Source of the DNA: Nocardia cyriacigeorgica
Lineage (GTDB): Bacteria > Actinomycetota > Actinomycetes > Mycobacteriales > Mycobacteriaceae
NCBI RefSeq assembly: GCF_029868385.1
Contig: NZ_JARWNX010000023.1
Coordinates: forward strand, 62,001 to 126,000
DNA length: 64,000 nt
Direction of reading: 5' to 3'
Part shown: in pieces, positions 1 through 64,000 of the stretch
Position numbering within the stretch: position 1 is the stretch's first letter
How the letters are laid out: each line of letters opens with the position of its first letter
The notes under the pieces: model-generated
Seen by the model: only the letters and a program-made list of their open reading frames with translations
What the model was told of the DNA's origin: nothing
Databases searched by the model: none
Made by a program: the position numbers and the translations under genes

Positions 1-194
1 GCGGCCTGGTCAGCGATGACGATCTTGACGTCGTCCGAGCCGCGATGGACCCCGGCACTTCGGCGGTCGTGATCGTCTACGAGCAGACGTGGGCACGGAA
101 GTTGGCGGGCACAGTTCGCGGCGCAGGCGGAGAAGTCGCGCTGCACGTGCAGATCCCCCGCGACGCGGTCGAAGCCGCCCTGTCGGTTCAATAG
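1..194 (+). CDS. DUF6325 family protein, C-terminal part
   Basis: The gene enters from the left edge, so only the last 63 codons are visible; it reads in frame 3 and stops with TAG at 192-194. The visible part, with an Asp-rich stretch (DDDLDVV), a TSAVVIVYEQTWA core and a GGEVALHVQIP stretch, resembles the end of the small DUF6325 proteins of actinobacteria, whose function is not known to me. A strong ribosome binding site for the next gene overlaps the stop, so the two are likely cotranscribed, an arrangement common for DUF6325 and SHOCT genes. The family name is from memory and the fragment is short. Confidence 0.6.
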   Translation, partial: GLVSDDDLDVVRAAMDPGTSAVVIVYEQTWARKLAGTVRGAGGEVALHVQIPRDAVEAALSVQ

Positions 195-205
195 GAGGAG
201 GACAC

Positions 206-520
206 ATGGTTTTTCGCGGAGGACGAGCCGGGCGACCAGGTCTGCTCGGCACAGTCGCACGCACGGCTGTCATTTCGGGCACTGCGCGCGCCACATCGAA
301 CGCCGTCGACCGACGAGCACAACGCCGTGCGGCCGAAAGCCAGGTGTATGCCGAACAACAGCAAGCCCCGCCGCCACCGCCCCCGATGCCAACGCCACCG
401 CCTACTCCTTCCGGTTCCGAAGACCTGGTGGCGAAGCTGCAACAACTCGGCCGGCTACATGAGTCCGGTGTGCTGTCGGACGACGAGTTCGCCGCAGCCA
501 AGCGTAAATTGCTGGGGTGA
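206..520 (+). CDS. SHOCT-domain small protein
   Basis: This 104-residue protein starts at ATG 206 behind an excellent ribosome binding site (AGGAGGAG, 193-200). The N-terminal half is basic, the middle is a proline-rich linker (about residues 54-71), and the last 30 residues form a SHOCT domain: a short helical module with the pattern KLQQLGRLHESGVLSDDEF followed by AAKRKLL. SHOCT modules are usually found at protein termini and are thought to mediate oligomerisation. An in-frame ATG at 89 would overlap the upstream gene and has no binding site. It probably forms an operon with the DUF6325 gene. No enzymatic role is suggested. Confidence 0.8.
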   Translation: MVFRGGRAGRPGLLGTVARTAVISGTARATSNAVDRRAQRRAAESQVYAEQQQAPPPPPPMPTPPPTPSGSEDLVAKLQQLGRLHESGVLSDDEFAAAKRKLLG

Positions 521-1192
521 GGAGCATGCACGGGCAACGGCATCCACACGGCGCTCACCCCACCGCGAATCCGTTCTCCAAGTGGCTGCGGTCTCCGGTC
601 CGTTTCGCTCGAGACCCGCGTTGATCGCATCGGGCCTCCTGGCCTTGGGAAAGCGTGCTCGATCTCGGTGTGATCGCACGATGACATCGATGCCGTCCTC
701 GGTAGGAGAGCGGCGACCATCAGTTGGATCGCTCAGGGCGTCTCCGGAGTGCGTGGCGACGGTCACGATGGAGTCACGACGGGGCAACGCCGGGGGTGTC
801 GGTGTCCGAAGACTTCGACCGCCGTGCGCTGCGCTCGGCCGCGAATCCACATCCCGGCCGAAGTGGCCGTCCCCGAATGAGAAACTTCGGGAACGCAAGC
901 GGAATCGGCTGGCACACGAAAACTTTCGAGGTCCGCGACTTTACCGAATCGCTCCCGCAGTCGAATTCGATTGCCCCCGTCGAACCATGAAGCCAAACGC
1001 CGGAAGTCACGGAATGAACACAGATGCCGAAGAGATGTGCAGTTCGATAACAACTCTCGGTATATGAGGGAATACCGGGAAGCATCGGGTTTTCGAGTAC
1101 TCGTCTCCGGGATATTGTTCTCGCAGCAGTGCACTCTCGGGCCGGCCGAGGTCTGCGAGCGCTCCGATATCGGCAGAGGAATGTGAGTAGCC
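521..1192. other. long intergenic region before the sulfatase
   Basis: Apart from the small frame at 526-624 I see no convincing gene in these 670 bases. Frames on both strands are open only by high GC content and have no start with a binding site and no recognisable domain. The right half (about 880-1190) is noticeably less GC-rich and probably carries the promoter of the sulfatase gene. No palindrome stands out. Confidence 0.5.
526..624 (+). CDS. possible small cationic ORF (32 aa)
   Basis: An ATG lies five bases after the SHOCT gene stop, preceded by GAGGAG only one base away, and opens a 32-residue frame ending in TGA at 622-624. The peptide is His-rich at its start and ends in a cationic amphipathic stretch (KWLRSPVRFARDPR). 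Position and direction suit a third gene of the operon, but the spacing of the binding site is poor and I recognise no family. It could equally be chance. Confidence 0.2.
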   Translation: MHGQRHPHGAHPTANPFSKWLRSPVRFARDPR

Positions 1193-3559
1193 ATGGTGGA
1201 GCGAAAGAACGTGCGTCGCGAGGTACTTCCGATTCCCGATCGGCAGCATCTGGGCCTGACCACCTACGATGCGAAAGATCCCGATACGGCGTTTCCGCCC
1301 ATCGAACCCTTGTTGCCGCCGGCCGGGGCGCCGAACGTGCTGGTGGTTCTTCTCGATGATGTCGGATTCGGTGCGAGCAGCGCCTTCGGTGGTCCGGCGC
1401 AAACCCCGACTGCGGAACGATTGCAACGCGGTGGATTGACCTACAACAGATTTCATACCACCGCGCTGTGCGCACCGACCAGGGCTGCATTGCTCAGCGG
1501 GCGCAATCATCATTCGGTCGGCATGGGGATGATCACCGAAACCGCGACCTCCGCGCCCGGTTCATCCGGGCTGCGACCCAATACCAAGGCCACATTGCCG
1601 ATGATATTGAAGCTCAACGGATATTCGACAGCGCAATTCGGCAAATGCCATGAGGTCCCACCGTGGCAGACCTCGCCGATCGGACCGTTCGACGCGTGGC
1701 CGACCGGCGGCGGCGGATTCGAGCACTTCTACGGCTTCATCGGTGGCGAGAACAATCAGTACTACCCAGCGTTGTACGAGGGCGTCACCCCGGTCGAACC
1801 GGACACGACGCCCGAACAGGGCTACCACCTCACCGAAGACCTCGCCGACCACGCCATTGATTGGATCCGCACCCAAAAGTCGCTCGCTCCCGACCGGCCC
1901 TTCTTCGTCTATTTCGCACCCGGTGCGACCCATGCACCGCACCACGTGCCCACCGAATGGTCGGACAAATACGTGGGAAGGTTCGCCGACGGGTGGGATG
2001 CGCAGCGCGAAGCGATACTCGCCGAACAGAAGCGGCGCGGTGTGGCGCCTGCCGATGCCGAACTGACCGCACGCCCCGACGTGATTCCGGCGTGGGATGA
2101 TATGGACGACACGCTCAAACCGGTGCTGGAGCGGCAGATCGAGGTCTATGCGGGATTCCTCGAGCACACCGACGTCCATGTCGGCCGGGTCATCGACGCC
2201 ATCGAGGCACTCGGCGCGCTCGACAACACGCTGATCTTCTACATCATCGGCGACAACGGAGCGTCGGCGGAAGGCACGGTCAACGGCGCCTTCAACGAGA
2301 TGGCCAATTTCAACGGCCTCGCCGCGATCGAAACACCCGAGTTCATGGCGCAGGTCAAGGAAAAACTGGGAACGCCGGAAGCCTATAACCACTATTCGGT
2401 CGGCTGGGCGTGGGCGATGTGCGCACCGTTCCAATGGACCAAACAAGTTGCCTCGCACTGGGGCGGTACCCGCAATGGCACGGTCGTCCATTGGCCGAAC
2501 GGCATCAAGAGCAAAGGCGCGGTGCGGTCGCAATTCACGCACGTCATCGATGTGGCGGCGACAGTGCTCGAGGCGGCCGGGCTGCCCGATCCCACGTTCG
2601 TCAATGGCGTTCAGCAGTCCCCGCTCGAGGGGGTGAGCATGGCGTACAGCTTCGACGAGCCCGATGCACCAGAGCAGCACGACGTGCAGTACTTCGAGAT
2701 GGCGGGCAACCGTGGGATCTACTACAAGGGCTGGAGTGCGGTCACCCGGCACAGCACGCCATGGCTTCCGAACGAGGTACTTCCGTCCCTCGACGACGAT
2801 GTGTGGGAACTGTACGACGGCAGCACCGACTGGACACAGGCGCGCGATCTGGCCGCCGAGCAGCCCGAAAGGCTCGCGGCACTGCAACGCCTGTGGTTGA
2901 TCGAGGCGGTGAAATACAACGTCCTGCCCATCGACGATCGCAGGTTCGAACGTCTGAATCCGACCATCGCGGGCAGGCCGCAGCTGGTGACGGGCAATAA
3001 GCAGGTGATGTTCCCCGGGATGCGCAGGCTCAGCGAGCACAGCGTCATCGATATCAAGAACCGGTCGTTCTCGGTGACCGCGGCGATCGAGACGTCGAAG
3101 GAGGGACCGACCAACGGTGTGGTCATCGCCCAGGGCGGTCGATTCGGCGGATGGGCGTTCTATGTCCGGGAAGGGCGGGTGAAATTCGTCTACAACCTGC
3201 TCGGCATGACCGAGTGGGTCATCGGCGCGACCGAAGATCTGACCACCGGTCGTCACCAGATCCGGGCGAGCTTCGCCTACGACGGCGGTGGTCTGGCCAA
3301 AGGCGGCGAAGTCACCCTCTACGTCGACGGCCGAGCCGTTGGCAGTGGACGGGTCGAGCAGACCCAGCCGATGATCTTCTCCGCCGACGAGACCACCGAT
3401 ATCGGGGACGATTTCGGTATGCCTGTCAGCGCCGACTACTCCGGGGTCAGCAAATTCAACGGAAGCATCGACGTGGTTCAGCTGGACGTAGGCGACGACG
3501 ACCACTCCCATCTCATCGACCCCGCTGAGGTGGCTCGCGTCGCGACCTCGCGTCAGTAG
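1193..3559 (+). CDS. arylsulfatase (AtsA/AtsD-like)
   Basis: The 788-residue protein hydrolyses sulfate esters, releasing inorganic sulfate. It has the family signature C-A-P-T-R with Cys93, which a formylglycine-generating enzyme would convert to formylglycine, and the paired metal-binding Asp55-Asp56 near the N terminus. Further calcium-site and active-site stretches include GDNGAS in the middle. The last 180 residues form a beta-rich extension typical of the large actinobacterial sulfatases, and the length matches mycobacterial AtsA and AtsD (about 787). No signal peptide is visible, so it is probably cytoplasmic. ATG 1193 is chosen with GAGGA about 12 bases upstream. The natural substrate cannot be read from the sequence. 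Confidence 0.92.
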   Translation: MVERKNVRREVLPIPDRQHLGLTTYDAKDPDTAFPPIEPLLPPAGAPNVLVVLLDDVGFGASSAFGGPAQTPTAERLQRGGLTYNRFHTTALCAPTRAALLSGRNHHSVGMGMITETATSAPGSSGLRPNTKATLPMILKLNGYSTAQFGKCHEVPPWQTSPIGPFDAWPTGGGGFEHFYGFIGGENNQYYPALYEGVTPVEPDTTPEQGYHLTEDLADHAIDWIRTQKSLAPDRPFFVYFAPGATHAPHHVPTEWSDKYVGRFADGWDAQREAILAEQKRRGVAPADAELTARPDVIPAWDDMDDTLKPVLERQIEVYAGFLEHTDVHVGRVIDAIEALGALDNTLIFYIIGDNGASAEGTVNGAFNEMANFNGLAAIETPEFMAQVKEKLGTPEAYNHYSVGWAWAMCAPFQWTKQVASHWGGTRNGTVVHWPNGIKSKGAVRSQFTHVIDVAATVLEAAGLPDPTFVNGVQQSPLEGVSMAYSFDEPDAPEQHDVQYFEMAGNRGIYYKGWSAVTRHSTPWLPNEVLPSLDDDVWELYDGSTDWTQARDLAAEQPERLAALQRLWLIEAVKYNVLPIDDRRFERLNPTIAGRPQLVTGNKQVMFPGMRRLSEHSVIDIKNRSFSVTAAIETSKEGPTNGVVIAQGGRFGGWAFYVREGRVKFVYNLLGMTEWVIGATEDLTTGRHQIRASFAYDGGGLAKGGEVTLYVDGRAVGSGRVEQTQPMIFSADETTDIGDDFGMPVSADYSGVSKFNGSIDVVQLDVGDDDHSHLIDPAEVARVATSRQ

Positions 3560-3703
3560 CAGTGAATCGTCGAGCGGCGCGCAGCAGGGCGAGGTGGCGC
3601 TGGTGCGCGCTGATCTCGTATCCGGCTGGCGGTGATCCCCAGTCGCAGCCGAATGGCCGGGCACTCTCGGTGCGGTCGGACGATGGGCCTGCTGTGCCGA
3701 TCG

Positions 3704-4438
3704 TTATCGGTGTTCGGGGTTGGCGAACTCGGGGCGGCAGCCTGCGTCCCATTCGCTGCGCCGGTTGCCCTCCGCGGGGAAGCCTCCGGTGTCCCGCAGC
3801 ATCGCGGCCAGGTGCAGCAGGTTGTAGGTCATGAAGGTCAGGTTGCGGTTGGTGAAGTCGTTTGCCGGGCCACCTGAGCCGGGGTCCAGGTAGGAGGGGC
3901 CTGGGCCGGCTTCGCCGATCCAACCGGCGTCGGCTTGCGGCGGGATGGTGTATCCGAGGTGCTGCATGCTGTAGAGCAGGTTCATCGCACAGTGCTTGAT
4001 GCCGTCTTCGTTTCCGGTGATCAGGCATCCGCCGACGCGGCCGTAGTAGGCGTACTGTCCGGCGTCATTGAGCAGGCTCGAACAGCCGTAGAGGCGTTCG
4101 ATCACTCGTTTCATCACCGAACTGTTGTCGCCGAGCCAGATCGGACCGCAGAGCACAAGGATGTGCGCCGACATGACCTTGTCGAACAACTCGGGCCACG
4201 CATCATGCGCCCAGCCGTGCTCGGTCATATCCGGCCACACACCGGTCGCGATGTCGTAATCGACGGCACGGATCGCCTCGACGTCTACGCCGTGCTGCCG
4301 CATGATGTCTGCCGAACGGTCGATCAGCCCGCCGGTATTGCTGACTTCGGGCGATGGTTTGAGAGTTGCGTTGATGAACTACGCCCTCAGTCCCTCGAAC
4401 TGGCCGGATACCTCACGCTGTTGTGCTGGTTGATCCAC
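3704..4438 (-). pseudogene. flavodoxin-family NAD(P)H reductase gene interrupted by an in-frame TAG
   Basis: The gene would start at GTG 4438, seven bases after a clear AAAGGAG, and encode about 244 residues of a flavodoxin-fold FMN reductase. Codon 20 (4379-4381) is TAG. Directly after it the conserved FMN-phosphate loop continues in the same frame (FINATLKPSPEVSNT), then CGPIWLGDNSS, YYGRVGGCLITGNEDG and GYTIPPQADAGWIGEAGPG, all intact to the TAA at 3704. The only later ATG (4303) would lose the phosphate loop. One base change from TTG (Leu) to TAG explains it, since relatives read GLRALFIN here as I recall. It may be a recent pseudogene, a sequencing error or a readthrough product. Confidence 0.8.
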
Positions 4439-4752
4439 GCTCAGCTCCTTTCTTCGCGGCCGACCACTGGCCGAATTATCCGCGCGGCAGCCGCGCTTCG
4501 CACTCCTCGAACGGCACTCCGGACTGGACGCAGTCGTAGAGGCCGCTTTGGACGTCGCCGGAGGTGGGTGGCTCACCGCAGAGAAGTCCGCAGCGTCGAT
4601 AGCCTGGTACTTCAGATCCATCGGGGAAGTGGCAACCGCTGGTCGGCGAATTCGATGGGGGTGCAAGGCGGCCGTGATCGGGGTGCGGCCGGCCCGATCA
4701 CGGCTGGCGGGAGTTGCGCCCGCCTTGAAGTCCGGATCTCGCCACGCCAGTT
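4439..4752. other. gap with a possible decayed gene end (4476-4697, minus)
   Basis: Between the broken flavodoxin gene and the TetR gene, one minus-strand frame stays open from 4697 down to a TAA at 4476 and reads like a real protein end, with CGLLCGEPPTSGDV and YDCVQSGVPFEECEARL. It has no ATG, GTG or TTG at its head and is preceded by an in-frame TGA (4698-4700). It could be the 3' remnant of a lost gene of the same direction. The opposite strand is also open, so coding is not proven. The binding site AAAGGAG for the flavodoxin gene lies near 4445-4451. Confidence 0.3.
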
Positions 4753-5331
4753 CTACTTGTCAGAGGCTGACCTGCCGGCCAGCGCGCGAACGGCGGAGGA
4801 GACGGCCGCCCGGAGCTGATCCGGCGTGTAGTCGGGACCGAGAATCATGCGGCGCAGCTGCGGCATGGCGAGGCTCCATCCGACGAGTCCAAGGGTGAAG
4901 AACATGAGGGCACGCGGATCGTCGTCGCGTGCTCCTGTTGCAGCTTCGGCAGCGTTGATTTTATCGAGGTAGTGCTGGGTACGTGCCTGCTCGTCCGGAA
5001 CCGGATCGTCGCCCATTTCGAGCGCCTCCCACAGCAGGAGCCGCAGGGCCTCGGGATGGGCGTGGTGGTAGTCGAACAGGGCTGCGGCATAGGCGCCGAG
5101 GTCGGCATCGTCGCGGGGCGGCACTGCTGCGGCCAGGTCGGTCATCAGCCGTTCCAGCACAGCGGCGAACAGTGCCTTCTTATCGCCGAAGTAGTCGTAG
5201 ATGGCTCGCTTGTTGGCTTTGGCCGCGGCGGAGATGCGATCCACACGTGCTCCGGCGACACCATGGGCGGCGAATTCCTCCGCCGCCGCGATGAGGATAC
5301 GTTCCTTGGTTGCCGCTGAGTCGTATGCCAT
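4753..5331 (-). CDS. TetR family repressor, divergent from MFS transporter
   Basis: The 192-residue protein has an N-terminal helix-turn-helix of the TetR type (about residues 9-55, including VDRISAAAKANKRAIYDYFGDK) and a helical ligand-binding part. It starts at ATG 5331; a GTG-type extension to 5388 would run through the operator region. It stands back to back with the MFS gene, with two perfect palindromes between them, so it very likely represses both its own gene and the exporter and is released by a substrate of the exporter. The inducer is not identifiable. Confidence 0.88.
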   Translation of the reverse strand: MAYDSAATKERILIAAAEEFAAHGVAGARVDRISAAAKANKRAIYDYFGDKKALFAAVLERLMTDLAAAVPPRDDADLGAYAAALFDYHHAHPEALRLLLWEALEMGDDPVPDEQARTQHYLDKINAAEAATGARDDDPRALMFFTLGLVGWSLAMPQLRRMILGPDYTPDQLRAAVSSAVRALAGRSASDK

Positions 5332-5343
5332 GCCCTCGAGTGT

Positions 5344-5359
5344 AACGAACCAGTTCGTT
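5344..5359. promoter_or_regulatory. TetR operator 1 (AACGAAC-CA-GTTCGTT)
   Basis: A perfect inverted repeat with 7-base arms and a 2-base centre, 13 bases upstream of the TetR start. It shares the GAAC/GTTC core with the second palindrome 45 bases away, as expected for two sites of one dimeric repressor. Confidence 0.75.
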
Positions 5360-5388
5360 TGACAGTGTTGAGCACAGACTCCTAGCAT

Positions 5389-5406
5389 TCGAACTAACTA
5401 GTTCGA
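5389..5406. promoter_or_regulatory. TetR operator 2 (TCGAACTA-AC-TAGTTCGA)
   Basis: A perfect inverted repeat with 8-base arms and a 2-base centre, immediately upstream of the MFS gene start. A repressor bound here would block the MFS promoter or the start of its transcript. It has the same core as operator 1. Confidence 0.75.
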
Positions 5407-5424
5407 TCGCTTATGGAGATGGTG

Positions 5425-6660
5425 ATGACCACTACTGAAGATCAGCAACTCGCCCCACCCGCCGCCGCCGGTTTGTCCGTGCGCCCGTTGTTGTTCGCGG
5501 TGATGGCGATCTGCAGCGGAGTGACCGTGGCGAACGTGTATCTGGCGCAACCGCTACTGACGTTGTTCGCCCGAGGTCTGGGTGTCGCGCCGTCGGCGAC
5601 CGGTGTGGTGGTGACATGCGCGCAGTTCGGGTACGCCGCGGGGATCTTGCTTCTGGTGCCGTTGGGCGATGTCCGCCGCCGGCGGCCGTTGCTGATCGTC
5701 ATGCTGGCCGCGACCGTGATCGCGCTGCTGCTCGCTGCGGCTGCGCCCGGCCTGTCGCTGCTGGCGGCCGCTGCGGCGCTGGTGGGCGCATTCACTGTCG
5801 TCCCGCAGGTGTTGGTGCCGCTGGCTGCGGAGCTGGCCTCGCCGCAGCGGCAAGCCTCGGTTGTCGCCTGGGTTCAGATCGGGCTGATGACCGGCATCGT
5901 CGGTTCTCGCGTAATCGGCGGCGCGGTAGGCGAGGTGTTCGGTTGGCGGGCGGTTTACCTGCTGGCCGCCGTGCTGACCGGCGCGTCCGGGCTGCTGACC
6001 GTTGCCCTGGTTCCGCGTGAGCCTGCCCGTGCGGCCACGATCGGCTACGGCCGCCTGCTCGCCTCGCTGCCACGACTGGTGCGGGCCGAACCGGCTCTGC
6101 GCCACTCGTGCCTTCTGCATGCGAGCCTGTTCGGCGCCTACAACGCCACCTGGACCTCGCTGGTGCTGGTCCTCACCCACGAGCCGTATCACTTCAGCAC
6201 CGCCGCCGCGGGATTATTCGGGACGCTAGGGCTGGCAGGCGCGGTCGCCGCGCCGTGGGCCGGGCAGTTCATCGACCGTCGCGGCGCTCTGCCGATCATC
6301 ACCGCGGCGCTGGCGCTGACTCTGCTCTCTGCCGCGGCTTACGCACTCGGTCGCACCGCGCCGGCCTTCATGATTGTGGCGATCGTCTTGGTCAATATCG
6401 CGGTGCAGTGGAGTCAGATTGCCAACCAGGCCCGCATTTTCGCCTACCTGCCCGAGGCACGCAGCCGCGCCAACACCGTCTATATGGTCGCAGTCTTCCT
6501 CAGTGGCGCGATCTGCGCCGCTGTGGCGGGAGTCTGCTATGCGGCCTTCGGCTGGCCCGGTGTCTGCGCCTTGCAGGCTGCGCTCGCCATGGCCGGACTG
6601 GCGGTGCTGCCCTTCGCCCGCCGCCACGATCGCAGGAACCGCACAACGGTATCCTCCTGA
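5425..6660 (+). CDS. MFS efflux transporter
   Basis: A 411-residue membrane protein with about 12 hydrophobic helices, beginning with the helix around AVMAICSGVTVANVYLAQPLL. The loop between helices 2 and 3 carries GDVRRRRPL, matching the G-D-x-x-x-R-R/K-R motif of the major facilitator superfamily. Three in-frame ATG codons lie at 5413, 5419 and 5425; only 5425 has a properly placed GGAG (5415-5418), so I choose it. It probably exports a small toxic compound and is controlled by the divergent TetR. The substrate is unknown; the resemblance is to the YgaY-type drug transporters. Confidence 0.88.
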   Translation: MTTTEDQQLAPPAAAGLSVRPLLFAVMAICSGVTVANVYLAQPLLTLFARGLGVAPSATGVVVTCAQFGYAAGILLLVPLGDVRRRRPLLIVMLAATVIALLLAAAAPGLSLLAAAAALVGAFTVVPQVLVPLAAELASPQRQASVVAWVQIGLMTGIVGSRVIGGAVGEVFGWRAVYLLAAVLTGASGLLTVALVPREPARAATIGYGRLLASLPRLVRAEPALRHSCLLHASLFGAYNATWTSLVLVLTHEPYHFSTAAAGLFGTLGLAGAVAAPWAGQFIDRRGALPIITAALALTLLSAAAYALGRTAPAFMIVAIVLVNIAVQWSQIANQARIFAYLPEARSRANTVYMVAVFLSGAICAAVAGVCYAAFGWPGVCALQAALAMAGLAVLPFARRHDRRNRTTVSS

Positions 6661-6715
6661 GCCCCAACGACTTCCCTGATTCCACTGTTCCCGCAACCAT
6701 TCCAGGAGATCACCG

Positions 6716-7105
6716 ATGGCCATGCCCGCGATGCCCACCGCCGTGATGCAGTTCTTCACCGCTTCGCAGTCCGGCGACGCCGACGCCTGGGCCGATGCTT
6801 TCGCCACCGACGGCGTCTTCCACGATCCGGTCGGTGAACCGCCGATCGTCGGCCGCCCTGCCATCCGCGAGTTCATCGCCTCGGTGCTACCGAACTTCAA
6901 TCCCTTCTTGGGCCTCACTCCCCGCGATGCCTACACCGTCGCAAACTCGGTCGCAGTGTCATGGACCGGCGCGGCTGTCACCGGCACGGGCATTCCGGTG
7001 AACTGGTCAGGCATCAACGTCTACGACCTCGACGCCGACGGCCTCATCCGGGAAGCTCGCGCCTACTTCAACCGGGCCATCTTCCAGGTCCAACTCGACC
7101 GGTAA
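6716..7105 (+). CDS. SnoaL-like / NTF2-fold protein
   Basis: A 129-residue protein with the alpha-plus-beta cone pattern of SnoaL and ketosteroid isomerase-like proteins: an N-terminal helix region (FFTASQSGDADAWADAFA), then DGVFHDPVGEPPIVGRPAI, a VSWTGAAVTGTG strand and an ending ARAYFNRAIFQVQL. AGGAG stands seven bases before ATG 6716. It lies 55 bases after the MFS gene on the same strand and is likely cotranscribed, so it may modify or bind the compound exported. Reaction and ligand are not predictable from the fold. Confidence 0.8.
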   Translation: MAMPAMPTAVMQFFTASQSGDADAWADAFATDGVFHDPVGEPPIVGRPAIREFIASVLPNFNPFLGLTPRDAYTVANSVAVSWTGAAVTGTGIPVNWSGINVYDLDADGLIREARAYFNRAIFQVQLDR

Positions 7106-7113
7106 CCCGACCG

Positions 7114-7167
7114 GCGCGAGCCCAAGGCCCGGTCGGCGGGCCAATGCCTGCTGTCGAGGGCTCGCGC
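7114..7167. terminator. stem-loop between convergent genes
   Basis: GCGCGAGCCC (7114-7123) pairs perfectly with GGGCTCGCGC (7158-7167), and an inner hairpin (GGCCC with GGGCC) fills the loop. It lies between the convergent SnoaL-like and ABC permease genes and could end both transcripts. There is no U tract, as is usual in GC-rich actinobacteria. Confidence 0.5.
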
Positions 7168-7205
7168 ACCCGAGGCATCCCTCGGACTATGTCAGGAAAC
7201 CCCGA

Positions 7206-8528
7206 TCATGCTGTGGCTGTGTTGATTACGCGGCGGCCCGCTAGTGCGGTCACGCTGAGGGTGATGATCGCGCCGGCAATGATGGAGAGGAGGTAGGGAA
7301 GCGGGGCCAGGGCGGCGAGTGGGTTGCCGGTTTTGGTGATCGCGAACGGGACGGTGCTTGCGAATGCGCCGAGGCCACCTGCGACGGCGCTGACTGTGAC
7401 GGCTGCGGTGGCTTCGCCGATGAGCATCTGCCGCGACTGCGCGGCCGTGGCTCCGATGAGGTGCATGGCGGCGAACTCGGTGCGGCGGCGGGCGATGGAG
7501 GCGACGAGGTTGTTGGACAGTGCGATTGCCATGAACGCGGCGATGAGGATCACCACGAGATAGTTGATAGCCGCCAGTAGTTGCCCGTCGCCGCCCTCGG
7601 CGCCGTACCGGTTCTCGATGCCCTGCATGGAGAGCGTGCCCGCGGCGACGCCGATGAACAGGGTCAGAAAGGTGACCGCAGGGCGCACTCGCTCCGGGGC
7701 AGCGGCAAGGTTGAGTGCCGTCAGGTGCCCGGCCGGGCCCGCGCGTAGGGCGGGGATCTTCCCGAAGACGAACTCGGCCATGGTGATCAGTTCCGGCGCC
7801 AGCAGGCTCAGCCCGACCGCGACGAGCACGCATCCGGGGCCGGTAAGCGCGGTGGTCAGGATATCGTCCGGATCGATGGCGAGTACGGGGAACGAGGAAG
7901 CGAGCCCGGCGACCAGCAGTGAGATCGCTGCCATCGGGCGGGCACGACCGGTGCGGCCATGTGCCCGCGCCGGGCTCGGGTCGTCGACCGGGCTGCGGGA
8001 AGCGATGGCGCGGCTGCCGATCCAGGCGGCGGCGATACTGGCGCCGAGCATCAACCCTGCCCCGATCAGCGGGAGCGCCGCACCAGGGACATAGCCGGTC
8101 GCGTCATCGATGAGGCCCGTACCGCGGATGCCGGCAAGCAGGCCGGCGCCCAGCAGCTGCCCGCCGCCGAGGCCAGGAATCGCTGCAATGGCAGCCACCA
8201 CCGCGGTCTCGGCGACCACCATCCGGCGCACCTGCGACGGGGTCGCGCCGACGAGGCGGATACCCGCGATCTCGCCTGCCCGGCTCTGAAGCGCCACGCC
8301 GATCGTGGAGACCATGGCAAAAACGACGATCGCCAGCACCCAGCCACCGAGGATCAGCGGGAACTGGACCAGAAAGTCGCGGTCGCCGGTGGTGGTGTCC
8401 GCCGAGAGGCCGGTGCCGAGCAACCCCGCCATGGCGGTGACCAGGGCTGTCCCGACCATCGCCACGAGTCCGGTGGTGACCGCGGACGCGCGGTGGTGCG
8501 CGAAAGAACGCACCGCGAGGCCGATCAT
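7206..8528 (-). CDS. ABC transporter permease, FtsX/MacB type
   Basis: A 440-residue membrane protein starting at ATG 8528, with two FtsX-like halves. Each half has an N-terminal helix, a soluble stretch with the typical coupling sequence (AGIRLVGATPSQVRRMVVAE; AAMHLIGATAAQSRQMLIGE) and more helices. These duplicated IRLVGAT/MHLIGAT motifs are the FtsX signature. The start overlaps the stop of the ATPase gene in an ATGA (8525-8528), so the two are translated together. The pair forms an exporter or extracellular-sensing ABC system under the divergent TetR. The substrate is unknown. Confidence 0.88.
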   Translation of the reverse strand: MIGLAVRSFAHHRASAVTTGLVAMVGTALVTAMAGLLGTGLSADTTTGDRDFLVQFPLILGGWVLAIVVFAMVSTIGVALQSRAGEIAGIRLVGATPSQVRRMVVAETAVVAAIAAIPGLGGGQLLGAGLLAGIRGTGLIDDATGYVPGAALPLIGAGLMLGASIAAAWIGSRAIASRSPVDDPSPARAHGRTGRARPMAAISLLVAGLASSFPVLAIDPDDILTTALTGPGCVLVAVGLSLLAPELITMAEFVFGKIPALRAGPAGHLTALNLAAAPERVRPAVTFLTLFIGVAAGTLSMQGIENRYGAEGGDGQLLAAINYLVVILIAAFMAIALSNNLVASIARRRTEFAAMHLIGATAAQSRQMLIGEATAAVTVSAVAGGLGAFASTVPFAITKTGNPLAALAPLPYLLSIIAGAIITLSVTALAGRRVINTATA

Positions 8529-9298
8529 CGCGCGCTCACATTCGAGGCCCGCTCGGCGGATTCGACCAGCATGGCCATGCGGTTCGCGACCTCGCGAGCG
8601 GTCGGCCGCGCGACGCGGTCGACCAGCCGGCCGTCGGCGAGGAAAAGAACCGCATCGGAGTATGAGGCGGCGACCGGGTCGTGGGTGACCATGATGATGG
8701 TCTGCCCCTGGTCGGCGAGTCCGCGCATGAGTGTGAGGACTTCTCGGGCGCTGCGGATGTCGAGCGCTCCGGTGGGCTCGTCGGCGAAGACCACTTGGGG
8801 GTTCGTGATCAGCGCCCTGGCGATTGCGACGCGTTGCCGCTGGCCGCCGGAGAGCTGGTCGGGGCGGTGCGCGGCCCGCTCGTCGAGGCCTACTCGAGCG
8901 AGAAGCGCCCGGGTCGAGGTGCGGTCGGGTCGATGCCCGTCCAGGCGGATCGGCAGTTCGACATTGTCCACGGTCGACAGCGCCGGAAGCAGGTTGAACG
9001 ACTGGAAAACGAATCCGATCCGGCGTCGGCGCAGCTTCGCCAGCTGATTTTGGTCCAGTGCGTCGAGGGGCTGCCCGTCGAAGGCTATATGGCCCGAGGT
9101 CGGCACCTGGAGCCCGGCGGCACAGTGCAGCAGGGTGGTTTTGCCGGAGCCCGACGGGCCCATGACAGCGGTGAACGAGCCCGGCGCGATGTCGAGGTCG
9201 ACGCCCCGCAGGGCGTGGACCGATCCGCTCTCCCCGGGGTACTCGCAGCGCAGGCCCCGGAGTCGAAGTACAGGTGGGGCCGAAGTAGAGGTGTGCAT
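8525..9298 (-). CDS. ABC transporter ATP-binding protein (LolD/MacB type)
   Basis: A 257-residue ATPase with Walker A GPSGSGKTT, Q-loop (FVFQSFNLLPALS), signature LSGGQRQRVAIARAL, Walker B VVFADEPTGALD and the switch His in MVTHDP. The FNLLP and DEPTGALD wording is that of the LolD/MacB group, which works with FtsX-like permeases such as the next gene. ATG 9298 is chosen because GAAGGGA sits just upstream; further upstream ATG codons would run into the operators. First gene of a two-gene operon. Confidence 0.93.
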   Translation of the reverse strand: MHTSTSAPPVLRLRGLRCEYPGESGSVHALRGVDLDIAPGSFTAVMGPSGSGKTTLLHCAAGLQVPTSGHIAFDGQPLDALDQNQLAKLRRRRIGFVFQSFNLLPALSTVDNVELPIRLDGHRPDRTSTRALLARVGLDERAAHRPDQLSGGQRQRVAIARALITNPQVVFADEPTGALDIRSAREVLTLMRGLADQGQTIIMVTHDPVAASYSDAVLFLADGRLVDRVARPTAREVANRMAMLVESAERASNVSAR

Positions 9299-9314
9299 GG
9301 TGTCCCTTCGCAAC

Positions 9315-9356
9315 ATAAACAATCGTTATAAACATACGTTATAAACGAACGTTTAT
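9315..9356. promoter_or_regulatory. three overlapping tandem TetR operators
   Basis: Three palindrome-like units follow each other at 13-base steps: ATAAACAATCGTTAT (9315-9329), ATAAACATACGTTAT (9328-9342) and ATAAACGAACGTTTAT (9341-9356). The last is a perfect inverted repeat, ATAAACG-AA-CGTTTAT. The region is AT-rich and lies between the ABC operon and the divergent TetR gene. Its neighbours overlap by two bases, so dimers would bind side by side on the helix. Confidence 0.75.
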
Positions 9357-9372
9357 CTAATACTATAGACAC

Positions 9373-9930
9373 ATGAGCAACCGAGACAAGCTCCTACAGG
9401 CAGCGCGCGACTGCCTGCTCTCGCTGGGGTACGCCAACACGACCGTGCGCGAGCTGGTCAAGGCTTCCGGGGCCAACCAGGCCTCGATCAATTACCACTT
9501 CGGGTCCAAGGAACGCCTGCTCACCGACACGCTGCACGATCTCAACCGCGAATGGGGCGATATCCTCTTCGCCGCCATCGGCGGTGACGATCCGCCCGGC
9601 CCGGCGGGCAACGAGGCGCGCTGGGACCGGATCGTCACCTCTATCCGCAACAACCGCGCGCTCTGGTATGTGAATTTCGAGTCCGTGTCGGCGGCCCGCG
9701 ACGACGAAGAGATCCAAGCGATGATCGCGGCCGGCCAACGCACCGCTCGCCGCAGCCTCGCCCACGCCTTCGGCGGACTCGACCCCGATACCGCCGACCC
9801 GGAAACAGTCGAAGCCGTCGGTTCCCACTACTTCGCACTACTCGTGGGCGTGGCGAGCCAATGGCTCGCCGACCCCGACAACGCCCCGGACGCCGCCCGA
9901 ATCGTCGCAGCCGACACCCGGAGCCGCTGA
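9373..9930 (+). CDS. TetR family repressor of the ABC exporter
   Basis: A 185-residue TetR protein with the DNA-binding domain at residues 1-50 (TTVRELVKASGANQASINYHFGSKERLLTDTL) and a helical C-terminal part with ALLVGVASQWLADP near the end. ATG 9373 lies 16 bases from the last of three tandem operators. It stands back to back with the FtsX-type ABC operon and very probably represses it and itself. The ligand is unknown. Confidence 0.88.
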   Translation: MSNRDKLLQAARDCLLSLGYANTTVRELVKASGANQASINYHFGSKERLLTDTLHDLNREWGDILFAAIGGDDPPGPAGNEARWDRIVTSIRNNRALWYVNFESVSAARDDEEIQAMIAAGQRTARRSLAHAFGGLDPDTADPETVEAVGSHYFALLVGVASQWLADPDNAPDAARIVAADTRSR

Positions 9931-9971
9931 CCGCTTCACGTCCTGTGGGGTGGGCTGCGCGTCCGTCGGCT

Positions 9972-10388
9972 CTATGGAGCGGTTCGCTGAAAGTCGAAGG
10001 AGCCCGGTTTGTGTGGGGCGTTGGTGGCGAGGGTGCCGGTGATGTGGCCGGGGCCCGGGTCGAATTGGATTTGGGTGCCGCCGGTTCCGTAGATCTGCTG
10101 TCGGACTGTTCCGGTGGCGCCGGTGTCGAGATTGCGCCAGTTCACTGCGACTTCGACCGAGCAGGGGGTGATGCCGTGGAGGGCGCTGATCAGGCCGAAG
10201 TAGGGGGTGTTCGGGCCGTAGATGAGTGCGAAATCGATATGGCCGACGCAGAAGCCGTTGCTGGTCAGTGTTATTGCGTCGTTGAGTGGGTTGCTGTCGG
10301 CGGTCGCGGCGGGGGCGACGGCGAGCAGAGGGGCCGCGACGGCGGCGGCTGCGATGAGGGATCGGGTGGTCCTTTTGCTCAGATGCAT
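9972..10388 (-). CDS. secreted protein of unknown function
   Basis: The 138-residue product has a typical Sec signal peptide (SKRTTRS, a run of Ala/Leu, cleavage after ATA at about residue 30). The mature part of about 108 residues includes two cysteines (GFCVGH and TPCSVEV), likely forming a disulfide bond, and beta-strand patterns (GTVRQQIYGTGGTQIQF). ATG 10388 has GAGG nine bases upstream; an upstream in-frame start would add a non-signal sequence. Similar exported proteins occur widely in Nocardia and mycobacteria without known role. It is preceded by a terminator, so it has its own promoter. Confidence 0.75.
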   Translation of the reverse strand: MHLSKRTTRSLIAAAAVAAPLLAVAPAATADSNPLNDAITLTSNGFCVGHIDFALIYGPNTPYFGLISALHGITPCSVEVAVNWRNLDTGATGTVRQQIYGTGGTQIQFDPGPGHITGTLATNAPHKPGSFDFQRTAP

Positions 10389-10469
10389 TGGTGCCTCTTC
10401 CGTCTCGGTTGTCAGCGGAACACGCGGGAGGTCATGCGGCCGATGATGCTTGGCCGCTGACGTCGGGTG

Positions 10470-10499
10470 GTGGCGGGCCGGGCTCGACCGGCCCGCCAC
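10470..10499 (-). terminator. stem-loop after the LGFP gene
   Basis: GTGGCGGGCCG (10470-10480) and CGGCCCGCCAC (10489-10499) are perfectly complementary 11-base arms around an 8-base loop. It begins three bases after the stop of the LGFP-repeat gene, a clear intrinsic-type terminator position. Confidence 0.7.
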
Positions 10500-10502
10500 A
10501 GC

Positions 10503-11066
10503 TCACGGCTCCCAGGTGATGCGTCCGCCCTGGAAGTCCTGGGCCTTGCCGCCCTCGTAGTCGAATTCGTCGCCGGTCGGGTAGCCGTAGCGGCCGTTCT
10601 CGCCTCCGGCGGCGAGCCAGGTGTCGCGGATGGATCCCCAGATGATGTGGGCGCCGGTGGTGGGTGACCAGTAGATGTCGCCGCCGTTGAAGCGGTTGTA
10701 GCGACCGTTGTTCTTGGCGGCGGCCTCATCGGTGATGGGGAAGCCGAGGGGGCTGTTCTCCCAGCCCGCGGCGCCCCATTTGTCGCGGATCGCGCCGCCG
10801 ATCTGGTGGGCGGCGGTGCCGAGGGACCAGTAGATGGAGTTGTTGCGTTCGAAGGCCTGGAAGCGGCCGCCGGTGGCGTCGAGTTCGGGAGTGATGGGGT
10901 TGCCGAAGGTGTTGTAGCCGCCGGCCTGGTCGTATTTGACCTCGATGGCGCCGCCGACGTCGAAGGGGCCGATGGGTCTGGCGCCCGCGGTGGTGGCGAA
11001 AACCGTGGTGAGCGCAAGGCCGGTGGCGGCGAGGGCGGTAGCGGTGGTGATGTGGTGGCGTGCCAT
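10503..11066 (-). CDS. secreted LGFP-repeat protein
   Basis: A 187-residue exported protein: signal peptide of about 29 residues ending TTAGA, then three LGFP-type repeats recognisable at FGNPITPE, LGFPITDE and YGYPTGDE, each followed by an aromatic/Gly-rich stretch (FQAFERNNSIYWS; YNRFNGGDIYWSP; AQDFQGGRITW). LGFP repeats are found in actinobacterial cell-envelope proteins and are thought to help anchor them to the mycolyl-arabinogalactan wall. AGGAGG stands just upstream of ATG 11066. It carries no enzymatic domain, so it is likely a structural or accessory wall protein. Confidence 0.9.
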   Translation of the reverse strand: MARHHITTATALAATGLALTTVFATTAGARPIGPFDVGGAIEVKYDQAGGYNTFGNPITPELDATGGRFQAFERNNSIYWSLGTAAHQIGGAIRDKWGAAGWENSPLGFPITDEAAAKNNGRYNRFNGGDIYWSPTTGAHIIWGSIRDTWLAAGGENGRYGYPTGDEFDYEGGKAQDFQGGRITWEP

Positions 11067-11207
11067 AGGGAGCCTCCTGAGGTGAAGTGATGCGGGGCCG
11101 GGAGTCGGCAGGATGCGGACGTGTGGCATCCCCGAATGCTCATCAGCCCTATCGAGCGACCGATGATCGCCGTTAGCGTGGCCGCCGTCTCGCCGTGGCG
11201 GCCGCGC

Positions 11208-11423
11208 TCAGCCCGCCGGGTCGATCCGGAACCCGATCTTCACGGTGACCTGGGTATGGGCGATGGCGCCGTCGACGATGTGGCCGCGCACGTTCACCAT
11301 CTCGAACCATTCGAGATGGCGGACGGTTTCGCCCGCGCGGGCGATCGCATTGGCAATGGCGGCGTCGACGCCGTCCGGAGCGGAACCGACCACCTCGATG
11401 ACGCGATAGACGTGATCACTCAT
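11208..11423 (-). CDS. dodecin, flavin-binding protein
   Basis: A 71-residue protein matching dodecin over its full length: beta strand [16 protein letters not shown], helix [15 protein letters not shown], the flavin-stacking Trp in [14 protein letters not shown], and the final strands [13 protein letters not shown]. Dodecins assemble into hollow 12-mers that bind and buffer riboflavin, FMN or FAD. Its position next to two FAD enzymes is fitting but may be chance. It starts at ATG 11423 and has its own transcription unit. Confidence 0.92.
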
Positions 11424-11482
11424 GCGATGAGTGTGGCAGCCATCACATCATCGCGGGGCAGGTTGCGCCGAGATACGGGGAT

Positions 11483-13276
11483 TCATACATCGAGCACGTG
11501 TGGCAAGCCCGCCCGGAAGCGGTCGGCGTCGAGCTGCTTGGCCGCCTCGAAGATCGGCGGACTCACCAGCGGATGGATCGTGGCGCGCGGCGCGGGATCA
11601 CCGGCGGCATCGAGGACGGCATTGGCGGCGGCACGCCCCGCCTCGTTGGCCCCCTCCATGGTGGCCAGGTCGATATGGGTGCGCACATGATCGCCGCCGA
11701 AGAACAGATTGGGGATCGCGCAGTGCGCGTCGGGGCGGTTGTCGTAGGAGCCGACGGTGTTGACCAGCAGTGGAGTGTCGTTGTGCGTGGTCCCGCCGGA
11801 CCAGCTGATACCGGGGTCCAGATGCCAGGAGTGGATATCGTCGGCGCGTAACCAGCCGGTGCCGGTATTGAGCCACTGTTCGAGCTGGGCCCACACCTCG
11901 GCCGCGATCTCCTCCTTCGAGCACTGTTTGGCGGTCTTGCCGTAGAGGACGCCGGGAGTGTCCCAATCGGAGACGTCGACCGACAGACATTCCACCGCGC
12001 GGCCGTCGCCGTAGCGTTGTGCGAAATCGCCCACCCACATCGGCGCCTGCCGCAGCGCGGTGATCGCCCACGGCGAGCCGAGCGCGGCAATATGGCCCTC
12101 CGGGATGTCGGAGGGCCTGGTCAGGTAGTACTGGATGCCGACCATCCAGTCGGTGACCAGTTCGGCCATCCCCGTCAGCCGCGGATCGGCCGCGAGGATG
12201 GCCGGGCTCAGCAGCGGCACGGTGCGCTCCACCGGCATGGCGCAGAGATACCAATCCGCCTCGACCGTCGACGCAGCGCCGCCGGAGTCGACGACCGTGG
12301 CACCCGCGATGCGGCCGTTGCGCAGCTCGAGCGCGGTGGCCCGCTGGTCCATCACGAACCGCACACCGCGTCCGCGCAGATACGCGACCCACGGATCGAT
12401 CCACGCCTCATTGGTCGGCCGGTTGAGGATGCGATCGATACCTGCCGAGTACTGCGGAATCAGTCCGGTCCCCGCGAGGACCAGCGCCTCGCCGATGGTG
12501 CCGATGGTGCGTGCCGAACTCATATGCGGTTTCGCCGCCACGGTGATGCGGGTCAGCGCCGAGACCAGATAATCGCGGTAGGCCTGCGATTTACCGTCCG
12601 CGCGCAGGATCTGCTCCCACGTCAGGTATTCCCACTGCCCGAACCGTCGTTCGGTGGAGGAGGTGAACCACATCGTCATCTGCTTGGCGAAGAACGCCAG
12701 CTCGGCGGGTGGCAGCTCGGGGATGAAGCCGAGCCCCGTGACGATCGTGTTCTGGAGCAGTTCCGGTGTGAGTTGCCCGAGCGCGGCGGGCTCCACGGGC
12801 AGGAAGACCGGCGGTTTGCCGCGGAATCCGGCGATGGTGCCCTCGACGCGGACGAGATTGTCGGCCACACCGTTGGGATTTCCGGGAAAAGGGATGCGGC
12901 GCATCGTGTCCGGCAGATTCTGATAGCAGCCGGGGAAGAAGCGGAACCCGTGCTCACCGGGCAGATCACGGCGACCATCGGCGCCGGTGCCCGGCACACC
13001 GAGACTGCGTGCCTTCCCACCGAGATAGGCGGGTTCGTACACGGTCACCGCATAACCGCGTTCGATCAGTTCGTGCGCCGCCGACAATCCGGCGACACCG
13101 CCACCGAGAATCGCGACGTTCCGGTTGCCGGGCGAACCGGGGGAGCGGCGCACGGGTGCGGTACCGGCGGTCGCGGTCGTCCCACCGAGTGCCAGCGCCG
13201 CCCCGGCGACGACGGCGCCGCGCAGCACATCGCGCCGGGTCCACGATTCGGCCGTATTCGATTGCGGTTCAGACAT
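11483..13276 (-). CDS. Tat-exported FAD-dependent oxidoreductase (amine-oxidase/desaturase fold)
   Basis: A 597-residue flavoprotein. The N terminus has a twin-arginine signal (WTRRDVLRGAVVAGAALALGG), so it is probably exported folded. A Rossmann FAD site follows (VAILGGGVAGLSAAHEL, about residues 53-69) with YEPAYLGGKARS, as in phytoene desaturases and hydroxysqualene dehydroxylase. The end has FFGGDHVRTHIDLATMEGANEAGRAAANAVL, the family's second FAD motif. Its ATG (13274-13276) overlaps the upstream flavoenzyme gene by eight bases, so they are translationally coupled. The substrate is probably a hydrophobic polyene or sterol-like molecule, by inference only. Confidence 0.85.
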   Translation of the reverse strand: MSEPQSNTAESWTRRDVLRGAVVAGAALALGGTTATAGTAPVRRSPGSPGNRNVAILGGGVAGLSAAHELIERGYAVTVYEPAYLGGKARSLGVPGTGADGRRDLPGEHGFRFFPGCYQNLPDTMRRIPFPGNPNGVADNLVRVEGTIAGFRGKPPVFLPVEPAALGQLTPELLQNTIVTGLGFIPELPPAELAFFAKQMTMWFTSSTERRFGQWEYLTWEQILRADGKSQAYRDYLVSALTRITVAAKPHMSSARTIGTIGEALVLAGTGLIPQYSAGIDRILNRPTNEAWIDPWVAYLRGRGVRFVMDQRATALELRNGRIAGATVVDSGGAASTVEADWYLCAMPVERTVPLLSPAILAADPRLTGMAELVTDWMVGIQYYLTRPSDIPEGHIAALGSPWAITALRQAPMWVGDFAQRYGDGRAVECLSVDVSDWDTPGVLYGKTAKQCSKEEIAAEVWAQLEQWLNTGTGWLRADDIHSWHLDPGISWSGGTTHNDTPLLVNTVGSYDNRPDAHCAIPNLFFGGDHVRTHIDLATMEGANEAGRAAANAVLDAAGDPAPRATIHPLVSPPIFEAAKQLDADRFRAGLPHVLDV

Positions 13277-14684
13277 ATTCGTCTCCAGCACGGAAGAGGT
13301 GATCGATGGGTGTCGACGGGATGGAAGATCTGCGGTCGACCGCGCGCAACGCGGTGCGTGCCTCGTGCCAGTCGGCGGCCGCCGCACGCAGTTCCCGGGT
13401 GACATCGGCGAGCACCGCACCCGCGGCCGTCGGGGTGTGCCGGACCGCACCGGCGGCCAGACCGACCGCGCGACGTGGCGTGAACACCGCACCGGGTTCG
13501 GTGGTGCGGGAGAAGATCCCGGTGACCGCGGCCGCCAGTGACCTGTCGCTGGTGGCCGTGCGATACAGCTCGATTTCCAAGGGGTGCATAGCTTCCGCAC
13601 GCGCGAGCCGATTGGTCCACTGATAGATCGGCAGGCAGTCGCGCACACGCGCATCCGCCCAGTGGGCCAGCGCGATATCGAGCGCCTTCGGATGTTCGAG
13701 CAGCGGGGCGGTCGTCTCGCCGAGCAGCCTGCCGTAGCGCAGTGCGTCCCGGATGCCCTGCGCCGTCACCGGATCCTTGAAATGTCCCGCGTCCCCGGCC
13801 AGAGCCCAGCCCGGTCCGCTGGAGCGCCGGAAGTAGGAGACGATGCCGGTCGCCGACCGTACCCGGCCGACCCGTTCGCAATCGCGCAGCCGATCGGTGA
13901 GACCGGGAAGGCGTGCGATCGCATCGGTATAGCGCTGTTCGGCGCGGCCTGGGCGGAGGCCGCCGTCGTTCGAGACGGGTGGCTGCACCAACGACAGCAG
14001 CAGCCCGTCATCGCAGGGGAACGCCGTACCGAGATCGCGTCCGGCACGCCACTGGGCGGCGATGTGCCGCCAGGACCGCGCGCCGTCGCGCCAGTAGGCG
14101 TAATAGCATTCGCGCCCGCTCGGCGCGCGCAGAAAGGGTTCGTCCGCACCGCAGAGCCGCGCCACCGTGCTGCGCCTGCCGTCGGCGCCGACCACCAGCG
14201 GTGCGCGCACCTCGACGACATTGTCGTCGCGGTCGCGATACCGCACACCGGCGCATCGACCACGCGTCCACCGCAATTCGGTCACCCGACAGCGTTCCCG
14301 GACATCGGCGCCCGCCGCACGGGCGGCACCGACCAAGACGGCATCCATACCGGTGCGGCGCACGCACATCGCGTAATCGATGCCATCTGCCGCCGCAAAC
14401 TCCGAGGGCACCCGATACCCGCCACCGGCGGCGAACGCCGACGTCAGGCGCGGTGCACCGAGGCGTTCGACCTGGTCGAGCACTCCGAGCGCGCGCAATT
14501 CGGCGAGTCCGCCGGGCCACAGCAGATGAGTCGAGAGCGTGTCGGACGGGAAACGCGCGCTGTCGAGGACCACCACACGGCGTCCGGCCCCGGCCATCGT
14601 GATCGCGACGGCGGAGCCCGCGCACCGGGCGCCAACCACGATGACGTCGGTGTATTCGACCGCCGTACTGGAGGAATCGGCCAT
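13269..14684 (-). CDS. FAD-dependent monooxygenase (PHBH / geranylgeranyl-reductase fold)
   Basis: A 471-residue flavoprotein with the dinucleotide-binding start DVIVVGARCAGSAVAITMA, the middle DG motif PLVVGADGRRSTVARLCG and the GD motif WALAGDAGHFKDPVTAQGIRDA. This is the pattern of group A flavin monooxygenases and geranylgeranyl reductases. ATG 14684 is preferred over GTG 14690 because GAGG is seven bases before it. It forms a coupled pair with the Tat flavoenzyme and faces a TetR gene across a perfect palindrome. Substrate not identifiable. Confidence 0.82.
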   Translation of the reverse strand: MADSSSTAVEYTDVIVVGARCAGSAVAITMAGAGRRVVVLDSARFPSDTLSTHLLWPGGLAELRALGVLDQVERLGAPRLTSAFAAGGGYRVPSEFAAADGIDYAMCVRRTGMDAVLVGAARAAGADVRERCRVTELRWTRGRCAGVRYRDRDDNVVEVRAPLVVGADGRRSTVARLCGADEPFLRAPSGRECYYAYWRDGARSWRHIAAQWRAGRDLGTAFPCDDGLLLSLVQPPVSNDGGLRPGRAEQRYTDAIARLPGLTDRLRDCERVGRVRSATGIVSYFRRSSGPGWALAGDAGHFKDPVTAQGIRDALRYGRLLGETTAPLLEHPKALDIALAHWADARVRDCLPIYQWTNRLARAEAMHPLEIELYRTATSDRSLAAAVTGIFSRTTEPGAVFTPRRAVGLAAGAVRHTPTAAGAVLADVTRELRAAAADWHEARTALRAVDRRSSIPSTPIDHLFRAGDEYV

Positions 14685-14707
14685 TCTCACGCCTCGGTCA
14701 TCGCGTC

Positions 14708-14724
14708 TCGGACACTATGTCCGA
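14708..14724. promoter_or_regulatory. TetR operator (TCGGACA-CTA-TGTCCGA)
   Basis: A perfect inverted repeat with 7-base arms and a 3-base centre, 24 bases upstream of the flavoenzyme pair and 137 bases from the divergent TetR gene. Its shape fits a site for that regulator. Confidence 0.7.
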
Positions 14725-14860
14725 TTGATGGTGAACCTCCGGCGCGCCGCTGTCAACGGCCGATGCCGATCCGCGGTGCCCGAGGCACAATGGGCCGCAT
14801 GCAGCATTCGACCGAACAGCGAGCAGACCGCGGCTCGACGGCTGCGCGGACGGGCGCCGG

Positions 14861-15511
14861 ATGCCGTCGCTGACCCGGGTCCCCCGCGGCGGACGCAAAC
14901 CGGCCGACGACCGTCGAGCCGAATTCGAACGCCGGGTGCTGATCGCGGTCGAGGAATTGCTGGCCGATGGCACGCCCTACACCGAACTGGCCGTGCAGAA
15001 GATCGCCGCCGCCTCGCACTCGGCGAGATCGACCTTCTACCGATACTTTCCGGACAAGAGCCAGTTGCTGATCCGGATGGCAGATCTGGCCACCACCGAC
15101 CTGTTCCACGCCGCCGAACAGTGGTGGACCGCCGATCACACCGACGGCGTCGACGGTGTGGTGCAGGCGATTCGGAGCATGATCGCGGGTTTCCGCGCCC
15201 ACCGGCACCTGCTGCTCGCGCTCACCGAGGTCTCGGCCTACGACCGCGACGTCGGCGCGTACTGGCATGCGCGGGTGGCCACTTTCGCGGCGATGGTCCG
15301 GGCCAGGCTCGACGCCGACCGGACCGCCGGACGGATCAGCTCAGCCATCGACCCGACGGCCACCGCGGTGGTACTGACCTCGATGGTGGAACGGTCCATC
15401 GCGGTCGCTTTTTCGGCCGATACCGGCGTTTCCGACGAGGTCCTCGCCGATACGCTCGGGCGTGCGATCTGGCTCGTCGTCTACGGCGACGCGCCGCGCG
15501 CCACGCCGTGA
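14861..15511 (+). CDS. TetR family regulator
   Basis: A 216-residue TetR protein. The DNA-binding helices lie at about residues 23-66 (YTELAVQKIAAASHSARSTF, then YRYFPDKSQLL), and the C-terminal part is helical and hydrophobic (MVERSIAVAFSADTG). It stands divergent to the two coupled flavoenzymes, with a palindrome in the shared promoter, so it likely controls them. ATG 14861 gives the usual family length; no strong binding site is seen. Confidence 0.82.
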   Translation: MPSLTRVPRGGRKPADDRRAEFERRVLIAVEELLADGTPYTELAVQKIAAASHSARSTFYRYFPDKSQLLIRMADLATTDLFHAAEQWWTADHTDGVDGVVQAIRSMIAGFRAHRHLLLALTEVSAYDRDVGAYWHARVATFAAMVRARLDADRTAGRISSAIDPTATAVVLTSMVERSIAVAFSADTGVSDEVLADTLGRAIWLVVYGDAPRATP

Positions 15512-15620
15512 CGCGCCGATCGTTCGTGTGTCTTCCCTCGGATCGCGAAGGCGTGCTGTTCAATTGATGCCGTCAGCGTCTCCGGCATCACTCGACAAGC
15601 ATCCGAAAAGGAGCATGAAC

Positions 15621-15917
15621 GTGAGCATGATTCTCGTTGCGCTGCACGACAGCTACGGCACGGTGGTGGCCCAGATCGGCAACCCCACCCCGGAAGCTCC
15701 GCCGCTGGCGGACAAGATCATGCAGTTGACCAGGTATCTCACCTGGTTCGTTCTGCTGTCGGGCATCACCGCCATCACCTACGGCGGCGGCCGATTCGCC
15801 TGGGAGAAGTGGAGCGGCGGCGGTTTGCAGTCGCCCAAGATGGTGGCCGGCGCCATGGCCGGTGGCGTGGTCGCCACCAGTGCGGGCACCATCATGAACG
15901 CCGTGATCGGCGCCTGA
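15621..15917 (+). CDS. small two-helix membrane protein, pilin/VirB2-like in outline
   Basis: A 98-residue protein with two predicted membrane helices (about residues 35-58, LTRYLTWFVLLSGITAITYGG, and 72-96, VAGAMAGGVVATSAGTIMNAV) separated by a short basic/Gly loop. Three starts are in frame (ATG 15615, GTG 15621, ATG 15627); AAGGAG at 15608-15613 best fits GTG 15621. Layout and Gly/Ala-rich helices recall VirB2/TrbC-type subunits of conjugation systems, but no other conjugation gene is near, so this is only a resemblance. It stands alone between a TetR gene and the nar operon. Confidence 0.6.
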   Translation: MSMILVALHDSYGTVVAQIGNPTPEAPPLADKIMQLTRYLTWFVLLSGITAITYGGGRFAWEKWSGGGLQSPKMVAGAMAGGVVATSAGTIMNAVIGA

Positions 15918-16390
15918 TCGGCGCCCTACCGTGCTGCGGGTGTCCGCGCCGACGCAAGGGCGCCCGCACATCCGAATCGATCGGCCGCGGTGACGACGCC
16001 ATCGCCTGATCCGTCGGCCATTGTGGCCGAAACGTAATCCGCATCGACGGTTTTACACCCGCGGAACGCGTGCCGACATGTTCTGCTGGGACGGTGACGT
16101 CAGTTCCCACTGAAACGCACAACCCCACGGAAACGCCCGATCGGACGCGAGCCCGCGCCGACATCCCGCCGGGCCCGGCCGATCGGCCCCGAATCAGCAC
16201 CGACACCGGGCGATCAGACCTCATCCCGCCACCGAGCCGCGCGATCGACCTCGCCGCAGGCCCGTCGCCGCGCCGTCCGTCATCGAATCTGCACTGCCCG
16301 GTCGTCGCCCCCGCTGTAGTCGAACCACGCGGCCCGTGCACCCGATCCGACGTTGCGGCGACCCCGTAGAGCGGACGAGAAGGAGACCAC
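15918..16390. other. promoter region of the nar operon
   Basis: No gene is supported in these 473 bases. The region should hold the nar promoter, but I do not find a convincing FNR/Crp-type palindrome (TTGAT-N4-ATCAA) or an obvious GlnR or NarL site by eye. A binding site GAGAAGGAG for narG lies at 16377-16385. A lower-GC patch around 16025-16055 may contain the core promoter. Confidence 0.45.
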
Positions 16391-19300
16391 GTGGCGGCGA
16401 GCGAACACACCGACGGCTCCATCGAAGACCTGCTGCTGCGCAGCGGACGGTTCTTCACCCCCGGCGAATTCTCGCCGGACCGCCGCACGGTCACCAGGGA
16501 CGGCGGCCGCGAAGGCGACGTCTTCTACCGCGACCGTTGGAGCCACGACAAAGTGGTGCGCTCCACCCACGGCGTCAACTGCACCGGCTCCTGCTCATGG
16601 AAGATCTACGTCAAAGACGACATCATCACCTGGGAAACCCAGGAAACCGACTACCCGTCGGTGGGCCCCGATCGCCCCGAATACGAACCACGCGGCTGCC
16701 CACGCGGCGCCGCGTTCTCCTGGTACACCTATTCGCCCACCCGCGTGCGCTATCCGTATGTGCGCGGAGTGCTGCTCGATCTCTACCGCGCGGCCAAGGC
16801 CGAACACGGCGACCCGGTGACGGCGTGGGCGGCGATCCAAGCCGATCCCGATCTGCGCCGTCGCTACCAGCAGGTGCGGGGCAAAGGCGGGCTGGTGCGG
16901 GCGAGCTGGGACGAGGCCACCGAGATCATCGCCGCGGCGCATGTGCACACCATCAAGACCTACGGCCCGGACCGGATCGCCGGATTCTCACCCATCCCCG
17001 CCATGTCCATGGTGTCGTTCGCCGCGGGCTCACGGTTCATCGAACTGCTCGGCGGGGTGATGACCTCGTTCTACGACTGGTACGCCGACTTGCCGGTCGC
17101 CTCACCCCAGGTGTTCGGCGATCAGACCGACGTCCCGGAATCCGGTGATTGGTGGGATGCCGCGTATCTGATGATGTGGGGCTCCAATGTGCCGGTCACC
17201 CGCACACCGGACGCGCATTGGATGGCCGAGGTGCGCTACCGCGGCACGAAGGTGGTCAGCGTCAGCCCCGATTACGCGGACAACACCAAATTCGCCGATG
17301 AATGGATGCCGTGCGCGGCGGGCACCGATGGCGCGATGGCCATGGCGATGGGGCATGTGATCGCCACGGAGTATTTCGTGCACCGCCGGGAGCCGTTCTT
17401 TGTCGACTATGTGCGCCAGTACACGGATCTGCCGTTCCTGATCAAGCTCGAAGAGCGCGACGGTCGCTTGGTCCCCGGTAAGAACCTGACCGCCGCGGAT
17501 CTGGGGGAGTCGTCGGAAAACGCTGCCTTCAAACCGGTTCTGCTCGACGGCGCCACCGGCGAGGCCGCGGTGCCGCACGGCTCACTCGGTTTCCGGTTCG
17601 GCGCCGAAGGTGTCGGCAAATGGAATCTGGACCTCGGCGATCTCGCACCGGCACTGACGGTCGAGTCGAGTGTGGCCGATACCGCCGTCATTACGCTGCC
17701 CCGCTTCGACACCGTCGACGGCAGTGGTAGCACCATCGAGCGCGGCGTGCCCGTGCGCACGGTCGCCGGGCATCGGGTGTGCACGGTATTCGACCTGATG
17801 CTGGCGCAGTACGGTGTCGCGCGGGCGGGTCTTGCGGGGGAATGGCCCTCCGGCTACGACGATCCCGGCTCGCCGTACACCCCCGCCTGGCAGGAAGCCC
17901 TCACCGGGGTCTCCGCGGCACAGGTGATCCGCATCGCGCGCGAATTCGCCGATAACGCCATCGAATCCGGTGGCCGTTCGATGATCATCATGGGCGCGGG
18001 CATCTGTCAGTGGTTCCACGGCGACGCCACCTACCGCGCCATCCTGAGCCTGCTGCTGTTGACCGGATCGATGGGCCGCAATGGCGGCGGCTGGGCGCAT
18101 TACGTCGGGCAGGAGAAGTGCCGGCCGGTGACGGGCTGGGCGACCGTCGCGATGGGCACCGACTGGAACCGGCCACCACGCCAGATGGCGGGCACCTCCT
18201 ACTGGTATGTGCATACCGACCAGTGGCGCTACGACGGCTATCGCGCCGACGCCCTCGCCGCACCGACCGGACGCGGCCGGTTCCGCGGTAAGCACACCAT
18301 GGATGTGCTGGCCTCGGCGGCGGCGATGGGCTGGACGCCGTTCTACCCGCAGTTCGACCGTTCGACGCTGGAGCTGGCCGACGAGGCCCGCGCCGCGGGT
18401 GTCGATCCGGTGCGGTATGTGACCGAAAAGCTCGCCGACGGCGAGCTGAAGTCCGCACTCGCCGATCCCGACGCCCCACAGAATTGGCCGCGGGTGTTGA
18501 GCGTGTGGCGGGCCAACCTGCTCGGTTCCTCCAGTAAGGGCAACGAGTATTTCCTGCGGCATCTGCTCGGCACGACATCGAATGTGCAAGCCGAACAGGC
18601 GAAGCCGCCGCTGCGGCCCAACGATGTCGTATGGCGTGAGCAGGCGCCGGCGGGCAAGCTCGATCTGCTCATGTCGATCGATTTCCGGATGACCTCGACC
18701 ACGATGTTGTCCGATGTGGTGCTGCCCGCCGCCACCTGGTACGAGAAATCCGATCTGTCCAGCACCGATATGCACCCCTATGTGCACGCCTTCACCCCGG
18801 CGATCGATCCGCCGTGGGAGGCGCGCTCGGATTTCGATGCCTTCGCCGCCATCGCCCGCCGGTTCTCCGCCATGGCCGAGAAGCATCTGGGCAGGCGCAC
18901 CGATCTCGTCCTCGGCACCTTGCAGCACGACACTCCCGGTGCCATGGCCTATCCCGGTGGTACCGAACGGGATTGGCGCACCCTGCGCGTGGCGCCGGTG
19001 CCGGGTACGACAATGGGGCCGCTGGTGGCCGTCGAACGGGACTATCCGGCGATTGCGCAGAAGTGGTCGGCGCTGGGTCCGCTGGTCGAATCCGCCGGTC
19101 TGACCACCAAGGGCGTCACGGTGCACCCGGAGGAGGAGGTCGTCGAACTCGGCCGCAAGCACGGGGTGATGAATTCCGGTGCGGCGGCGGGACGTCCGGC
19201 GTTGGATACCGCCGACAAGATGGCCGAGACGATTCTCGCCCTGTCGGGCACCTCCAACGGCAGACTGGCGGTGGCGGGGTTCCGCGAACTGGAACGACGC

Positions 19301-20074
19301 ACCGGTCGCAGGCTCGCGCATCTGGCCGAGGGCAGCGAGGAACGCCGGATCACCTTCGCCGATACGCAGGCCAGGCCGGTGCCGGTGATCACTAGCCCGG
19401 AGTGGTCGGGCAGCGAAACCGGTGGCCGGCGGTACGCGCCGTTCACGGTGAACATCGAAGAACTCAAACCGTTCCACACGCTCACCGGCCGTATGCATTT
19501 CTATCTCGACCACGATTGGATCGAGGAACTCGGTGAACAGCTGCCGATCTACCGGCCACCGCTGGATATGGCGCTGCTGTTCGACGAACCCCGAGTCGGC
19601 CAGGCGCGTGACGGTGTCGGGCTCACGGTCCGCTATCTGACCCCGCATTCCAAATGGTCCATCCATTCGGAGTATCAGGACAATCTGCTGATGCTGTCGC
19701 TGTCGCGCGGCGGCCCGACCATGTGGATGAGCCCGGCCGACGCGGCGAAGATCGAGGTCGCCGATAACGAGTGGGTGGAGGCGGTCAACCGCAACGGTGT
19801 GCTGGTGTGCCGCGCGATCGTCTCCCATCGCATGCCCGAGGGCGTGGTCTACGTCCATCACGCCCAGGAACGCACCATCGACGTGCCGCTCACCGAAACC
19901 ACCGGCAACCGCGGCGGTATCCACAATTCGCTGACCCGGCTGCTGATCAAACCCACCCATCTCGCCGGTGGCTACGCCCAGACCTCCTTCGCCTTCAACT
20001 ATCTGGGCCCCACCGGCAACCAACGCGACGAGGTGACCGTGGTCCGGCGCCGTAGCCAGGAGGTGAGCTACTGA
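16391..20074 (+). CDS. narG: respiratory nitrate reductase alpha subunit
   Basis: The 1227-residue catalytic subunit reduces nitrate to nitrite with electrons from NarH. The N terminus holds the FS0 cluster ligands His60, Cys64, Cys68 and Cys103 (HGVNCTGSC ... RGCPRGA). Asp233 in YDWYADLPVASPQ is the molybdenum ligand expected for the bis-MGD cofactor in NarG, followed by QTDVPESGDWWDAAYLMMWGSNVP. Length is as usual for NarG. There is no Tat signal, so it faces the cytoplasm as in typical membrane-bound Nar. GTG 16391 follows GAGAAGGAG. The stop overlaps the narH start by one base. Confidence 0.98.
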   Translation: MAASEHTDGSIEDLLLRSGRFFTPGEFSPDRRTVTRDGGREGDVFYRDRWSHDKVVRSTHGVNCTGSCSWKIYVKDDIITWETQETDYPSVGPDRPEYEPRGCPRGAAFSWYTYSPTRVRYPYVRGVLLDLYRAAKAEHGDPVTAWAAIQADPDLRRRYQQVRGKGGLVRASWDEATEIIAAAHVHTIKTYGPDRIAGFSPIPAMSMVSFAAGSRFIELLGGVMTSFYDWYADLPVASPQVFGDQTDVPESGDWWDAAYLMMWGSNVPVTRTPDAHWMAEVRYRGTKVVSVSPDYADNTKFADEWMPCAAGTDGAMAMAMGHVIATEYFVHRREPFFVDYVRQYTDLPFLIKLEERDGRLVPGKNLTAADLGESSENAAFKPVLLDGATGEAAVPHGSLGFRFGAEGVGKWNLDLGDLAPALTVESSVADTAVITLPRFDTVDGSGSTIERGVPVRTVAGHRVCTVFDLMLAQYGVARAGLAGEWPSGYDDPGSPYTPAWQEALTGVSAAQVIRIAREFADNAIESGGRSMIIMGAGICQWFHGDATYRAILSLLLLTGSMGRNGGGWAHYVGQEKCRPVTGWATVAMGTDWNRPPRQMAGTSYWYVHTDQWRYDGYRADALAAPTGRGRFRGKHTMDVLASAAAMGWTPFYPQFDRSTLELADEARAAGVDPVRYVTEKLADGELKSALADPDAPQNWPRVLSVWRANLLGSSSKGNEYFLRHLLGTTSNVQAEQAKPPLRPNDVVWREQAPAGKLDLLMSIDFRMTSTTMLSDVVLPAATWYEKSDLSSTDMHPYVHAFTPAIDPPWEARSDFDAFAAIARRFSAMAEKHLGRRTDLVLGTLQHDTPGAMAYPGGTERDWRTLRVAPVPGTTMGPLVAVERDYPAIAQKWSALGPLVESAGLTTKGVTVHPEEEVVELGRKHGVMNSGAAAGRPALDTADKMAETILALSGTSNGRLAVAGFRELERRTGRRLAHLAEGSEERRITFADTQARPVPVITSPEWSGSETGGRRYAPFTVNIEELKPFHTLTGRMHFYLDHDWIEELGEQLPIYRPPLDMALLFDEPRVGQARDGVGLTVRYLTPHSKWSIHSEYQDNLLMLSLSRGGPTMWMSPADAAKIEVADNEWVEAVNRNGVLVCRAIVSHRMPEGVVYVHHAQERTIDVPLTETTGNRGGIHNSLTRLLIKPTHLAGGYAQTSFAFNYLGPTGNQRDEVTVVRRRSQEVSY

Positions 20075-21744
20075 TGAAGGTGATGGCGCAGCTGGCGATG
20101 GTGATGAACCTCGACAAATGCATCGGCTGCCATACCTGCTCGGTGACGTGCAAACAGGCCTGGACCAACCGTTCCGGCACCGAATACGTGTGGTTCAACA
20201 ATGTGGAAACCCGTCCGGGACAAGGATATCCGCGCACCTACGAAGATCAGGAGCGCTGGCGCGGCGGATGGGTGCGCGACCGCAAGGGGCGGCTGCGGCT
20301 GCGTGACGGCGGCCGACTGGCGAAACTGAGCCGCATCTTCGCCAACCCGAAGATGCCAGCCATGGACGACTACTACGAGCCGTGGACCTACGACTACGAG
20401 AACCTCACCAATGCCCCGCTCGGTGACCAGATGCCGGTGGCGCCGCCGCGCAGCCTGCTCACCGGCAAACCGATGAAGGTGGGATGGTCGGCGAACTGGG
20501 ACGACGACCTGGGTGGTTCACCCGAGATCGTTCCGGGCGATCCGGTTCTCACCCAGGTGAGTGAGCAGATCCGGTTGGAGCTCGAGCAGACGTTCATGTT
20601 CTATCTGCCGCGTATCTGCGAGCACTGCCTGAACCCGGCGTGTGTGGCGTCGTGTCCGTCGGGGGCGATGTACAAGCGTACCGAGGACGGCATCGTGCTG
20701 GTGGACCAGGACAAATGCCGCGGCTGGCGGATGTGTGTGTCCGGCTGCCCGTACAAGAAGGTGTATTTCAACCACAAAACCGGCAAGGCCGAGAAATGCA
20801 CCTTCTGTTATCCGCGCGTGGAGGTCGGCATCCCCACCGTCTGCGCGGAGACCTGCGTCGGCCGGTTGCGCTATATCGGCCTGGTGCTCTACGACGTGGA
20901 CAAGGTGCTCGACGCCGCCTCCGTCGCCGATGACCGTGACCTCTACCGGGCCCAGCTCGACACCTTGCTCGACCCGGCCGACCCGGACGTGATCGCGGGC
21001 GCGCGGGCGCAGGGCATCCCGGACAGCTGGATCGAGGCCGCCCGGCGTTCACCGGTGCACGCGCTGATCACGAAGTACCGCGTGGCACTACCGCTGCATC
21101 CGGAATACCGCACCATGCCGATGGTCTGGTACGTGCCGCCGCTGTCGCCGGTGGTGGACGCGGTGAGCCGCGACGGGCACGACGGCGAGGACGCGGGCAA
21201 CCTGTTCGGCGCACTGGAGGCGCTGCGCATCCCCATCGAGTATCTGGCGGGCCTGTTCTCCGCCGGGGACACCGAGGTGGTCGCGGGTGTGCTGCGCAAG
21301 CTGGCCGCGATGCGGTCCTATATGCGCGATATCAATCTCGGGCGCGAGCCGCAGGGCCGTATTCCGGCCGCGGTGGGGATGAGCGAAGAGCAGATGTACG
21401 AGATGTACCGGCTGCTCGCGCTGGCGAAATATGAAGACAGATATGTGATTCCATCGGCCTATGCCGAGGAGGGGCATCGGCTGGAAGAAGCGGTCAGTGA
21501 ATGCGCGCTGGATTTCGACGGTGGACCGGGCATGTACGGGGAGGGCCCGTTCGGCGAATCCAGCGGCGGGCCGGTGCCGGTCGCGGTGGAGACCTTCCAT
21601 GCGCTGCGCCAGCGGCAGACGAGTGAGTCGTTCGGCGCGACCGCGAGCAATCCGTCGCGGGTCAATCTGCTCAACTGGGACGGTAACGGCGTCCCCGAGG
21701 GACTGTTCCCTGCCGGTCATGACGGGCGAGGCAAGAGCCGATGA
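20074..21744 (+). CDS. narH: respiratory nitrate reductase beta subunit
   Basis: The 556-residue electron-transfer subunit carries four cysteine groups: CIGCHTCSVTC near residue 15, then CEHCLNPACVASCP, CRGWRMCVSGCP and CTFCYPRV ... CAETCVG. In the third group a Trp replaces one Cys, the known feature giving a 3Fe-4S cluster, so one 3Fe-4S and three 4Fe-4S clusters are expected. It passes electrons from NarI to NarG. The start shares one base with the narG stop (TGATG) after AGGAGGTGAG, and the stop overlaps narJ. Confidence 0.98.
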   Translation: MKVMAQLAMVMNLDKCIGCHTCSVTCKQAWTNRSGTEYVWFNNVETRPGQGYPRTYEDQERWRGGWVRDRKGRLRLRDGGRLAKLSRIFANPKMPAMDDYYEPWTYDYENLTNAPLGDQMPVAPPRSLLTGKPMKVGWSANWDDDLGGSPEIVPGDPVLTQVSEQIRLELEQTFMFYLPRICEHCLNPACVASCPSGAMYKRTEDGIVLVDQDKCRGWRMCVSGCPYKKVYFNHKTGKAEKCTFCYPRVEVGIPTVCAETCVGRLRYIGLVLYDVDKVLDAASVADDRDLYRAQLDTLLDPADPDVIAGARAQGIPDSWIEAARRSPVHALITKYRVALPLHPEYRTMPMVWYVPPLSPVVDAVSRDGHDGEDAGNLFGALEALRIPIEYLAGLFSAGDTEVVAGVLRKLAAMRSYMRDINLGREPQGRIPAAVGMSEEQMYEMYRLLALAKYEDRYVIPSAYAEEGHRLEEAVSECALDFDGGPGMYGEGPFGESSGGPVPVAVETFHALRQRQTSESFGATASNPSRVNLLNWDGNGVPEGLFPAGHDGRGKSR

Positions 21745-22406
21745 TGTGGGGGAGGCGTCGCGGCGCCGCGACGGATCAGCGCAGGCTGGTGTGGCAGTCG
21801 GCGTCGCTGCTGCTGGCCTACCCGGACGCCGCGCAGGCCGTGCGCCTCGACACGGTCGAGGCACTGTGCGCTCGGCTTCCCGAGCAGCGCGCCGAACCGC
21901 TACGGGCCACCGTCGCGCATCTGCGCCGGACCACCGTCACCGAATCCGCCCGCCACTACGTCGATATCTTCGACCTACAGCGGCGCACCACCCTGCTGCT
22001 GACCTACTGGACCGACGGCGACACCCGCAACCGCGGCACCGCGATGCTCGCCTTCGCCCGGGCCTACCGCGCGGCGGGCGCGACACCACCCAGCGGTGAG
22101 GCACCCGATCATCTCGCGGTCGTCCTGGAATTCGCCGCGACCGTCGACCCGGAGGCAGGTGGCCGACTGCTGGCCGCGCACCGCCACGCCATCGACGCGG
22201 TACACACGGCATTGACCGATCGCGAATCGCCCTACGCCGCCGTCCTCGGCGCGGTCGCGGCGACTCTGCCCGCCGCGACCGACCAGGATGCGCGACGCGC
22301 CCGCGCACTGGTCCTGACGGGCCCACCCGCCGAACAGGTCGGTCTGCAACCGTTCACGCTGACGGTGCCGCCGCGTCGCAGTGCCGCGCACCAGGGAGGT
22401 GGTTGA
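21741..22406 (+). CDS. narJ: nitrate reductase assembly chaperone
   Basis: A 221-residue protein of the NarJ/TorD chaperone group, which binds apo-NarG and helps insert the molybdenum cofactor and FS0 cluster before membrane attachment. Typical stretches are WQSASLLLAYPD at the start, ARHYVDIFDLQRRTTLLLTYWTDGDTRNRG in the middle and DHLAVVLEFAA. The last is a hallmark region of the family. ATG 21741 overlaps the narH stop; ATG 21744 is an alternative. The 3' end overlaps the region before narI. Confidence 0.95.
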   Translation: MMWGRRRGAATDQRRLVWQSASLLLAYPDAAQAVRLDTVEALCARLPEQRAEPLRATVAHLRRTTVTESARHYVDIFDLQRRTTLLLTYWTDGDTRNRGTAMLAFARAYRAAGATPPSGEAPDHLAVVLEFAATVDPEAGGRLLAAHRHAIDAVHTALTDRESPYAAVLGAVAATLPAATDQDARRARALVLTGPPAEQVGLQPFTLTVPPRRSAAHQGGG

Positions 22407-22408
22407 TC

Positions 22409-23140
22409 ATGTCGGCCGCGGAGATCTTCTGGGATGTCATCCCCTATGTGACGCTGGCGATCCTGGCGGTGGGGACCTGGTGGCGTTACCGCTACGACAA
22501 ATTCGGCTGGACCACCCGCTCCTCCCAGCTGTACGAGAGCAGGCTGCTGCGAGTCGGCAGCCCGCTGTTCCATTTCGGCATCCTCGTCGTGATCGTCGGC
22601 CACATCATCGGATTGGTGATCCCGCGGTCGTGGACCGACGCGATCGGGCTGAGCCAACACGCCTACCACATCCAGGCGCTGACACTCGGCGCCATCGCCG
22701 GGATCGCCACCCTCACGGGCGCGGCCCTGCTCGTGTACCGGCGTCGCTCCACCGGTCCGGTGTTCACCGCGACGACCTGGAACGACAAGCTGATGTACGT
22801 GGTGCTGATCGCCGCGATCGTGGCCGGTCTGGCGACCACGCTGATGGGGTCGGGAGTCGTCGGCGAGGAACACAACTACCGTGAAACGGTGTCGCCGTGG
22901 TTCCGGTCGATCTGGATTCTGCAACCGCGCGGTGACCTGATGGCGCAGGCGCCGCTGTCGTTCCATATCCACGTCGTCATCGCGTTGACGCTGTTCGCGC
23001 TGTGGCCGTTCACCCGGCTCGTGCACGCGTTCAGCGCCCCCGTTGCCTACCTGTTCCGGCCCTACATCGTGTACCGCAGTCGCGGGCACGCCCGTCCGGG
23101 CGAGCTGGTGGGTTCGCGGCCGCAGCGGCGCGGTTGGTGA
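22409..23140 (+). CDS. narI: respiratory nitrate reductase gamma subunit (cytochrome b)
   Basis: A 243-residue membrane protein with five hydrophobic helices that oxidises menaquinol and holds two b hemes. Likely heme ligands are the His residues in FHFGILVVIVGHIIGL and in FHIHVVIALTLFALWPFTRLVHAFSAP, which match the conserved paired-His pattern. ATG 22409 has GGGAGGTGG about eight bases upstream; a TTG at 22403 overlapping the narJ stop is less likely. Last gene of the operon, followed by a strong stem-loop. Confidence 0.96.
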   Translation: MSAAEIFWDVIPYVTLAILAVGTWWRYRYDKFGWTTRSSQLYESRLLRVGSPLFHFGILVVIVGHIIGLVIPRSWTDAIGLSQHAYHIQALTLGAIAGIATLTGAALLVYRRRSTGPVFTATTWNDKLMYVVLIAAIVAGLATTLMGSGVVGEEHNYRETVSPWFRSIWILQPRGDLMAQAPLSFHIHVVIALTLFALWPFTRLVHAFSAPVAYLFRPYIVYRSRGHARPGELVGSRPQRRGW

Positions 23141-23145
23141 CGGGA

Positions 23146-23180
23146 CCGGGGCGCGCCGAACACAGGTTCGGGCGCCCCGG
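23146..23180. terminator. stem-loop ending the nar operon
   Basis: CCGGGGCGCGCCGAAC (23146-23161) pairs with GTTCGGGCGCCCCGG (23166-23180) with a single bulged base and a 4-base loop. It lies between the convergent narI and AprA-like genes and can serve both strands. Confidence 0.75.
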
Positions 23181-23187
23181 CCGCCGA

Positions 23188-25884
23188 TCACCCGGTGAGG
23201 GCGCGGCGGGCATAGGCGCGGACATCGGCATCGGGATCGTCGACCGCCTGTTTCAACGCGATCCTGGCGGCGTCGAGTCCGGCCCAGTGCGACAGCGCCA
23301 AAACCGCGGCCTTGCGGACATCGAGATGCGGATCCGACAGTGCGTCGGTCAGTGCGGGCAGCGCGAATTCCGGGTCCGCGCCGACCAGCCCGCGTGCCGC
23401 TCCGACCCGCACCTGCCAGGCCGAATGCCGTAGCGCGGTGACGAGCTCGGCGGTCGTGTCGACATCGGTGCCGAGCGCGGCGAACGCGGCAAGCGCGGCG
23501 GCGCGCACCAGTGGATCACGGTCGGCGGCGAGCGTACGCACCACCCCGACACCACCGGCGCCGATGGTCGCCAAACCCTGTGCGACCGCGATACGCACCT
23601 CCCGGTTCGGATCGGCCGCCAAGGCCGCGACACGGTCGCCGTCGTCGAGGGAGACCAAGGCGCGCACCGCCTCGATCCGCACCCGGTGATCGGCGTCGGC
23701 GAGCGCGGCGGTGAACTGGGCCGCGGTCCCGGCGCGCAGGGCGCGCAGCAGATCCACCACCGTCGACCGGACCACCGGATCGGGCGAATCAAGCCGCTGC
23801 GACAGCCCATCGGCCGAGGGCAACACCTCGACGAGTTCGCGCAGGCCCGCCGTCGCCGCCGCGCGGACCGCGGCGGATGCGTCGTCGAGCGCGGCGATCA
23901 ATGCGGGAGTGAATCCGTCCGGGGTGTGCTCGGTGAGCACCGACAGGGCGGCCACCCGGACCACCGGGTCGGGGTCGGCGAGATATTCGGCGAGGTCGGG
24001 CACCGTCGGCGCGTCCAACCCGAGCAGGGTGACCAGACGGGGAGACGGCGGCGCGGCCGGTTCCCGGACGATGTTCGCCACGGTGTCGGTCGCCGGTGCG
24101 CGTTGCGCGATCAGTTCCGGTTGCTCGACGAATTCGATCTCGGCGTCGGCGTCGGGCAGATCGTCGAGCCCGGGGACCGGCACCAGATACGGTGCCACCG
24201 GACGCTTGAGGAACTCCATCGCGCCGTCGGCGTTCTTACGCAGATTCAGGTGATACCGCCAGCCCACATCATCGCGTTCGGGCAGATCGGCACGTTCGTG
24301 ATAGAGCCCCCAGCGTGATTCGGTGCGGGTCAGCGAACTACGCGCCGCCATCTCCGCGCAATCGCGAATGAACGACACCTCCACCGAGCGCATGAGTTCA
24401 TGCGGGGTGCGCGCACCCATCTCGGCGATCTCACCGCGCATCCGCTCGAAGGTCTCCACCGCGATGGACAGCTTCGCCGCGGTCTTGGGCGGGGCCACAT
24501 AGTCGTTGACGAACCGGCGCAGCTTGTATTCGACCTGCGGCTGCGGCGGGCCGTCCGGATGACGCAGCGGACGGTAGATCAGCTCATGGGCCTGCGCGAG
24601 CTGATCGCGCGGCAGCTCACCGGGTGTGGTGAGGTCGGGCAGCGTCGAAGCCGCATGCGCTCCGGCCAGATCGCCGTAGACGAAGGCGCCGATCATGTAG
24701 TTGTGCGGTACGCAGGCCAGGTCACCTGCGGCGTACAGGCCGGGAACCGAGGTCCGCGCGTTTTCGTCCACCCACACACCGGAAGCGGAATGTCCGCTGC
24801 ACAAACCGATTTCGGAGATGTGCATCTCGATATCGTGAGTGCGATAGTCGTGGCCGCGGTTGGCGTGGAAGGTGCCGCGGGTCGGGCGCTCGGTGGTGTG
24901 CAGGATGCCCTCGAGCGTCGAGAGCGTTTCGTCCGGCAGATGTGAGACCTTCAGATAGATGGGACCGCGCGCGGATTCGATCTCCCGCTTGACCTCCGAC
25001 ATCATCTGGCCCGACCAATAATCGGAGTCCACGAACCGTTCACCCTCGGCATTGACCTGATAGCCGCCGAACGGGTTGGCGACATACGCGCAGGCCGGAC
25101 CGTTGTAATCCTTGATCAACGGATTGATCTGGAAGCATTCGATACCGCTCAACTCGGCACCCGCGTGATACGCCATCGAGTAGCCGTCACCGGCATTGGT
25201 CGGATTCTCGTAGGTGCCGTACAGATAGCCGGACGCGGGCAGTCCGAGCCGCCCACACGGTCCGGTCGCGAGAATCACCGCCTTGGCGCCCACCGCGACG
25301 AACTCACCGGTCCTGGTGTTCAATGCCGCCGCACCGACCGCCCGGCCGTGCTCGGTGAGCACCCGCACCGGCATCAACCGGTTCTCGATGCGGATCCGCT
25401 CGCGCATCTTGCGTTGCCGCAGCACCCGATACAGCGCCTTCTTGACATCCTTGCCCTCGGGCATCGGCAACACATACGAGCCGGAACGGTGTACCCGGCG
25501 CACCGCGTACTCGCCGTACTCGTCCTTCTCGAACTTCACCCCGTAGCTCTCCAGCCGCTGCACCATGGCGAAGCCACGGGTCGCGGTCTGATAGATGGTG
25601 CGCTGGTCGACGATGCCGTCGTTGGCGCGGGTGATCTCGGCGACGTAGTCCTCCGGTTCGGCCTTACCGGGGATGACGGCATTGTTCACCCCGTCCATAC
25701 CCATGGCCAGGGCACCGGAATGCCGCACATGCGCCTTCTCCAGCAGCAGCACATTCGCGCCCTGTTCGGCGGCGGTGAGCGCGGCCATCGTCCCGGCCGT
25801 ACCGCCACCGATGACGAGCACATCACAGTCCCAGCGGACGGTCTCGGCGAGATCCGGCGCCGTGAGCAGGGTCGGAGCGGTCAC
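23188..25884 (-). CDS. AprA-like flavoprotein fused to C-terminal HEAT repeats
   Basis: An 898-residue protein with two parts. Residues 1 to about 590 are an FAD enzyme of the fumarate reductase/adenylylsulfate reductase alpha group, with DVLVIGGGTAGTMAALTAAEQGA (residues 21-43), the AprA-like SGALAMGMDGVNNAV stretch and the FAD-closing GLYAAGDLACVPHNYMIGAFVYGDLAG. Residues from about 610 to the end are eight or so HEAT repeats (D-x-x-V-R-x-A-A-A pattern repeated), a scaffold for protein contacts. It starts with GTG 25884, overlapping the ATPase stop (GTGA), after GGAGG. With the diferredoxin gene of the same operon it looks like an AprAB-type redox pair. The substrate is unknown. Confidence 0.85.
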   Translation of the reverse strand: MTAPTLLTAPDLAETVRWDCDVLVIGGGTAGTMAALTAAEQGANVLLLEKAHVRHSGALAMGMDGVNNAVIPGKAEPEDYVAEITRANDGIVDQRTIYQTATRGFAMVQRLESYGVKFEKDEYGEYAVRRVHRSGSYVLPMPEGKDVKKALYRVLRQRKMRERIRIENRLMPVRVLTEHGRAVGAAALNTRTGEFVAVGAKAVILATGPCGRLGLPASGYLYGTYENPTNAGDGYSMAYHAGAELSGIECFQINPLIKDYNGPACAYVANPFGGYQVNAEGERFVDSDYWSGQMMSEVKREIESARGPIYLKVSHLPDETLSTLEGILHTTERPTRGTFHANRGHDYRTHDIEMHISEIGLCSGHSASGVWVDENARTSVPGLYAAGDLACVPHNYMIGAFVYGDLAGAHAASTLPDLTTPGELPRDQLAQAHELIYRPLRHPDGPPQPQVEYKLRRFVNDYVAPPKTAAKLSIAVETFERMRGEIAEMGARTPHELMRSVEVSFIRDCAEMAARSSLTRTESRWGLYHERADLPERDDVGWRYHLNLRKNADGAMEFLKRPVAPYLVPVPGLDDLPDADAEIEFVEQPELIAQRAPATDTVANIVREPAAPPSPRLVTLLGLDAPTVPDLAEYLADPDPVVRVAALSVLTEHTPDGFTPALIAALDDASAAVRAAATAGLRELVEVLPSADGLSQRLDSPDPVVRSTVVDLLRALRAGTAAQFTAALADADHRVRIEAVRALVSLDDGDRVAALAADPNREVRIAVAQGLATIGAGGVGVVRTLAADRDPLVRAAALAAFAALGTDVDTTAELVTALRHSAWQVRVGAARGLVGADPEFALPALTDALSDPHLDVRKAAVLALSHWAGLDAARIALKQAVDDPDADVRAYARRALTG

Positions 25885-26618
25885 GACAGGGCCTCCAGGA
25901 TCCGGGTGCGTTCGGCGGGCCGGTCGGCGGCCGTACGCGGGGCGGGAACATCGACGACGGCGCGCAGTGGTGTGCCCGCTCGCCCGAGCACGGCGACCCG
26001 GTCGCCGAGCAGCAGCGCCTCGTCCACGTCATGGGTGACGAAGACGACGGTGGTGGGATGGGTACGCCAGGTATCGATCAGCAAGCGCTGCATGGTGGTT
26101 CGCGTCTGGGTGTCGAGCGCGCCGAACGGTTCGTCCATCATGACCGCCCGCGGCGCGCCCGCCAGACCACGGGCCAACTGCACCCGCTGGCGCATTCCGC
26201 CGGACAGGCTCTTGGGCAGGAAATCGGCGAACCCGGTCAACCCGACCTCCTCGATCCACCGATCGGCGGCGGCGCGGCGGCCCTGTTTCGGTTCACCGCG
26301 CAGCGTCAGCGCGAGTTCGATATTGGATCGCACACTGCGCCACGGCAGCAGCGCGTTGTCCTGGAAGACGACCGCGCGGTCGCGGGAGGTGGTCGTCACC
26401 GGTTCGTCATCGGCGAGGACTCGGCCCGCATCAGGGGCGAGCAACCCGGCCAGGGTGCGCAGGACGGTGGACTTCCCGCATCCGGACGGTCCGGTGAGCA
26501 CCAGGATCTCACCGGGACGCACGTCCAGGCTCAGGCCGCTGATCACCGGTTCGCCGGTGTAGGACAACGAGATATCGTCCAGACGCAGGCTCATGCCGAC
26601 GGCGGTGGCCGTGGTCAT
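25881..26618 (-). CDS. ABC transporter ATPase (nitrate/sulfonate/taurine type)
   Basis: A 245-residue ATPase with Walker A GPSGCGKST, Q-loop VVFQDNALLPWRSV, signature LSGGMRQRVQLARGL and Walker B VMMDEPFGALD. The LLPW and MDEPFGALD wording is that of the SsuB/TauB/NrtD importer group. ATG 26618 overlaps the permease stop as ATGA and its own stop overlaps the flavoprotein start. It energises import of the substrate bound by the lipoprotein of this operon. Confidence 0.93.
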   Translation of the reverse strand: MTTATAVGMSLRLDDISLSYTGEPVISGLSLDVRPGEILVLTGPSGCGKSTVLRTLAGLLAPDAGRVLADDEPVTTTSRDRAVVFQDNALLPWRSVRSNIELALTLRGEPKQGRRAAADRWIEEVGLTGFADFLPKSLSGGMRQRVQLARGLAGAPRAVMMDEPFGALDTQTRTTMQRLLIDTWRTHPTTVVFVTHDVDEALLLGDRVAVLGRAGTPLRAVVDVPAPRTAADRPAERTRILEALS

Positions 26619-27622
26619 CGCGAGTTCTCCTCTCCGCGCGGCAACCAGCGGGTGACGCGGCGGCCGAGCAATTCCAGCGCCGCGGACGTAGCGAATCCGA
26701 GGACGCCGATGGTGATGATCCCGACGAATACGCCGGGATAGTCGACGATGGTGTAGGCCTGCCAGGTCCGGTAGCCGACACCGAGGCGGCCGGAGATCAT
26801 CTCGGCGGAGATGAGGCAGATCCACGCCACACCGATACCGACCGACAGCCCGCCGAAGATGCCGGGCAGTGCACCGGGGAACACGACCCGCACCAGCACA
26901 TCCCAGCGGCTGCCGCCGAGCGTGCGCACCGAGTCCTCCCACAGCGTCGGCAGCGCGCGCACCGCGTGCCGGGTGCTGACCATGATCGGAAAATATGCCG
27001 CCAGCGAGGTGATGAACACGATGCCCGCCTCGTCGTCGGGGAACAGCAGTATGGCGATCGGCACCACCGCGATGGCAGGCACCGGCCGCGCGAGTTCGGT
27101 GAGCGGCCCGAGGATATCGGCGAACAGCCGCGACCGGCCGAGCGCGATACCGCTGGCCACCCCGAGCACTGTCGCGATGGCGAACCCGGTGAGGATGCGG
27201 ATCAGCGATTGTGCGAGATCCAGATAGTAGACATCGGTGCCGAGCTGACGACCGAACGCGGTCACGATCTCGGTGACCGTCGGCAGGGTGTCGAAACGCA
27301 GCCACAGCCGGAAGTCGTTGGCCGTCAACAACTGCCAGAGCAAGACCGCGGCTACGACCGAACCGAGGCGCAGGGCGCGCGAGGACCATATCGAACCGAC
27401 ACCAGCACGTGGACGTGCGCGCTTGGTGGGGATTGCGGTGTCTGTGTCTGCGCCCGTGCCGGACTCGCCTACCGGGCCACGTGCGGTATCGGTACCTGTG
27501 CCGGATCCCTCGCCTCGGGCAGCAGCGGTGCCCGCGCTGCTGTCCGGTTCGGCATCGGTGCGGTTGCCCGTATCGATCACCTCCGCCTCGGCCGGAACCG
27601 CGTCTGTGCGGGAAGGCGTCAT
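26615..27622 (-). CDS. ABC transporter permease (SsuC/TauC type) with low-complexity N terminus
   Basis: A 335-residue permease with six predicted helices and the EAA-like coupling loop (RTLGGSRWDVLVRVVFPGALPGIFGGL), as in sulfonate, taurine and nitrate importers. The first 70 residues are unusual: an acidic, Gly/Thr/Ala/Asp-rich stretch with repeated GTGTDTA and GTGADTDTA, ahead of the first helix. Family members usually have far shorter N termini. ATG 27622 overlaps the lipoprotein stop (ATGA), which supports the full-length start. Confidence 0.9.
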   Translation of the reverse strand: MTPSRTDAVPAEAEVIDTGNRTDAEPDSSAGTAAARGEGSGTGTDTARGPVGESGTGADTDTAIPTKRARPRAGVGSIWSSRALRLGSVVAAVLLWQLLTANDFRLWLRFDTLPTVTEIVTAFGRQLGTDVYYLDLAQSLIRILTGFAIATVLGVASGIALGRSRLFADILGPLTELARPVPAIAVVPIAILLFPDDEAGIVFITSLAAYFPIMVSTRHAVRALPTLWEDSVRTLGGSRWDVLVRVVFPGALPGIFGGLSVGIGVAWICLISAEMISGRLGVGYRTWQAYTIVDYPGVFVGIITIGVLGFATSAALELLGRRVTRWLPRGEENSR

Positions 27623-28995
27623 GGCCGGACCTCCGTGACGGCCTGGTCATAGCTCACCGGCTGTGCGGCGGGGTGGGCCTGGCGGTAGCGCTGGGCGGCG
27701 GCCGGTGTGGTGAAGGGCAGGAAGGTGTCGCCGTCGCGCAGCCAGACCGCTTTGTCGGCGAACCAGCGGGTGCCCAGTTCGGTGTCGACGATGTAGGCCG
27801 AGCGCACCGCGTTGCCCTGGGCCCGCGCGGTGTTGACGGCGCGCAGCAGCGCCGTGGCGTCGGCGGCAGGCTGGGTGGTGTCCTGGCCGTCGAGCCAGAG
27901 TTCGGTCCCGGAGCCGGTGGTCTGGTTGGTGGTGTCGGCGAGGGCGCTGTCGTAATCGCGGCCGCCGCGAGCGGTGAAGGCCGACCGCAGGCGGGTGTCG
28001 TCGACGAAGCCGTCGATATCGAGTTCGGCGAAGTCACCGATCGACTTCAGGTACTGGACATCGTCTTTGAACGCACTGATCAGGCTCGGCTTGAGCGTGG
28101 TGTCGAACGAGGTGCCGCCGGGACCGTTGTACAGATACACGACCTCCTGCGGCAGCTCCGAACCCTCGGCCACGATGCGCGCCGCCTCCAGCGGTTCCCG
28201 CCACAGGAATTCGGTGGCGTCGAGTTGCGCCTGTAAGAACGCGTCGACCACCTCGGGATGTTCGGCGGTGTAGTCCTCGCGGGCCACCACCCCGTGGAAG
28301 GTCGGCACGTTCAGTTCGGCGCCGTCGTAGAGCAGCTTCGCTTTGTCCTGGAACACCAGCAGACCGGGCCAGGCCACGAACTGTGACAGCGCGCCCACCT
28401 GCCCGGACTCCAGCGCCGATGCACCCACCTGCGGTTGCTGATTGAGCACTTCGACCCCGTCGACCGGGTCGATACCCGCGCGGGTCAGCGCCTGCACCAG
28501 CGTGCCGTGCCCGGCCGAACCCACACTGGCCGACACCTTCTGCCCCGCCAGATCGGTCAGCTCATCGGCCGTCGAATCCGGTGCGACGACCACCATGTTC
28601 AACGCGCCCTTCGGGTTGTACCCGGTGACGGAGATGAACTCGGTGCGCGAGCGTTCATTGGCCTGCGTGCGCGACCCGTTGATCAGCAACGGGTAATCGC
28701 CCATCGAACCGATATCGATCTTCTCCGCCACCATCTGCGCGGTGATCGGCGCACCGGTGTCGTAGTCCTGCCATTCCACCTCGTACTTCGCGCCACCACC
28801 ATCGGTGATCTGCTGTAGCCGCTGTTCCAGATAGCCCTGGGCGCGCAGCAGAGTGCCGGCGGTGACGGTGTTGATGGTCTTGGACTGGTATCCGATGACG
28901 ACCTTGACGGTGTCGCCGGAGCCCGCATCCTCGAGGGAGCATCCGGTGAGTGCCAGTGCGGCGGCGACGGCGGCCAGGCGTTTCCAATGTTTCAT
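27619..28995 (-). CDS. substrate-binding lipoprotein with extra C-terminal domain
   Basis: A 458-residue binding protein. The signal ends in the lipobox LALTGC, so it is a lipoprotein on the outer face. The body follows the SsuA/TauA/NrtA pattern (KVVIGYQSKTINTVTAGTLLRA, QMVAEKIDIGSMGDYPLLI, GQKVSASVGSAGHGTLVQAL, EVLNQQPQVGASALESGQV). It is longer than the usual 320-350 residues: the last 80 (from about RSAYIVDTELGTRWFADKAV) recall the small NosL-like fold, a resemblance only. ATG 28995 has GAGG upstream. The ligand could be a sulfonate or another oxyanion or organosulfur compound. Confidence 0.85.
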   Translation of the reverse strand: MKHWKRLAAVAAALALTGCSLEDAGSGDTVKVVIGYQSKTINTVTAGTLLRAQGYLEQRLQQITDGGGAKYEVEWQDYDTGAPITAQMVAEKIDIGSMGDYPLLINGSRTQANERSRTEFISVTGYNPKGALNMVVVAPDSTADELTDLAGQKVSASVGSAGHGTLVQALTRAGIDPVDGVEVLNQQPQVGASALESGQVGALSQFVAWPGLLVFQDKAKLLYDGAELNVPTFHGVVAREDYTAEHPEVVDAFLQAQLDATEFLWREPLEAARIVAEGSELPQEVVYLYNGPGGTSFDTTLKPSLISAFKDDVQYLKSIGDFAELDIDGFVDDTRLRSAFTARGGRDYDSALADTTNQTTGSGTELWLDGQDTTQPAADATALLRAVNTARAQGNAVRSAYIVDTELGTRWFADKAVWLRDGDTFLPFTTPAAAQRYRQAHPAAQPVSYDQAVTEVRP

Positions 28996-29003
28996 GATGT
29001 GAA

Positions 29004-29231
29004 CTACCTCAGGAGATAGGGCATGTTGACGGTGACGGCGCCGGTAGGGCAGCGCGCGGCGCAGGGGCCGCAGTACCAGCACTCGTCGACATGCATGAAG
29101 GCTTTGCCGTTGTCGGGATTGATGGCAAGGGAGTCGAGCGGACAGATCTCGACGCACAGCGTGCAACCCTGGATGCACAGCGATTCGTCGATGGTCACGG
29201 GGATGTCGGTGCGCTGGTTCGCCAGAGCCAT
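29004..29231 (-). CDS. 2x[4Fe-4S] ferredoxin, AprB-like
   Basis: A 75-residue protein with two complete 4Fe-4S motifs: C-x3-C-x2-C-x3-CP (CIQGCTLCVEICPLDS) and C-x2-C-x2-C-x3-CP (CWYCGPCAARCPTGAV). The spacing and the HVDECWYCGPCAARCPTGA stretch resemble the beta subunit of adenylylsulfate reductase. It is encoded directly next to the GntR stop with no gap and just before the binding-protein gene. It likely passes electrons to or from the AprA-like flavoprotein at the operon end. Confidence 0.92.
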   Translation of the reverse strand: MALANQRTDIPVTIDESLCIQGCTLCVEICPLDSLAINPDNGKAFMHVDECWYCGPCAARCPTGAVTVNMPYLLR

Positions 29232-30005
29232 CTAGAGGACCTTCCATTCGGGGATGCTGCGGGACAGGCTGCCGCGCATGGTGATTCGGTCGCCGCGCAT
29301 GCGGATGTACTCGAGGTCGACCGGGGTGCCGTCCTCGAGGCGGGTGAGGCGTTCGAGCATCAGCAGTGCGGCGCCGTCGGGAGTGTCGAGGGTGGAGGCG
29401 GTGTGCGCGTCGGCGGAGACGGCTTCGACCGCGAGATCGGCCGATCCCAGCGATTGCCCGGTGATCTGTTCGAGCAGAACGAAGATATCGGTGCGTTCCA
29501 GATCGTGGCCGAGGACTTCGGCGCCGATCTCGGGCGCGAGGTAGGTGAGGTCGAGGCTCAGTGGCAGATCCGCGAGATAACGCAGGCGTTCGATGTAGAC
29601 CACCTGTGCACCCGGTGCGAGCGCCAAGCGGCGCGCCACGGCGGGCGGTGCGCTGATCGGGGTCGCGGCCCGGACCTCGTTGCGGACGACGCCGTGGCCT
29701 TTCAACGTTTCCTGCAACCCGAGCAGGGTGTCGAGCCCGTGGTCGAACTTGCGGGCGGCCACCTTGGTGCCGACCTTGGGGATGCGGGCGATCAGCCCTT
29801 CGTCCCTGAGCAGCGCGAGGGCTTCGCGCACGGTATTGCGGGAGGCCTGATGTTCGGCCGCGAGATCGTGCTCACCGGGCAGCGTATCGGTGAATGCGCC
29901 GGTGTGGATCTGCTGGCGCAGGATATCGGCGACCCGGCGCGCATGGTCGGCCCGCAGCCGCCGCACCGGGGCGGGCGCCTCCACATTTTTGTCGCTGACC
30001 TGCAT
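29232..30005 (-). CDS. GntR-family regulator with UTRA domain
   Basis: A 257-residue regulator: winged helix at about residues 20-85 (ADILRQQIHTGAFTDTLPGE, ASRNTVREALALLRDEGLI) and a UTRA effector domain (VVYIERLRYLADLPLSLDLTYLAPEIG, LERLTRLEDGTPVDLEYIRMRGD) of the HutC subfamily. Its TAG is immediately followed by the ferredoxin ATG, so it is the first gene of the six-gene operon and probably controls it according to the imported compound. The ligand is unknown. Confidence 0.9.
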   Translation of the reverse strand: MQVSDKNVEAPAPVRRLRADHARRVADILRQQIHTGAFTDTLPGEHDLAAEHQASRNTVREALALLRDEGLIARIPKVGTKVAARKFDHGLDTLLGLQETLKGHGVVRNEVRAATPISAPPAVARRLALAPGAQVVYIERLRYLADLPLSLDLTYLAPEIGAEVLGHDLERTDIFVLLEQITGQSLGSADLAVEAVSADAHTASTLDTPDGAALLMLERLTRLEDGTPVDLEYIRMRGDRITMRGSLSRSIPEWKVL

Positions 30006-30166
30006 GGACAGCGACGATAGCGGCGATTTCGGGCGATCGATTCCGGCTGCCGGACGGGCTCGGATCGGGCTCGGCTATTGCGCCGGGTACGCCCACGTCA
30101 CGACCTGCGCAAACGAGTTCGGCGCCGCCCATTGCGCCACTTTCGCCGCGTGAACGAAGGTTCTGA

Positions 30167-30799
30167 TCACGCCGATTCCAATGAACGGGCCGCCACACCG
30201 CCGGGGTCCAGACCCAGCAACGCTGCCTGCACCTGGCGTAGCCGGTCGACGTCGCTGCGCAGGCCGGTGACGTTGTCGCTGTAGAGGAAGGCCTCGCCGA
30301 GACGGACCAGGGTGTAGGCGAGCAACGACCGCTCCAGCGGGGGGTGATAGTCGTCCTGTTCCTCGGTGCGTGCGATGAGCGCGTCGACGGCCGCCACCAC
30401 CCGCGGCTGCACGGGGCCGTCGCCGGTGGTGAGGATGCGCAGGCCGTTGATGGGCTCGTTCTCGAAGTACCGCCGGAACGGCTCATTGCCCGCCATCCAG
30501 CGGTTCACCCGATACAGCACGTCGAGGATGCGCTGGGCGCCGGTGGCGCGGCGCCGGGCATCGGCGCGATCGATCAGGTTCTCGAATTCACCGGCGAGTA
30601 CCGCGCCGAGGACACCGTCACGCGAGCCGAACCAGCGATACACCGATGCGCGACTGAGCCGCAGCTTCGCCGCGATCGCCTGCACATCCACTCGTTCACC
30701 GGCCAGGAAGGCCACCCGCGCCAGCTCGACGACCTCTTCCCGGGTCGCGGAGGCCGGACGCCCTGGTGGGCGGGGTGCGGTAGGCTCATCGCTGGTCAC
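30167..30799 (-). CDS. TetR family regulator
   Basis: A TetR protein of about 210 residues with the helix-turn-helix VDVQAIAAKLRLSRASVYRW followed by FGSRDGVLGAVL. The start is uncertain: ATG 30814 lies inside a palindrome that looks like the operator, so GTG 30799 is more plausible, though no binding site precedes it and the message may be leaderless. It follows the acyl-CoA dehydrogenase gene on the same strand but is separated by the operator, so it probably regulates itself and perhaps a fatty-acid gene elsewhere. Confidence 0.8.
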   Translation of the reverse strand: MTSDEPTAPRPPGRPASATREEVVELARVAFLAGERVDVQAIAAKLRLSRASVYRWFGSRDGVLGAVLAGEFENLIDRADARRRATGAQRILDVLYRVNRWMAGNEPFRRYFENEPINGLRILTTGDGPVQPRVVAAVDALIARTEEQDDYHPPLERSLLAYTLVRLGEAFLYSDNVTGLRSDVDRLRQVQAALLGLDPGGVAARSLESA

Positions 30800-30807
30800 C
30801 CACAAAT

Positions 30808-30831
30808 GATACATCTATATGGATGTGTATC
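30808..30831. promoter_or_regulatory. candidate operator GATAC-N14-GTATC
   Basis: GATACATC (30808-30815) faces GATGTGTATC (30822-30831), an inverted repeat with one inserted base, in an AT-rich patch directly upstream of the TetR gene. It likely serves autoregulation. The same GATAC/GTATC half-sites recur upstream of another TetR gene at 53327-53359. Confidence 0.5.
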
Positions 30832-30842
30832 TAATAGTGGTG

Positions 30843-32636
30843 TCAGAACCAGGCGTCCCGCATCTGCACCGTTGTGGTGTCGCGGGCGGCCAGCAGATCG
30901 AGTTGCGGTGCGGTGCGGGGGAGTTCGAAGCGGAAGAAGTAGCGGGCCGCATGACGTTTGCCCTCGTAGAAATCGCCCTGCTCACCGTCGGCGGCGAGCA
31001 TCTGCTGTAACCAGATCCAGGCGAGGGTGATGTGCCCGAAGGCTTCCAGATAGACCGAACTGTTGGCGAGAGCGGCCTCGATGTCACCATCGGCGAACAG
31101 GCCAGCGGTCACCTCGACCAGGCGCTGCCAGGATGATTCGAGCCGGGCGGCCAGTTCGGCGGCCTTACCGCCCTTCGTGCGAGCGTCGGCGATGGTGGCT
31201 CGAATTCGTTCGTCGAGTGCGCGCAGACTGGCCCCGCCGTGCTGGGTGACCTTGCGGCCCAGCAGATCGAGCCCCTGGATACCGTGCGTGCCTTCGTGAA
31301 TCGGATTGAGCCGGTTGTCGCGGTAATGCTGTTCGACGTTGTATTCGCGGGTGTAGCCGTAACCACCGAGCACCTGGATGGCGAGACTGTTGGCCTCCAG
31401 GCACCACTGGGCGGGCCAGCTCTTGGCGATGGGCGTGAGGATGTCGAGCAGCAGCGCCACCGCGCGCCGGTCGTCCTCGGAAGCGGCGGTGCGGTGCTCG
31501 TCCACCAGCCGTGCGCAGTACAGCACCAGGGCCAGTGCGCCTTCGGCGTAGGCCTTCTGCGCCAGCAGCATTCGCTTGACGTCGGCGTGCTCGACGATGG
31601 GCCGCTGCGGTGAAGTGGGATCACCTGCGCCCTTGGTGCGGCCCTGAGCGCGAGTGCGCGCGTACTCCAGCGATTCGAGGTATCCGGTGTACCCGAGGGC
31701 GGTGGCGACCAGCCCGACGCCGATGCGTGCCTCGTTCATCATCGTGAACATGTAGGGCAGCCCGCGATGCGCTTCACCGACGAGATAGCCCACCGCACCC
31801 GCCTCGCCGCCGGGCATCCATTTGCCCTCGCCGAAATTCAGCACCGTGTTCACCGTGCCGCGATAACCCATCTTGTGGTTGAGCCCGGCCAGCGCGACGT
31901 CGTTGCGCTCACCGAGCGAACCGTCCTCGCCGACGAGGAACCGCGGCACGACGAACAGCGAGATCCCCTTGGTGCCCGCTGGCCCGCCGGGGATCTTGGC
32001 CAGCACCAGATGCACGATGTTCTCGCCGAGTTCGTGATCGCCGCCGGAGATCCACATCTTCGTACCGAAGATCCGGTAGGTGCCGTCCGGTTGGGGCTGC
32101 GCGCGGGTGACGATATCGGCCAGTGACGAACCGGCCTGCGGCTCCGACAGGCACATGGTGCCGAAGAACCGGCCCTCGATCATGGGCCGCACGAACCGAT
32201 CGATGTGCTCGCGACCGTGGGTGAGCAGCAGATTCGCATTCGCCATGGTCAGGAACGGATAACCGGACGTGCCGGGGTTGGCGGCCTGGAACCAGGCGAA
32301 ACTCGCCTGCGCGACGGTCGCGGGCAGCTGCGATCCGCCGAGTTCGTAGTCCATCGCCGCACCGGGCAGCCCGGCCTCGGCGAAGGCGCGCAACGCGGTC
32401 TCCACCTCGGGGATGAGGGTGACGCGCTCACCGTCGAAGGTCGGCTCGTTGGCGTCGCCGAGCTTGTTGTGCGAGGCGAAATACCTGGTCGCCAGCTGTT
32501 CACTCAGCTCGAGGACGGCGTCGAAGGTCTCCCTGGAATGCTCGGCGAACCGTTTCCGCTCGGTGAGTCGCTCGACGTCGAGCCATTCGTAGAGCAGGAA
32601 GTCGAGATCACGCCGAGACAGGAGAGTGGACCGCAT
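30843..32636 (-). CDS. acyl-CoA dehydrogenase, DmdC-like long form
   Basis: A 597-residue flavoenzyme of the long acyl-CoA dehydrogenase subgroup that includes 3-methylmercaptopropionyl-CoA dehydrogenase. It has an N-terminal helical extension (DLDFLLYEWLDVERL), the flavin-binding TMCLSEPQAGSSLADIVTRA and KMWISGGDHEL, the catalytic Glu in HEGTHGIQGLDLLG and an extra C-terminal helical domain. ATG 32636 has GAAGGGA seven bases upstream. Whether its substrate is a thioether or an ordinary fatty acyl-CoA cannot be read. A GGTACA/TGTACC palindrome precedes it. Confidence 0.88.
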   Translation of the reverse strand: MRSTLLSRRDLDFLLYEWLDVERLTERKRFAEHSRETFDAVLELSEQLATRYFASHNKLGDANEPTFDGERVTLIPEVETALRAFAEAGLPGAAMDYELGGSQLPATVAQASFAWFQAANPGTSGYPFLTMANANLLLTHGREHIDRFVRPMIEGRFFGTMCLSEPQAGSSLADIVTRAQPQPDGTYRIFGTKMWISGGDHELGENIVHLVLAKIPGGPAGTKGISLFVVPRFLVGEDGSLGERNDVALAGLNHKMGYRGTVNTVLNFGEGKWMPGGEAGAVGYLVGEAHRGLPYMFTMMNEARIGVGLVATALGYTGYLESLEYARTRAQGRTKGAGDPTSPQRPIVEHADVKRMLLAQKAYAEGALALVLYCARLVDEHRTAASEDDRRAVALLLDILTPIAKSWPAQWCLEANSLAIQVLGGYGYTREYNVEQHYRDNRLNPIHEGTHGIQGLDLLGRKVTQHGGASLRALDERIRATIADARTKGGKAAELAARLESSWQRLVEVTAGLFADGDIEAALANSSVYLEAFGHITLAWIWLQQMLAADGEQGDFYEGKRHAARYFFRFELPRTAPQLDLLAARDTTTVQMRDAWF

Positions 32637-32649
32637 CGAACATCCCTTC

Positions 32650-32673
32650 GGTACAAGTTGCCTCCTGTGTACC
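32650..32673. promoter_or_regulatory. palindrome GGTACA-N12-TGTACC before acyl-CoA dehydrogenase
   Basis: GGTACA (32650-32655) and TGTACC (32668-32673) form an inverted repeat 14 bases upstream of the acyl-CoA dehydrogenase start. The same half-sites in opposite order make the palindrome at 36566-36582. A regulator site is likely; the protein is not known. Confidence 0.4.
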
Positions 32674-32849
32674 ATACTCCGACGCGGTGACGCGCGGCCG
32701 GTCGCGATGGCCGACCGCCGCCGCCCGCCGGATGCGGTGCGGGTCGAGTTTCTGCCGGAACTCCCTACGGTGGGTCGGTGGTCGGCAGCATCGGTGTTTC
32801 TCGCCCGACGATAGGCGGTACGGCCCGGCTACGCGGGATCTTTGCGGTG

Positions 32850-34682
32850 TCAGTCCATGCCAGCCAGTAGGGCGAGCACCGTCGACGCCATCGCGGCCGG
32901 ATCGCCGTCGGCCGGGCGCAGTACCAATCCTGGTGTGAGCGGATGCTCGTACGGGGCGTCGACGCCGGTGAAATCGCGTATCTCGCCCGCGCGGGCCTTC
33001 GCGTACATGCCCTTCGGGTCGCGCGATTCGCAGACATCCAGCGGTGTATCCACGAACACCTCGAGGAACGGGATGCCCGCGGCCTCGTGCACCGCTCGGG
33101 CCTTGTCCCGGTCGGCGCGGTACGGGCTGATGAGCGAGACGATGGCCACCACACCGGCCTCGGCGAAGAGCCGGGCGACCTCGCCGACGCGGCGGATGTT
33201 CTCCACCCGATCGGCGGCGGAGAACCCGAGGCCGGCGTTGAGGCCGTGGCGCAGATTGTCACCGTCGAGCAGGAAGGCGGGTCGCCCGGAGGCGACCAAC
33301 CGACGCTCCAGCTCCACCGCCACCGTGGATTTGCCCGATCCGGACAGCCCGGTCAACCAGACCGTCATCCCGCGGGTCGCGCGCTCCTCGCGGCCGACGG
33401 CGGTGGAATGCCACACCACCCGCGAGGACGGCAGGCTCGGTCCGGTGATCATGCCCGCGCCGACGGTATCGCCGGTGGAGTCGTCGACCAGGAGGAAACT
33501 GCCGGTCGAGCGGTTGCGGCGGTAGGGGTCGAACAGCAGCGGTTGCCGGGTGCGCAGCTGAACGCGGCCGATCTCGTTGAGCGACAACGTGGTCGCGTAC
33601 TCATCGCGGTGCAGTGTGTTCACATCGAGGCGGTAGTCGAGCGAACGGACCTCGACCGGGCTGGAGCGGGTGGTGTGTCGGATCGTGTACGTCGCGCCCG
33701 CGGTGAGGGTGGCGTCGTCGGCGAACCAGCACACCATGGCGTCGAGATCACGCCCGGTGTGCGGGCGGTTCGCGGGACGGCAGAGCAGGTCGCCGCGCGA
33801 GACGTCGAGTTCATCGGCCAGCTGCACCGTCACCGCCTGGGGCGGGAACGCTTGCTCGATGGGGACTCCGCCCGGTCCGAAGATGGACCGGACCGTGGTC
33901 GTCAGACCCGACGGCAGCACCGTCACCTCGTCGCCGGGTTTGAAGACACCACCGGCGACGGTTCCGGCGTAGCCGCGGAAATCCGGTGTGTGACTTCGGA
34001 TCACATACTGCACCGGCAGGCGCGCATCGATGAGATTACGGTCGGAGGCGATATGCACCTCTTCGAGATGGTGCAGCAGCGGTGTGCCCTCGTACCAGGG
34101 CATGGAGCTGCCACGGTGCACGATATTGTCCCCGTGCAGCGCCGACATCGGTACGAACGTCAGGTCCGAGACGTCGAGCTTGGCGGCGAATCCGGCGAAT
34201 TCCTCCCGAATCTCGGTGAACCGCTCCTGCGACCAGTCGACCAGATCCATCTTGTTCACGCACAGCACCAGGTGGGGGATGCCGAGCAGACCGGCGAGGA
34301 AGGCGTGCCGCCGGGTCTGTTCGACCACGCCCTTGCGCGCGTCGACCAGCACCAGCGCGAGATCGGCGGTGGAGGCGCCGGTGACCATGTTGCGGGTGTA
34401 CTGGATGTGGCCTGGCGTATCGGCGATGATGAATTTTCGGCGCGGCGTGGCGAAATAACGGTGCGCCACATCGATGGTGATGCCTTGTTCCCGCTCGGCG
34501 CGCAGGCCGTCGGTGAGCAGCGCGAGGTTCGGATAGTCCTCCCCACGATCGCGGCTGGTGCGTTCCACCGCGTCGAGCTGATCGGTGAACAAGGTCTTGG
34601 AATCGAACAGCAGACGCCCGATCAGCGTCGATTTACCGTCGTCGACGCTGCCTGCGGTCGCGAGGCGCAGCAATGTGCTCAT
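32850..34682 (-). CDS. cysNC: bifunctional sulfate adenylyltransferase subunit 1 / APS kinase
   Basis: A 610-residue fusion. Residues 1 to about 430 are the CysN GTPase (P-loop [10 protein letters not shown] at 11-20, switch DTPGH, NKMDL), which drives ATP sulfurylase. The last 170 residues are APS kinase (GLSGSGKST near 440, [27 protein letters not shown]), making PAPS. Fusion of the two is common in mycobacteria and relatives. The start shares one base with the cysD stop (TGATG), so CysD and CysNC are made together. With the sulfotransferase operon next door the PAPS may be used for sulfation as well as assimilation. Confidence 0.96.
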
Positions 34683-35614
34683 CAGAAGTAGCCTTCTCGT
34701 TTGCGGTCTTCCATCCCGGCCTCGGAAATGCGGTCGTCGGCGCGGGTCGCGCCGCGTTCGGTGACCCGGGCCGCGGCGACCTCGGCCACCACCTCGGCGG
34801 GGGAGGCGGCAGGGGATTCGACACAGCCGGTGCAGGTGGCGTCGCCGACGGTGCGGAACCGCACCGTCGACTCATAAGGCGTCTCACCGTCCAGCAGGTG
34901 TAGAAAGCGGGTGTGCGCCAACAGCATTCCGTCGCGCTGGACCACGGGCCTGCGGTGGGCGTAATAGAGCGGTGGCAGTTCGATGTCCTCGGCGGCGATA
35001 TAGCTCCAGATATCGAGTTCGGTCCAATTCGACAGCGGGAACACCCGGATGTGCTCGCCGGGTCGATGGCTGCCGTTGTAGAGGTTCCACAGCTCGGGGC
35101 GCTGCCTGCGTGGATCCCACTGTCCGTATTCGTCGCGGAAGCTGAACACCCGCTCCTTGGCGCGGGCTTTCTCCTCGTCGCGGCGGGCGCCGCCGAATAC
35201 CGCGTCGAAACGTCCCTCGCGGATGCTACGGAGCAGGGTGGCGGTCTGGAGCCGGTTGCGGGTGGCGCGTGGGCCGCTGTCCTCGGTGACGCGTCCGGCG
35301 TCGATATCGTCCTGCACCCGCCCGACGATCATCCGCAGTCCCAGCCGCCGCACGGTGCGATCGCGGAACTCGATCACCTCGTCGAAATTGTGTCCGGTGT
35401 CGATATGCAACACCGGGAACGGTAGGGGAGCGGGCCAAAATGATTTGGCCGCGAGGTGCAGCATCACCACCGAATCCTTGCCGCCGGAGAACAGCAGCAC
35501 CGGACGTTCGAAAGTCGCTGCGACTTCACGGAATATATGTGCCGACTCGGCCTCGAGCGCGTCCAGATGGGGAAGCTCGTAGGTGTTCGCCGTCGACTTC
35601 GCGTACTGGCTCAC
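34682..35614 (-). CDS. cysD: sulfate adenylyltransferase subunit 2
   Basis: A 310-residue enzyme of the PP-loop ATP-pyrophosphatase fold: [22 protein letters not shown] near residue 40 is the ATP-binding loop, followed by [16 protein letters not shown] and [31 protein letters not shown]. It forms APS from sulfate and ATP with CysN. It begins with GTG 35614, nine bases after the IclR stop, with no clear binding site, so coupling to the IclR gene is likely. A KstR-like box lies just upstream. Confidence 0.96.
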
Positions 35615-35623
35615 ACTGCAAAA

Positions 35624-36523
35624 TTAGAACACGTTTCGGGAATTGGTCAACGGTTTGCGCCCGCCGGACTTCTCGGTGACCGTATCGGCCGCGGCGACCA
35701 GCGCCTCGCCGCGGCGGGTGATCTCGGCGCCGGTGATGGACGCGCCGACATACATCGTGAGGACCATGTTCTGCCTGCTGTCGGCGTCGTAAGTCGGCGC
35801 GGCGAGCAGGCTCACCGGATGCTCCTTCCGCGGGCGCAGATCGGTGCCGAGGTAGACCCGTTCGCCCAGGCTGGTGACCAGTTCGGCGACGACTTCGCGC
35901 AGTTCGTCGGGCAGTTCGCGTGCGGCAACACCGGCCAGCAGCGAGTACAGTCGCCGCCCCGCGCCGGTCATGCTCTCCACCAGGTAGCCGCGTTCCCGGC
36001 ATTCGGCGACGATGCGGCGCAGACGCGCTTCGTCCTGCTGCAACGGCACCGTCGGCGGCATGGCGAGCCAGGCGTCGAAGGCCGCGTCGGTATCCCACAG
36101 CACGTACATCAGGCCGACCGGCGGCGCGAAATGGTAGGTCGCGCCCACTTTGACCATGCCGGGGCCCGCGCTCTCCAGCACGATGATCTGTTCGCCGACC
36201 AGCGCCGATGCGGTGCAGGTGGTGCGGTAGATCTCGCTGAGGCGTGCCAGTTCGGGATGGGCGGCGCCCGCGACGGCGAAACTGTCCTGGGCCACCCGGC
36301 CCGCGGCGATGAGTGCGGGACCGGGGCCGTAGGTGCGGGTGCGCGGATCACGCACCAGATAGCCACCGGCGGTGAGTTCGGTGAGGATGCCGAGCGCGGT
36401 GGGTTTGGCCAGGTCGAGGGTGCGGGCGAGTTCGGAGAGCCCCACCCGCTTGCCCTGCTGCTCGACGATGAAGTCCAGCACCTGCACCACCCGTTGGGTC
36501 GGCGCGGATCGTCGTTCGACCAT
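35624..36523 (-). CDS. IclR family regulator upstream of cysD
   Basis: A 299-residue IclR protein with an N-terminal winged helix (RVVQVLDFIVEQQGKRVGLSELARTL, then LAKPTALGILTELTAGGYL) and a C-terminal effector domain (VGLMYVLWDTDAAFDAWL, ECRERGYLVESM, ASITGAEI). ATG 36523 has AGGAG seven bases upstream. The stop is nine bases before cysD, so it heads an IclR-cysD-cysNC unit. It is divergent from the DUF1214-SDR-sulfotransferase operon and probably controls one or both units from the palindromes between them. Confidence 0.88.
   Translation of the reverse strand: MVERRSAPTQRVVQVLDFIVEQQGKRVGLSELARTLDLAKPTALGILTELTAGGYLVRDPRTRTYGPGPALIAAGRVAQDSFAVAGAAHPELARLSEIYRTTCTASALVGEQIIVLESAGPGMVKVGATYHFAPPVGLMYVLWDTDAAFDAWLAMPPTVPLQQDEARLRRIVAECRERGYLVESMTGAGRRLYSLLAGVAARELPDELREVVAELVTSLGERVYLGTDLRPRKEHPVSLLAAPTYDADSRQNMVLTMYVGASITGAEITRRGEALVAAADTVTEKSGGRKPLTNSRNVF
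35625..35638. promoter_or_regulatory. KstR-like half-perfect box before cysD
   Basis: TAGAACACGTTTCG matches the core AAC-N2-GTT and 11 of 14 bases of the perfect box at 36534. It lies at the extreme 3' end of the IclR gene, 11 bases before the cysD start. It overlaps coding sequence, so it could be chance. Confidence 0.35.
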
Positions 36524-36533
36524 TGACCACTCC

Positions 36534-36547
36534 TAGAACACGTTCTA
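36534..36547. promoter_or_regulatory. KstR-type box TAGAACACGTTCTA
   Basis: A palindrome with perfect 6-base arms around AC. It fits the consensus TNNAACNNGTTNNA known for KstR, the TetR repressor of actinobacterial cholesterol catabolism. It lies in the divergent promoter between the IclR gene and the DUF1214 operon, whose three genes match a set within the mycobacterial KstR regulon. Confidence 0.7.
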
Positions 36548-36565
36548 ATGTCTTCGGTATCGAAA

Positions 36566-36582
36566 TGTACCAGAGCGGTACA
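36566..36582. promoter_or_regulatory. palindrome TGTACC-AGAGC-GGTACA
   Basis: Perfect 6-base arms around a 5-base centre, in the same divergent promoter, 24 bases before the DUF1214 start codon. It may be the site of the neighbouring IclR protein, since it is distinct from the KstR-type box. Confidence 0.5.
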
Positions 36583-36605
36583 TATATGGAACACCGGAGA
36601 GTCTC

Positions 36606-37769
36606 TTGCTGACGCAGCCGTTCGCGGACGCCATCGCCGCCGCCGAGAAGATCATCACCGAGGCACCGCACATTCGGACCGAACAGGATCTCGTCGAGGG
36701 CTACGACTATCTGGCGGGCAGTATTCGCGCCGCCATTCAGATGGCATGGGCTTATGAACGTGATTTTCCGTTCTTCGTCCAGTCGACGGGCCCGTACACG
36801 AAAATGGGTCTGGACAATCCCGATACGCTCTACTTCCATTCCTATCTGCGCCCGGACGCCGAGTATGTGGTGACCGGCACCCGCGGCACCACCCGCGATC
36901 TGAGTTTTCAGGTCTTGAACGGTGACTATTCGCCGGTCGATGTGCCGGACAGCCGCACCGCATTCGATGATCGCGCCATCGATATCGCCGCCGACGGTTC
37001 CTTCGAGGTCCGTTTCGGGCCGGGCGAAGCGGGGCCGAACTACATCACCCTCGCCCCCGATTCGGCCATGCTCGTGGTGCGCGAGGTGTTCAGCGACTGG
37101 ACCGCCGAGCAGCCGGGCACCCTGCGCATCCACCGCGCCGACAAGGTCGGCGACGCGCCGCCCGCGTTGACCCGGGATCTGATGACGAAGCGATACGGCG
37201 TGGCGGGCAAGATGCTGCTGTCGCGGCTCCAGACCTTCCTGGCCTTCCCCCAGTGGTTCTATCTGAATCTGCCGGTCAACACCATGACCGAACCACGCAG
37301 CACCCCCGGCGGCCTGACCACGCAGTTCTCCTCGGCCGGGCACTACGAGCTGGCCGACGACGAGGCGATGATCATCACGGTGCCCAGATCGGACGCGCCG
37401 TATCAGGGCTTCCAACTCGGCAGCATGTGGTACCTGTCGCTGGACTACATCAACCACCAGACCAGCCTCACCGCCGATCAGGCGCATCTCGACCCAGACG
37501 GAATGATCCGGCTGGTGGTCAGCGAACGCGACCCCGGATTGGCCAACTGGATCGAATGCACCGGTCATGCGCGCGGGTACCTCCAATTCCGCTGGCAACG
37601 GCTGTCGCGGGAGATGAAACCCGAGGACGGGCCGACGGTCGAAGTGGTGAAATTCGAAGAACTGGCGGCCCGGCTGCCGCATCACGACCAGGCGAGAGTG
37701 ACCCCGAAGCAGTGGCGGGAACGGATTGCGGCGCGGCAGGCGGCGGTGGCGGAAAGGATGCTCGGCTGA
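36606..37769 (+). CDS. DUF1214 domain protein (Rv3531c-like)
   Basis: A 387-residue protein of the DUF1214 group, with the C-terminal part (TEPRSTPGGLTTQFSSAGHYELADDEAMIITVPRSDAPYQGF read in pieces, then WYLSLDYINHQTSL) carrying the family pattern. The reaction is unknown. I place the start at TTG 36606 behind GGAGAG; the only nearby ATG is out of frame. The stop overlaps the SDR start by one base. Order and size (387-258-387) match the mycobacterial Rv3531c-Rv3530c-Rv3529c group as I remember it, which belongs to the KstR regulon. Confidence 0.78.
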   Translation: MLTQPFADAIAAAEKIITEAPHIRTEQDLVEGYDYLAGSIRAAIQMAWAYERDFPFFVQSTGPYTKMGLDNPDTLYFHSYLRPDAEYVVTGTRGTTRDLSFQVLNGDYSPVDVPDSRTAFDDRAIDIAADGSFEVRFGPGEAGPNYITLAPDSAMLVVREVFSDWTAEQPGTLRIHRADKVGDAPPALTRDLMTKRYGVAGKMLLSRLQTFLAFPQWFYLNLPVNTMTEPRSTPGGLTTQFSSAGHYELADDEAMIITVPRSDAPYQGFQLGSMWYLSLDYINHQTSLTADQAHLDPDGMIRLVVSERDPGLANWIECTGHARGYLQFRWQRLSREMKPEDGPTVEVVKFEELAARLPHHDQARVTPKQWRERIAARQAAVAERMLG

Positions 37770-38545
37770 TGTTGTTGCAGGACAAAGTAGTCGTCGTCTC
37801 CGGTGTCGGCCCGGGGCTCGGGCGCGCGATCGCGGTGCGGGCGGCGGTCGCGGGGGCCGATGTGGTACTCGCCTCGCGCACCGAATCGCGGCTGGCCGAA
37901 GTGGCGAAGGAGATCACCGACCTCGGCAGGCGTGCGGTGGTGGTGCCCACCGATATCAACGACGAGGCCGCGGCCGCGAATCTGGTGGAATCGGCGCACA
38001 GCGCCTTCGGTCGGGTGGACACACTGGTGAACAATGCCTTCGCCATCCCGCCGATCGTCGATCTGGCCGATGTGGAGCTGGACGCCGTCCGCGCGGGCTT
38101 CGAAACCAATGTGCTCGCGGCACTGCGGTTGACCCGGCTGTTCGTTCCGGCGCTCGAGGAGTCCAAGGGCTCGGTGGTGATGATCAACTCGGCGGTGCTG
38201 CACCATTCCCGGCGCACCTTCGGCCCGTACAAGATGGCGAAGGCGAGCCTGCTGGCACTCGCGCAGAGTCTGGCGACCGAGCTGGGGCCGCGCGGTATCC
38301 GCGTGAATTCCGTGGCACCCGGCTATATCTGGGCCGACAACTTGAAGTGGTACTTCAACTACCTCGCCCAGCAACGCGGCATCACCCGCGATGAGGTCTA
38401 TGCCGAAACCGCCGCCACCATCGACCTGCGCAAGCTGCCGGAACCCGACGAGATCGCCGATGCGGTCGTCTTCTTCGCCTCGTCGCTGGCGCGGGCGATC
38501 ACGGGTGCGTGCCTGGATGTCAACTGCGGCGAATACCACAATTGA
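37769..38545 (+). CDS. short-chain dehydrogenase/reductase (Rv3530c-like)
   Basis: A 258-residue classical SDR: cofactor loop SGVGPGLG at residues 11-18, NNA at 88-90, and the catalytic triad Ser141, Tyr154 and Lys158 (INSAV; FGPYKMAK). It oxidises or reduces a hydroxyl/carbonyl group with NAD(P). ATG 37769 shares a base with the DUF1214 stop (TGATG), so both are translated together. Regulatory context suggests a steroid or lipid substrate, by inference. Confidence 0.92.
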   Translation: MLLQDKVVVVSGVGPGLGRAIAVRAAVAGADVVLASRTESRLAEVAKEITDLGRRAVVVPTDINDEAAAANLVESAHSAFGRVDTLVNNAFAIPPIVDLADVELDAVRAGFETNVLAALRLTRLFVPALEESKGSVVMINSAVLHHSRRTFGPYKMAKASLLALAQSLATELGPRGIRVNSVAPGYIWADNLKWYFNYLAQQRGITRDEVYAETAATIDLRKLPEPDEIADAVVFFASSLARAITGACLDVNCGEYHN

Positions 38546-38559
38546 GGAGCGAGACGAAC

Positions 38560-39723
38560 ATGATCGGAAGGGACGACGTCGGTACCATCGACGATCTGCA
38601 CGCCTCGGCGAGCAAGGTCGTGGGGCTCACCGATTTCGGGGCCGACGACTACCGCGAGGGGCTCGGGGTGCTGCTCGACTCCTATGCCGAGGATGCGGAA
38701 CTCACCCCGTTCGGCAACAAGATCAATCGGGCTTTCCTGCGCGGCGCGTTGATCGCGCGCCTGCTGAGTGAGGCGGCGTGGCAACAGTTCCCGCAACACG
38801 CGCAGGTGCCGATCCGACGTCCGATCTTCGTCACCGGACTACCGCGTTCGGGGACCACGGCCGTGCACCGGTTGCTGACCGCCGACCCGGCCCATCAAGG
38901 GCTGGAGATGTGGCTGACCGAGATGCCGCAGCCGCGTCCGCCGCGTGAGACCTGGGAACAGAATCCGGTCTTCCAGCGGTTGCAGGCCGGATACGACAAA
39001 CATCATGTCGAGCATCCGGAATTCATGGGCGTGCACCATATCTCGGCCGATCAGGTCGAGGAGTGCTGGCAGCTGCTGCGCCAATCGGCGATGTCGATCT
39101 CGTACGAGTGTCTCGGCTATCTGCCGACCTATTCGGAGTGGCTGCGCGAACAGGAGTGGACCGACGCCTACCGCCGACACCGCCGCAACCTGCAACTCAT
39201 CGGGCTCAACGACGCCGACCGACGCTGGGTGCTGAAGAACCCGAGCCACCTGTTCGCACTGGACGCGCTGCTCGCGGTGTACCCGGACGCACTGGTGATC
39301 CAGATGCATCGGGCGCCGAGCACCATCATCGCGTCGGTGTGCAGCCTCAACGAACAGGCGTCGGCGGGCTGGTCGGAGAAGTTCCGCGGGCCGGTGGTCG
39401 GACGCACCCAGCTCGAACTGTGGTCACGCGGCGCACAACGGTTCCTCGACGATCGTAAGAACCACGACGCGGCCCAGTTCTGCGATGTCTACTACGACGA
39501 TTTCGTCGCCGACCCGATCGGCACCGTCGAGGGGATCTACCGCCACTTCGACCTGGAACTCACCGACGGCGCGCGGACGGCCATGGCCTCGTTGCACAGC
39601 GAGTCGACCTCCGGTGCGGCCCGTCCGGCGCACAAATACACCCTCGCCGATTTCGATCTCACCGCCGAATCGGTCGACGCGAGTTTCGGGCCGTATCTGG
39701 AAGCGCACTTCCCGGCGCGCTGA
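38560..39723 (+). CDS. sulfotransferase family protein (Rv3529c-like)
   Basis: A 387-residue enzyme with the PAPS-binding loop PIFVTGLPRSGTTAVHRLL (GLPRSGTT at 93-100), where Arg and Ser/Thr bind the 5'-phosphosulfate. It also has the second phosphate-binding stretch VIQMHRAPSTIIASVCSL, and DVYYDDFVADPIGTVEGIYRHF near the C terminus. These are typical of bacterial Sulfotransfer_3-type proteins. GAGGAGCGAG precedes ATG 38560. It ends the operon at a strong terminator. PAPS would come from CysD/CysNC encoded 3 kb away on the other strand. The acceptor is unknown. Confidence 0.88.
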   Translation: MIGRDDVGTIDDLHASASKVVGLTDFGADDYREGLGVLLDSYAEDAELTPFGNKINRAFLRGALIARLLSEAAWQQFPQHAQVPIRRPIFVTGLPRSGTTAVHRLLTADPAHQGLEMWLTEMPQPRPPRETWEQNPVFQRLQAGYDKHHVEHPEFMGVHHISADQVEECWQLLRQSAMSISYECLGYLPTYSEWLREQEWTDAYRRHRRNLQLIGLNDADRRWVLKNPSHLFALDALLAVYPDALVIQMHRAPSTIIASVCSLNEQASAGWSEKFRGPVVGRTQLELWSRGAQRFLDDRKNHDAAQFCDVYYDDFVADPIGTVEGIYRHFDLELTDGARTAMASLHSESTSGAARPAHKYTLADFDLTAESVDASFGPYLEAHFPAR

Positions 39724-39732
39724 TCCGAGCGA

Positions 39733-39773
39733 ATCCGGCCTGTCCCGCGGTTCGGACGCGGGACAGGCCGGAT
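39733..39773. terminator. perfect 16-bp stem-loop between convergent genes
   Basis: ATCCGGCCTGTCCCGC (39733-39748) and GCGGGACAGGCCGGAT (39758-39773) are fully complementary around a 9-base loop. It lies just after the sulfotransferase stop and just before the end of the convergent thioesterase gene, so it can terminate both. Confidence 0.85.
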
Positions 39774-39777
39774 CGGA

Positions 39778-40446
39778 TCAGGGCTGGCCGGGCTTCAGCA
39801 CGATGAACAGCCCGTTCGCCTCCGCACACAGCCGGTCGCCGTCGTGCAGGGTCGCCCGGACGTACACCTTGCGGCCCTCACGACGTTCGGCCCAGGTATG
39901 CAGACGCAATTCGGTGTTCAACGGGGTGATGGAGCGGTAGTCGACGGTCAACGACGCCGTCCGGGTCACATCGCCCGCGTACAGCGCGGCGGCCATACCG
40001 AGAAGATCATCGAAACCGACCACGATCTGACCACCGTGCGCGGCGGCGTTACCGCCGAGGTGGAAGGTGCGGAAGGTGATCCTGGCCTCCACACCGTCTT
40101 TGCTCGCCTTGTCGATCACATAGGGCGGGATCGTGATGTTGCCGCGGGCGGGCAGATCGGCCCGGGTCCAGGTGGGGGCCGACCATTCGTCGACGACCGC
40201 CGCGTCCAGCCGGTCGTTGAGTTGCTTCAGCACGCCGATCGTTTCCAGGGCCAGCTCATCGGACGGGCATGCCAGCCGTGCCCGGTCCATCAGCGCGCGG
40301 ACCTGTTCGATGAACGCGCCGTAGTGCGGGCCGCCGCGGGTGATATCGGCATTCTTGGCGGCGTCGATGAGCTCCGACATGGGCCGGAAGCCGCCTTCGT
40401 GATGCTCGGCGTCGGGCAGTGCGTTACCGGCCAGGTCTTCGGTCAT
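39778..40446 (-). CDS. PaaI/hotdog-fold thioesterase
   Basis: A 222-residue protein whose C-terminal 130 residues form a hotdog fold: ARITFRTFHLGGNAAAHGGQIVVGFDDLLGMAAALYAG (read in parts) with the HGG motif and helix, and RTASLTVDYRSITPLNTELRLHTWAERREGRKVYVRATLHDGDRLCAEANGLF as strands. It probably hydrolyses an acyl-CoA thioester. The N-terminal 90 residues are helical. A KstR-like box sits directly before ATG 40446, hinting at control together with the steroid genes. Confidence 0.82.
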   Translation of the reverse strand: MTEDLAGNALPDAEHHEGGFRPMSELIDAAKNADITRGGPHYGAFIEQVRALMDRARLACPSDELALETIGVLKQLNDRLDAAVVDEWSAPTWTRADLPARGNITIPPYVIDKASKDGVEARITFRTFHLGGNAAAHGGQIVVGFDDLLGMAAALYAGDVTRTASLTVDYRSITPLNTELRLHTWAERREGRKVYVRATLHDGDRLCAEANGLFIVLKPGQP

Positions 40447-40460
40447 GAGAACACGTTATC
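40447..40460. promoter_or_regulatory. KstR-like box at the thioesterase start
   Basis: GAGAACACGTTATC keeps the core AAC-N2-GTT and the same AGAACACGTT as the box at 36534, but the outer bases differ. It abuts the start codon of the thioesterase gene. A weak or degenerate site. Confidence 0.4.
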
Positions 40461-40498
40461 GGTTGCCTGGCGAATGCTCGGTGACCGGGGCGTGCGGA

Positions 40499-41095
40499 TC
40501 AGGCCGTGCGGAAGGACTCGAGCAGGGTCCGGGCGGCGCCGGTGACATCCTGCTCCAGCCACTGCGGTAACTCCGCCGCCTGTGCGTGTCTGCGCAGCGC
40601 GGCGTAGGGCAGATCGACGATCGCGCGGCTGACGGCATCGACCTCGCGCGCCCCATCGCTGCCGAACAGCCCGGCGGCGATGCGACGCAGATGCTCGATG
40701 AGCGGGGCGTTCATCCCGGTGAGCCGCGCGCCGAACTCCTCGTCGGGGTTGCCGTCGAGCAGATCGCTCGGCCGCAGGCTGAGCAGCAATCGGGCGTCAT
40801 CGGGTAGATCGCGGCCGAATCCGATCGCCGCCCGCGCCATGGCGACCCCGGCCTCGAGGGGATCGGGATCCTCGGCGGCGGCCTTCACCCGGTCCTGGAA
40901 GCGTTCCAGAGCGCGGAGCCAGGCGGCGGTCAGCACGCCGTTGCGGTTGCCGAAGCGGTGGTAGAGGGTGCCGACCGGTGCTCCGCTGGCCTCGGCGATC
41001 GCGGCCACACTCGCTGCCCGCGGCCCATCGGACAGGACCAGGGTGCGTGCTGCGTCGAGGATCACATCGGTGGCGTGCTTGCGGGGCGGTGCCAT
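40499..41095 (-). CDS. TetR family regulator
   Basis: A 198-residue TetR protein with the helix-turn-helix AASVAAIAEASGAPVGTLYHRF followed by GNRNGVLTAAWL. ATG 41095 is close to the start of the divergent SRPBCC-like pair (21 bases apart), with the 10-base palindrome GTACTAGTAC at 41096-41105 between them. It likely represses both units from this very short promoter. Confidence 0.85.
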   Translation of the reverse strand: MAPPRKHATDVILDAARTLVLSDGPRAASVAAIAEASGAPVGTLYHRFGNRNGVLTAAWLRALERFQDRVKAAAEDPDPLEAGVAMARAAIGFGRDLPDDARLLLSLRPSDLLDGNPDEEFGARLTGMNAPLIEHLRRIAAGLFGSDGAREVDAVSRAIVDLPYAALRRHAQAAELPQWLEQDVTGAARTLLESFRTA

Positions 41096-41116
41096 GTACT
41101 AGTACGTTCCTTCCAT

Positions 41117-41485
41117 ATGGAGCGGATGCCCTATATCGAGGAGCATGCCAGATCCGTCGACGCGAATCGCGACCGGACCTGGAAAGCATTGCTGAAAGTT
41201 GTCTGCCGGGATCACGCCGACCCGTCGACCGTGCCGCGCGGCTTCGCGTTGGACGCGATCGATCCGCCGCGTCGGCTCGCGCTCGCGGGCGGACATCGAT
41301 TCTCCCGCTACACCCTCACATTCGAACTCGACGACGACGGCCCGCGCCACACCGTCGTGCGAGCCGCGACCAGAGCCGAATTCCCCGGTGTCGCAGGGGC
41401 GATCTACCGGGCGCTGGTGATCGGCAGCGGCGGGCACAAGCTCGTGGTGCGCACGATATTGCGCCGGATCGCGGCGGCGTCATGA
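41117..41485 (+). CDS. small SRPBCC-like protein
   Basis: A 122-residue protein with strand-rich pattern (SRYTLTFELDDDGPRHTVVRAATRAEFPG) and C-terminal helix (GAIYRALVIGSGGHKLVVRTILRRIA), resembling a polyketide-cyclase/SRPBCC-type ligand-binding fold. Two starts are possible, ATG 41117 and ATG 41126; neither has a clear binding site. It begins 21 bases from the divergent TetR start and overlaps the next gene by four bases (ATGA), so the two SRPBCC genes form an operon. Function unknown. Confidence 0.6.
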   Translation: MERMPYIEEHARSVDANRDRTWKALLKVVCRDHADPSTVPRGFALDAIDPPRRLALAGGHRFSRYTLTFELDDDGPRHTVVRAATRAEFPGVAGAIYRALVIGSGGHKLVVRTILRRIAAAS

Positions 41486-41967
41486 ATACCGGACTGGTGT
41501 GGGGCGCCACCGAGGCCGAACGCGCCGCCGCGCTGCCCTGCGACGAGCTGGAGCCGAACGCGCTGAGCGCCGACCGGGCGATCAGTATCGACGCATCGCC
41601 CGCGCTGGTGTTCGCGTGGCTGTGCCAGCTTCGGGTGGCCACCTACAGCTTTCGCCTCGGCAATCGCGGGAAACCCAGTCCGCGGGTGCGTGATCCGCGG
41701 CTGACCGAACTCGCGGTGGGGCAGCGGTTCATGGGGCAGTTCGAGCTGGAAGCGTTCGAGCCCGGCAGGCACGTCACATTGCGCGCGGACGATATCTGCG
41801 TCACCTACGCGGTACACCCGGAAGGGGCGGGCACCCGGCTGGTCGTCCGGGTGCGCTTCGGAGGTCCCCGATGGGTGGGCCGGATCTTCGCTGTCGGTGA
41901 TGTGATCATGATGCGTAAGCAGTTGCGGACCTTGAAGGAACTGGCCGAAGCGGAGGAATCTTCCTGA
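41482..41967 (+). CDS. SRPBCC family protein
   Basis: A 161-residue protein with the SRPBCC (START/Bet v1-like) pattern: RAISIDASPALVFAWLCQLRVA at the start (strand then helix), a Gly-rich loop, repeated strands (FMGQFELEAFEPGRHVTLRA; TYAVHPEGAGTRLVVRVRF) and a long C-terminal helix (DVIMMRKQLRTLKELAEA). This fold binds hydrophobic ligands. Its ATG overlaps the stop of the preceding SRPBCC-like gene. Likely controlled by the divergent TetR; ligand unknown. Confidence 0.8.
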   Translation: MNTGLVWGATEAERAAALPCDELEPNALSADRAISIDASPALVFAWLCQLRVATYSFRLGNRGKPSPRVRDPRLTELAVGQRFMGQFELEAFEPGRHVTLRADDICVTYAVHPEGAGTRLVVRVRFGGPRWVGRIFAVGDVIMMRKQLRTLKELAEAEESS

Positions 41968-42335
41968 CCCGCTGTGCCATCGAATTCCCGGCGGTCCGAC
42001 CCACTTTCGGCGATCCGCTGAGTTCCGTGCGGGCGGGCGTGCAATGATGTCACCCGGAAAAGCGGCCGCTGCGGCACAGAGTTCGAGATGTCGTCGGTCA
42101 TGACCGGACCAGCGCCGGGCTTTTCCGCGTCACACCGATCGACACTGCTCGACCACGCACCGTCGCAGACCTGATCGATAGCTCGCCGCGCCGACCGTTC
42201 CCACACCGCCGTGCGCCGACCACAGTTCGGGCTGCCTCCGGTGCACGTCAGAACCGTTCGAACGTGGAAAGGACTGTGGCACGTGCACTACCTCGAATCA
42301 TGGCCGGACGCGGCAGCGAAGGCCGGTGGTCGTCC
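41968..42335. other. region between SRPBCC operon and P450
   Basis: No gene is supported here apart from possible N-terminal codons of the P450 (from GTG 42264). An inverted repeat GTGCACGT (42241-42248) / ACGTGCAC (42281-42288) with a 32-base loop surrounds the first candidate P450 start and could influence its translation or be an operator. Confidence 0.4.
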
Positions 42336-43595
42336 ATGACGGCCGCGCAGCAGATTCTCGAGTTGACCGACGAGTTCTATCAGGACCCGCACTCCGTCTA
42401 CCGGACGCTGCGTGAACGCGGTCCCATTCATCGGATCAGATTGGATGGTGTGGTCGGCTGGCTGGTCGTCGATCACGAGATCGCCAAACAGGCCTTCGTC
42501 GAACCGAACATCAGCAAGCGCATCGGCTCACCGGAAGGTCAGGCGGTGCTGGCCAAGCACGGCGCGGCGGGCATGTTCAATGCCGCGATCAACGACAATA
42601 TGCTCTTCGCCGATCCGCCCCAGCACACCCGGCTGCGCAAGCTGGTGTCCAAGGCGTTCGCGGGCCGCGCCATTCGCGGTCTCGGTCCGCGGATCACCGA
42701 GATCGCCGACACCCTGCTCGACGATATGGCCGGACGCGAAGTGGTCGATCTGCTCGACGCCTACGCCTTTCCGCTGCCCATCGCGGTCATCTGCGAACTG
42801 CTCGGCGTCCCCGACGACGACAAGGACGATTTCCGTTCGTGGACCGCGATTCTGGTGAACGAATCGGCTCCCATCGAGGACCGCACCAGCGCGGGCATCA
42901 GCTTCTTCACCTATCTCACCGAGCTGATCGCCACCCGCACCGACGACCCGCGGGAGGATCTGCTCTCGGAGCTGATCATCGCCAAGGACGACGACGACCG
43001 CCTCGACCAGACCGAACTCATCGCGATGCTCTTCCTGCTGCTGGCCGCCGGGCACGAGACCACCGTGAACCTCATCGGCAACGCGGTGCTCGAACTGCTG
43101 CGCGATCCGGCCACCGCCGAGCGGTTGCGTCGCGATCCGGAGGCGATACCGGCCTTCCTCGACGAGGTGCTGCGCAGCCAGGGCCCGGTCCACCTGGCCA
43201 CGGCACGCTATACAACCGCGCCGATCACCTTGGGCGGTCAGGACATCGACGCCGGTGAGTTCATCATGATCTCCCTCGCCGCCGCCAACCGCGACCCGCG
43301 AATGTTCCCCGATCCCGACCAGGTCGACCCCGCTCGAACCGACAACCGCCACATCGCCTTCGGTCACGGCATCCACTACTGCCTCGGCGCAGCCCTCGCC
43401 CGCACCGAGGCCACCATCGCCCTCACCCGCCTCCTGGCCCGCATCCCGGCCATATCCCTGAACGCCGAGTTCAACGATCTGACCTGGCGCAAGAGCCTGC
43501 TGATCCGCGGCCTCGCCGAGCTGCCGGTGCGGTTGGGTGCCGCCGACCCGTATGTGCTGCCACACATGAGTGCGGCGAGCATCTCGAACAACTGA
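42336..43595 (+). CDS. cytochrome P450
   Basis: A monooxygenase of about 419 residues. It has the oxygen-activating I-helix motif AGHETTVN, the ExxR pair in FLDEVLRSQ, and the heme-thiolate loop FGHGIHYCLGAALARTEA with its Cys ligand. It resembles the soluble class I bacterial P450s (CYP107-like in general outline) that need separate ferredoxin partners, none of which is adjacent. Start is uncertain: ATG 42336 gives a normal length, while GTG 42264 or ATG 42300 would add 24 or 12 residues. A terminator follows. Substrate unknown. Confidence 0.93.
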   Translation: MTAAQQILELTDEFYQDPHSVYRTLRERGPIHRIRLDGVVGWLVVDHEIAKQAFVEPNISKRIGSPEGQAVLAKHGAAGMFNAAINDNMLFADPPQHTRLRKLVSKAFAGRAIRGLGPRITEIADTLLDDMAGREVVDLLDAYAFPLPIAVICELLGVPDDDKDDFRSWTAILVNESAPIEDRTSAGISFFTYLTELIATRTDDPREDLLSELIIAKDDDDRLDQTELIAMLFLLLAAGHETTVNLIGNAVLELLRDPATAERLRRDPEAIPAFLDEVLRSQGPVHLATARYTTAPITLGGQDIDAGEFIMISLAAANRDPRMFPDPDQVDPARTDNRHIAFGHGIHYCLGAALARTEATIALTRLLARIPAISLNAEFNDLTWRKSLLIRGLAELPVRLGAADPYVLPHMSAASISNN

Positions 43596-43605
43596 GTGGC
43601 TCCAC

Positions 43606-43643
43606 ACGATGTGGGCGGATGCACCGGCACCCGCCCACATCGT
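43606..43643 (+). terminator. 13-bp stem-loop after P450
   Basis: ACGATGTGGGCGG (43606-43618) pairs perfectly with CCGCCCACATCGT (43631-43643) around a 12-base loop, just after the P450 stop. Confidence 0.7.
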
Positions 43644-43713
43644 CGAGCGGCCACGCGGTGAACAGGTGGCGGGTGTGGGAATATCGTTCGGCGCGCGGGT
43701 CTTGGACACGGAT

Positions 43714-44226
43714 ATGACCAGTGCTGACTTGTTGATCGATGGGTTCGGCCGGATCCGGGAGAACGTGCACCGGGTGGTCGCCGGGTTGAGCGGTGCGGAA
43801 CTGGGGGCTCGGTTGGACGCGGAGGCCAACTCGATCGCCTGGCTGGTGTGGCATCTGACGCGGGTGCAAGACGATCACCTCGCGGATGTGGTGGGTATCG
43901 AACAGGTGTGGACCCGCGACGGGTGGGCGCGCAGGTTCGGGTTGCCGTTCGATGACGCCGACACCGGATACGGGCACAGCGGCGGCGACGTGGATGAACT
44001 CAGTGGTGTTACTGCCGAACTCTTGCTCGGATATCACGACGCCGTGCACGCGCAGAGCATCGAGTACGTCGCCGGGCTCACCGATGCCGACCTCCCACGC
44101 GTGGTCGATACCCGGTGGGATCCGCCGGTGACGCTCGGTGTGCGGTTGATCAGCGTCATCGACGACGATATCCAGCATTCCGGGCAGGCAGCGTTCATTC
44201 GGGGCATCCTGCTGCGTCGCAGGTAG
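43714..44226 (+). CDS. DinB/DUF664 family protein
   Basis: A 170-residue four-helix-bundle protein of the DinB superfamily. Candidate metal-binding His residues are in SIAWLVWHLTRVQDDH, in GYHDAVH and in ISVIDDDIQHSGQAAFIRG, the usual three-His spacing. In actinobacteria many members are thiol (mycothiol)-dependent transferases or isomerases. ATG 43714 is chosen to fit the family N terminus (LIDGFGRIRENVHRVV). It is one of three such genes in 4 kb. Confidence 0.82.
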   Translation: MTSADLLIDGFGRIRENVHRVVAGLSGAELGARLDAEANSIAWLVWHLTRVQDDHLADVVGIEQVWTRDGWARRFGLPFDDADTGYGHSGGDVDELSGVTAELLLGYHDAVHAQSIEYVAGLTDADLPRVVDTRWDPPVTLGVRLISVIDDDIQHSGQAAFIRGILLRRR

Positions 44227-44364
44227 TCCGTCCGATTCGCCGGGAATGAGGGTCGGAGATCGGAACGGTGCCCGGTATCAGGCTCCCACGGCGGCCACGC
44301 CGGTGACGCGCGGTGCGGCCGGGTCGCACACTGCGCCGAACAGCAGCGCACACGACCGAGCCGC

Positions 44365-45168
44365 TCAGGGCCGGGCGAGCTGGGGGATGGGGGAGCGCGC
44401 AATCCAGCGGTGGTGGACGCGGTGGACTTCCACCGGATGATCGAAGGCCGCCGAGATCGTGTCGGTGGTGATCGTGTCCCCGGCGGTGCCGCATGCGACG
44501 GTGCGACCGGCGGCGATCAGCAGGGCATGGGTGGTCGTGCTCGGCAGTTCCTCGAGGTGATGGGTGACCAGGATCGAGGCGACGTCCGGATGGGTCCGGT
44601 CGAGCGCGTCGATGGTCTCCAAGAGTTGTTCGCGGGCGGCGACGTCCAGGCCGGTGGAGGGTTCGTCGAGCAGCAGCAGACGAGGTTCGGCGATGAGAGC
44701 GCGGGCGATGAGGGTGCGGCCGCGTTCCCCCTGCGACAGCGTCGGCCACACCTCGTCCGCTTTCCTGGACATGCCGACGGCGTCGATCATGCGGTGCGCG
44801 CGCTCCAGATCGGCGGCCGAGGGGCTCCAACGCATCGGAGTATCGACGGTGCCGGTGATTCCGGTGAGGACCACCTCACGCACGGTCAGCGGATACCGCA
44901 GCGGATGGCGGGGATTCACATGTCCGATCGACCGCCGCAACCGCTGCAATTCGACCCGGCCGAGCTGTTCGCCGAGGATCCGAACGGTGCCGGAGGTGGG
45001 ATGGGTGAGCGCACCGCAGAACCCGAGCAGTGTGCTCTTGCCCGCACCGTTCGGCCCGAGCAGCGCCCAATGCTCGCCCGCGTGCACGGTGAGCGAGATG
45101 CCGTCGAGGATCTGTTTGCCCTCGCGGCGGAAGGTCACCTCGGTCAGATCGAGCACGGGGACGGTCAC
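44365..45168 (-). CDS. ABC transporter ATPase without partner permease
   Basis: A 267-residue ATPase with Walker A GPNGAGKST, signature LSQGERGRTLIARAL, Walker B LLLLDEPSTGLD and the switch His in VTHHLEELP. The SQGE wording and ILVTHHLEELP resemble ModF/iron-chelate-type or stand-alone ATPases. No permease or binding protein is adjacent. GTG 45168 overlaps the stop of the FadR-type regulator (GTGA). It may serve a distant permease or a non-transport role. Confidence 0.88.
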   Translation of the reverse strand: MTVPVLDLTEVTFRREGKQILDGISLTVHAGEHWALLGPNGAGKSTLLGFCGALTHPTSGTVRILGEQLGRVELQRLRRSIGHVNPRHPLRYPLTVREVVLTGITGTVDTPMRWSPSAADLERAHRMIDAVGMSRKADEVWPTLSQGERGRTLIARALIAEPRLLLLDEPSTGLDVAAREQLLETIDALDRTHPDVASILVTHHLEELPSTTTHALLIAAGRTVACGTAGDTITTDTISAAFDHPVEVHRVHHRWIARSPIPQLARP

Positions 45169-45836
45169 GAGAAGGCCTCCTTCAGGGCGGTCAGATGGGA
45201 GCGGCTGAATTCGGCTGCCGCCGTGGGGTTTCTGGACGCGATGGCGTCGGCGAGTTGTTCGTGAGCCAAGTGATCGGCCTGCTCCGACGGGACCGGTCGG
45301 ATCTCGAGCATGTCGATCATGGCCAGGCGTAGCCGCGGTAGGAACGCGTCGAAGAGTTGCACCAGGATGTCGTTGTGCGCCGCGAGCAGGACCGCGCGGT
45401 GGAATTCCATATCGGCATCGACATGTTCGGCCACCGTCTGCCCCTCGACCGTCCGCGCGGCCAGTGCGCGGCGCAGGGAACGCAGGTCGGCGGGGGTGCG
45501 TCGCCGCGCGGCGAGGGCTGCCGCCTCGGCTTCGATGGCGATGCGCGCCTCGATCACCGAGGCGATGGTGGCGCGGCGCAGCACGATATCCCAGTCCTCG
45601 CTCACATCGAGCGCGGTGACGAACACACCCGCACCCTGGCGGCTCGCCAGCACACCCTTGCCCGCCAGTTCGCGGACCGCCTCCCGCACGGTCGAACGTC
45701 CGACGCCCAGCTGTGCCGCCAACGTCGTCTCACCGGGGAGTCGATGTCCCAACGGCCATTCCCCGCCACGAATCCGAGCGAGCAGAACTTCGGCTGCCTG
45801 CTCGGCCAACGGGTGCCGTCGTACCTGGCTGTCCAT
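45165..45836 (-). CDS. GntR/FadR-type regulator with FCD domain
   Basis: A 223-residue regulator with winged helix (LPGETTLAAQLGVGRSTVREAVRELAGKGVL in the first 65 residues) and a C-terminal FCD all-helical domain with likely metal ligands (DADMEFHRAVLLAAHN and HLAHEQLADAI). The FCD domain binds small carboxylates or metals. Its stop overlaps the ATPase start, so it regulates that gene. A GTAT...ATAC patch at about 45869-45886 upstream may be the operator. Confidence 0.88.
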   Translation of the reverse strand: MDSQVRRHPLAEQAAEVLLARIRGGEWPLGHRLPGETTLAAQLGVGRSTVREAVRELAGKGVLASRQGAGVFVTALDVSEDWDIVLRRATIASVIEARIAIEAEAAALAARRRTPADLRSLRRALAARTVEGQTVAEHVDADMEFHRAVLLAAHNDILVQLFDAFLPRLRLAMIDMLEIRPVPSEQADHLAHEQLADAIASRNPTAAAEFSRSHLTALKEAFS

Positions 45837-46079
45837 CGACGAACCTCTCTACTTGTCTGAGGAGTTGGGTATAGTCTAGGCCATACTCGCGCACAGCCTG
45901 CTCCTCGACCGCCACGGTGGGGCCACCGCCAGCCCGGAGGCGGTGATCGCTGCGGCGAACTCAGCGGTGCCGGTGGAATTCTGGCGAAAGGGACGAAGGG
46001 AGACGGCAGTTTCGCTGCATGTTGCTCCGGTCTGCGGGGGTTGTCGTACAGGCGACTCGGAGTCCGGCGGCGGGCCGCA

Positions 46080-46601
46080 TTATCGGCCCGTGCGCCCGTC
46101 GATGCGTTCGCGGAGGAAGTCGGCGTGGCCGTTGTGGCGGGCGTACTCCTCGATCATGTGCAGGTAGATCCAGCGGAGGGTGAATTCGGTGCCGGTGGTG
46201 GGGTGGTGGCAGCGGTGGTCGAGGGACAGTGGGGCGATGGCGGCGTCGGCGAGTTCGGTTTCACGCTGGTAGGTGGTGAGGTCGGTGGCGGGGTCGGCGT
46301 GGGGGACGTCGTCGAAATCGCCGTCGGGGTTGGATTCGGAGCAGTAGAGGTAGTCGAGGGGTTGACCGGCGGCGGTGATGCGGAACCAGCCGCGTTCGTT
46401 CTCGGTGAGGTGCCGGAGCAGTCCGTGCAGCGACATGGTCGACGGGGCGACGCAGCGCTGGGCCAGCTGAGCGGCGTTCAGGCCCGCGCATTTGAGCAGC
46501 AGGGTCCTGCGGTGGTAGTCCAGCCACGATTGCAGCATCGGCCGTTCGTCGGCCACGGACAACGTCTCGATCCGATCCACCTCGGGTGCGATCCATGCCA
46601 C
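46080..46601 (-). CDS. DinB/DUF664 family protein
   Basis: A 173-residue DinB-superfamily protein of the DUF664 subgroup, with LQSWLDYHRRTLLLKCAGL, MSLHGLLRHLTENERGWFR and the closing IYLHMIEEYARHNGHADFLRERIDG. Three conserved His residues lie in these stretches. GTG 46601 fits the family start; an ATG at 46596 is out of frame. It is followed on the minus strand by an untranscribed-looking gap. Function within the family is unknown. Confidence 0.82.
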   Translation of the reverse strand: MAWIAPEVDRIETLSVADERPMLQSWLDYHRRTLLLKCAGLNAAQLAQRCVAPSTMSLHGLLRHLTENERGWFRITAAGQPLDYLYCSESNPDGDFDDVPHADPATDLTTYQRETELADAAIAPLSLDHRCHHPTTGTEFTLRWIYLHMIEEYARHNGHADFLRERIDGRTGR

Positions 46602-46872
46602 CGGGCGACTGTACCGTGCCCGCCTCGGACCGCCGAGTGATTTCGGGTGTGCGCTTTGCCGCGGATCAGCCGGGATCGCCGAGCCGTCCAGACCGACTCC
46701 GGTGGCGCCACGTTGCCGCCCACGGATCCGGCGGTGCAGCAACGCGAACCACCCACGACTGCGCGCGGATGACCATGGCCCCACCTGGTCAGCCATTGCT
46801 GGGCGAACGGCTCCGACCTCGGGCCGGGACCGATCGGTCGCGACGCTCGATGGACTACCGGGCGGCGCCGAA

Positions 46873-47502
46873 CTACCGGGCGGCGCTGAATCGATCCGCC
46901 GCGGGACCATGCAGATGACCGACGGGCAGTTTCCGCCCGCACAACACCAGCAGCAGATCCTGCGCGCGTCCGGTGAGCGCCGTGCCGGTGCCGTAGCTCC
47001 AGTCGAGATCGTCCGCGCGTAGCTGCACCCCGTCCAGGTCGACTCCGAAGTACTTCAACTGCTTGGGTCGCACCGAATCCAGCACCAGCCGCAACCTGTC
47101 CTGCGGCACCGTCTGATCGAGGCCGAGTCCGACGGTGATGTCGAGTCCATGGATGACGTCATGGCTGAGCGCGCCGACGAACCCGCCACCCGGCGGCTTC
47201 CACGGATGGTCGATGTTGTCGCGCAGCGAAGCGATCAGTTGGTCCGAGCTGAAGTGCGCCGCATCGGCGCGAGCACTGCGGTCGGCCATCCGATGGAAAT
47301 CGCCGCGCGCCTTGATCATGCCCAGCGCGAAACGGGGCAGCGACAGCCGGAACGGCATGGTGATGTGCGCGACCACCTCGCGTACCCGCCAGCCCTCGCA
47401 CAACGTCGGCGAGTCCCAGCCCGCCTCGTCGAGCCCGGCCAGCACATCCACGAGGTACCCGCGTTGCGCGGCGATCGCCGCCCGGACATCGGTATCGGTC
47501 AT
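46873..47502 (-). CDS. maleylpyruvate isomerase-like, mycothiol-dependent family protein
   Basis: A 209-residue protein of the actinobacterial group with an MDMPI/DinB-like N-terminal domain (LAGLDEAGWDSPTLCEGWRVREVVAHITMPF) and a C-terminal helical part (DVIHGLDITVGLGL, LCGRKLPVGHL). The WDSPTLCEGWRVREVVAH stretch is the signature, with His as likely zinc ligands. ATG 47502 has GAGGAG seven bases upstream. Third DinB-type gene in this region. Confidence 0.85.
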   Translation of the reverse strand: MTDTDVRAAIAAQRGYLVDVLAGLDEAGWDSPTLCEGWRVREVVAHITMPFRLSLPRFALGMIKARGDFHRMADRSARADAAHFSSDQLIASLRDNIDHPWKPPGGGFVGALSHDVIHGLDITVGLGLDQTVPQDRLRLVLDSVRPKQLKYFGVDLDGVQLRADDLDWSYGTGTALTGRAQDLLLVLCGRKLPVGHLHGPAADRFSAAR

Positions 47503-47836
47503 CGTCGACTCCTCACTGTTCGGCACACGGACAGCTGCGCACACCGCCCGCTCATAGTCAGGACTCATCGATACGCCGGAATTCATCGGTTGACGCGGAA
47601 ATATGCGAACACGCCGCATCGTGTCGGGCCACCGGCAAGCACGAACACCGGCAAGCACGAGCTGTGTCGCAGGCGTCGGACGTGACCGGCGCGCGTGAAC
47701 GCGACCGGGGATCTACGCGCTGCCCATCACCTACGGTGGTCACGCACCGCGGGCCACCCTGTTCTGTGCGAGGATTCGAGGCCAGTGGAACGCGAGGGGC
47801 GATTCGATCGGGACAGGGGTCGCCGGGAGGAAGACG
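47503..47836. other. divergent promoter region with a 16-bp direct repeat
   Basis: No gene is seen between the mycothiol-type gene (minus) and the thioredoxin gene (plus). A 16-base unit beginning ACCGGCAAGCACGA occurs twice in tandem at 47631-47662 with one base changed. GGAGG at 47825-47829 is the thioredoxin binding site. Confidence 0.5.
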
Positions 47837-48289
47837 ATGCCGACGAAACCGCTGACTCAGCACACCTTCGACCAGGTCATCGCCAGCAACCACATCGTGC
47901 TGGTCGAGTTCTGGGCTTCCTGGTGCGGCTGGTGCACCCGGTTCGCGCCCGTCTACGGCTCCTCCGCCGACACGCACCCGGATATCGTGCACGCCACCGT
48001 CGACGGCGAAGCCGAGACGGCGCTGGTCGCCGCTGCGCAGGTGGACAGCTATCCCTGGCTCATGGGTTTCCGCGAGGGGCTGCTGGTGTTCTCACAGGCC
48101 GGTTACCTGCCCGCCGACCACCTCGAGGAACTCGTCCAGCAGATCCGCTGGATGGATATGGACGCCTTCCGCCGAGAACTCCCCGCCGCGGCCCACAGCC
48201 CGACCGCGCGATCCGAGCCCACCGCACCACCACCCCGGCTGGCCGGCCTGGCCGCGGGCTCCGATCATTACGGCTGGCCGGGCCTCTGA
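47837..48289 (+). CDS. thioredoxin-like protein
   Basis: A 150-residue protein with the redox-active pair Cys30-Cys33 in WASWCGWCTRFAPVYG, a thioredoxin strand HIVLVEFW before it and a likely cis-Pro in DSYPWLMGF. The CGWC centre differs from the classical CGPC, which usually shifts the redox potential. The last 35 residues are a Pro/Ala-rich tail. ATG 47837 follows GGGAGGAAG. Thiol-disulfide exchange in the cytoplasm is the likely role. Confidence 0.85.
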   Translation: MPTKPLTQHTFDQVIASNHIVLVEFWASWCGWCTRFAPVYGSSADTHPDIVHATVDGEAETALVAAAQVDSYPWLMGFREGLLVFSQAGYLPADHLEELVQQIRWMDMDAFRRELPAAAHSPTARSEPTAPPPRLAGLAAGSDHYGWPGL

Positions 48290-48417
48290 ATACGAGCGCA
48301 ACGGGCGACTCGGTCCGGCCGAATCGATAGGTCGGGCGCCAAGCGAGGGTTCCCGTACCCGGCCGAGCGGCGCGGATCGACTAAGGTGTGCGGCAGCTTT
48401 CGTGGAGGGATATACGG

Positions 48418-49911
48418 GTGGATCGACGGCTGGCGCCGGGGCAGGAGTTCGCCGGTTACCGGATCGACCGGCTGCTCGGGGTAGGCGGGATGGGGGAGGT
48501 GTACCTGGCCCAGGATCGGGATCTGCCGCGGCCGGTGGCATTGAAGCTGCTCACTCCGGTGATCGGCGACGACGGCGAGCTGCGGGCCAGGTTCCTGCGT
48601 GAGGCCGATACCGCGGCGCGGTTGGCGCACCCGAATATCGTCGCGGTGTATGCCAGAGGCCAGGAGCAGGACCGGCTCTGGATGGCGATGCAATACATCG
48701 AGGGCACCGATGTGGCGACCGCGCTACGCCAGGGTCCGATCCGCCCCGGTGACGCCGTGCGGATCGCCGAGGAGACCGCGAAGGCCCTCGATCACGCGCA
48801 CCGCTTGGGTGTGCTGCACCGGGATGTGAAGCCCGCCAACATCCTGCTGGAATGGGGTCCGCAACGGCAGGTCTACCTCACCGATTTCGGTATCGCCAAG
48901 GCGCTGGACCGCGCCGACGGGCTGACCAGAACCGGCGAGCTGTACGCGAGCTTCCAGTACGCGGCGCCCGAACTGTTCGAACTGCGCGCCGACACCGACC
49001 ACCGTGCCGATGTGTACGCCCTCGGCTGCACCCTCTACTACCTGCTGACCGGCAGGCTCCCGTATCCGGGCGACACCACCGGGCAGTTGATCAACGCCCA
49101 CCTCAACGCCCCGATCCCGCGTCCCAGCGAACACGATCCGTCCGTGCCGTCGGCCTTCGACGACGTCATCGCCCGAGCCATGGCCAAGAACCGCGACGAA
49201 AGATTCGGCAGCTGCGGCGAACTGGCCGCCGGTGCGCGGCGGGCGCTGACCGCACCGCGACACCCGCCGCGCCCCATGACCATCACCGGTCCGACCGCAC
49301 AGGCTGCCGTCATGGGTGACAGTACGCGGCACGGCCAGCCGGGTGGCCCGGCTTCTCCCACGGACGTGACCTTCTCTTCCACACCACACCGAGCACCGCT
49401 GTCCCGGTGGCGTCGCGCTCGGAAACCGCTCGCCGCGGCGGTGGGCGCGATCGCGGTCTTCGCCGCGGCCGCGGTGACAGCGGTGGTGCTGCGCGGCGGC
49501 GATTCGGAGGCGGGCGCCCCGCCGGCGGGGGCGAAGGCGGCCGCCGAACAGGCGGCCTGCGATTACAGCAAACTGATGGCCACCTACGACTATGCCGATC
49601 CGGCCGGATGGGAGCAGAGCGTCCGCGATGGCGCCACCGGCGAATGGGCTGCCCAGGCGGCCGGAGTCCTGCCGATGGTCGGCATGCTGGTCGACTCCGA
49701 CCCGGTCCGTTCCCGTGCCTCCGACGCCGAATGCACCGCGACCATGAGCGAGGCCGACACCGTCGCCGACGTCGATGTGCTGCTCACCCAGATCAACTCA
49801 CCACCGGACAAACCGGAGGAGACCGAGCAGATCTCCATGTCCACCCGCATGGAGCTGGTCGACGGCCGCTGGCTGTGCAGCCGCCTGGTCACACCGCTAC
49901 TACCCAACTGA
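48418..49911 (+). CDS. membrane Ser/Thr protein kinase (PknB type)
   Basis: A 497-residue kinase. The catalytic domain spans about residues 14-280: Gly loop LGVGGMGEVY at 20-29, Lys43, HRDVKPAN with catalytic Asp136, DFG at 156-158 and YAAPELFE. After a Pro/Thr linker, one membrane helix (LAAAVGAIAVFAAAAVTAVVL) is followed by an extracellular part of about 120 residues. This part has two Cys (QAACDYSKL and RWLCSRL), resembling small lumazine-type sensor domains only in size. GTG 48418 has GGAGGGA nine bases upstream; an upstream GTG at 48388 would add ten residues without a site. Confidence 0.92.
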   Translation: MDRRLAPGQEFAGYRIDRLLGVGGMGEVYLAQDRDLPRPVALKLLTPVIGDDGELRARFLREADTAARLAHPNIVAVYARGQEQDRLWMAMQYIEGTDVATALRQGPIRPGDAVRIAEETAKALDHAHRLGVLHRDVKPANILLEWGPQRQVYLTDFGIAKALDRADGLTRTGELYASFQYAAPELFELRADTDHRADVYALGCTLYYLLTGRLPYPGDTTGQLINAHLNAPIPRPSEHDPSVPSAFDDVIARAMAKNRDERFGSCGELAAGARRALTAPRHPPRPMTITGPTAQAAVMGDSTRHGQPGGPASPTDVTFSSTPHRAPLSRWRRARKPLAAAVGAIAVFAAAAVTAVVLRGGDSEAGAPPAGAKAAAEQAACDYSKLMATYDYADPAGWEQSVRDGATGEWAAQAAGVLPMVGMLVDSDPVRSRASDAECTATMSEADTVADVDVLLTQINSPPDKPEETEQISMSTRMELVDGRWLCSRLVTPLLPN

Positions 49912-50131
49912 TACCTGGCGATATCTACGACACGGGCGCGCCGGGCCGATGCGCGGTGACAACGGGAATGCTGCTCGCCATGCCCTCCCGAACCGACATC
50001 CGACGGCCGCCGCTGCCGGTCCTCATGCCCATGTCTCGCGGTGTGTGATGGTGGTCTCGGCCCGCCGAATCCGTGCTGTCGCCGCGCACGCCGCTCGTAA
50101 GCTGTACGCGCTGCACAATGGAGGTTTCATC

Positions 50132-50962
50132 TTGACGGTCGAGGTGCCGATTCACCCCGAGGCCGAGGGTCTGTGGACCGGCCCCGATCCGGCGCCCTGC
50201 CCCGAGCCCCCGGCGTCGATGCTCGAGCGGATGACGTTGATCCTGGACGCTTTCGACGGCGCGACCCCGATCCTCACCCTGCACCGGCTCGTCGAACGCA
50301 CCGGACTACCGCGCTCCACCGTGCACCGGATTCTCGATCAGATGATTCGTTTGCGCTGGCTGGCCCACGCGCCCGGCGGCTACCGTCTCGGCATGCGTGT
50401 GCTCGAACTCGGCGGATTGGCCGCCGGGCACAACGAGATCCGCGATGCGGTGAGTCCACTGCTGCATGATCTGTGCCGGCGCAGCGACCTCGACCTCGTC
50501 GGACATCTCGGCGTCCTCGACGGCCGTGAGGTGCTCTACCTGGACAAGGTCGGCGGCAGGCACACCGCGAGTGTGCCGACCCGGCTCGGCGGCCGGATGC
50601 CCGCGCACAGCACCGCACTCGGCAAGGCGATGCTGGCCGCACTGGAACCGAGCGTGGTCGATGCCTCTTTCCGGGACCGGCTGCCGCAGCTGACCGCCCG
50701 CACCATCGGCGACCGCACCGAATTGCAGCGCGAGCTCGCCCGCATTCGCCGCCGCCAAGGCGTCGCGGTCGACAACGAGGAGTCGGTGCCGGGGATCGGT
50801 TGCGTCGCGGTTGCGGTGCGCAGGCGCGGCGCCGCGGTGGCGGCGCTGTCGCTGAGCACCCGGATCGCTGCGGACCGGTCGGCGGTCGACCTGAGCGGCC
50901 AGGCCCGGATGCTCATCGGCCTGGCCCGCGAAGCTGCCGACCTGCTCGCCGCGCGCTTCTGA
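50132..50962 (+). CDS. IclR family regulator
   Basis: A 276-residue IclR protein: winged helix in MLERMTLILDAFDGATPILTLHRLVERTGLPRSTVHRIL (read in parts), effector domain with GHLGVLDGREVLYLDKVGG, RMPAHSTALGKAMLAALEP and GIGCVAVAVRRRG, the conserved AHSTALGKA stretch being the family hallmark. TTG 50132 is chosen because GGAGG sits seven bases upstream. It is convergent with the FAD dehydrogenase gene. Target unknown. Confidence 0.88.
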   Translation: MTVEVPIHPEAEGLWTGPDPAPCPEPPASMLERMTLILDAFDGATPILTLHRLVERTGLPRSTVHRILDQMIRLRWLAHAPGGYRLGMRVLELGGLAAGHNEIRDAVSPLLHDLCRRSDLDLVGHLGVLDGREVLYLDKVGGRHTASVPTRLGGRMPAHSTALGKAMLAALEPSVVDASFRDRLPQLTARTIGDRTELQRELARIRRRQGVAVDNEESVPGIGCVAVAVRRRGAAVAALSLSTRIAADRSAVDLSGQARMLIGLAREAADLLAARF

Positions 50963-50984
50963 GCGAGGCGAGCAGCTCGGCGAT

Positions 50985-52664
50985 TCAGCCCAGCTCTGCC
51001 GCGATGGCGCGTCCGGCCGCCCGCCCGGAGAAGATGCATCCGCCGAGGAAGGTGCCTTCCAGCGCGTTGTAACCGTGCACGCCGCCGCCACCGAAACCGG
51101 CCACCTCACCGGCGGCGTACAGACCGGGCAGCGGATCGCCGTCCGGTCGCATGACCCGCGATTTCAGATCGGTTTGCAGGCCGCCGAGCGTTTTACGGGT
51201 GAGGATGTTCAACCGCACCGCGATGAGCGGTCCCGCCGCCGGATCGAGGATGCGATGCGGTTTGGCGACCCGCCCGGCCTTGTCGCCGAAGTACTGGCGG
51301 GCGTTGGTGATCGCCATCATCTGGGCGTCTTTGGAGAACTTGTTGGCCACCTCGCGGTCGCGGGCCACGATCTGGCGTTCGAGATCGGCGTAGTCGAGCT
51401 GCGGGCCGCGGGCGATCTTGTTCATCCCGTCCACCAGTTCGCGCAACGTATCGGCCACGACGAAATCCGCGCCATGCTGTTTGAACGCTTCGACCGGACC
51501 CGGCGCGCCTTTTGCGACGCGGCTCTTGAGGGTGAGCTTGAAATCTTTACCGGTGATATCGGGGTTCTGTTCCGAACCCGAGAGCGCGAATTCCTTCTCG
51601 ATGATCGATTGGGTCAGTACGAACCACGAATAGTCGTGGCCGGTGGCCAGGATCGCCTTCATGGTGGTGTTGGTGTCGAAGCCGGGGAAACACGGCGCGG
51701 GCAGCCGCTGGCCGTTGGCGTCGAACCACAGGGACGAGGGGCCGGGGATGATCCTGATGGCGTGATCGGGCCAGATCGGATCCCAGTTCATGATGCCCTC
51801 GGTGTAATGCCACATGCGGTCACGGTTGACGATGGCGCCGCCCGCCGCCTCACCGATACCGAGCATGCGGCCGTCCACATGGGCAGGAACACCGGAGATC
51901 ATGGTCTCCGGGCACGGCCCCAACCGTTCGGTGGGCCAATTCTTGCGAATGAGATCGTGGTTGTGGCCGATACCGCCGGAGGTGATCACCACCGCCTTCG
52001 CCCGGAACTCGAAGTCGCCGACCACCGTTCGCGACGAGGCCTTACCGCGTTCGAGGTCGGTCGCCTCCAGCACACTGCCGCGCACCCCGGTGACCGCACC
52101 GTCCTCGACGATCAGATCGTCGACGCGGTGCCGAAACGCGAACCGCACCAGACCCTTGCGCTCACCTTCCAGCACCGGTTCGGCGAAGATCCGCACCACC
52201 TCGGGCCCGGTGCCCCAGGTGAGATGGAAACGGGGGACCGAGTTGCCGTGTCCGTCGGCGGCGGCGCCGCCCCGCTCGGCCCAGCCGACCAGCGGCGTCA
52301 CCCGCAGGCCCAACGCGTGCAGATAGTCGCGCTTCTCGGTGGCGGCGAAGCGCACATACTCCCGTGCCCACTGCCTGGCCCAGTGATCCTCGTCCTCGCG
52401 ATCGAATCCGGCCGAACCGAACCAATCTTGCAGCGCGAGTTCGTAGGAATCCTTGATGCCGAGCCGGCGCTGTTCGGGGCTGTCGACGAAGAACAGCCCG
52501 CCCAGCGACCAGAACGCCTGACCGCCGAGATTGTTGCGGTTCTCCTGGTCGAGGACAAGCACCCGGCGGCCCGCGCGGACCAGCTCATAGGTGGCGACCA
52601 GGCCCGCGAGACCTGCGCCGACGACGATGACCTCGGGTTCGTCGAGAGATGCGGACACGTTCAT
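50985..52664 (-). CDS. FAD-binding dehydrogenase (Rv0785-like, KstD-related)
   Basis: A 559-residue flavoprotein of the FAD_binding_2 group. N-terminal dinucleotide site EVIVVGAGLAGLVATYELVRAG, VLVLDQENRNNLGGQAFWSLGG, and C-terminal FAD motif GLYAAGEVAGFGGGGVHGYNALEGTFLGGCIFSGR (read in parts). The pattern is that of 3-ketosteroid dehydrogenase and fumarate reductase relatives and closely matches the mycobacterial Rv0785-type proteins as I recall. Substrate unknown. ATG 52664 overlaps the TetR stop (ATGA), so the two are an operon. Confidence 0.88.
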   Translation of the reverse strand: MNVSASLDEPEVIVVGAGLAGLVATYELVRAGRRVLVLDQENRNNLGGQAFWSLGGLFFVDSPEQRRLGIKDSYELALQDWFGSAGFDREDEDHWARQWAREYVRFAATEKRDYLHALGLRVTPLVGWAERGGAAADGHGNSVPRFHLTWGTGPEVVRIFAEPVLEGERKGLVRFAFRHRVDDLIVEDGAVTGVRGSVLEATDLERGKASSRTVVGDFEFRAKAVVITSGGIGHNHDLIRKNWPTERLGPCPETMISGVPAHVDGRMLGIGEAAGGAIVNRDRMWHYTEGIMNWDPIWPDHAIRIIPGPSSLWFDANGQRLPAPCFPGFDTNTTMKAILATGHDYSWFVLTQSIIEKEFALSGSEQNPDITGKDFKLTLKSRVAKGAPGPVEAFKQHGADFVVADTLRELVDGMNKIARGPQLDYADLERQIVARDREVANKFSKDAQMMAITNARQYFGDKAGRVAKPHRILDPAAGPLIAVRLNILTRKTLGGLQTDLKSRVMRPDGDPLPGLYAAGEVAGFGGGGVHGYNALEGTFLGGCIFSGRAAGRAIAAELG

Positions 52665-53299
52665 CCTCCGATGTCGGTGCTGTAGGCCAGCACGATGTGA
52701 CAGAACAGATCGATGCGCCGGTCGCGCACCGCGGGGTTTTCCGGTTCGAGCAGGATCTGCACGGTGGTGCCGTCATGCGCCGCGACCAGGGCGTGGCCGA
52801 GTGCGGCCGGATCGGGAACGGTGCGGCCGACCTGGCCAAGGGCGGTCGTGATGCTCGGTACCAGCGCGGCGACGATCGCGTCCTCGCGTGCCGCCATGAC
52901 CTGGCTCAGATCCGGTGTGCGCAACGCGTGGGCGGTGAACTCGGCGGTGATGCGGTACCAGCCGTCATCGACCGGGACGGCCGCGGTGAGGCGTTCGACG
53001 GCGGTACGCACATCGGTGACGTCATCGATGCTGATCTGATCCAGCGTGGCGCGGACGTCATCGAGCATGGCGGTGGCCCGCTGCTCCCACATGGTCAGGA
53101 ACAGCTCGTCGAGTGAGTCGAAGTTGGAGTAGAACGCGCCGCGGGTGAATCCGGCGGCCTCGCAGACCTGCTCGACGGTGCTGCGGCCGAAACCGGTCGA
53201 GGCGAAGACCTCGTAGGCGGCCTCGAGCAGGCGGCCGCGGGTGGCGGCGCGGCGGCGTGTGACCCGCTTGGCCGGTGCCTGCACCGTGGACGATGACAC
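52661..53299 (-). CDS. TetR family regulator
   Basis: A 212-residue TetR protein with the DNA-binding region STVEQVCEAAGFTRGAFYSNFDSLDELFLTMW in residues 40-71 and a Pro/Lys-rich head. It is the first gene of a two-gene operon with the FAD dehydrogenase and is divergent from the alcohol dehydrogenase. Two GATAC-type palindromes lie in the promoter. It likely represses its own operon. Confidence 0.87.
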   Translation of the reverse strand: MSSSTVQAPAKRVTRRRAATRGRLLEAAYEVFASTGFGRSTVEQVCEAAGFTRGAFYSNFDSLDELFLTMWEQRATAMLDDVRATLDQISIDDVTDVRTAVERLTAAVPVDDGWYRITAEFTAHALRTPDLSQVMAAREDAIVAALVPSITTALGQVGRTVPDPAALGHALVAAHDGTTVQILLEPENPAVRDRRIDLFCHIVLAYSTDIGG

Positions 53300-53326
53300 A
53301 GCGGTACCTCTCCGTACGCTCGAACC

Positions 53327-53359
53327 GATACAAAACTGTATTCGATACGAGAATGTATC
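53327..53359. promoter_or_regulatory. two tandem GATAC-N6-GTATC operators
   Basis: GATAC-N6-GTATT (53327-53342) and GATAC-N6-GTATC (53344-53359) lie one base apart, repeating every 17 bases, 28 bases upstream of the TetR start. The second is a perfect inverted repeat. Confidence 0.6.
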
Positions 53360-53451
53360 AGAACTGGCGAGGCGAGTGGGTGGATTCGGCGGAGTAGCCT
53401 GCTTTCCAGGAACAACCCCGCAGCGCTCGTCGTGGACATAGGGGACGTGAC

Positions 53452-54510
53452 ATGGGCGAAGCAGATCCCGGACGGGAAGCCCCGATGCGGTGCTGGCGAG
53501 TACGCGCGCCCGGCCCGATCGACGGCGGTCCGCTGGAATTCACCACCACCGCGCGCCCCGAACCCGCGGCGGGAGAGCTGCTGGTGCGGGTGCTGGCCTG
53601 CGGGGTGTGCCGTACGGATCTACACGTCGCCGAGGGCGACCTGCCTGTGCACCGGCGGGGTGTGGTGCCCGGTCACGAAGTCGTCGGTGTGGTCGTCGAG
53701 GTCGGACCCGAAAGCACCGCCGAGCCGCACGCGCGCCCCGGCGACCGGTTCCTACCGGGGGATCGCGTCGGCATCGCCTGGCTGCGCGCCACCTGCGGAA
53801 CCTGTCGGTACTGCCGTCGCGGCGCCGAGAACCTCTGCCCCCATTCGCGCTACACCGGCTGGGACGCCGACGGCGGATACGCCGAATACGCCGTGGTCCC
53901 GGCCGCCTATGCGCTGCGGCTACCCGATGGATACAGCGACGCCGACACCGCGCCACTGCTGTGCGCCGGGATCATCGGGTACCGGGCATTACGCAGGGCC
54001 GCACTCCCCGAAGGCGGGCGGCTCGGTATCTACGGTTTCGGCGGCAGTGCCCATATCGCCGCCCAGGTGGCCATGGCCGAGGGCGCCGAGGTGCACGTGA
54101 TGACCCGCGACCGGTCGGCCGCCGAACTCGCCCGCGCCCTCGGGGCGGCCTCGGCCCAGGGGGCGGCGGATCCGCCACCCGTGCCGCTGGATTCGGCCAT
54201 CCTCTTCGCGCCCGTCGGCACCCTGGTGCTACCCGCGCTGGAAGCGCTCGACAGCGGTGGGGTGCTGGCGATCGCGGGCATCCATCTCAGCGATATCCCG
54301 CCCCTGAACTATCAGCGGCATCTGTTCCGAGAACGTGAGATCCGCTCGGTCACCGCCAATACGCGCACCGACGCACGAGAATTCCTCGCTGTCGCGGCGC
54401 GGCACCGCATCCGGCTGACCACACACCCCTATCCGCTCGATGCCGCGGATCGTGCGCTCGCCGACCTGGCGGGCGGTCGCTTCGCCGGAGCCGCGGTCCT
54501 GCTGCCCTGA
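53452..54510 (+). CDS. zinc-dependent alcohol dehydrogenase
   Basis: A 352-residue medium-chain dehydrogenase with the catalytic-zinc Cys in [15 protein letters not shown], His/Glu in [15 protein letters not shown], and four structural-zinc cysteines in [16 protein letters not shown]. The Rossmann loop is [16 protein letters not shown], a GFGGSA form found in AdhA-type enzymes. It oxidises alcohols with NAD(H). Start could be ATG 53452 or ATG 53485; the first gives an 11-residue extra N terminus. It stands alone. Confidence 0.92.
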
Positions 54511-54667
54511 CCGGCCAGGACACGAATGAGCGTTGAGTCGATATCTTTTGGCACTTCCCGCTTGACCGACCACCACCGCGTTCGTACCTTCGCGGATACA
54601 GCCGGACCGGTGATGCCGACACCGCGCTCCCGGCAGGCACTTTCGGGTGTGAACGGCGGTGATCACG

Positions 54668-55327
54668 ATGGCCGGACGACGGCGACGGATCGATATCCGA
54701 TCCGCGGCAACACTGTTCGTAGCAATTCTGCTGGTATTCGGGACCGGAGCCTGGGGCAGCGGCGGGTACGCGAGAGCCGACGACTGCGCGGCTGTGGAGA
54801 TGGTCGCCGTACGCGGCACGCATGAACCGGGGAATCTCGGTGCCGTAGTGGGTGATCCGCTGTACGCCGCCCTGGCCGCGGCGGTACCGCTCAGTGTCGG
54901 CGCCTACGCGGTTCGCTATCCTGCCGATCTGCTCGATCCCGGATCGGTGAGCAGAGGGACCGGCGATCTGGTCGACCATCTGGTGGACCGGTCCGTGCGG
55001 TGCCCGGCGCAGCGATACGTGGTGGCCGGGTATTCGCAGGGCGCGGTCGTGGTGCACGGCGCGCTCGGCACCGGAGTCATGGTGGCCATGCCGGGAATTC
55101 GTCAACTCCCACCGGCGCTGGCGCCGCGGATCGCCGCCGTCCTGCTGTTCGGCGACCCGCTGCGCCTCAACGCGTGGTCGGTCGCCGACGTCTACGCGAG
55201 CCGGACCAGGAGCTATTGCGCCCCTGGCGATCCGATCTGCCAGCTAGGCGCGACCGACCCGGACGCGCATGTCGGCTACCGCGACACGATTGCCGCGGCA
55301 GCCGACTTCGCCGCCCACCTGCTCTGA
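54668..55327 (+). CDS. secreted cutinase-like esterase
   Basis: A 219-residue secreted serine hydrolase. A signal peptide of about 37 residues ends in ARA, followed by DDCAAVEMVAVRGTHEPG. The catalytic triad is Ser123 (GYSQG), Asp188 (CAPGDPIC) and His201 (AHVGYRD), and four cysteines fit the two disulfides of the family. Such mycobacterial and nocardial cutinases act as esterases or phospholipases on lipids. ATG 54668 is chosen over GTG 54659. It is convergent with the SDR reductase, with only nine bases between stops. Confidence 0.92.
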   Translation: MAGRRRRIDIRSAATLFVAILLVFGTGAWGSGGYARADDCAAVEMVAVRGTHEPGNLGAVVGDPLYAALAAAVPLSVGAYAVRYPADLLDPGSVSRGTGDLVDHLVDRSVRCPAQRYVVAGYSQGAVVVHGALGTGVMVAMPGIRQLPPALAPRIAAVLLFGDPLRLNAWSVADVYASRTRSYCAPGDPICQLGATDPDAHVGYRDTIAAAADFAAHLL

Positions 55328-55336
55328 ACGGCGCGC

Positions 55337-57367
55337 CTACCAGTGCAGTCCGGGCACGACCCTGGCCATCCGCGCGGCCGGACCCGGAAGCGCCATCAAC
55401 GGCAGCAGCACCGGCGACAACACCGTCAACGGGCTGCGCGCCGGTTCGGCGAGCTGATCTGCGGTGGCCGCACCCGGGCCCTCCGGCCGCAGGGTCGCGC
55501 CCGAGGCGGCCTTGGACTCGCCGAACATCCGATACCCCTGATGCATGATCGTGCGCTTCACCGACGGCATGAGCAGTTCGACCGCCTGCGCGAAGGTCCC
55601 GACCGGCGTATCGATGCGATCCGGTCGATCGACGAGCGCGCGGATCACGATATCGGCGGCCTGCGCCGGATCCGGCACCGGCAGCGAGCGGTACAGATCG
55701 GTCGGCGCGATCATCGGCGTCCGCACCAGCGGCATCCGCACCGAGGTGAAGGTGATGCCCGCGTCGCGGTTCTCCACGGCGGCGATCTCGCTGAAGTTGT
55801 CCAGCGCCGATTTACTCGCGACGTAGGCGGCGAAACGCGGCACCTTCGTCTGCACCGCGATGGAGGAGATATTGACGATATGGCCGAACCGGCGTTCCCG
55901 CATCGACGGCAGCAGCGCCAGGATCAACCGGACCGCGCCGAAATAGTTGACCGCCATGGTCCGCTCGAAATCGTGCATCCGGTCGGTGGAATTGAGCACC
56001 GAACGGCGGATCGACCTACCGGCGTTGTTCACCAGATAGTCGACCCCACCATGGTCGGCACGGACCGCCGCCACCAGCGCGTCCACCGCGTCGGCATCGG
56101 TGATATCGCACGAGTACGCGTGGGCGTCACCGCCATCGGCACGCACCGCTTCCGCAGCGGCCTCCAGTTCCGCGCGTCCGCGCGCCACCATCAGCACCGT
56201 CGCCCCGCGACGGGCCACCGCGTGCGCCGTGGCCAGACCGATCCCGGACGACGCGCCGGTGATGAGCACGACGCGTCCGGCGAAGATCTCCTCGGAGGAA
56301 GCGGGCCGATGCCGATCCGGGTCGAGGTTGGTCCGCCAGTACTCCCACAGCCGTGCGGCGTAGCTGTCGAATTCGGGCACCGCCAGCCCACGCAGCAGGG
56401 CGCGGGTGGAATCGGAGACGAACTCCGCCGAGAACGACACATGCGGTGCGACTGCGGCGGGAATCCCGAGGCGTTCCAGCAGGAAATCGCGCACTGTCGG
56501 TACACCGGGCAGCTGCGCCAGACCGCTGAGCGCGCGTCGGCTCCCCGGCACAAGCCCGACACCCGCGGGGGCGCCGGCCGCGGCCGCGAGGGCGCCGTAG
56601 ATCTCACCGAACGGCTGCGGGCGCGGATTCACCAGGTGGAAGGTGCGACCGTCCAGGCCGGGCCTGCGGACCAGCTCGACCATGGCCGCGGCGACATAGT
56701 CGACCGGAACCACATTGGTCGCACCCAGATCCGGCAGCGGAATCGGCAGCTCCGCCGGAAGGCCGCCGAGCGCGGCGATAGCGGGGAAGAAGTAATAGGG
56801 GCCGTCGATCTTGTCCATTTCGCCGGTGCGTGAATCACCGACCACGATCGCGGGCCGGTACACCCGCCACCGCACGCCCTCGGATTCGCGCACCATTTTC
56901 TCAGCGGCGAATTTGGTGCGATGGTACGGCGAGGTCAATCGCTGGCCGAGGTCGAAATCCTCTTCGAAGAACCGGCCGCGATGATCACCGGCGACCGCCA
57001 CCGAAGAAACGTGATGCAGTACCGCGTCGAGTTGTTTCGCCAGTGCCAGAACAGAATTCGTGCCGCGCACATTGGCCGCGTGCGCGGTGTCCTCATCGGC
57101 GGTCATATCGTAGACGGCGCCGAGGTGCACGATGTGCCCGGCGGCGGGCGCGGGCCCGGTCAGTCCGAGGCCGTCCTCGGTAAGGTCGCCGACCAGCGGG
57201 CGCACCCGTTCGCTGCCGCGCCACCGGGTGGCGAGCGCGTCGAACTTGGTCAGCGATTCCGCGCGCACCAGCACGTGCACGGTCGCGTCCGGCTCATGGT
57301 CCAGAATTCCTTGGACGACACGACGGCCCAGAAAACCGGTACCGCCTGTCACGATAAATGAAGTCAC
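55337..57367 (-). CDS. two-domain SDR oxidoreductase (fatty-acyl reductase type)
   Basis: A 676-residue protein. Residues 1 to about 340 form an extended SDR domain (TSFIVTGGTGFLGRRVVQGIL, YHRTKFAAEKMV), as in fatty acyl-CoA reductases and epimerases. Residues from about 360 form a classical SDR domain (VVLITGASSGIGLATAHAVA; catalytic YVASKSAL). This architecture resembles mycobacterial Rv3391 (AcrA1) and related reductases of long-chain acyl derivatives, and sits next to a lipid esterase. GTG 57367 follows GGGGTAAG. C-terminal 100 residues are hydrophobic and may associate with the membrane. Confidence 0.88.
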   Translation of the reverse strand: MTSFIVTGGTGFLGRRVVQGILDHEPDATVHVLVRAESLTKFDALATRWRGSERVRPLVGDLTEDGLGLTGPAPAAGHIVHLGAVYDMTADEDTAHAANVRGTNSVLALAKQLDAVLHHVSSVAVAGDHRGRFFEEDFDLGQRLTSPYHRTKFAAEKMVRESEGVRWRVYRPAIVVGDSRTGEMDKIDGPYYFFPAIAALGGLPAELPIPLPDLGATNVVPVDYVAAAMVELVRRPGLDGRTFHLVNPRPQPFGEIYGALAAAAGAPAGVGLVPGSRRALSGLAQLPGVPTVRDFLLERLGIPAAVAPHVSFSAEFVSDSTRALLRGLAVPEFDSYAARLWEYWRTNLDPDRHRPASSEEIFAGRVVLITGASSGIGLATAHAVARRGATVLMVARGRAELEAAAEAVRADGGDAHAYSCDITDADAVDALVAAVRADHGGVDYLVNNAGRSIRRSVLNSTDRMHDFERTMAVNYFGAVRLILALLPSMRERRFGHIVNISSIAVQTKVPRFAAYVASKSALDNFSEIAAVENRDAGITFTSVRMPLVRTPMIAPTDLYRSLPVPDPAQAADIVIRALVDRPDRIDTPVGTFAQAVELLMPSVKRTIMHQGYRMFGESKAASGATLRPEGPGAATADQLAEPARSPLTVLSPVLLPLMALPGPAARMARVVPGLHW

Positions 57368-57738
57368 CGTCTTACCCCTGCTGTTCACTCGAAGCTGTTG
57401 TCGCACAGAGTTGTCCGGCATGCTGCGGTGAATGCGGACATCGAAAGATTTCGACCCCCGGAAGAATTCGTCGGGTCGAGAGTAGGAACACCGTCGTCCT
57501 GACTGATCGAAACATTAACGGGGGTTACCCGCCGGTAGCAAGCCGGACCGGCCGAAGCGTGTTGTGTGAATGGTCACGAACGGCAGGGTGGGGATTTTGT
57601 GTGTTACAACAGTTTTCAGTTAATGAGTGTGCGACTCGCGGTGACAGATAACTCGGTTCACGGATATTCCGGGCGCGGAACGAGAGTATCGGGCCGCGGA
57701 CTCGCGGCGAGCGATGACGACGAACCGGCCGATCGAGA
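57368..57738. other. intergenic region before the SDR gene
   Basis: No gene is supported. The part at 57420-57650 is less GC-rich than its surroundings and is likely the promoter of the minus-strand SDR gene. The far end is the tail of the convergent-direction heme oxygenase unit. I see no strong palindrome. Confidence 0.45.
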
Positions 57739-58449
57739 TCAGGATGGCCGACGGGTCGGGAATTCCTCGGCCAGTTCCTGGAAGACCGCGGTGTTCATCG
57801 CGAACGCGCGCTGCCCCTCGTCGAGCACGCGGCGGCGCTCGAGATCATCGAGCGGTATGCGGTCGAGCAACGCGCGATACTCCCGCTTGAACGCGGCCGG
57901 ATTACCGACGGCGTCGAAGACGTAGAACCGCACACCGTCACCGCGATGCGGCAGATTCCACAACTTCTCGGCGGTACCGCGGATCACCTGCCCGCCGGAC
58001 AGATCACCGAGATAGCGGGTGTAGTGGTGGGCGATATAGCCGCCCGGCCAATCGCGGGCGCATTCATCGATCCGCGCGGCGTAGGCGGCGGTGGCGGGCA
58101 GCGGTTCGAGCCCGTCGCGCCAGCCGGGCCCGGCCAGATGGGCGAGATCGCGTTCGAGTTCGGCGGTGCGGGCCAGTTCGGGACGGATGAACGGCCCCGC
58201 GATCGGGTCGTCGGCCAGGACATCCCAGCGGCCCTCCAGCGCCCGGTAGACGAACCACAGCTGGCCGGTGTAGCGCAGATAGGACTCGACGCCGAGTTCG
58301 CCGCCGAGCATATCGCTGATGAACGAGGAGTTCTCGGCCTCTTCGTGCTGACGGGCGGTGGCGCTGCGGATCTGCGCGGAGAACGGCAGCGGCGCCGCCC
58401 CCGCCGCGGTGGCGTGATCGGTACCCGACACATCCGGACCATGCGACAT
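57739..58449 (-). CDS. biliverdin-producing heme oxygenase
   Basis: A 236-residue heme oxygenase, which opens heme to biliverdin, CO and iron. The proximal heme His lies in SATARQHEEAENSSF and the distal helix is the signature AHHYTRYLGDLSGGQVIRG, with the conserved Gly pair. FFVYRALEG-like stretch LWFVYRALEGRW is also typical. ATG 58449 is preferred over GTG 58461 because of GAGG spacing. It is an orphan here: no heme-uptake genes are adjacent. It may supply iron. Confidence 0.93.
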   Translation of the reverse strand: MSHGPDVSGTDHATAAGAAPLPFSAQIRSATARQHEEAENSSFISDMLGGELGVESYLRYTGQLWFVYRALEGRWDVLADDPIAGPFIRPELARTAELERDLAHLAGPGWRDGLEPLPATAAYAARIDECARDWPGGYIAHHYTRYLGDLSGGQVIRGTAEKLWNLPHRGDGVRFYVFDAVGNPAAFKREYRALLDRIPLDDLERRRVLDEGQRAFAMNTAVFQELAEEFPTRRPS

Positions 58450-58483
58450 ATCCGCAACCACCTCACCATCACTGGACTCTCAT

Positions 58484-58515
58484 GCGCAGCGGACCCTCGG
58501 CACGGACCGCTGCGC
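58484..58515 (-). terminator. weak stem-loop after the ThrE-like gene
   Basis: GCGCAGCGG (58484-58492) and CCGCTGCGC (58507-58515) pair perfectly around a 14-base loop, downstream of the ThrE-like gene on the minus strand and upstream of the heme oxygenase start. Confidence 0.4.
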
Positions 58516-58580
58516 GGCCCGTACGCTCCCCGGACCGATCGCTTCGACGATACCGGCTCGCCCTGGGTCCCGCGATGGGC

Positions 58581-60143
58581 TCATCTGTCCTTACGAAGGT
58601 TCGGCGGGAACTCTTTGCGGAGGTAGGGCGGTATGACGACCGGCCGCCGTCGGCGCCGAACGGTCGGCCGCTTGAGGCTGCCGAACCGGCGCAGCACCGG
58701 TGGCCGGACCACCGTCCGGTCGAACCATTCACCGAGGGTGACACCAGCGGCGAGCGCACAACCCACACCGAGCGCGGCCAGGAGTTGATTGGCGCCGATC
58801 AGCAATTCGTCGTTGAGGGTGCCGTAGAGACCCCGGTACACACTGAGACCCGGCAGCAGCGGAGTGATACCCGCGACGGCGACGACCAGCGGCGGCGTCA
58901 GCGCACGACGCGCCATCAGACCACCGGCCAGGCCGATGACCGTGGCCGCGGCGCCGGAGGAGACCACCGGCCCGAACCCCGCATGTTGCACGAACAGATA
59001 CACCACGGTGCCGACGGCACCGCTGAGCGCCGCGGCGGCGAGGGCCCGGCGCTCGGCATAACAGGCCAGCGCGTAGGCCGCCGCCGCCACCGCACCAGCG
59101 AGCAATTTGACCGGCAGATCGGTGATCACCCGGCCCGGCGTCAGATCCAGCGGCGGCGACGTGGCGCCGAGGATCTGCCCCACCCGCAGCGCCAGCGCGA
59201 TACCGGCGACGATGCCACCGGTCATCATGATCAGCTCCAGCATGCGCGCGGCGGCGGTGATGGGACTTCCGGTGATGGCGTCCTGCACCGAACCGACCAG
59301 TTGCAGACCACTGAGCAACACCGTGATGCCCGCGGCGATGATCAGCGTCGGGTCGACATCTATACCGAGCGGCTCGGCCAGGGTCGCCAACACGATCGCC
59401 GGTGTCGCGGCGATCGCACCGCCCACCATGTGCTGGAAGAAGAACGGCAACCCGTACCGATTGAGTACCCGGTTCACCCGGTCGATCGCGGTGGTGGCGC
59501 CGAAACTGATCACCGCGACGAGCACACCGGCGCCGAGCAGCACCGCGATGGCCGCAGCCAGCAACGACCAGCCGAAGGTGGCCGTCCAGCGCGGATAGGG
59601 GTGGGGTGCGGAGGTGATGGCGTCGAGCGCGGCGCGCGCGTCCTCCGGATCGACGACCTGGGTGCGGATCCGGCGGGTCAACCGATCGACGGCCGCCAGC
59701 CGGGTGAAGTCCATCCCGCGGTAGTGCACCACGCGCATGCTGCTCGCGGGCGGCAGCGAACGGCCGCGGTCGGCGTAGATGCGGATCGAGTCGAAGGTGA
59801 CATCGACATCGCAGCGCGCCAGACCGTAGGTGGCGGCGATGAACCGGACCGTGGTGGTGGTGTCGTTGACCGACGTACCGGAGGCGAGCACCACCTCACC
59901 CATGCGGACCGCGAGGTCGAGCACCTCCGCGACGCGCGCATCGTCGGTGAGATCGATCGGCTGGAGCGGCGTCGGTGCGGCGACGATGGTGTCGGCGGTC
60001 GCCTGACGATCGCCGACCAGACGTCCGAATGCCTGCGTGACCACGGGCAGCCGAAGGATTCGTCGCCGCCGTGGACCGCGCGCCGCGAACTCTTCGACCC
60101 GTGGTTCGCCGGTGTCTCCTCCCGAGGGCGCGCCAATAGCCAT
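58581..60143 (-). CDS. threonine/serine exporter family protein (ThrE-like)
   Basis: A 520-residue membrane protein with the ThrE architecture: an N-terminal cytosolic domain (residues about 60-190; VLDLAVRMGEVVLASGTSVNDTTTTV) followed by about ten hydrophobic helices in two halves. Known relatives export threonine and serine in corynebacteria. The C terminus is Arg/Pro/Lys-rich. ATG 60143 gives the usual size; no strong binding site is visible. It stands alone, divergent from the acyl-CoA enzyme. Confidence 0.88.
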   Translation of the reverse strand: MAIGAPSGGDTGEPRVEEFAARGPRRRRILRLPVVTQAFGRLVGDRQATADTIVAAPTPLQPIDLTDDARVAEVLDLAVRMGEVVLASGTSVNDTTTTVRFIAATYGLARCDVDVTFDSIRIYADRGRSLPPASSMRVVHYRGMDFTRLAAVDRLTRRIRTQVVDPEDARAALDAITSAPHPYPRWTATFGWSLLAAAIAVLLGAGVLVAVISFGATTAIDRVNRVLNRYGLPFFFQHMVGGAIAATPAIVLATLAEPLGIDVDPTLIIAAGITVLLSGLQLVGSVQDAITGSPITAAARMLELIMMTGGIVAGIALALRVGQILGATSPPLDLTPGRVITDLPVKLLAGAVAAAAYALACYAERRALAAAALSGAVGTVVYLFVQHAGFGPVVSSGAAATVIGLAGGLMARRALTPPLVVAVAGITPLLPGLSVYRGLYGTLNDELLIGANQLLAALGVGCALAAGVTLGEWFDRTVVRPPVLRRFGSLKRPTVRRRRRPVVIPPYLRKEFPPNLRKDR

Positions 60144-60332
60144 AGCCGTGAAGGTAGTCACTTGCACAACGCCCGCGCATCGTGATCCCCGCAACCGTGC
60201 GCACGCGTCGCGGATGTCATACTCCGACGGCCGTTTCCCGCATCACGGCGAGAGCGTGTGCCGGGCCGAGTGACCGATCTCGCCCCGCGTTCCTTCGACC
60301 CGCCGTCCCCGGATGCGGCTAGGGTCGGGGAC

Positions 60333-62264
60333 ATGGCTACCGGCAGCGTAACGACGGCAGATCATCTTCGTGCGGCTTTGGACGGACCGTGGGGCGCGGT
60401 CCGCGAAGAGGCGAGGCAGCGACTGGCCGGGGACCGGTTCACCGGCGACCCCGAACTCGACTATCACGCGGCCCGCGCGCGGGTGCTCGAGCAGATGCGG
60501 GCACTGACCGGGCTCGGACTGGCCGAGCGAGGATTCCGACGGGAGAACGGCGGCACCGGTGAACCGGGCGCGGCGGTGGTCGGGCTGGAGATGCTGGCCT
60601 ACACCGATCTGTCGCTCTGGGTGAAGTCCGGTGTGCAGTGGGGTCTGTTCGGCGGCGCGGTGGAGAACCTCGGCACCGAGCGACATCGCGATGTCATCAA
60701 GCGGCTCATCTCGTTGGACCTGCTCGGCTGTTTCGCCATGACCGAATCCGGCCACGGCAGCGACGTCGCCAACCTCGAGACCACCGCGACCTACGATCCG
60801 GCGACCCAGGAGTTCATCGTCCACACCCCGACCCCGTCGGGGCGTAAGGACTACATCGGCGGCGCCGCCGAACACGCCCGGATGGCAGCGGTTTTCGCGC
60901 AGCTCATCACCCCGGCGGGTAACCAGGGCGTGCACTGCCTGCTGGTGCCCATCCGCGACGAACAGGGCAACGACCTGCCCGGTGTCACCACCTCCGACTG
61001 CGGGCTCAAGGGCGGGCTGCCCGGTGTCGACAACGGCCGCATCGTGTTCGACCAGGTGCGCATCCCACGGGAGAACCTGCTCAACCGCTACGCCGACGTC
61101 GCCCCCGACGGCACCTACGACTCCGAGATCGAGAACCCGAGCCGCCGCTTCTTCACCACGCTCGGCACCCTGGTCCGCGGCCGGGTGAGCGTGGGTGGCG
61201 CGGCCGCGGCGGGCGCGCGGGTCGCGCTGAGCATCGCGGGGCGGTACGCGTTGAAGCGTCGCCAGTTCGGCGATCCGGATGACGGCGGCGAGACCCTGCT
61301 GCTTGACTACCGCAACCACCAGCGCAGACTGCTGCCGCTGATCGCGCGCTCCTACGCGTTGGCGTTCGCGCAGAACGACCTGGTCCGGCGCATGCATCTG
61401 GTGCAGACCGGCCAGGATCTGGATCCGGGTGCCCAGCGCGCGCTGGAGAAGCGGGCAGCGGGCCTCAAGGTGGCCCAGACCCGGCACGCCACCCGTGCGA
61501 TCCAGGAATGCCGCGAGGCCTGCGGCGGCGCCGGGTATCTGACGGAGAACCGGCTGGTGACCCTCAAGGCCGATACCGACGTGTTCACCACCTTCGAAGG
61601 CGACAATGTGGTGCTCACCCAGTTGGTGGCGAAGGAACTGCTCACCGCCTACTCCGATGAGGTGCGCGATCTCGACGCACTCGGCTGGGTGCGCTTCGCC
61701 GCCACCATGGCCGGCGATGTGGTGCGCAAGCGGTCGGGCGTGCGTCAGCTGATCCAGACCCTGCGCGATCGCGGTGACGAATCCGTCGACGAGGGCGATC
61801 TGTCCAAGCGTGCGGTCCAGCTCCAGCTCTTCGCCGACCGGGAGGACTATCTGGTCCGCACCGCGGCGCACCGGCTGCGGGCGCGGGCGGAGGAGACCAG
61901 CCCGTTCGAGGCGTTCAACAACGCGCAGGACCATATCCTCGCGGCCGGTTCGGCCCATATCGACCGGTTGGTGCTGGAGGCGTTCATCGAGGGCCTCACC
62001 GTCATCGATGACCCGGACGCGCGGGCGCTCGCGGAAACGGTGTGCGACCTGTTCGTCTACGCGACCTTGGAAGAGAACCTGTCCTGGTTCATCATGCACC
62101 GGTTCATGTCGGTGGAACGCGGTAAGGCCGTGCGTCGCGGGGTCAACGAGCTGGTGGACCGGCTGCGGCCGGACGCGCTGACGCTGATCGAGGGCATGGG
62201 CGTGCCGGAGTCGATGCTGCGCGCGGCCATGCTCGACGATGCGAGCGTCTTCGAACGCGGGTGA
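60333..62264 (+). CDS. acyl-CoA oxidase-type acyl-CoA dehydrogenase
   Basis: A 643-residue flavoenzyme of the acyl-CoA oxidase branch. FAD-contact stretch CFAMTESGHGSDVANLETTATYD, substrate/flavin stretch KDYIGGAAEHARMAAVFA, and the catalytic Glu in TTFEGDNVVLTQLVAKELL. The C-terminal 190 residues form the second helical domain of acyl-CoA oxidases. ATG 60333 follows AGGGTCGGGG. Such actinobacterial enzymes start beta-oxidation of fatty acids or side chains. It is monocistronic and convergent with PAP2. Confidence 0.92.
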   Translation: MATGSVTTADHLRAALDGPWGAVREEARQRLAGDRFTGDPELDYHAARARVLEQMRALTGLGLAERGFRRENGGTGEPGAAVVGLEMLAYTDLSLWVKSGVQWGLFGGAVENLGTERHRDVIKRLISLDLLGCFAMTESGHGSDVANLETTATYDPATQEFIVHTPTPSGRKDYIGGAAEHARMAAVFAQLITPAGNQGVHCLLVPIRDEQGNDLPGVTTSDCGLKGGLPGVDNGRIVFDQVRIPRENLLNRYADVAPDGTYDSEIENPSRRFFTTLGTLVRGRVSVGGAAAAGARVALSIAGRYALKRRQFGDPDDGGETLLLDYRNHQRRLLPLIARSYALAFAQNDLVRRMHLVQTGQDLDPGAQRALEKRAAGLKVAQTRHATRAIQECREACGGAGYLTENRLVTLKADTDVFTTFEGDNVVLTQLVAKELLTAYSDEVRDLDALGWVRFAATMAGDVVRKRSGVRQLIQTLRDRGDESVDEGDLSKRAVQLQLFADREDYLVRTAAHRLRARAEETSPFEAFNNAQDHILAAGSAHIDRLVLEAFIEGLTVIDDPDARALAETVCDLFVYATLEENLSWFIMHRFMSVERGKAVRRGVNELVDRLRPDALTLIEGMGVPESMLRAAMLDDASVFERG

Positions 62265-62284
62265 AACCAGAGCGAGCGGATCGA

Positions 62285-62319
62285 CGGCGCCGAATGGGCA
62301 ACCGGCTCATTCGGCGCCG
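62285..62319. terminator. 12-bp stem-loop between convergent genes
   Basis: CGGCGCCGAATG (62285-62296) pairs with CATTCGGCGCCG (62308-62319) around an 11-base loop between the acyl-CoA enzyme and PAP2 genes; the right arm overlaps the PAP2 stop. Confidence 0.7.
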
Positions 62320-62993
62320 ATGATCCGGCGCCGGGCCCGGATACCCGCCGCGCACAGCAGCACCGACAGTGCGATCGCCGCACTCGCGCCGCCGATGATG
62401 TCGGTGGCGTGGTGATAGTCGAGCGCGATCATGCCGACGGCCGCCGAACACCACGCCGCGACGGTGCAGCAGGCGATCACCAGCCGCGCCCGGGTCGAGT
62501 CGATCAACAGCATGAACGTCGTCGCGACCGCCATCAGATGCACGGTGTGCCCGCTCGGATAGGCGAGGTAATCGTGCAATGGCCGCCCCCAGAACGGTTT
62601 CAGCGCCCAGGTGTTGAGCCCGGCCGCGACCTCGGGCACCGCGACCATGGCCGTGGCGCGCCACCAGCGGTGCTGCCAGCCGAACCAGGCCGCACCCGCC
62701 AGCATCAGCGCGATCACCACCCAGGTGTTGCTCGGCAGCGCCAGGACTTCGGCGACCCACGGCCGCGGATCGAGCGCCGCGCTGATCGGATCGGCGAGCC
62801 GCTGATCGAGCCCGGTGGGTCCGCCGCCGGGTGGGAAGGTCAGCGGAATGGCCGCGGTCGCCGTGCCCGCGACGGCCGCGATACCCAACGCGACGGCCTG
62901 ATCGGGAGTGGCGGGCTCACGGAAGGAATCCGGTCCGCGTGCGGCGGGTTCGCCGGTTCCTGGAGCTGCGATCACCGCAACGACGATAGTCAC
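62307..62993 (-). CDS. PAP2 family membrane phosphatase
   Basis: A 228-residue membrane protein with the PAP2 signature in three parts: KPFWGRP, PSGHT and HHATDIIGG (catalytic His residues in the last two). Six hydrophobic segments surround them. It removes phosphate from lipid phosphates such as polyprenyl pyrophosphate or phosphatidate. It begins with GTG 62993. The next gene upstream (NERD-like) ends 17 bases before, so they may be cotranscribed. Confidence 0.9.
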   Translation of the reverse strand: MTIVVAVIAAPGTGEPAARGPDSFREPATPDQAVALGIAAVAGTATAAIPLTFPPGGGPTGLDQRLADPISAALDPRPWVAEVLALPSNTWVVIALMLAGAAWFGWQHRWWRATAMVAVPEVAAGLNTWALKPFWGRPLHDYLAYPSGHTVHLMAVATTFMLLIDSTRARLVIACCTVAAWCSAAVGMIALDYHHATDIIGGASAAIALSVLLCAAGIRARRRIIGAE

Positions 62994-63009
62994 CGGCCGC
63001 GGCGGCCGC

Positions 63010-63900
63010 CTACGGACCGTAGGTGAGGATCGCGGTGACGACCATCCACAGCACCCAGGCGAACGCGATGATCATGCCCACCGCCAGCGTGGTCCGCATG
63101 AAAGCGCGCCCGAAATCGACGTCGCCGGTCTCGGGTGGATACAGCTTCCACGGGCTGTACCACGGCGCCCGGATCACCTTCGGCCTGTTCGCCTCGCGTT
63201 CGGCCTGCGCGAGTTCCTCGGCATAGGCCTCCGCCTGTGCCTGGGCCGGACCACCGTGCCACAGCGTGATGTCGATGGGGCCGAGGAAGCCCTCGTTCAG
63301 CAGCTCCTGCGGTGCGGGCAGATACGGCAGGATGCCGAGCCCACGGAAGGCGACGGCGACGTCATTGGCGGTCCACAGGTGGTTCTCCTGCTCGGCCAGA
63401 GTGTTGAAATAGTGCCGCAGCTGCTCGGGGTCGTCGCCCAGGATGGCGTCGAAACTCGGGTCGCTCCAAGCCTGTTCGATCTCGAGCCGGGCACCGCGCA
63501 TCGGCACGATCAGGGCCACACCGTGCACCGCGCGCTGACCGAGGCCGCGCGCGGCCAGCCAGTTCTGGAGGGCGAAGGTGTGATCGCGGGAGCGCTCGAG
63601 CGGGGTGCGCCGGTCCTTGTTCTCGAGTGCGGCCGGTTCACCCGACACCGTCCAGGAACCGTTGAGCGGAATCTGGAGCACGCCCTCCTGACGTGACATC
63701 AGCGCCTCGGCCTCGATCACCACGCAGCTGGTCGGCGTCCAGATGACCGCGTCGAACTGGTGCAGTTTGTCCTGATGGAACAGACCGCAGTTGATGGTGG
63801 CCACGCCGTGCGGGCTACCCGGGTCCTTCCAGGTGCGCAACCAGTCGATCAATGCCCGTTCGGCATTGGTGCCTGCGCTGTTCTGCACTCGCACGAGCAT
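63010..63900 (-). CDS. NERD-like nuclease-domain membrane protein
   Basis: A 296-residue protein. Residues 13-80 resemble the nuclease-related domain NERD: TNAERALIDWLRTW, INCGLFHQDKLHQFDAVIWTPTSCVVIEAEAL, with Asp and the E-x-E pair as possible catalytic residues. A C-terminal membrane helix (RTTLAVGMIIAFAWVLWMVV) anchors it. ATG 63900 gives the natural N terminus. NERD proteins may process nucleic acid or take part in signalling; the activity here is not shown. It is upstream of PAP2 on the same strand. Confidence 0.78.
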   Translation of the reverse strand: MLVRVQNSAGTNAERALIDWLRTWKDPGSPHGVATINCGLFHQDKLHQFDAVIWTPTSCVVIEAEALMSRQEGVLQIPLNGSWTVSGEPAALENKDRRTPLERSRDHTFALQNWLAARGLGQRAVHGVALIVPMRGARLEIEQAWSDPSFDAILGDDPEQLRHYFNTLAEQENHLWTANDVAVAFRGLGILPYLPAPQELLNEGFLGPIDITLWHGGPAQAQAEAYAEELAQAEREANRPKVIRAPWYSPWKLYPPETGDVDFGRAFMRTTLAVGMIIAFAWVLWMVVTAILTYGP

Positions 63901-64000
63901 TGGCGACCGCCCTTCACGTCGACACCCGGTACCGGAAAAGGATACGAGGCGGGTCGGCGCCGACCCGAGATTTCCGACCCCGCGCTGTGTCCCGGTGGGA

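Follow-up and report, generated by a model that had tools for sequence, protein, structure and literature searches.

A RosB-like flavodoxin-family gene of Nocardia cyriacigeorgica probably inactivated by a recent nonsense substitution

A flavodoxin-family gene of Nocardia cyriacigeorgica carries an in-frame TAG at codon 20, and very probably this is a real, recent nonsense substitution that inactivated, in this lineage, a RosB-like, probably FMN-binding protein. The stretch of DNA that was analysed, called the window here, spans 64,000 nucleotides of contig NZ_JARWNX010000023.1 and comes from a 6.18 Mb draft genome in 63 contigs (G000). The features discussed below are collected in Table 1, in which G046 to G049 are four sister genomes and G048 is the nearest of them.

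Table 1. Positions in the window of the interrupted gene, its signals and its upstream neighbours.
Feature	Positions	Strand	Remarks
RosB-like flavodoxin-family gene, interrupted at codon 20	3704-4438	-	244 codons including the TAG, plus TAA
Shine-Dalgarno sequence AAAGGAG	4445-4451	-	Direct reading and alignment with the sisters
Start codon GTG	4436-4438	-	GTG in G048 and G046; aligned codon ATG in G047 and G049
In-frame TAG, codon 20	4379-4381	-	Within strand 18-23 of the model, the first beta strand; followed by T
224 open codons past the TAG	3707-4378	-	Purifying selection, dN/dS 0.085 against G048
ATG, codon 46; first common start codon past the TAG	4301-4303	-	Without visible Shine-Dalgarno sequence (by eye)
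3' remnant of the gene of a 159-residue Cys-rich protein (codons 106-159 and TAA)	4476-4640	-	Intact in G046, G047 and G049
TetR-family regulator, nearest gene of a TetR-MFS-SnoaL group	4756-5388	-	Group not found here in the four sisters

On the minus strand, AAAGGAG (4451-4445) is separated by six bases from GTG 4438, which opens 19 codons that end at the TAG (4381-4379); past the TAG the same frame stays open until the TAA (3706-3704). The motif and the GTG are common to the window, G048 and G046. An earlier note on this DNA had described such a well-placed start, the 19 codons and the TAG, and direct reading of the minus strand confirmed them. The continuation of the protein in the same frame, which it had also proposed, is borne out by the 224 open codons, by a profile match and by homologues that run in frame across the codon. 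The split gene is more than a chance arrangement, since the part past the TAG scores by itself as a member of the FMN_red family and the homologues keep the frame across codon 20. The earlier note had further warned that automated annotation would start at ATG 4303 and hide 45 residues, and the mechanical ORF call does begin there, giving 199 amino acids without the first 45 residues.

The 224 codons past the TAG score 42.9 bits with the Pfam family PF03358 (FMN_red; cut-off 24, E 4.9e-11), and the 199-residue part from ATG 4303 still reaches 34.4 bits (E 2e-8). A search of NCBIfam at E 0.001 found no family, whether or not the codons ahead of the stop were included. The sole sequence match in the PDB at E 0.01 was 5mji (E 1.9e-39; profile E 1.7e-49), which was also the best Foldseek match (E 9.9e-11, 32% identity, TM 0.66/0.64). 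In the fold search this entry is titled RosB with a bound riboflavin-phosphate derivative, and its PDB molecule name is BRAMP; a literature search on that name with flavodoxin returned no paper. The AlphaFold2 model is of moderate confidence (pLDDT 69.0 for the best of five, 60-61 for the others; pTM 0.74). In it, a strand (residues 18-23) is followed by a loop (24-33) and a helix (34-48), and residue 20 lies within the strand. Strand 1, the loop and helix 1 are thus encoded, at the confidence of the model, and are cut off by the TAG unless it is read through. By analogy with the fold, the loop after strand 1 would bind the flavin phosphate, and the product of the gene is probably a RosB-like, FMN-binding flavodoxin-family protein.

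RosB itself was rejected as the identity of the gene. The homology stops at window residue 217, which corresponds to RosB residue 206 of 257, so that the RosB-specific C-terminus of 52 residues, the criterion given in a passage of PMC11039241 for a link to roseoflavin, lies outside the alignment. The same passage describes RosB relatives below 40% identity as lacking the special C-terminus and as not involved in roseoflavin synthesis.

Codon 20 was located by its constant distance from codon 46 and counted in the best 80 of at least 586 confirmed relatives in genome_contigs. The aligned residue is Leu in 62, Met in 9, Val in 7, Ala in 1 and Thr in 1, and none of these 80 has a stop. The Ala (L041) is an off-by-one reading due to a one-residue gap; inspection by eye puts a Leu at the aligned place. 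The homologues are in frame across codon 20, starting at about codon 16, with that gap further on in one locus of the 80. A second set, which overlaps the first, consisted of 150 Nocardia genomes searched at a threshold of E 1e-60. Matches were found in 49 genomes, at 50 places including the window's own, and 101 genomes had no match at this threshold. At the 49 other places codon 20 is Leu in 43 and Val in 5, and one place is frameshifted and not readable (L180, in G095); no stop occurs in the 48 that can be read. The copy in G095 looks frameshifted in its first third, and another (L179, in G092) is fine at codon 20 and appears to shift frame towards its end, where there are two TGA codons. 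One genome (G094) has two copies of the gene, L087 and L167, which are 82% and 77% identical to that of the window. In G000 itself the search at E 0.001 found one place only, and no second copy able to take over the role.

The earlier note had suggested a comparison with sister strains at codon 20 and had guessed a change from TTG to TAG. The first found no stop in either set, and the guess agrees with the nearest sister: G048, like G047, has the leucine codon TTG, one substitution away from TAG. Among the matches listed, the closest ones with a species name come from two Nocardia cyriacigeorgica genomes, with 94% and 90% identity over 199 residues. The lesion is absent from the orthologues that were read, as in recent pseudogenes. 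The gene itself is dispensable in much of the genus, since two of the 49 other places look frameshifted and 101 of the 150 genomes are without a match.

The frame past codon 20 had been said to look under selection, and the comparison with G048 gave strong purifying constraint over the 224 codons (dS 0.328, dN 0.028). The changes were polarised by G046, G047 and G049, with two of the three agreeing. Each branch, that of the window and that of G048, received 16 synonymous changes; nonsynonymous ones number 9 on the former and 5 on the latter (Fisher p 0.52). At least 9 nonsynonymous changes of 25 have a probability of 0.02, 0.07 or 0.19 depending on the background ratio assumed, so that a slight relaxation on the window branch is possible. 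Relaxed selection was rejected as proof of age, the difference between the branches not being significant. In a comparison with 127 homologue rows, of which 124 are distinct and which exclude L179 and L180, two residues are peculiar to the window, A55 and Y61; G048 likewise has two such singletons. Neutrality over the whole branch has P 1.9e-5, and its neutral share has an upper 95% bound of 0.29-0.32. The lesion would then be either recent or not real, since neutral evolution of the gene can have covered no more than about a third of its branch. The relatives without a stop and the strong downstream selection favour the very recent nonsense change that had been put forward first.

If the lesion is not real, the cell has a sense codon and an intact gene, and the TAG is an error of sequencing or assembly. 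We consider this the main rival, and an unlikely one. It fits a lone lesion in a frame that is otherwise under constraint, in a 63-contig draft, and the selection data are compatible with an intact gene; against it, the lesion is a substitution and not an indel. The rest of the window also bears on the question. The window was compared with ORFs of the G048 region, each running from one stop to the next; of the 49 matches left after removal of overlaps, 13 are interrupted by a stop on the window side, the flavodoxin gene being one of them. Of the other 12, 10 have a dN/dS of at least 0.70, or an undefined one, in the segment that precedes the last stop, and in 2 the stop is too close to the start of the query for a dN/dS. 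These 12 stops seem to lie outside coding sequence, which argues against an error-prone sequence as far as nonsense changes in the genes shared with G048 are concerned, and among those genes no second nonsense lesion was recognised in a coding stretch.

A real TAG could still leave a working product if the 199-residue protein from ATG 4303 were functional, which we hold to be very improbable. The mechanical ORF call starts at that ATG, and its product still matches FMN_red. According to the model, however, such a protein would be without strand 1, the loop and most of helix 1; no Shine-Dalgarno sequence was seen by eye before the ATG; and the upstream part is kept in frame in the 80 loci and in 48 of the 49 genus places.

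It is just as improbable, in our judgment, that the UAG is decoded by near-cognate tRNAs, which would provide a low level of full-length enzyme. Rare readthrough of a working gene is compatible with the low downstream dN/dS and with selection that shows no significant relaxation, and in-frame stops with dN/dS below 1 are reportedly widespread in prokaryotes, according to a section of PMC7918605, which adds that such stops tend to persist only briefly. Less probable again is that the TAG is a tolerated functional attenuator, in which low near-cognate readthrough would keep the frame under selection while expression falls. Several observations speak against readthrough. None of the 49 tRNA genes of G000 has a CUA anticodon; the search used RF00005 at E 0.001 and could miss a tRNA that is divergent or falls in a gap of the draft. 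The PylS_Cterm profile reached 21.7 bits against a cut-off of 178.15; weak matches of this kind occur in 13 of 14 control genomes, one of them above the cut-off. The TAG is not conserved at the site, as the stop is in no homologue read. The 92 bases from the TAG onward fold poorly (z +1.57), 195 of 200 shuffles being at least as good, and no RNA family reached its gathering score between positions 3600 and 4800. Amber suppression or recoding is not supported, given the anticodons, the PylS score and the lack of conservation of the stop, and the readthrough option of the earlier note has found no positive evidence.

The base after the stop argues weakly in the same direction. Parts of PMC5289835 cite UAG followed by U as a context of low readthrough in yeast, and U at +4 is said there to reduce readthrough in E. 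coli and yeast. The point is weak because, in the paper's own comparison, the effect was mainly for UAA and not for UAG. The terminators in the window likewise lend readthrough no support: 32 genes conserved with G048 end in TGA (26), TAG (5) or TAA (1); they were picked by hand from the 49 matches with no fixed rule, leaving out this gene and the antisense-looking, overlapping and uncertain ones.

The truncation of the upstream neighbour is a new observation, absent from the earlier note. In G046, G047 and G049 the intact gene of a Cys-rich protein shares the strand of the flavodoxin gene and ends 38-40 bases before it; the protein is probably secreted, and by our own reading it has a likely signal peptide. 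In the window only the sense codons 106-159 (4640-4479) and the stop are left, and G048 retains about the last 14 codons. In the genus search with the Cys-rich protein (E 1e-5), G000 gave only the remnant and G048 nothing. Beyond the remnant lies a group of roughly 2.6 kb (4640-7202) with a TetR regulator on the minus strand and an MFS transporter and a SnoaL-like protein on the plus strand. A tblastn search of the 15-19 kb around the gene in G046 to G049 found nothing of this group. A relative of the MFS transporter, with 83% identity, is present elsewhere in G048.

Insertion of this cassette is not supported as the direct cause of the inactivation: about 200 bases upstream of the GTG are common to the window, G046, G047 and G049, and G048 is intact with a shorter remnant. 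The spacing suggests that the Cys-rich and flavodoxin genes are co-transcribed, and a shared promoter could have been lost before the stop arose. Such a loss would probably not have been sufficient, since G048 keeps even less of the upstream gene and yet has an intact frame, and the conserved 200 bases weaken the guess further.

We favour inactivation by the nonsense substitution. Ribosomes would start at GTG 4438, make 19 residues and terminate at the UAG. Translation restarted at ATG 4303 would yield a protein that, by the model, should not bind FMN, because it would be missing strand 1, the loop presumed to hold the flavin phosphate and most of helix 1. The locus is already rearranged, with the upstream neighbour truncated and the TetR-MFS-SnoaL group beyond it, and our guess is that changed expression may have made the gene dispensable. 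The finding is mostly a matter of annotation hygiene: the automatic start hides the lesion and reports a 199-residue 'FMN reductase' without the N-terminal flavin-binding part. It also provides one case, with an approximate date, of a gene being lost in the N. cyriacigeorgica group, next to an upstream gene that is truncated. For the strain GUH-2, a passage of PMC3751702 gives 14 pseudogenes and 49 tRNA genes. Literature searches on N. cyriacigeorgica pseudogenes, actinobacterial readthrough and recent pseudogenes gave no title on this gene among the matches listed.

Among known proteins, RosB (5mji) is the closest by both sequence and fold in the PDB, a flavodoxin-like enzyme solved with an FMN-derived ligand. 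The alignment starts at its second residue and crosses codon 20, and the two proteins differ in the C-terminal part. The PF03358 reductases SsuE and MsuE and the NQO-type quinone reductases are more distant: the family score is above the Pfam cut-off, and structures of SsuE, MsuE, NQO1 and NQO2 are among the 50 Foldseek matches listed, but with only 10-17% identity to the window protein. As a lesion, the interrupted gene resembles young single-lesion bacterial pseudogenes, which likewise have one nonsense change, in one genome only, and no significant acceleration. It is an ordinary case in this respect, since pseudogenes of this type are the usual ones in Salmonella: by the figures in a part of PMC2916853, 346 of 378 pseudogenes there have a single lesion and most are strain-specific.
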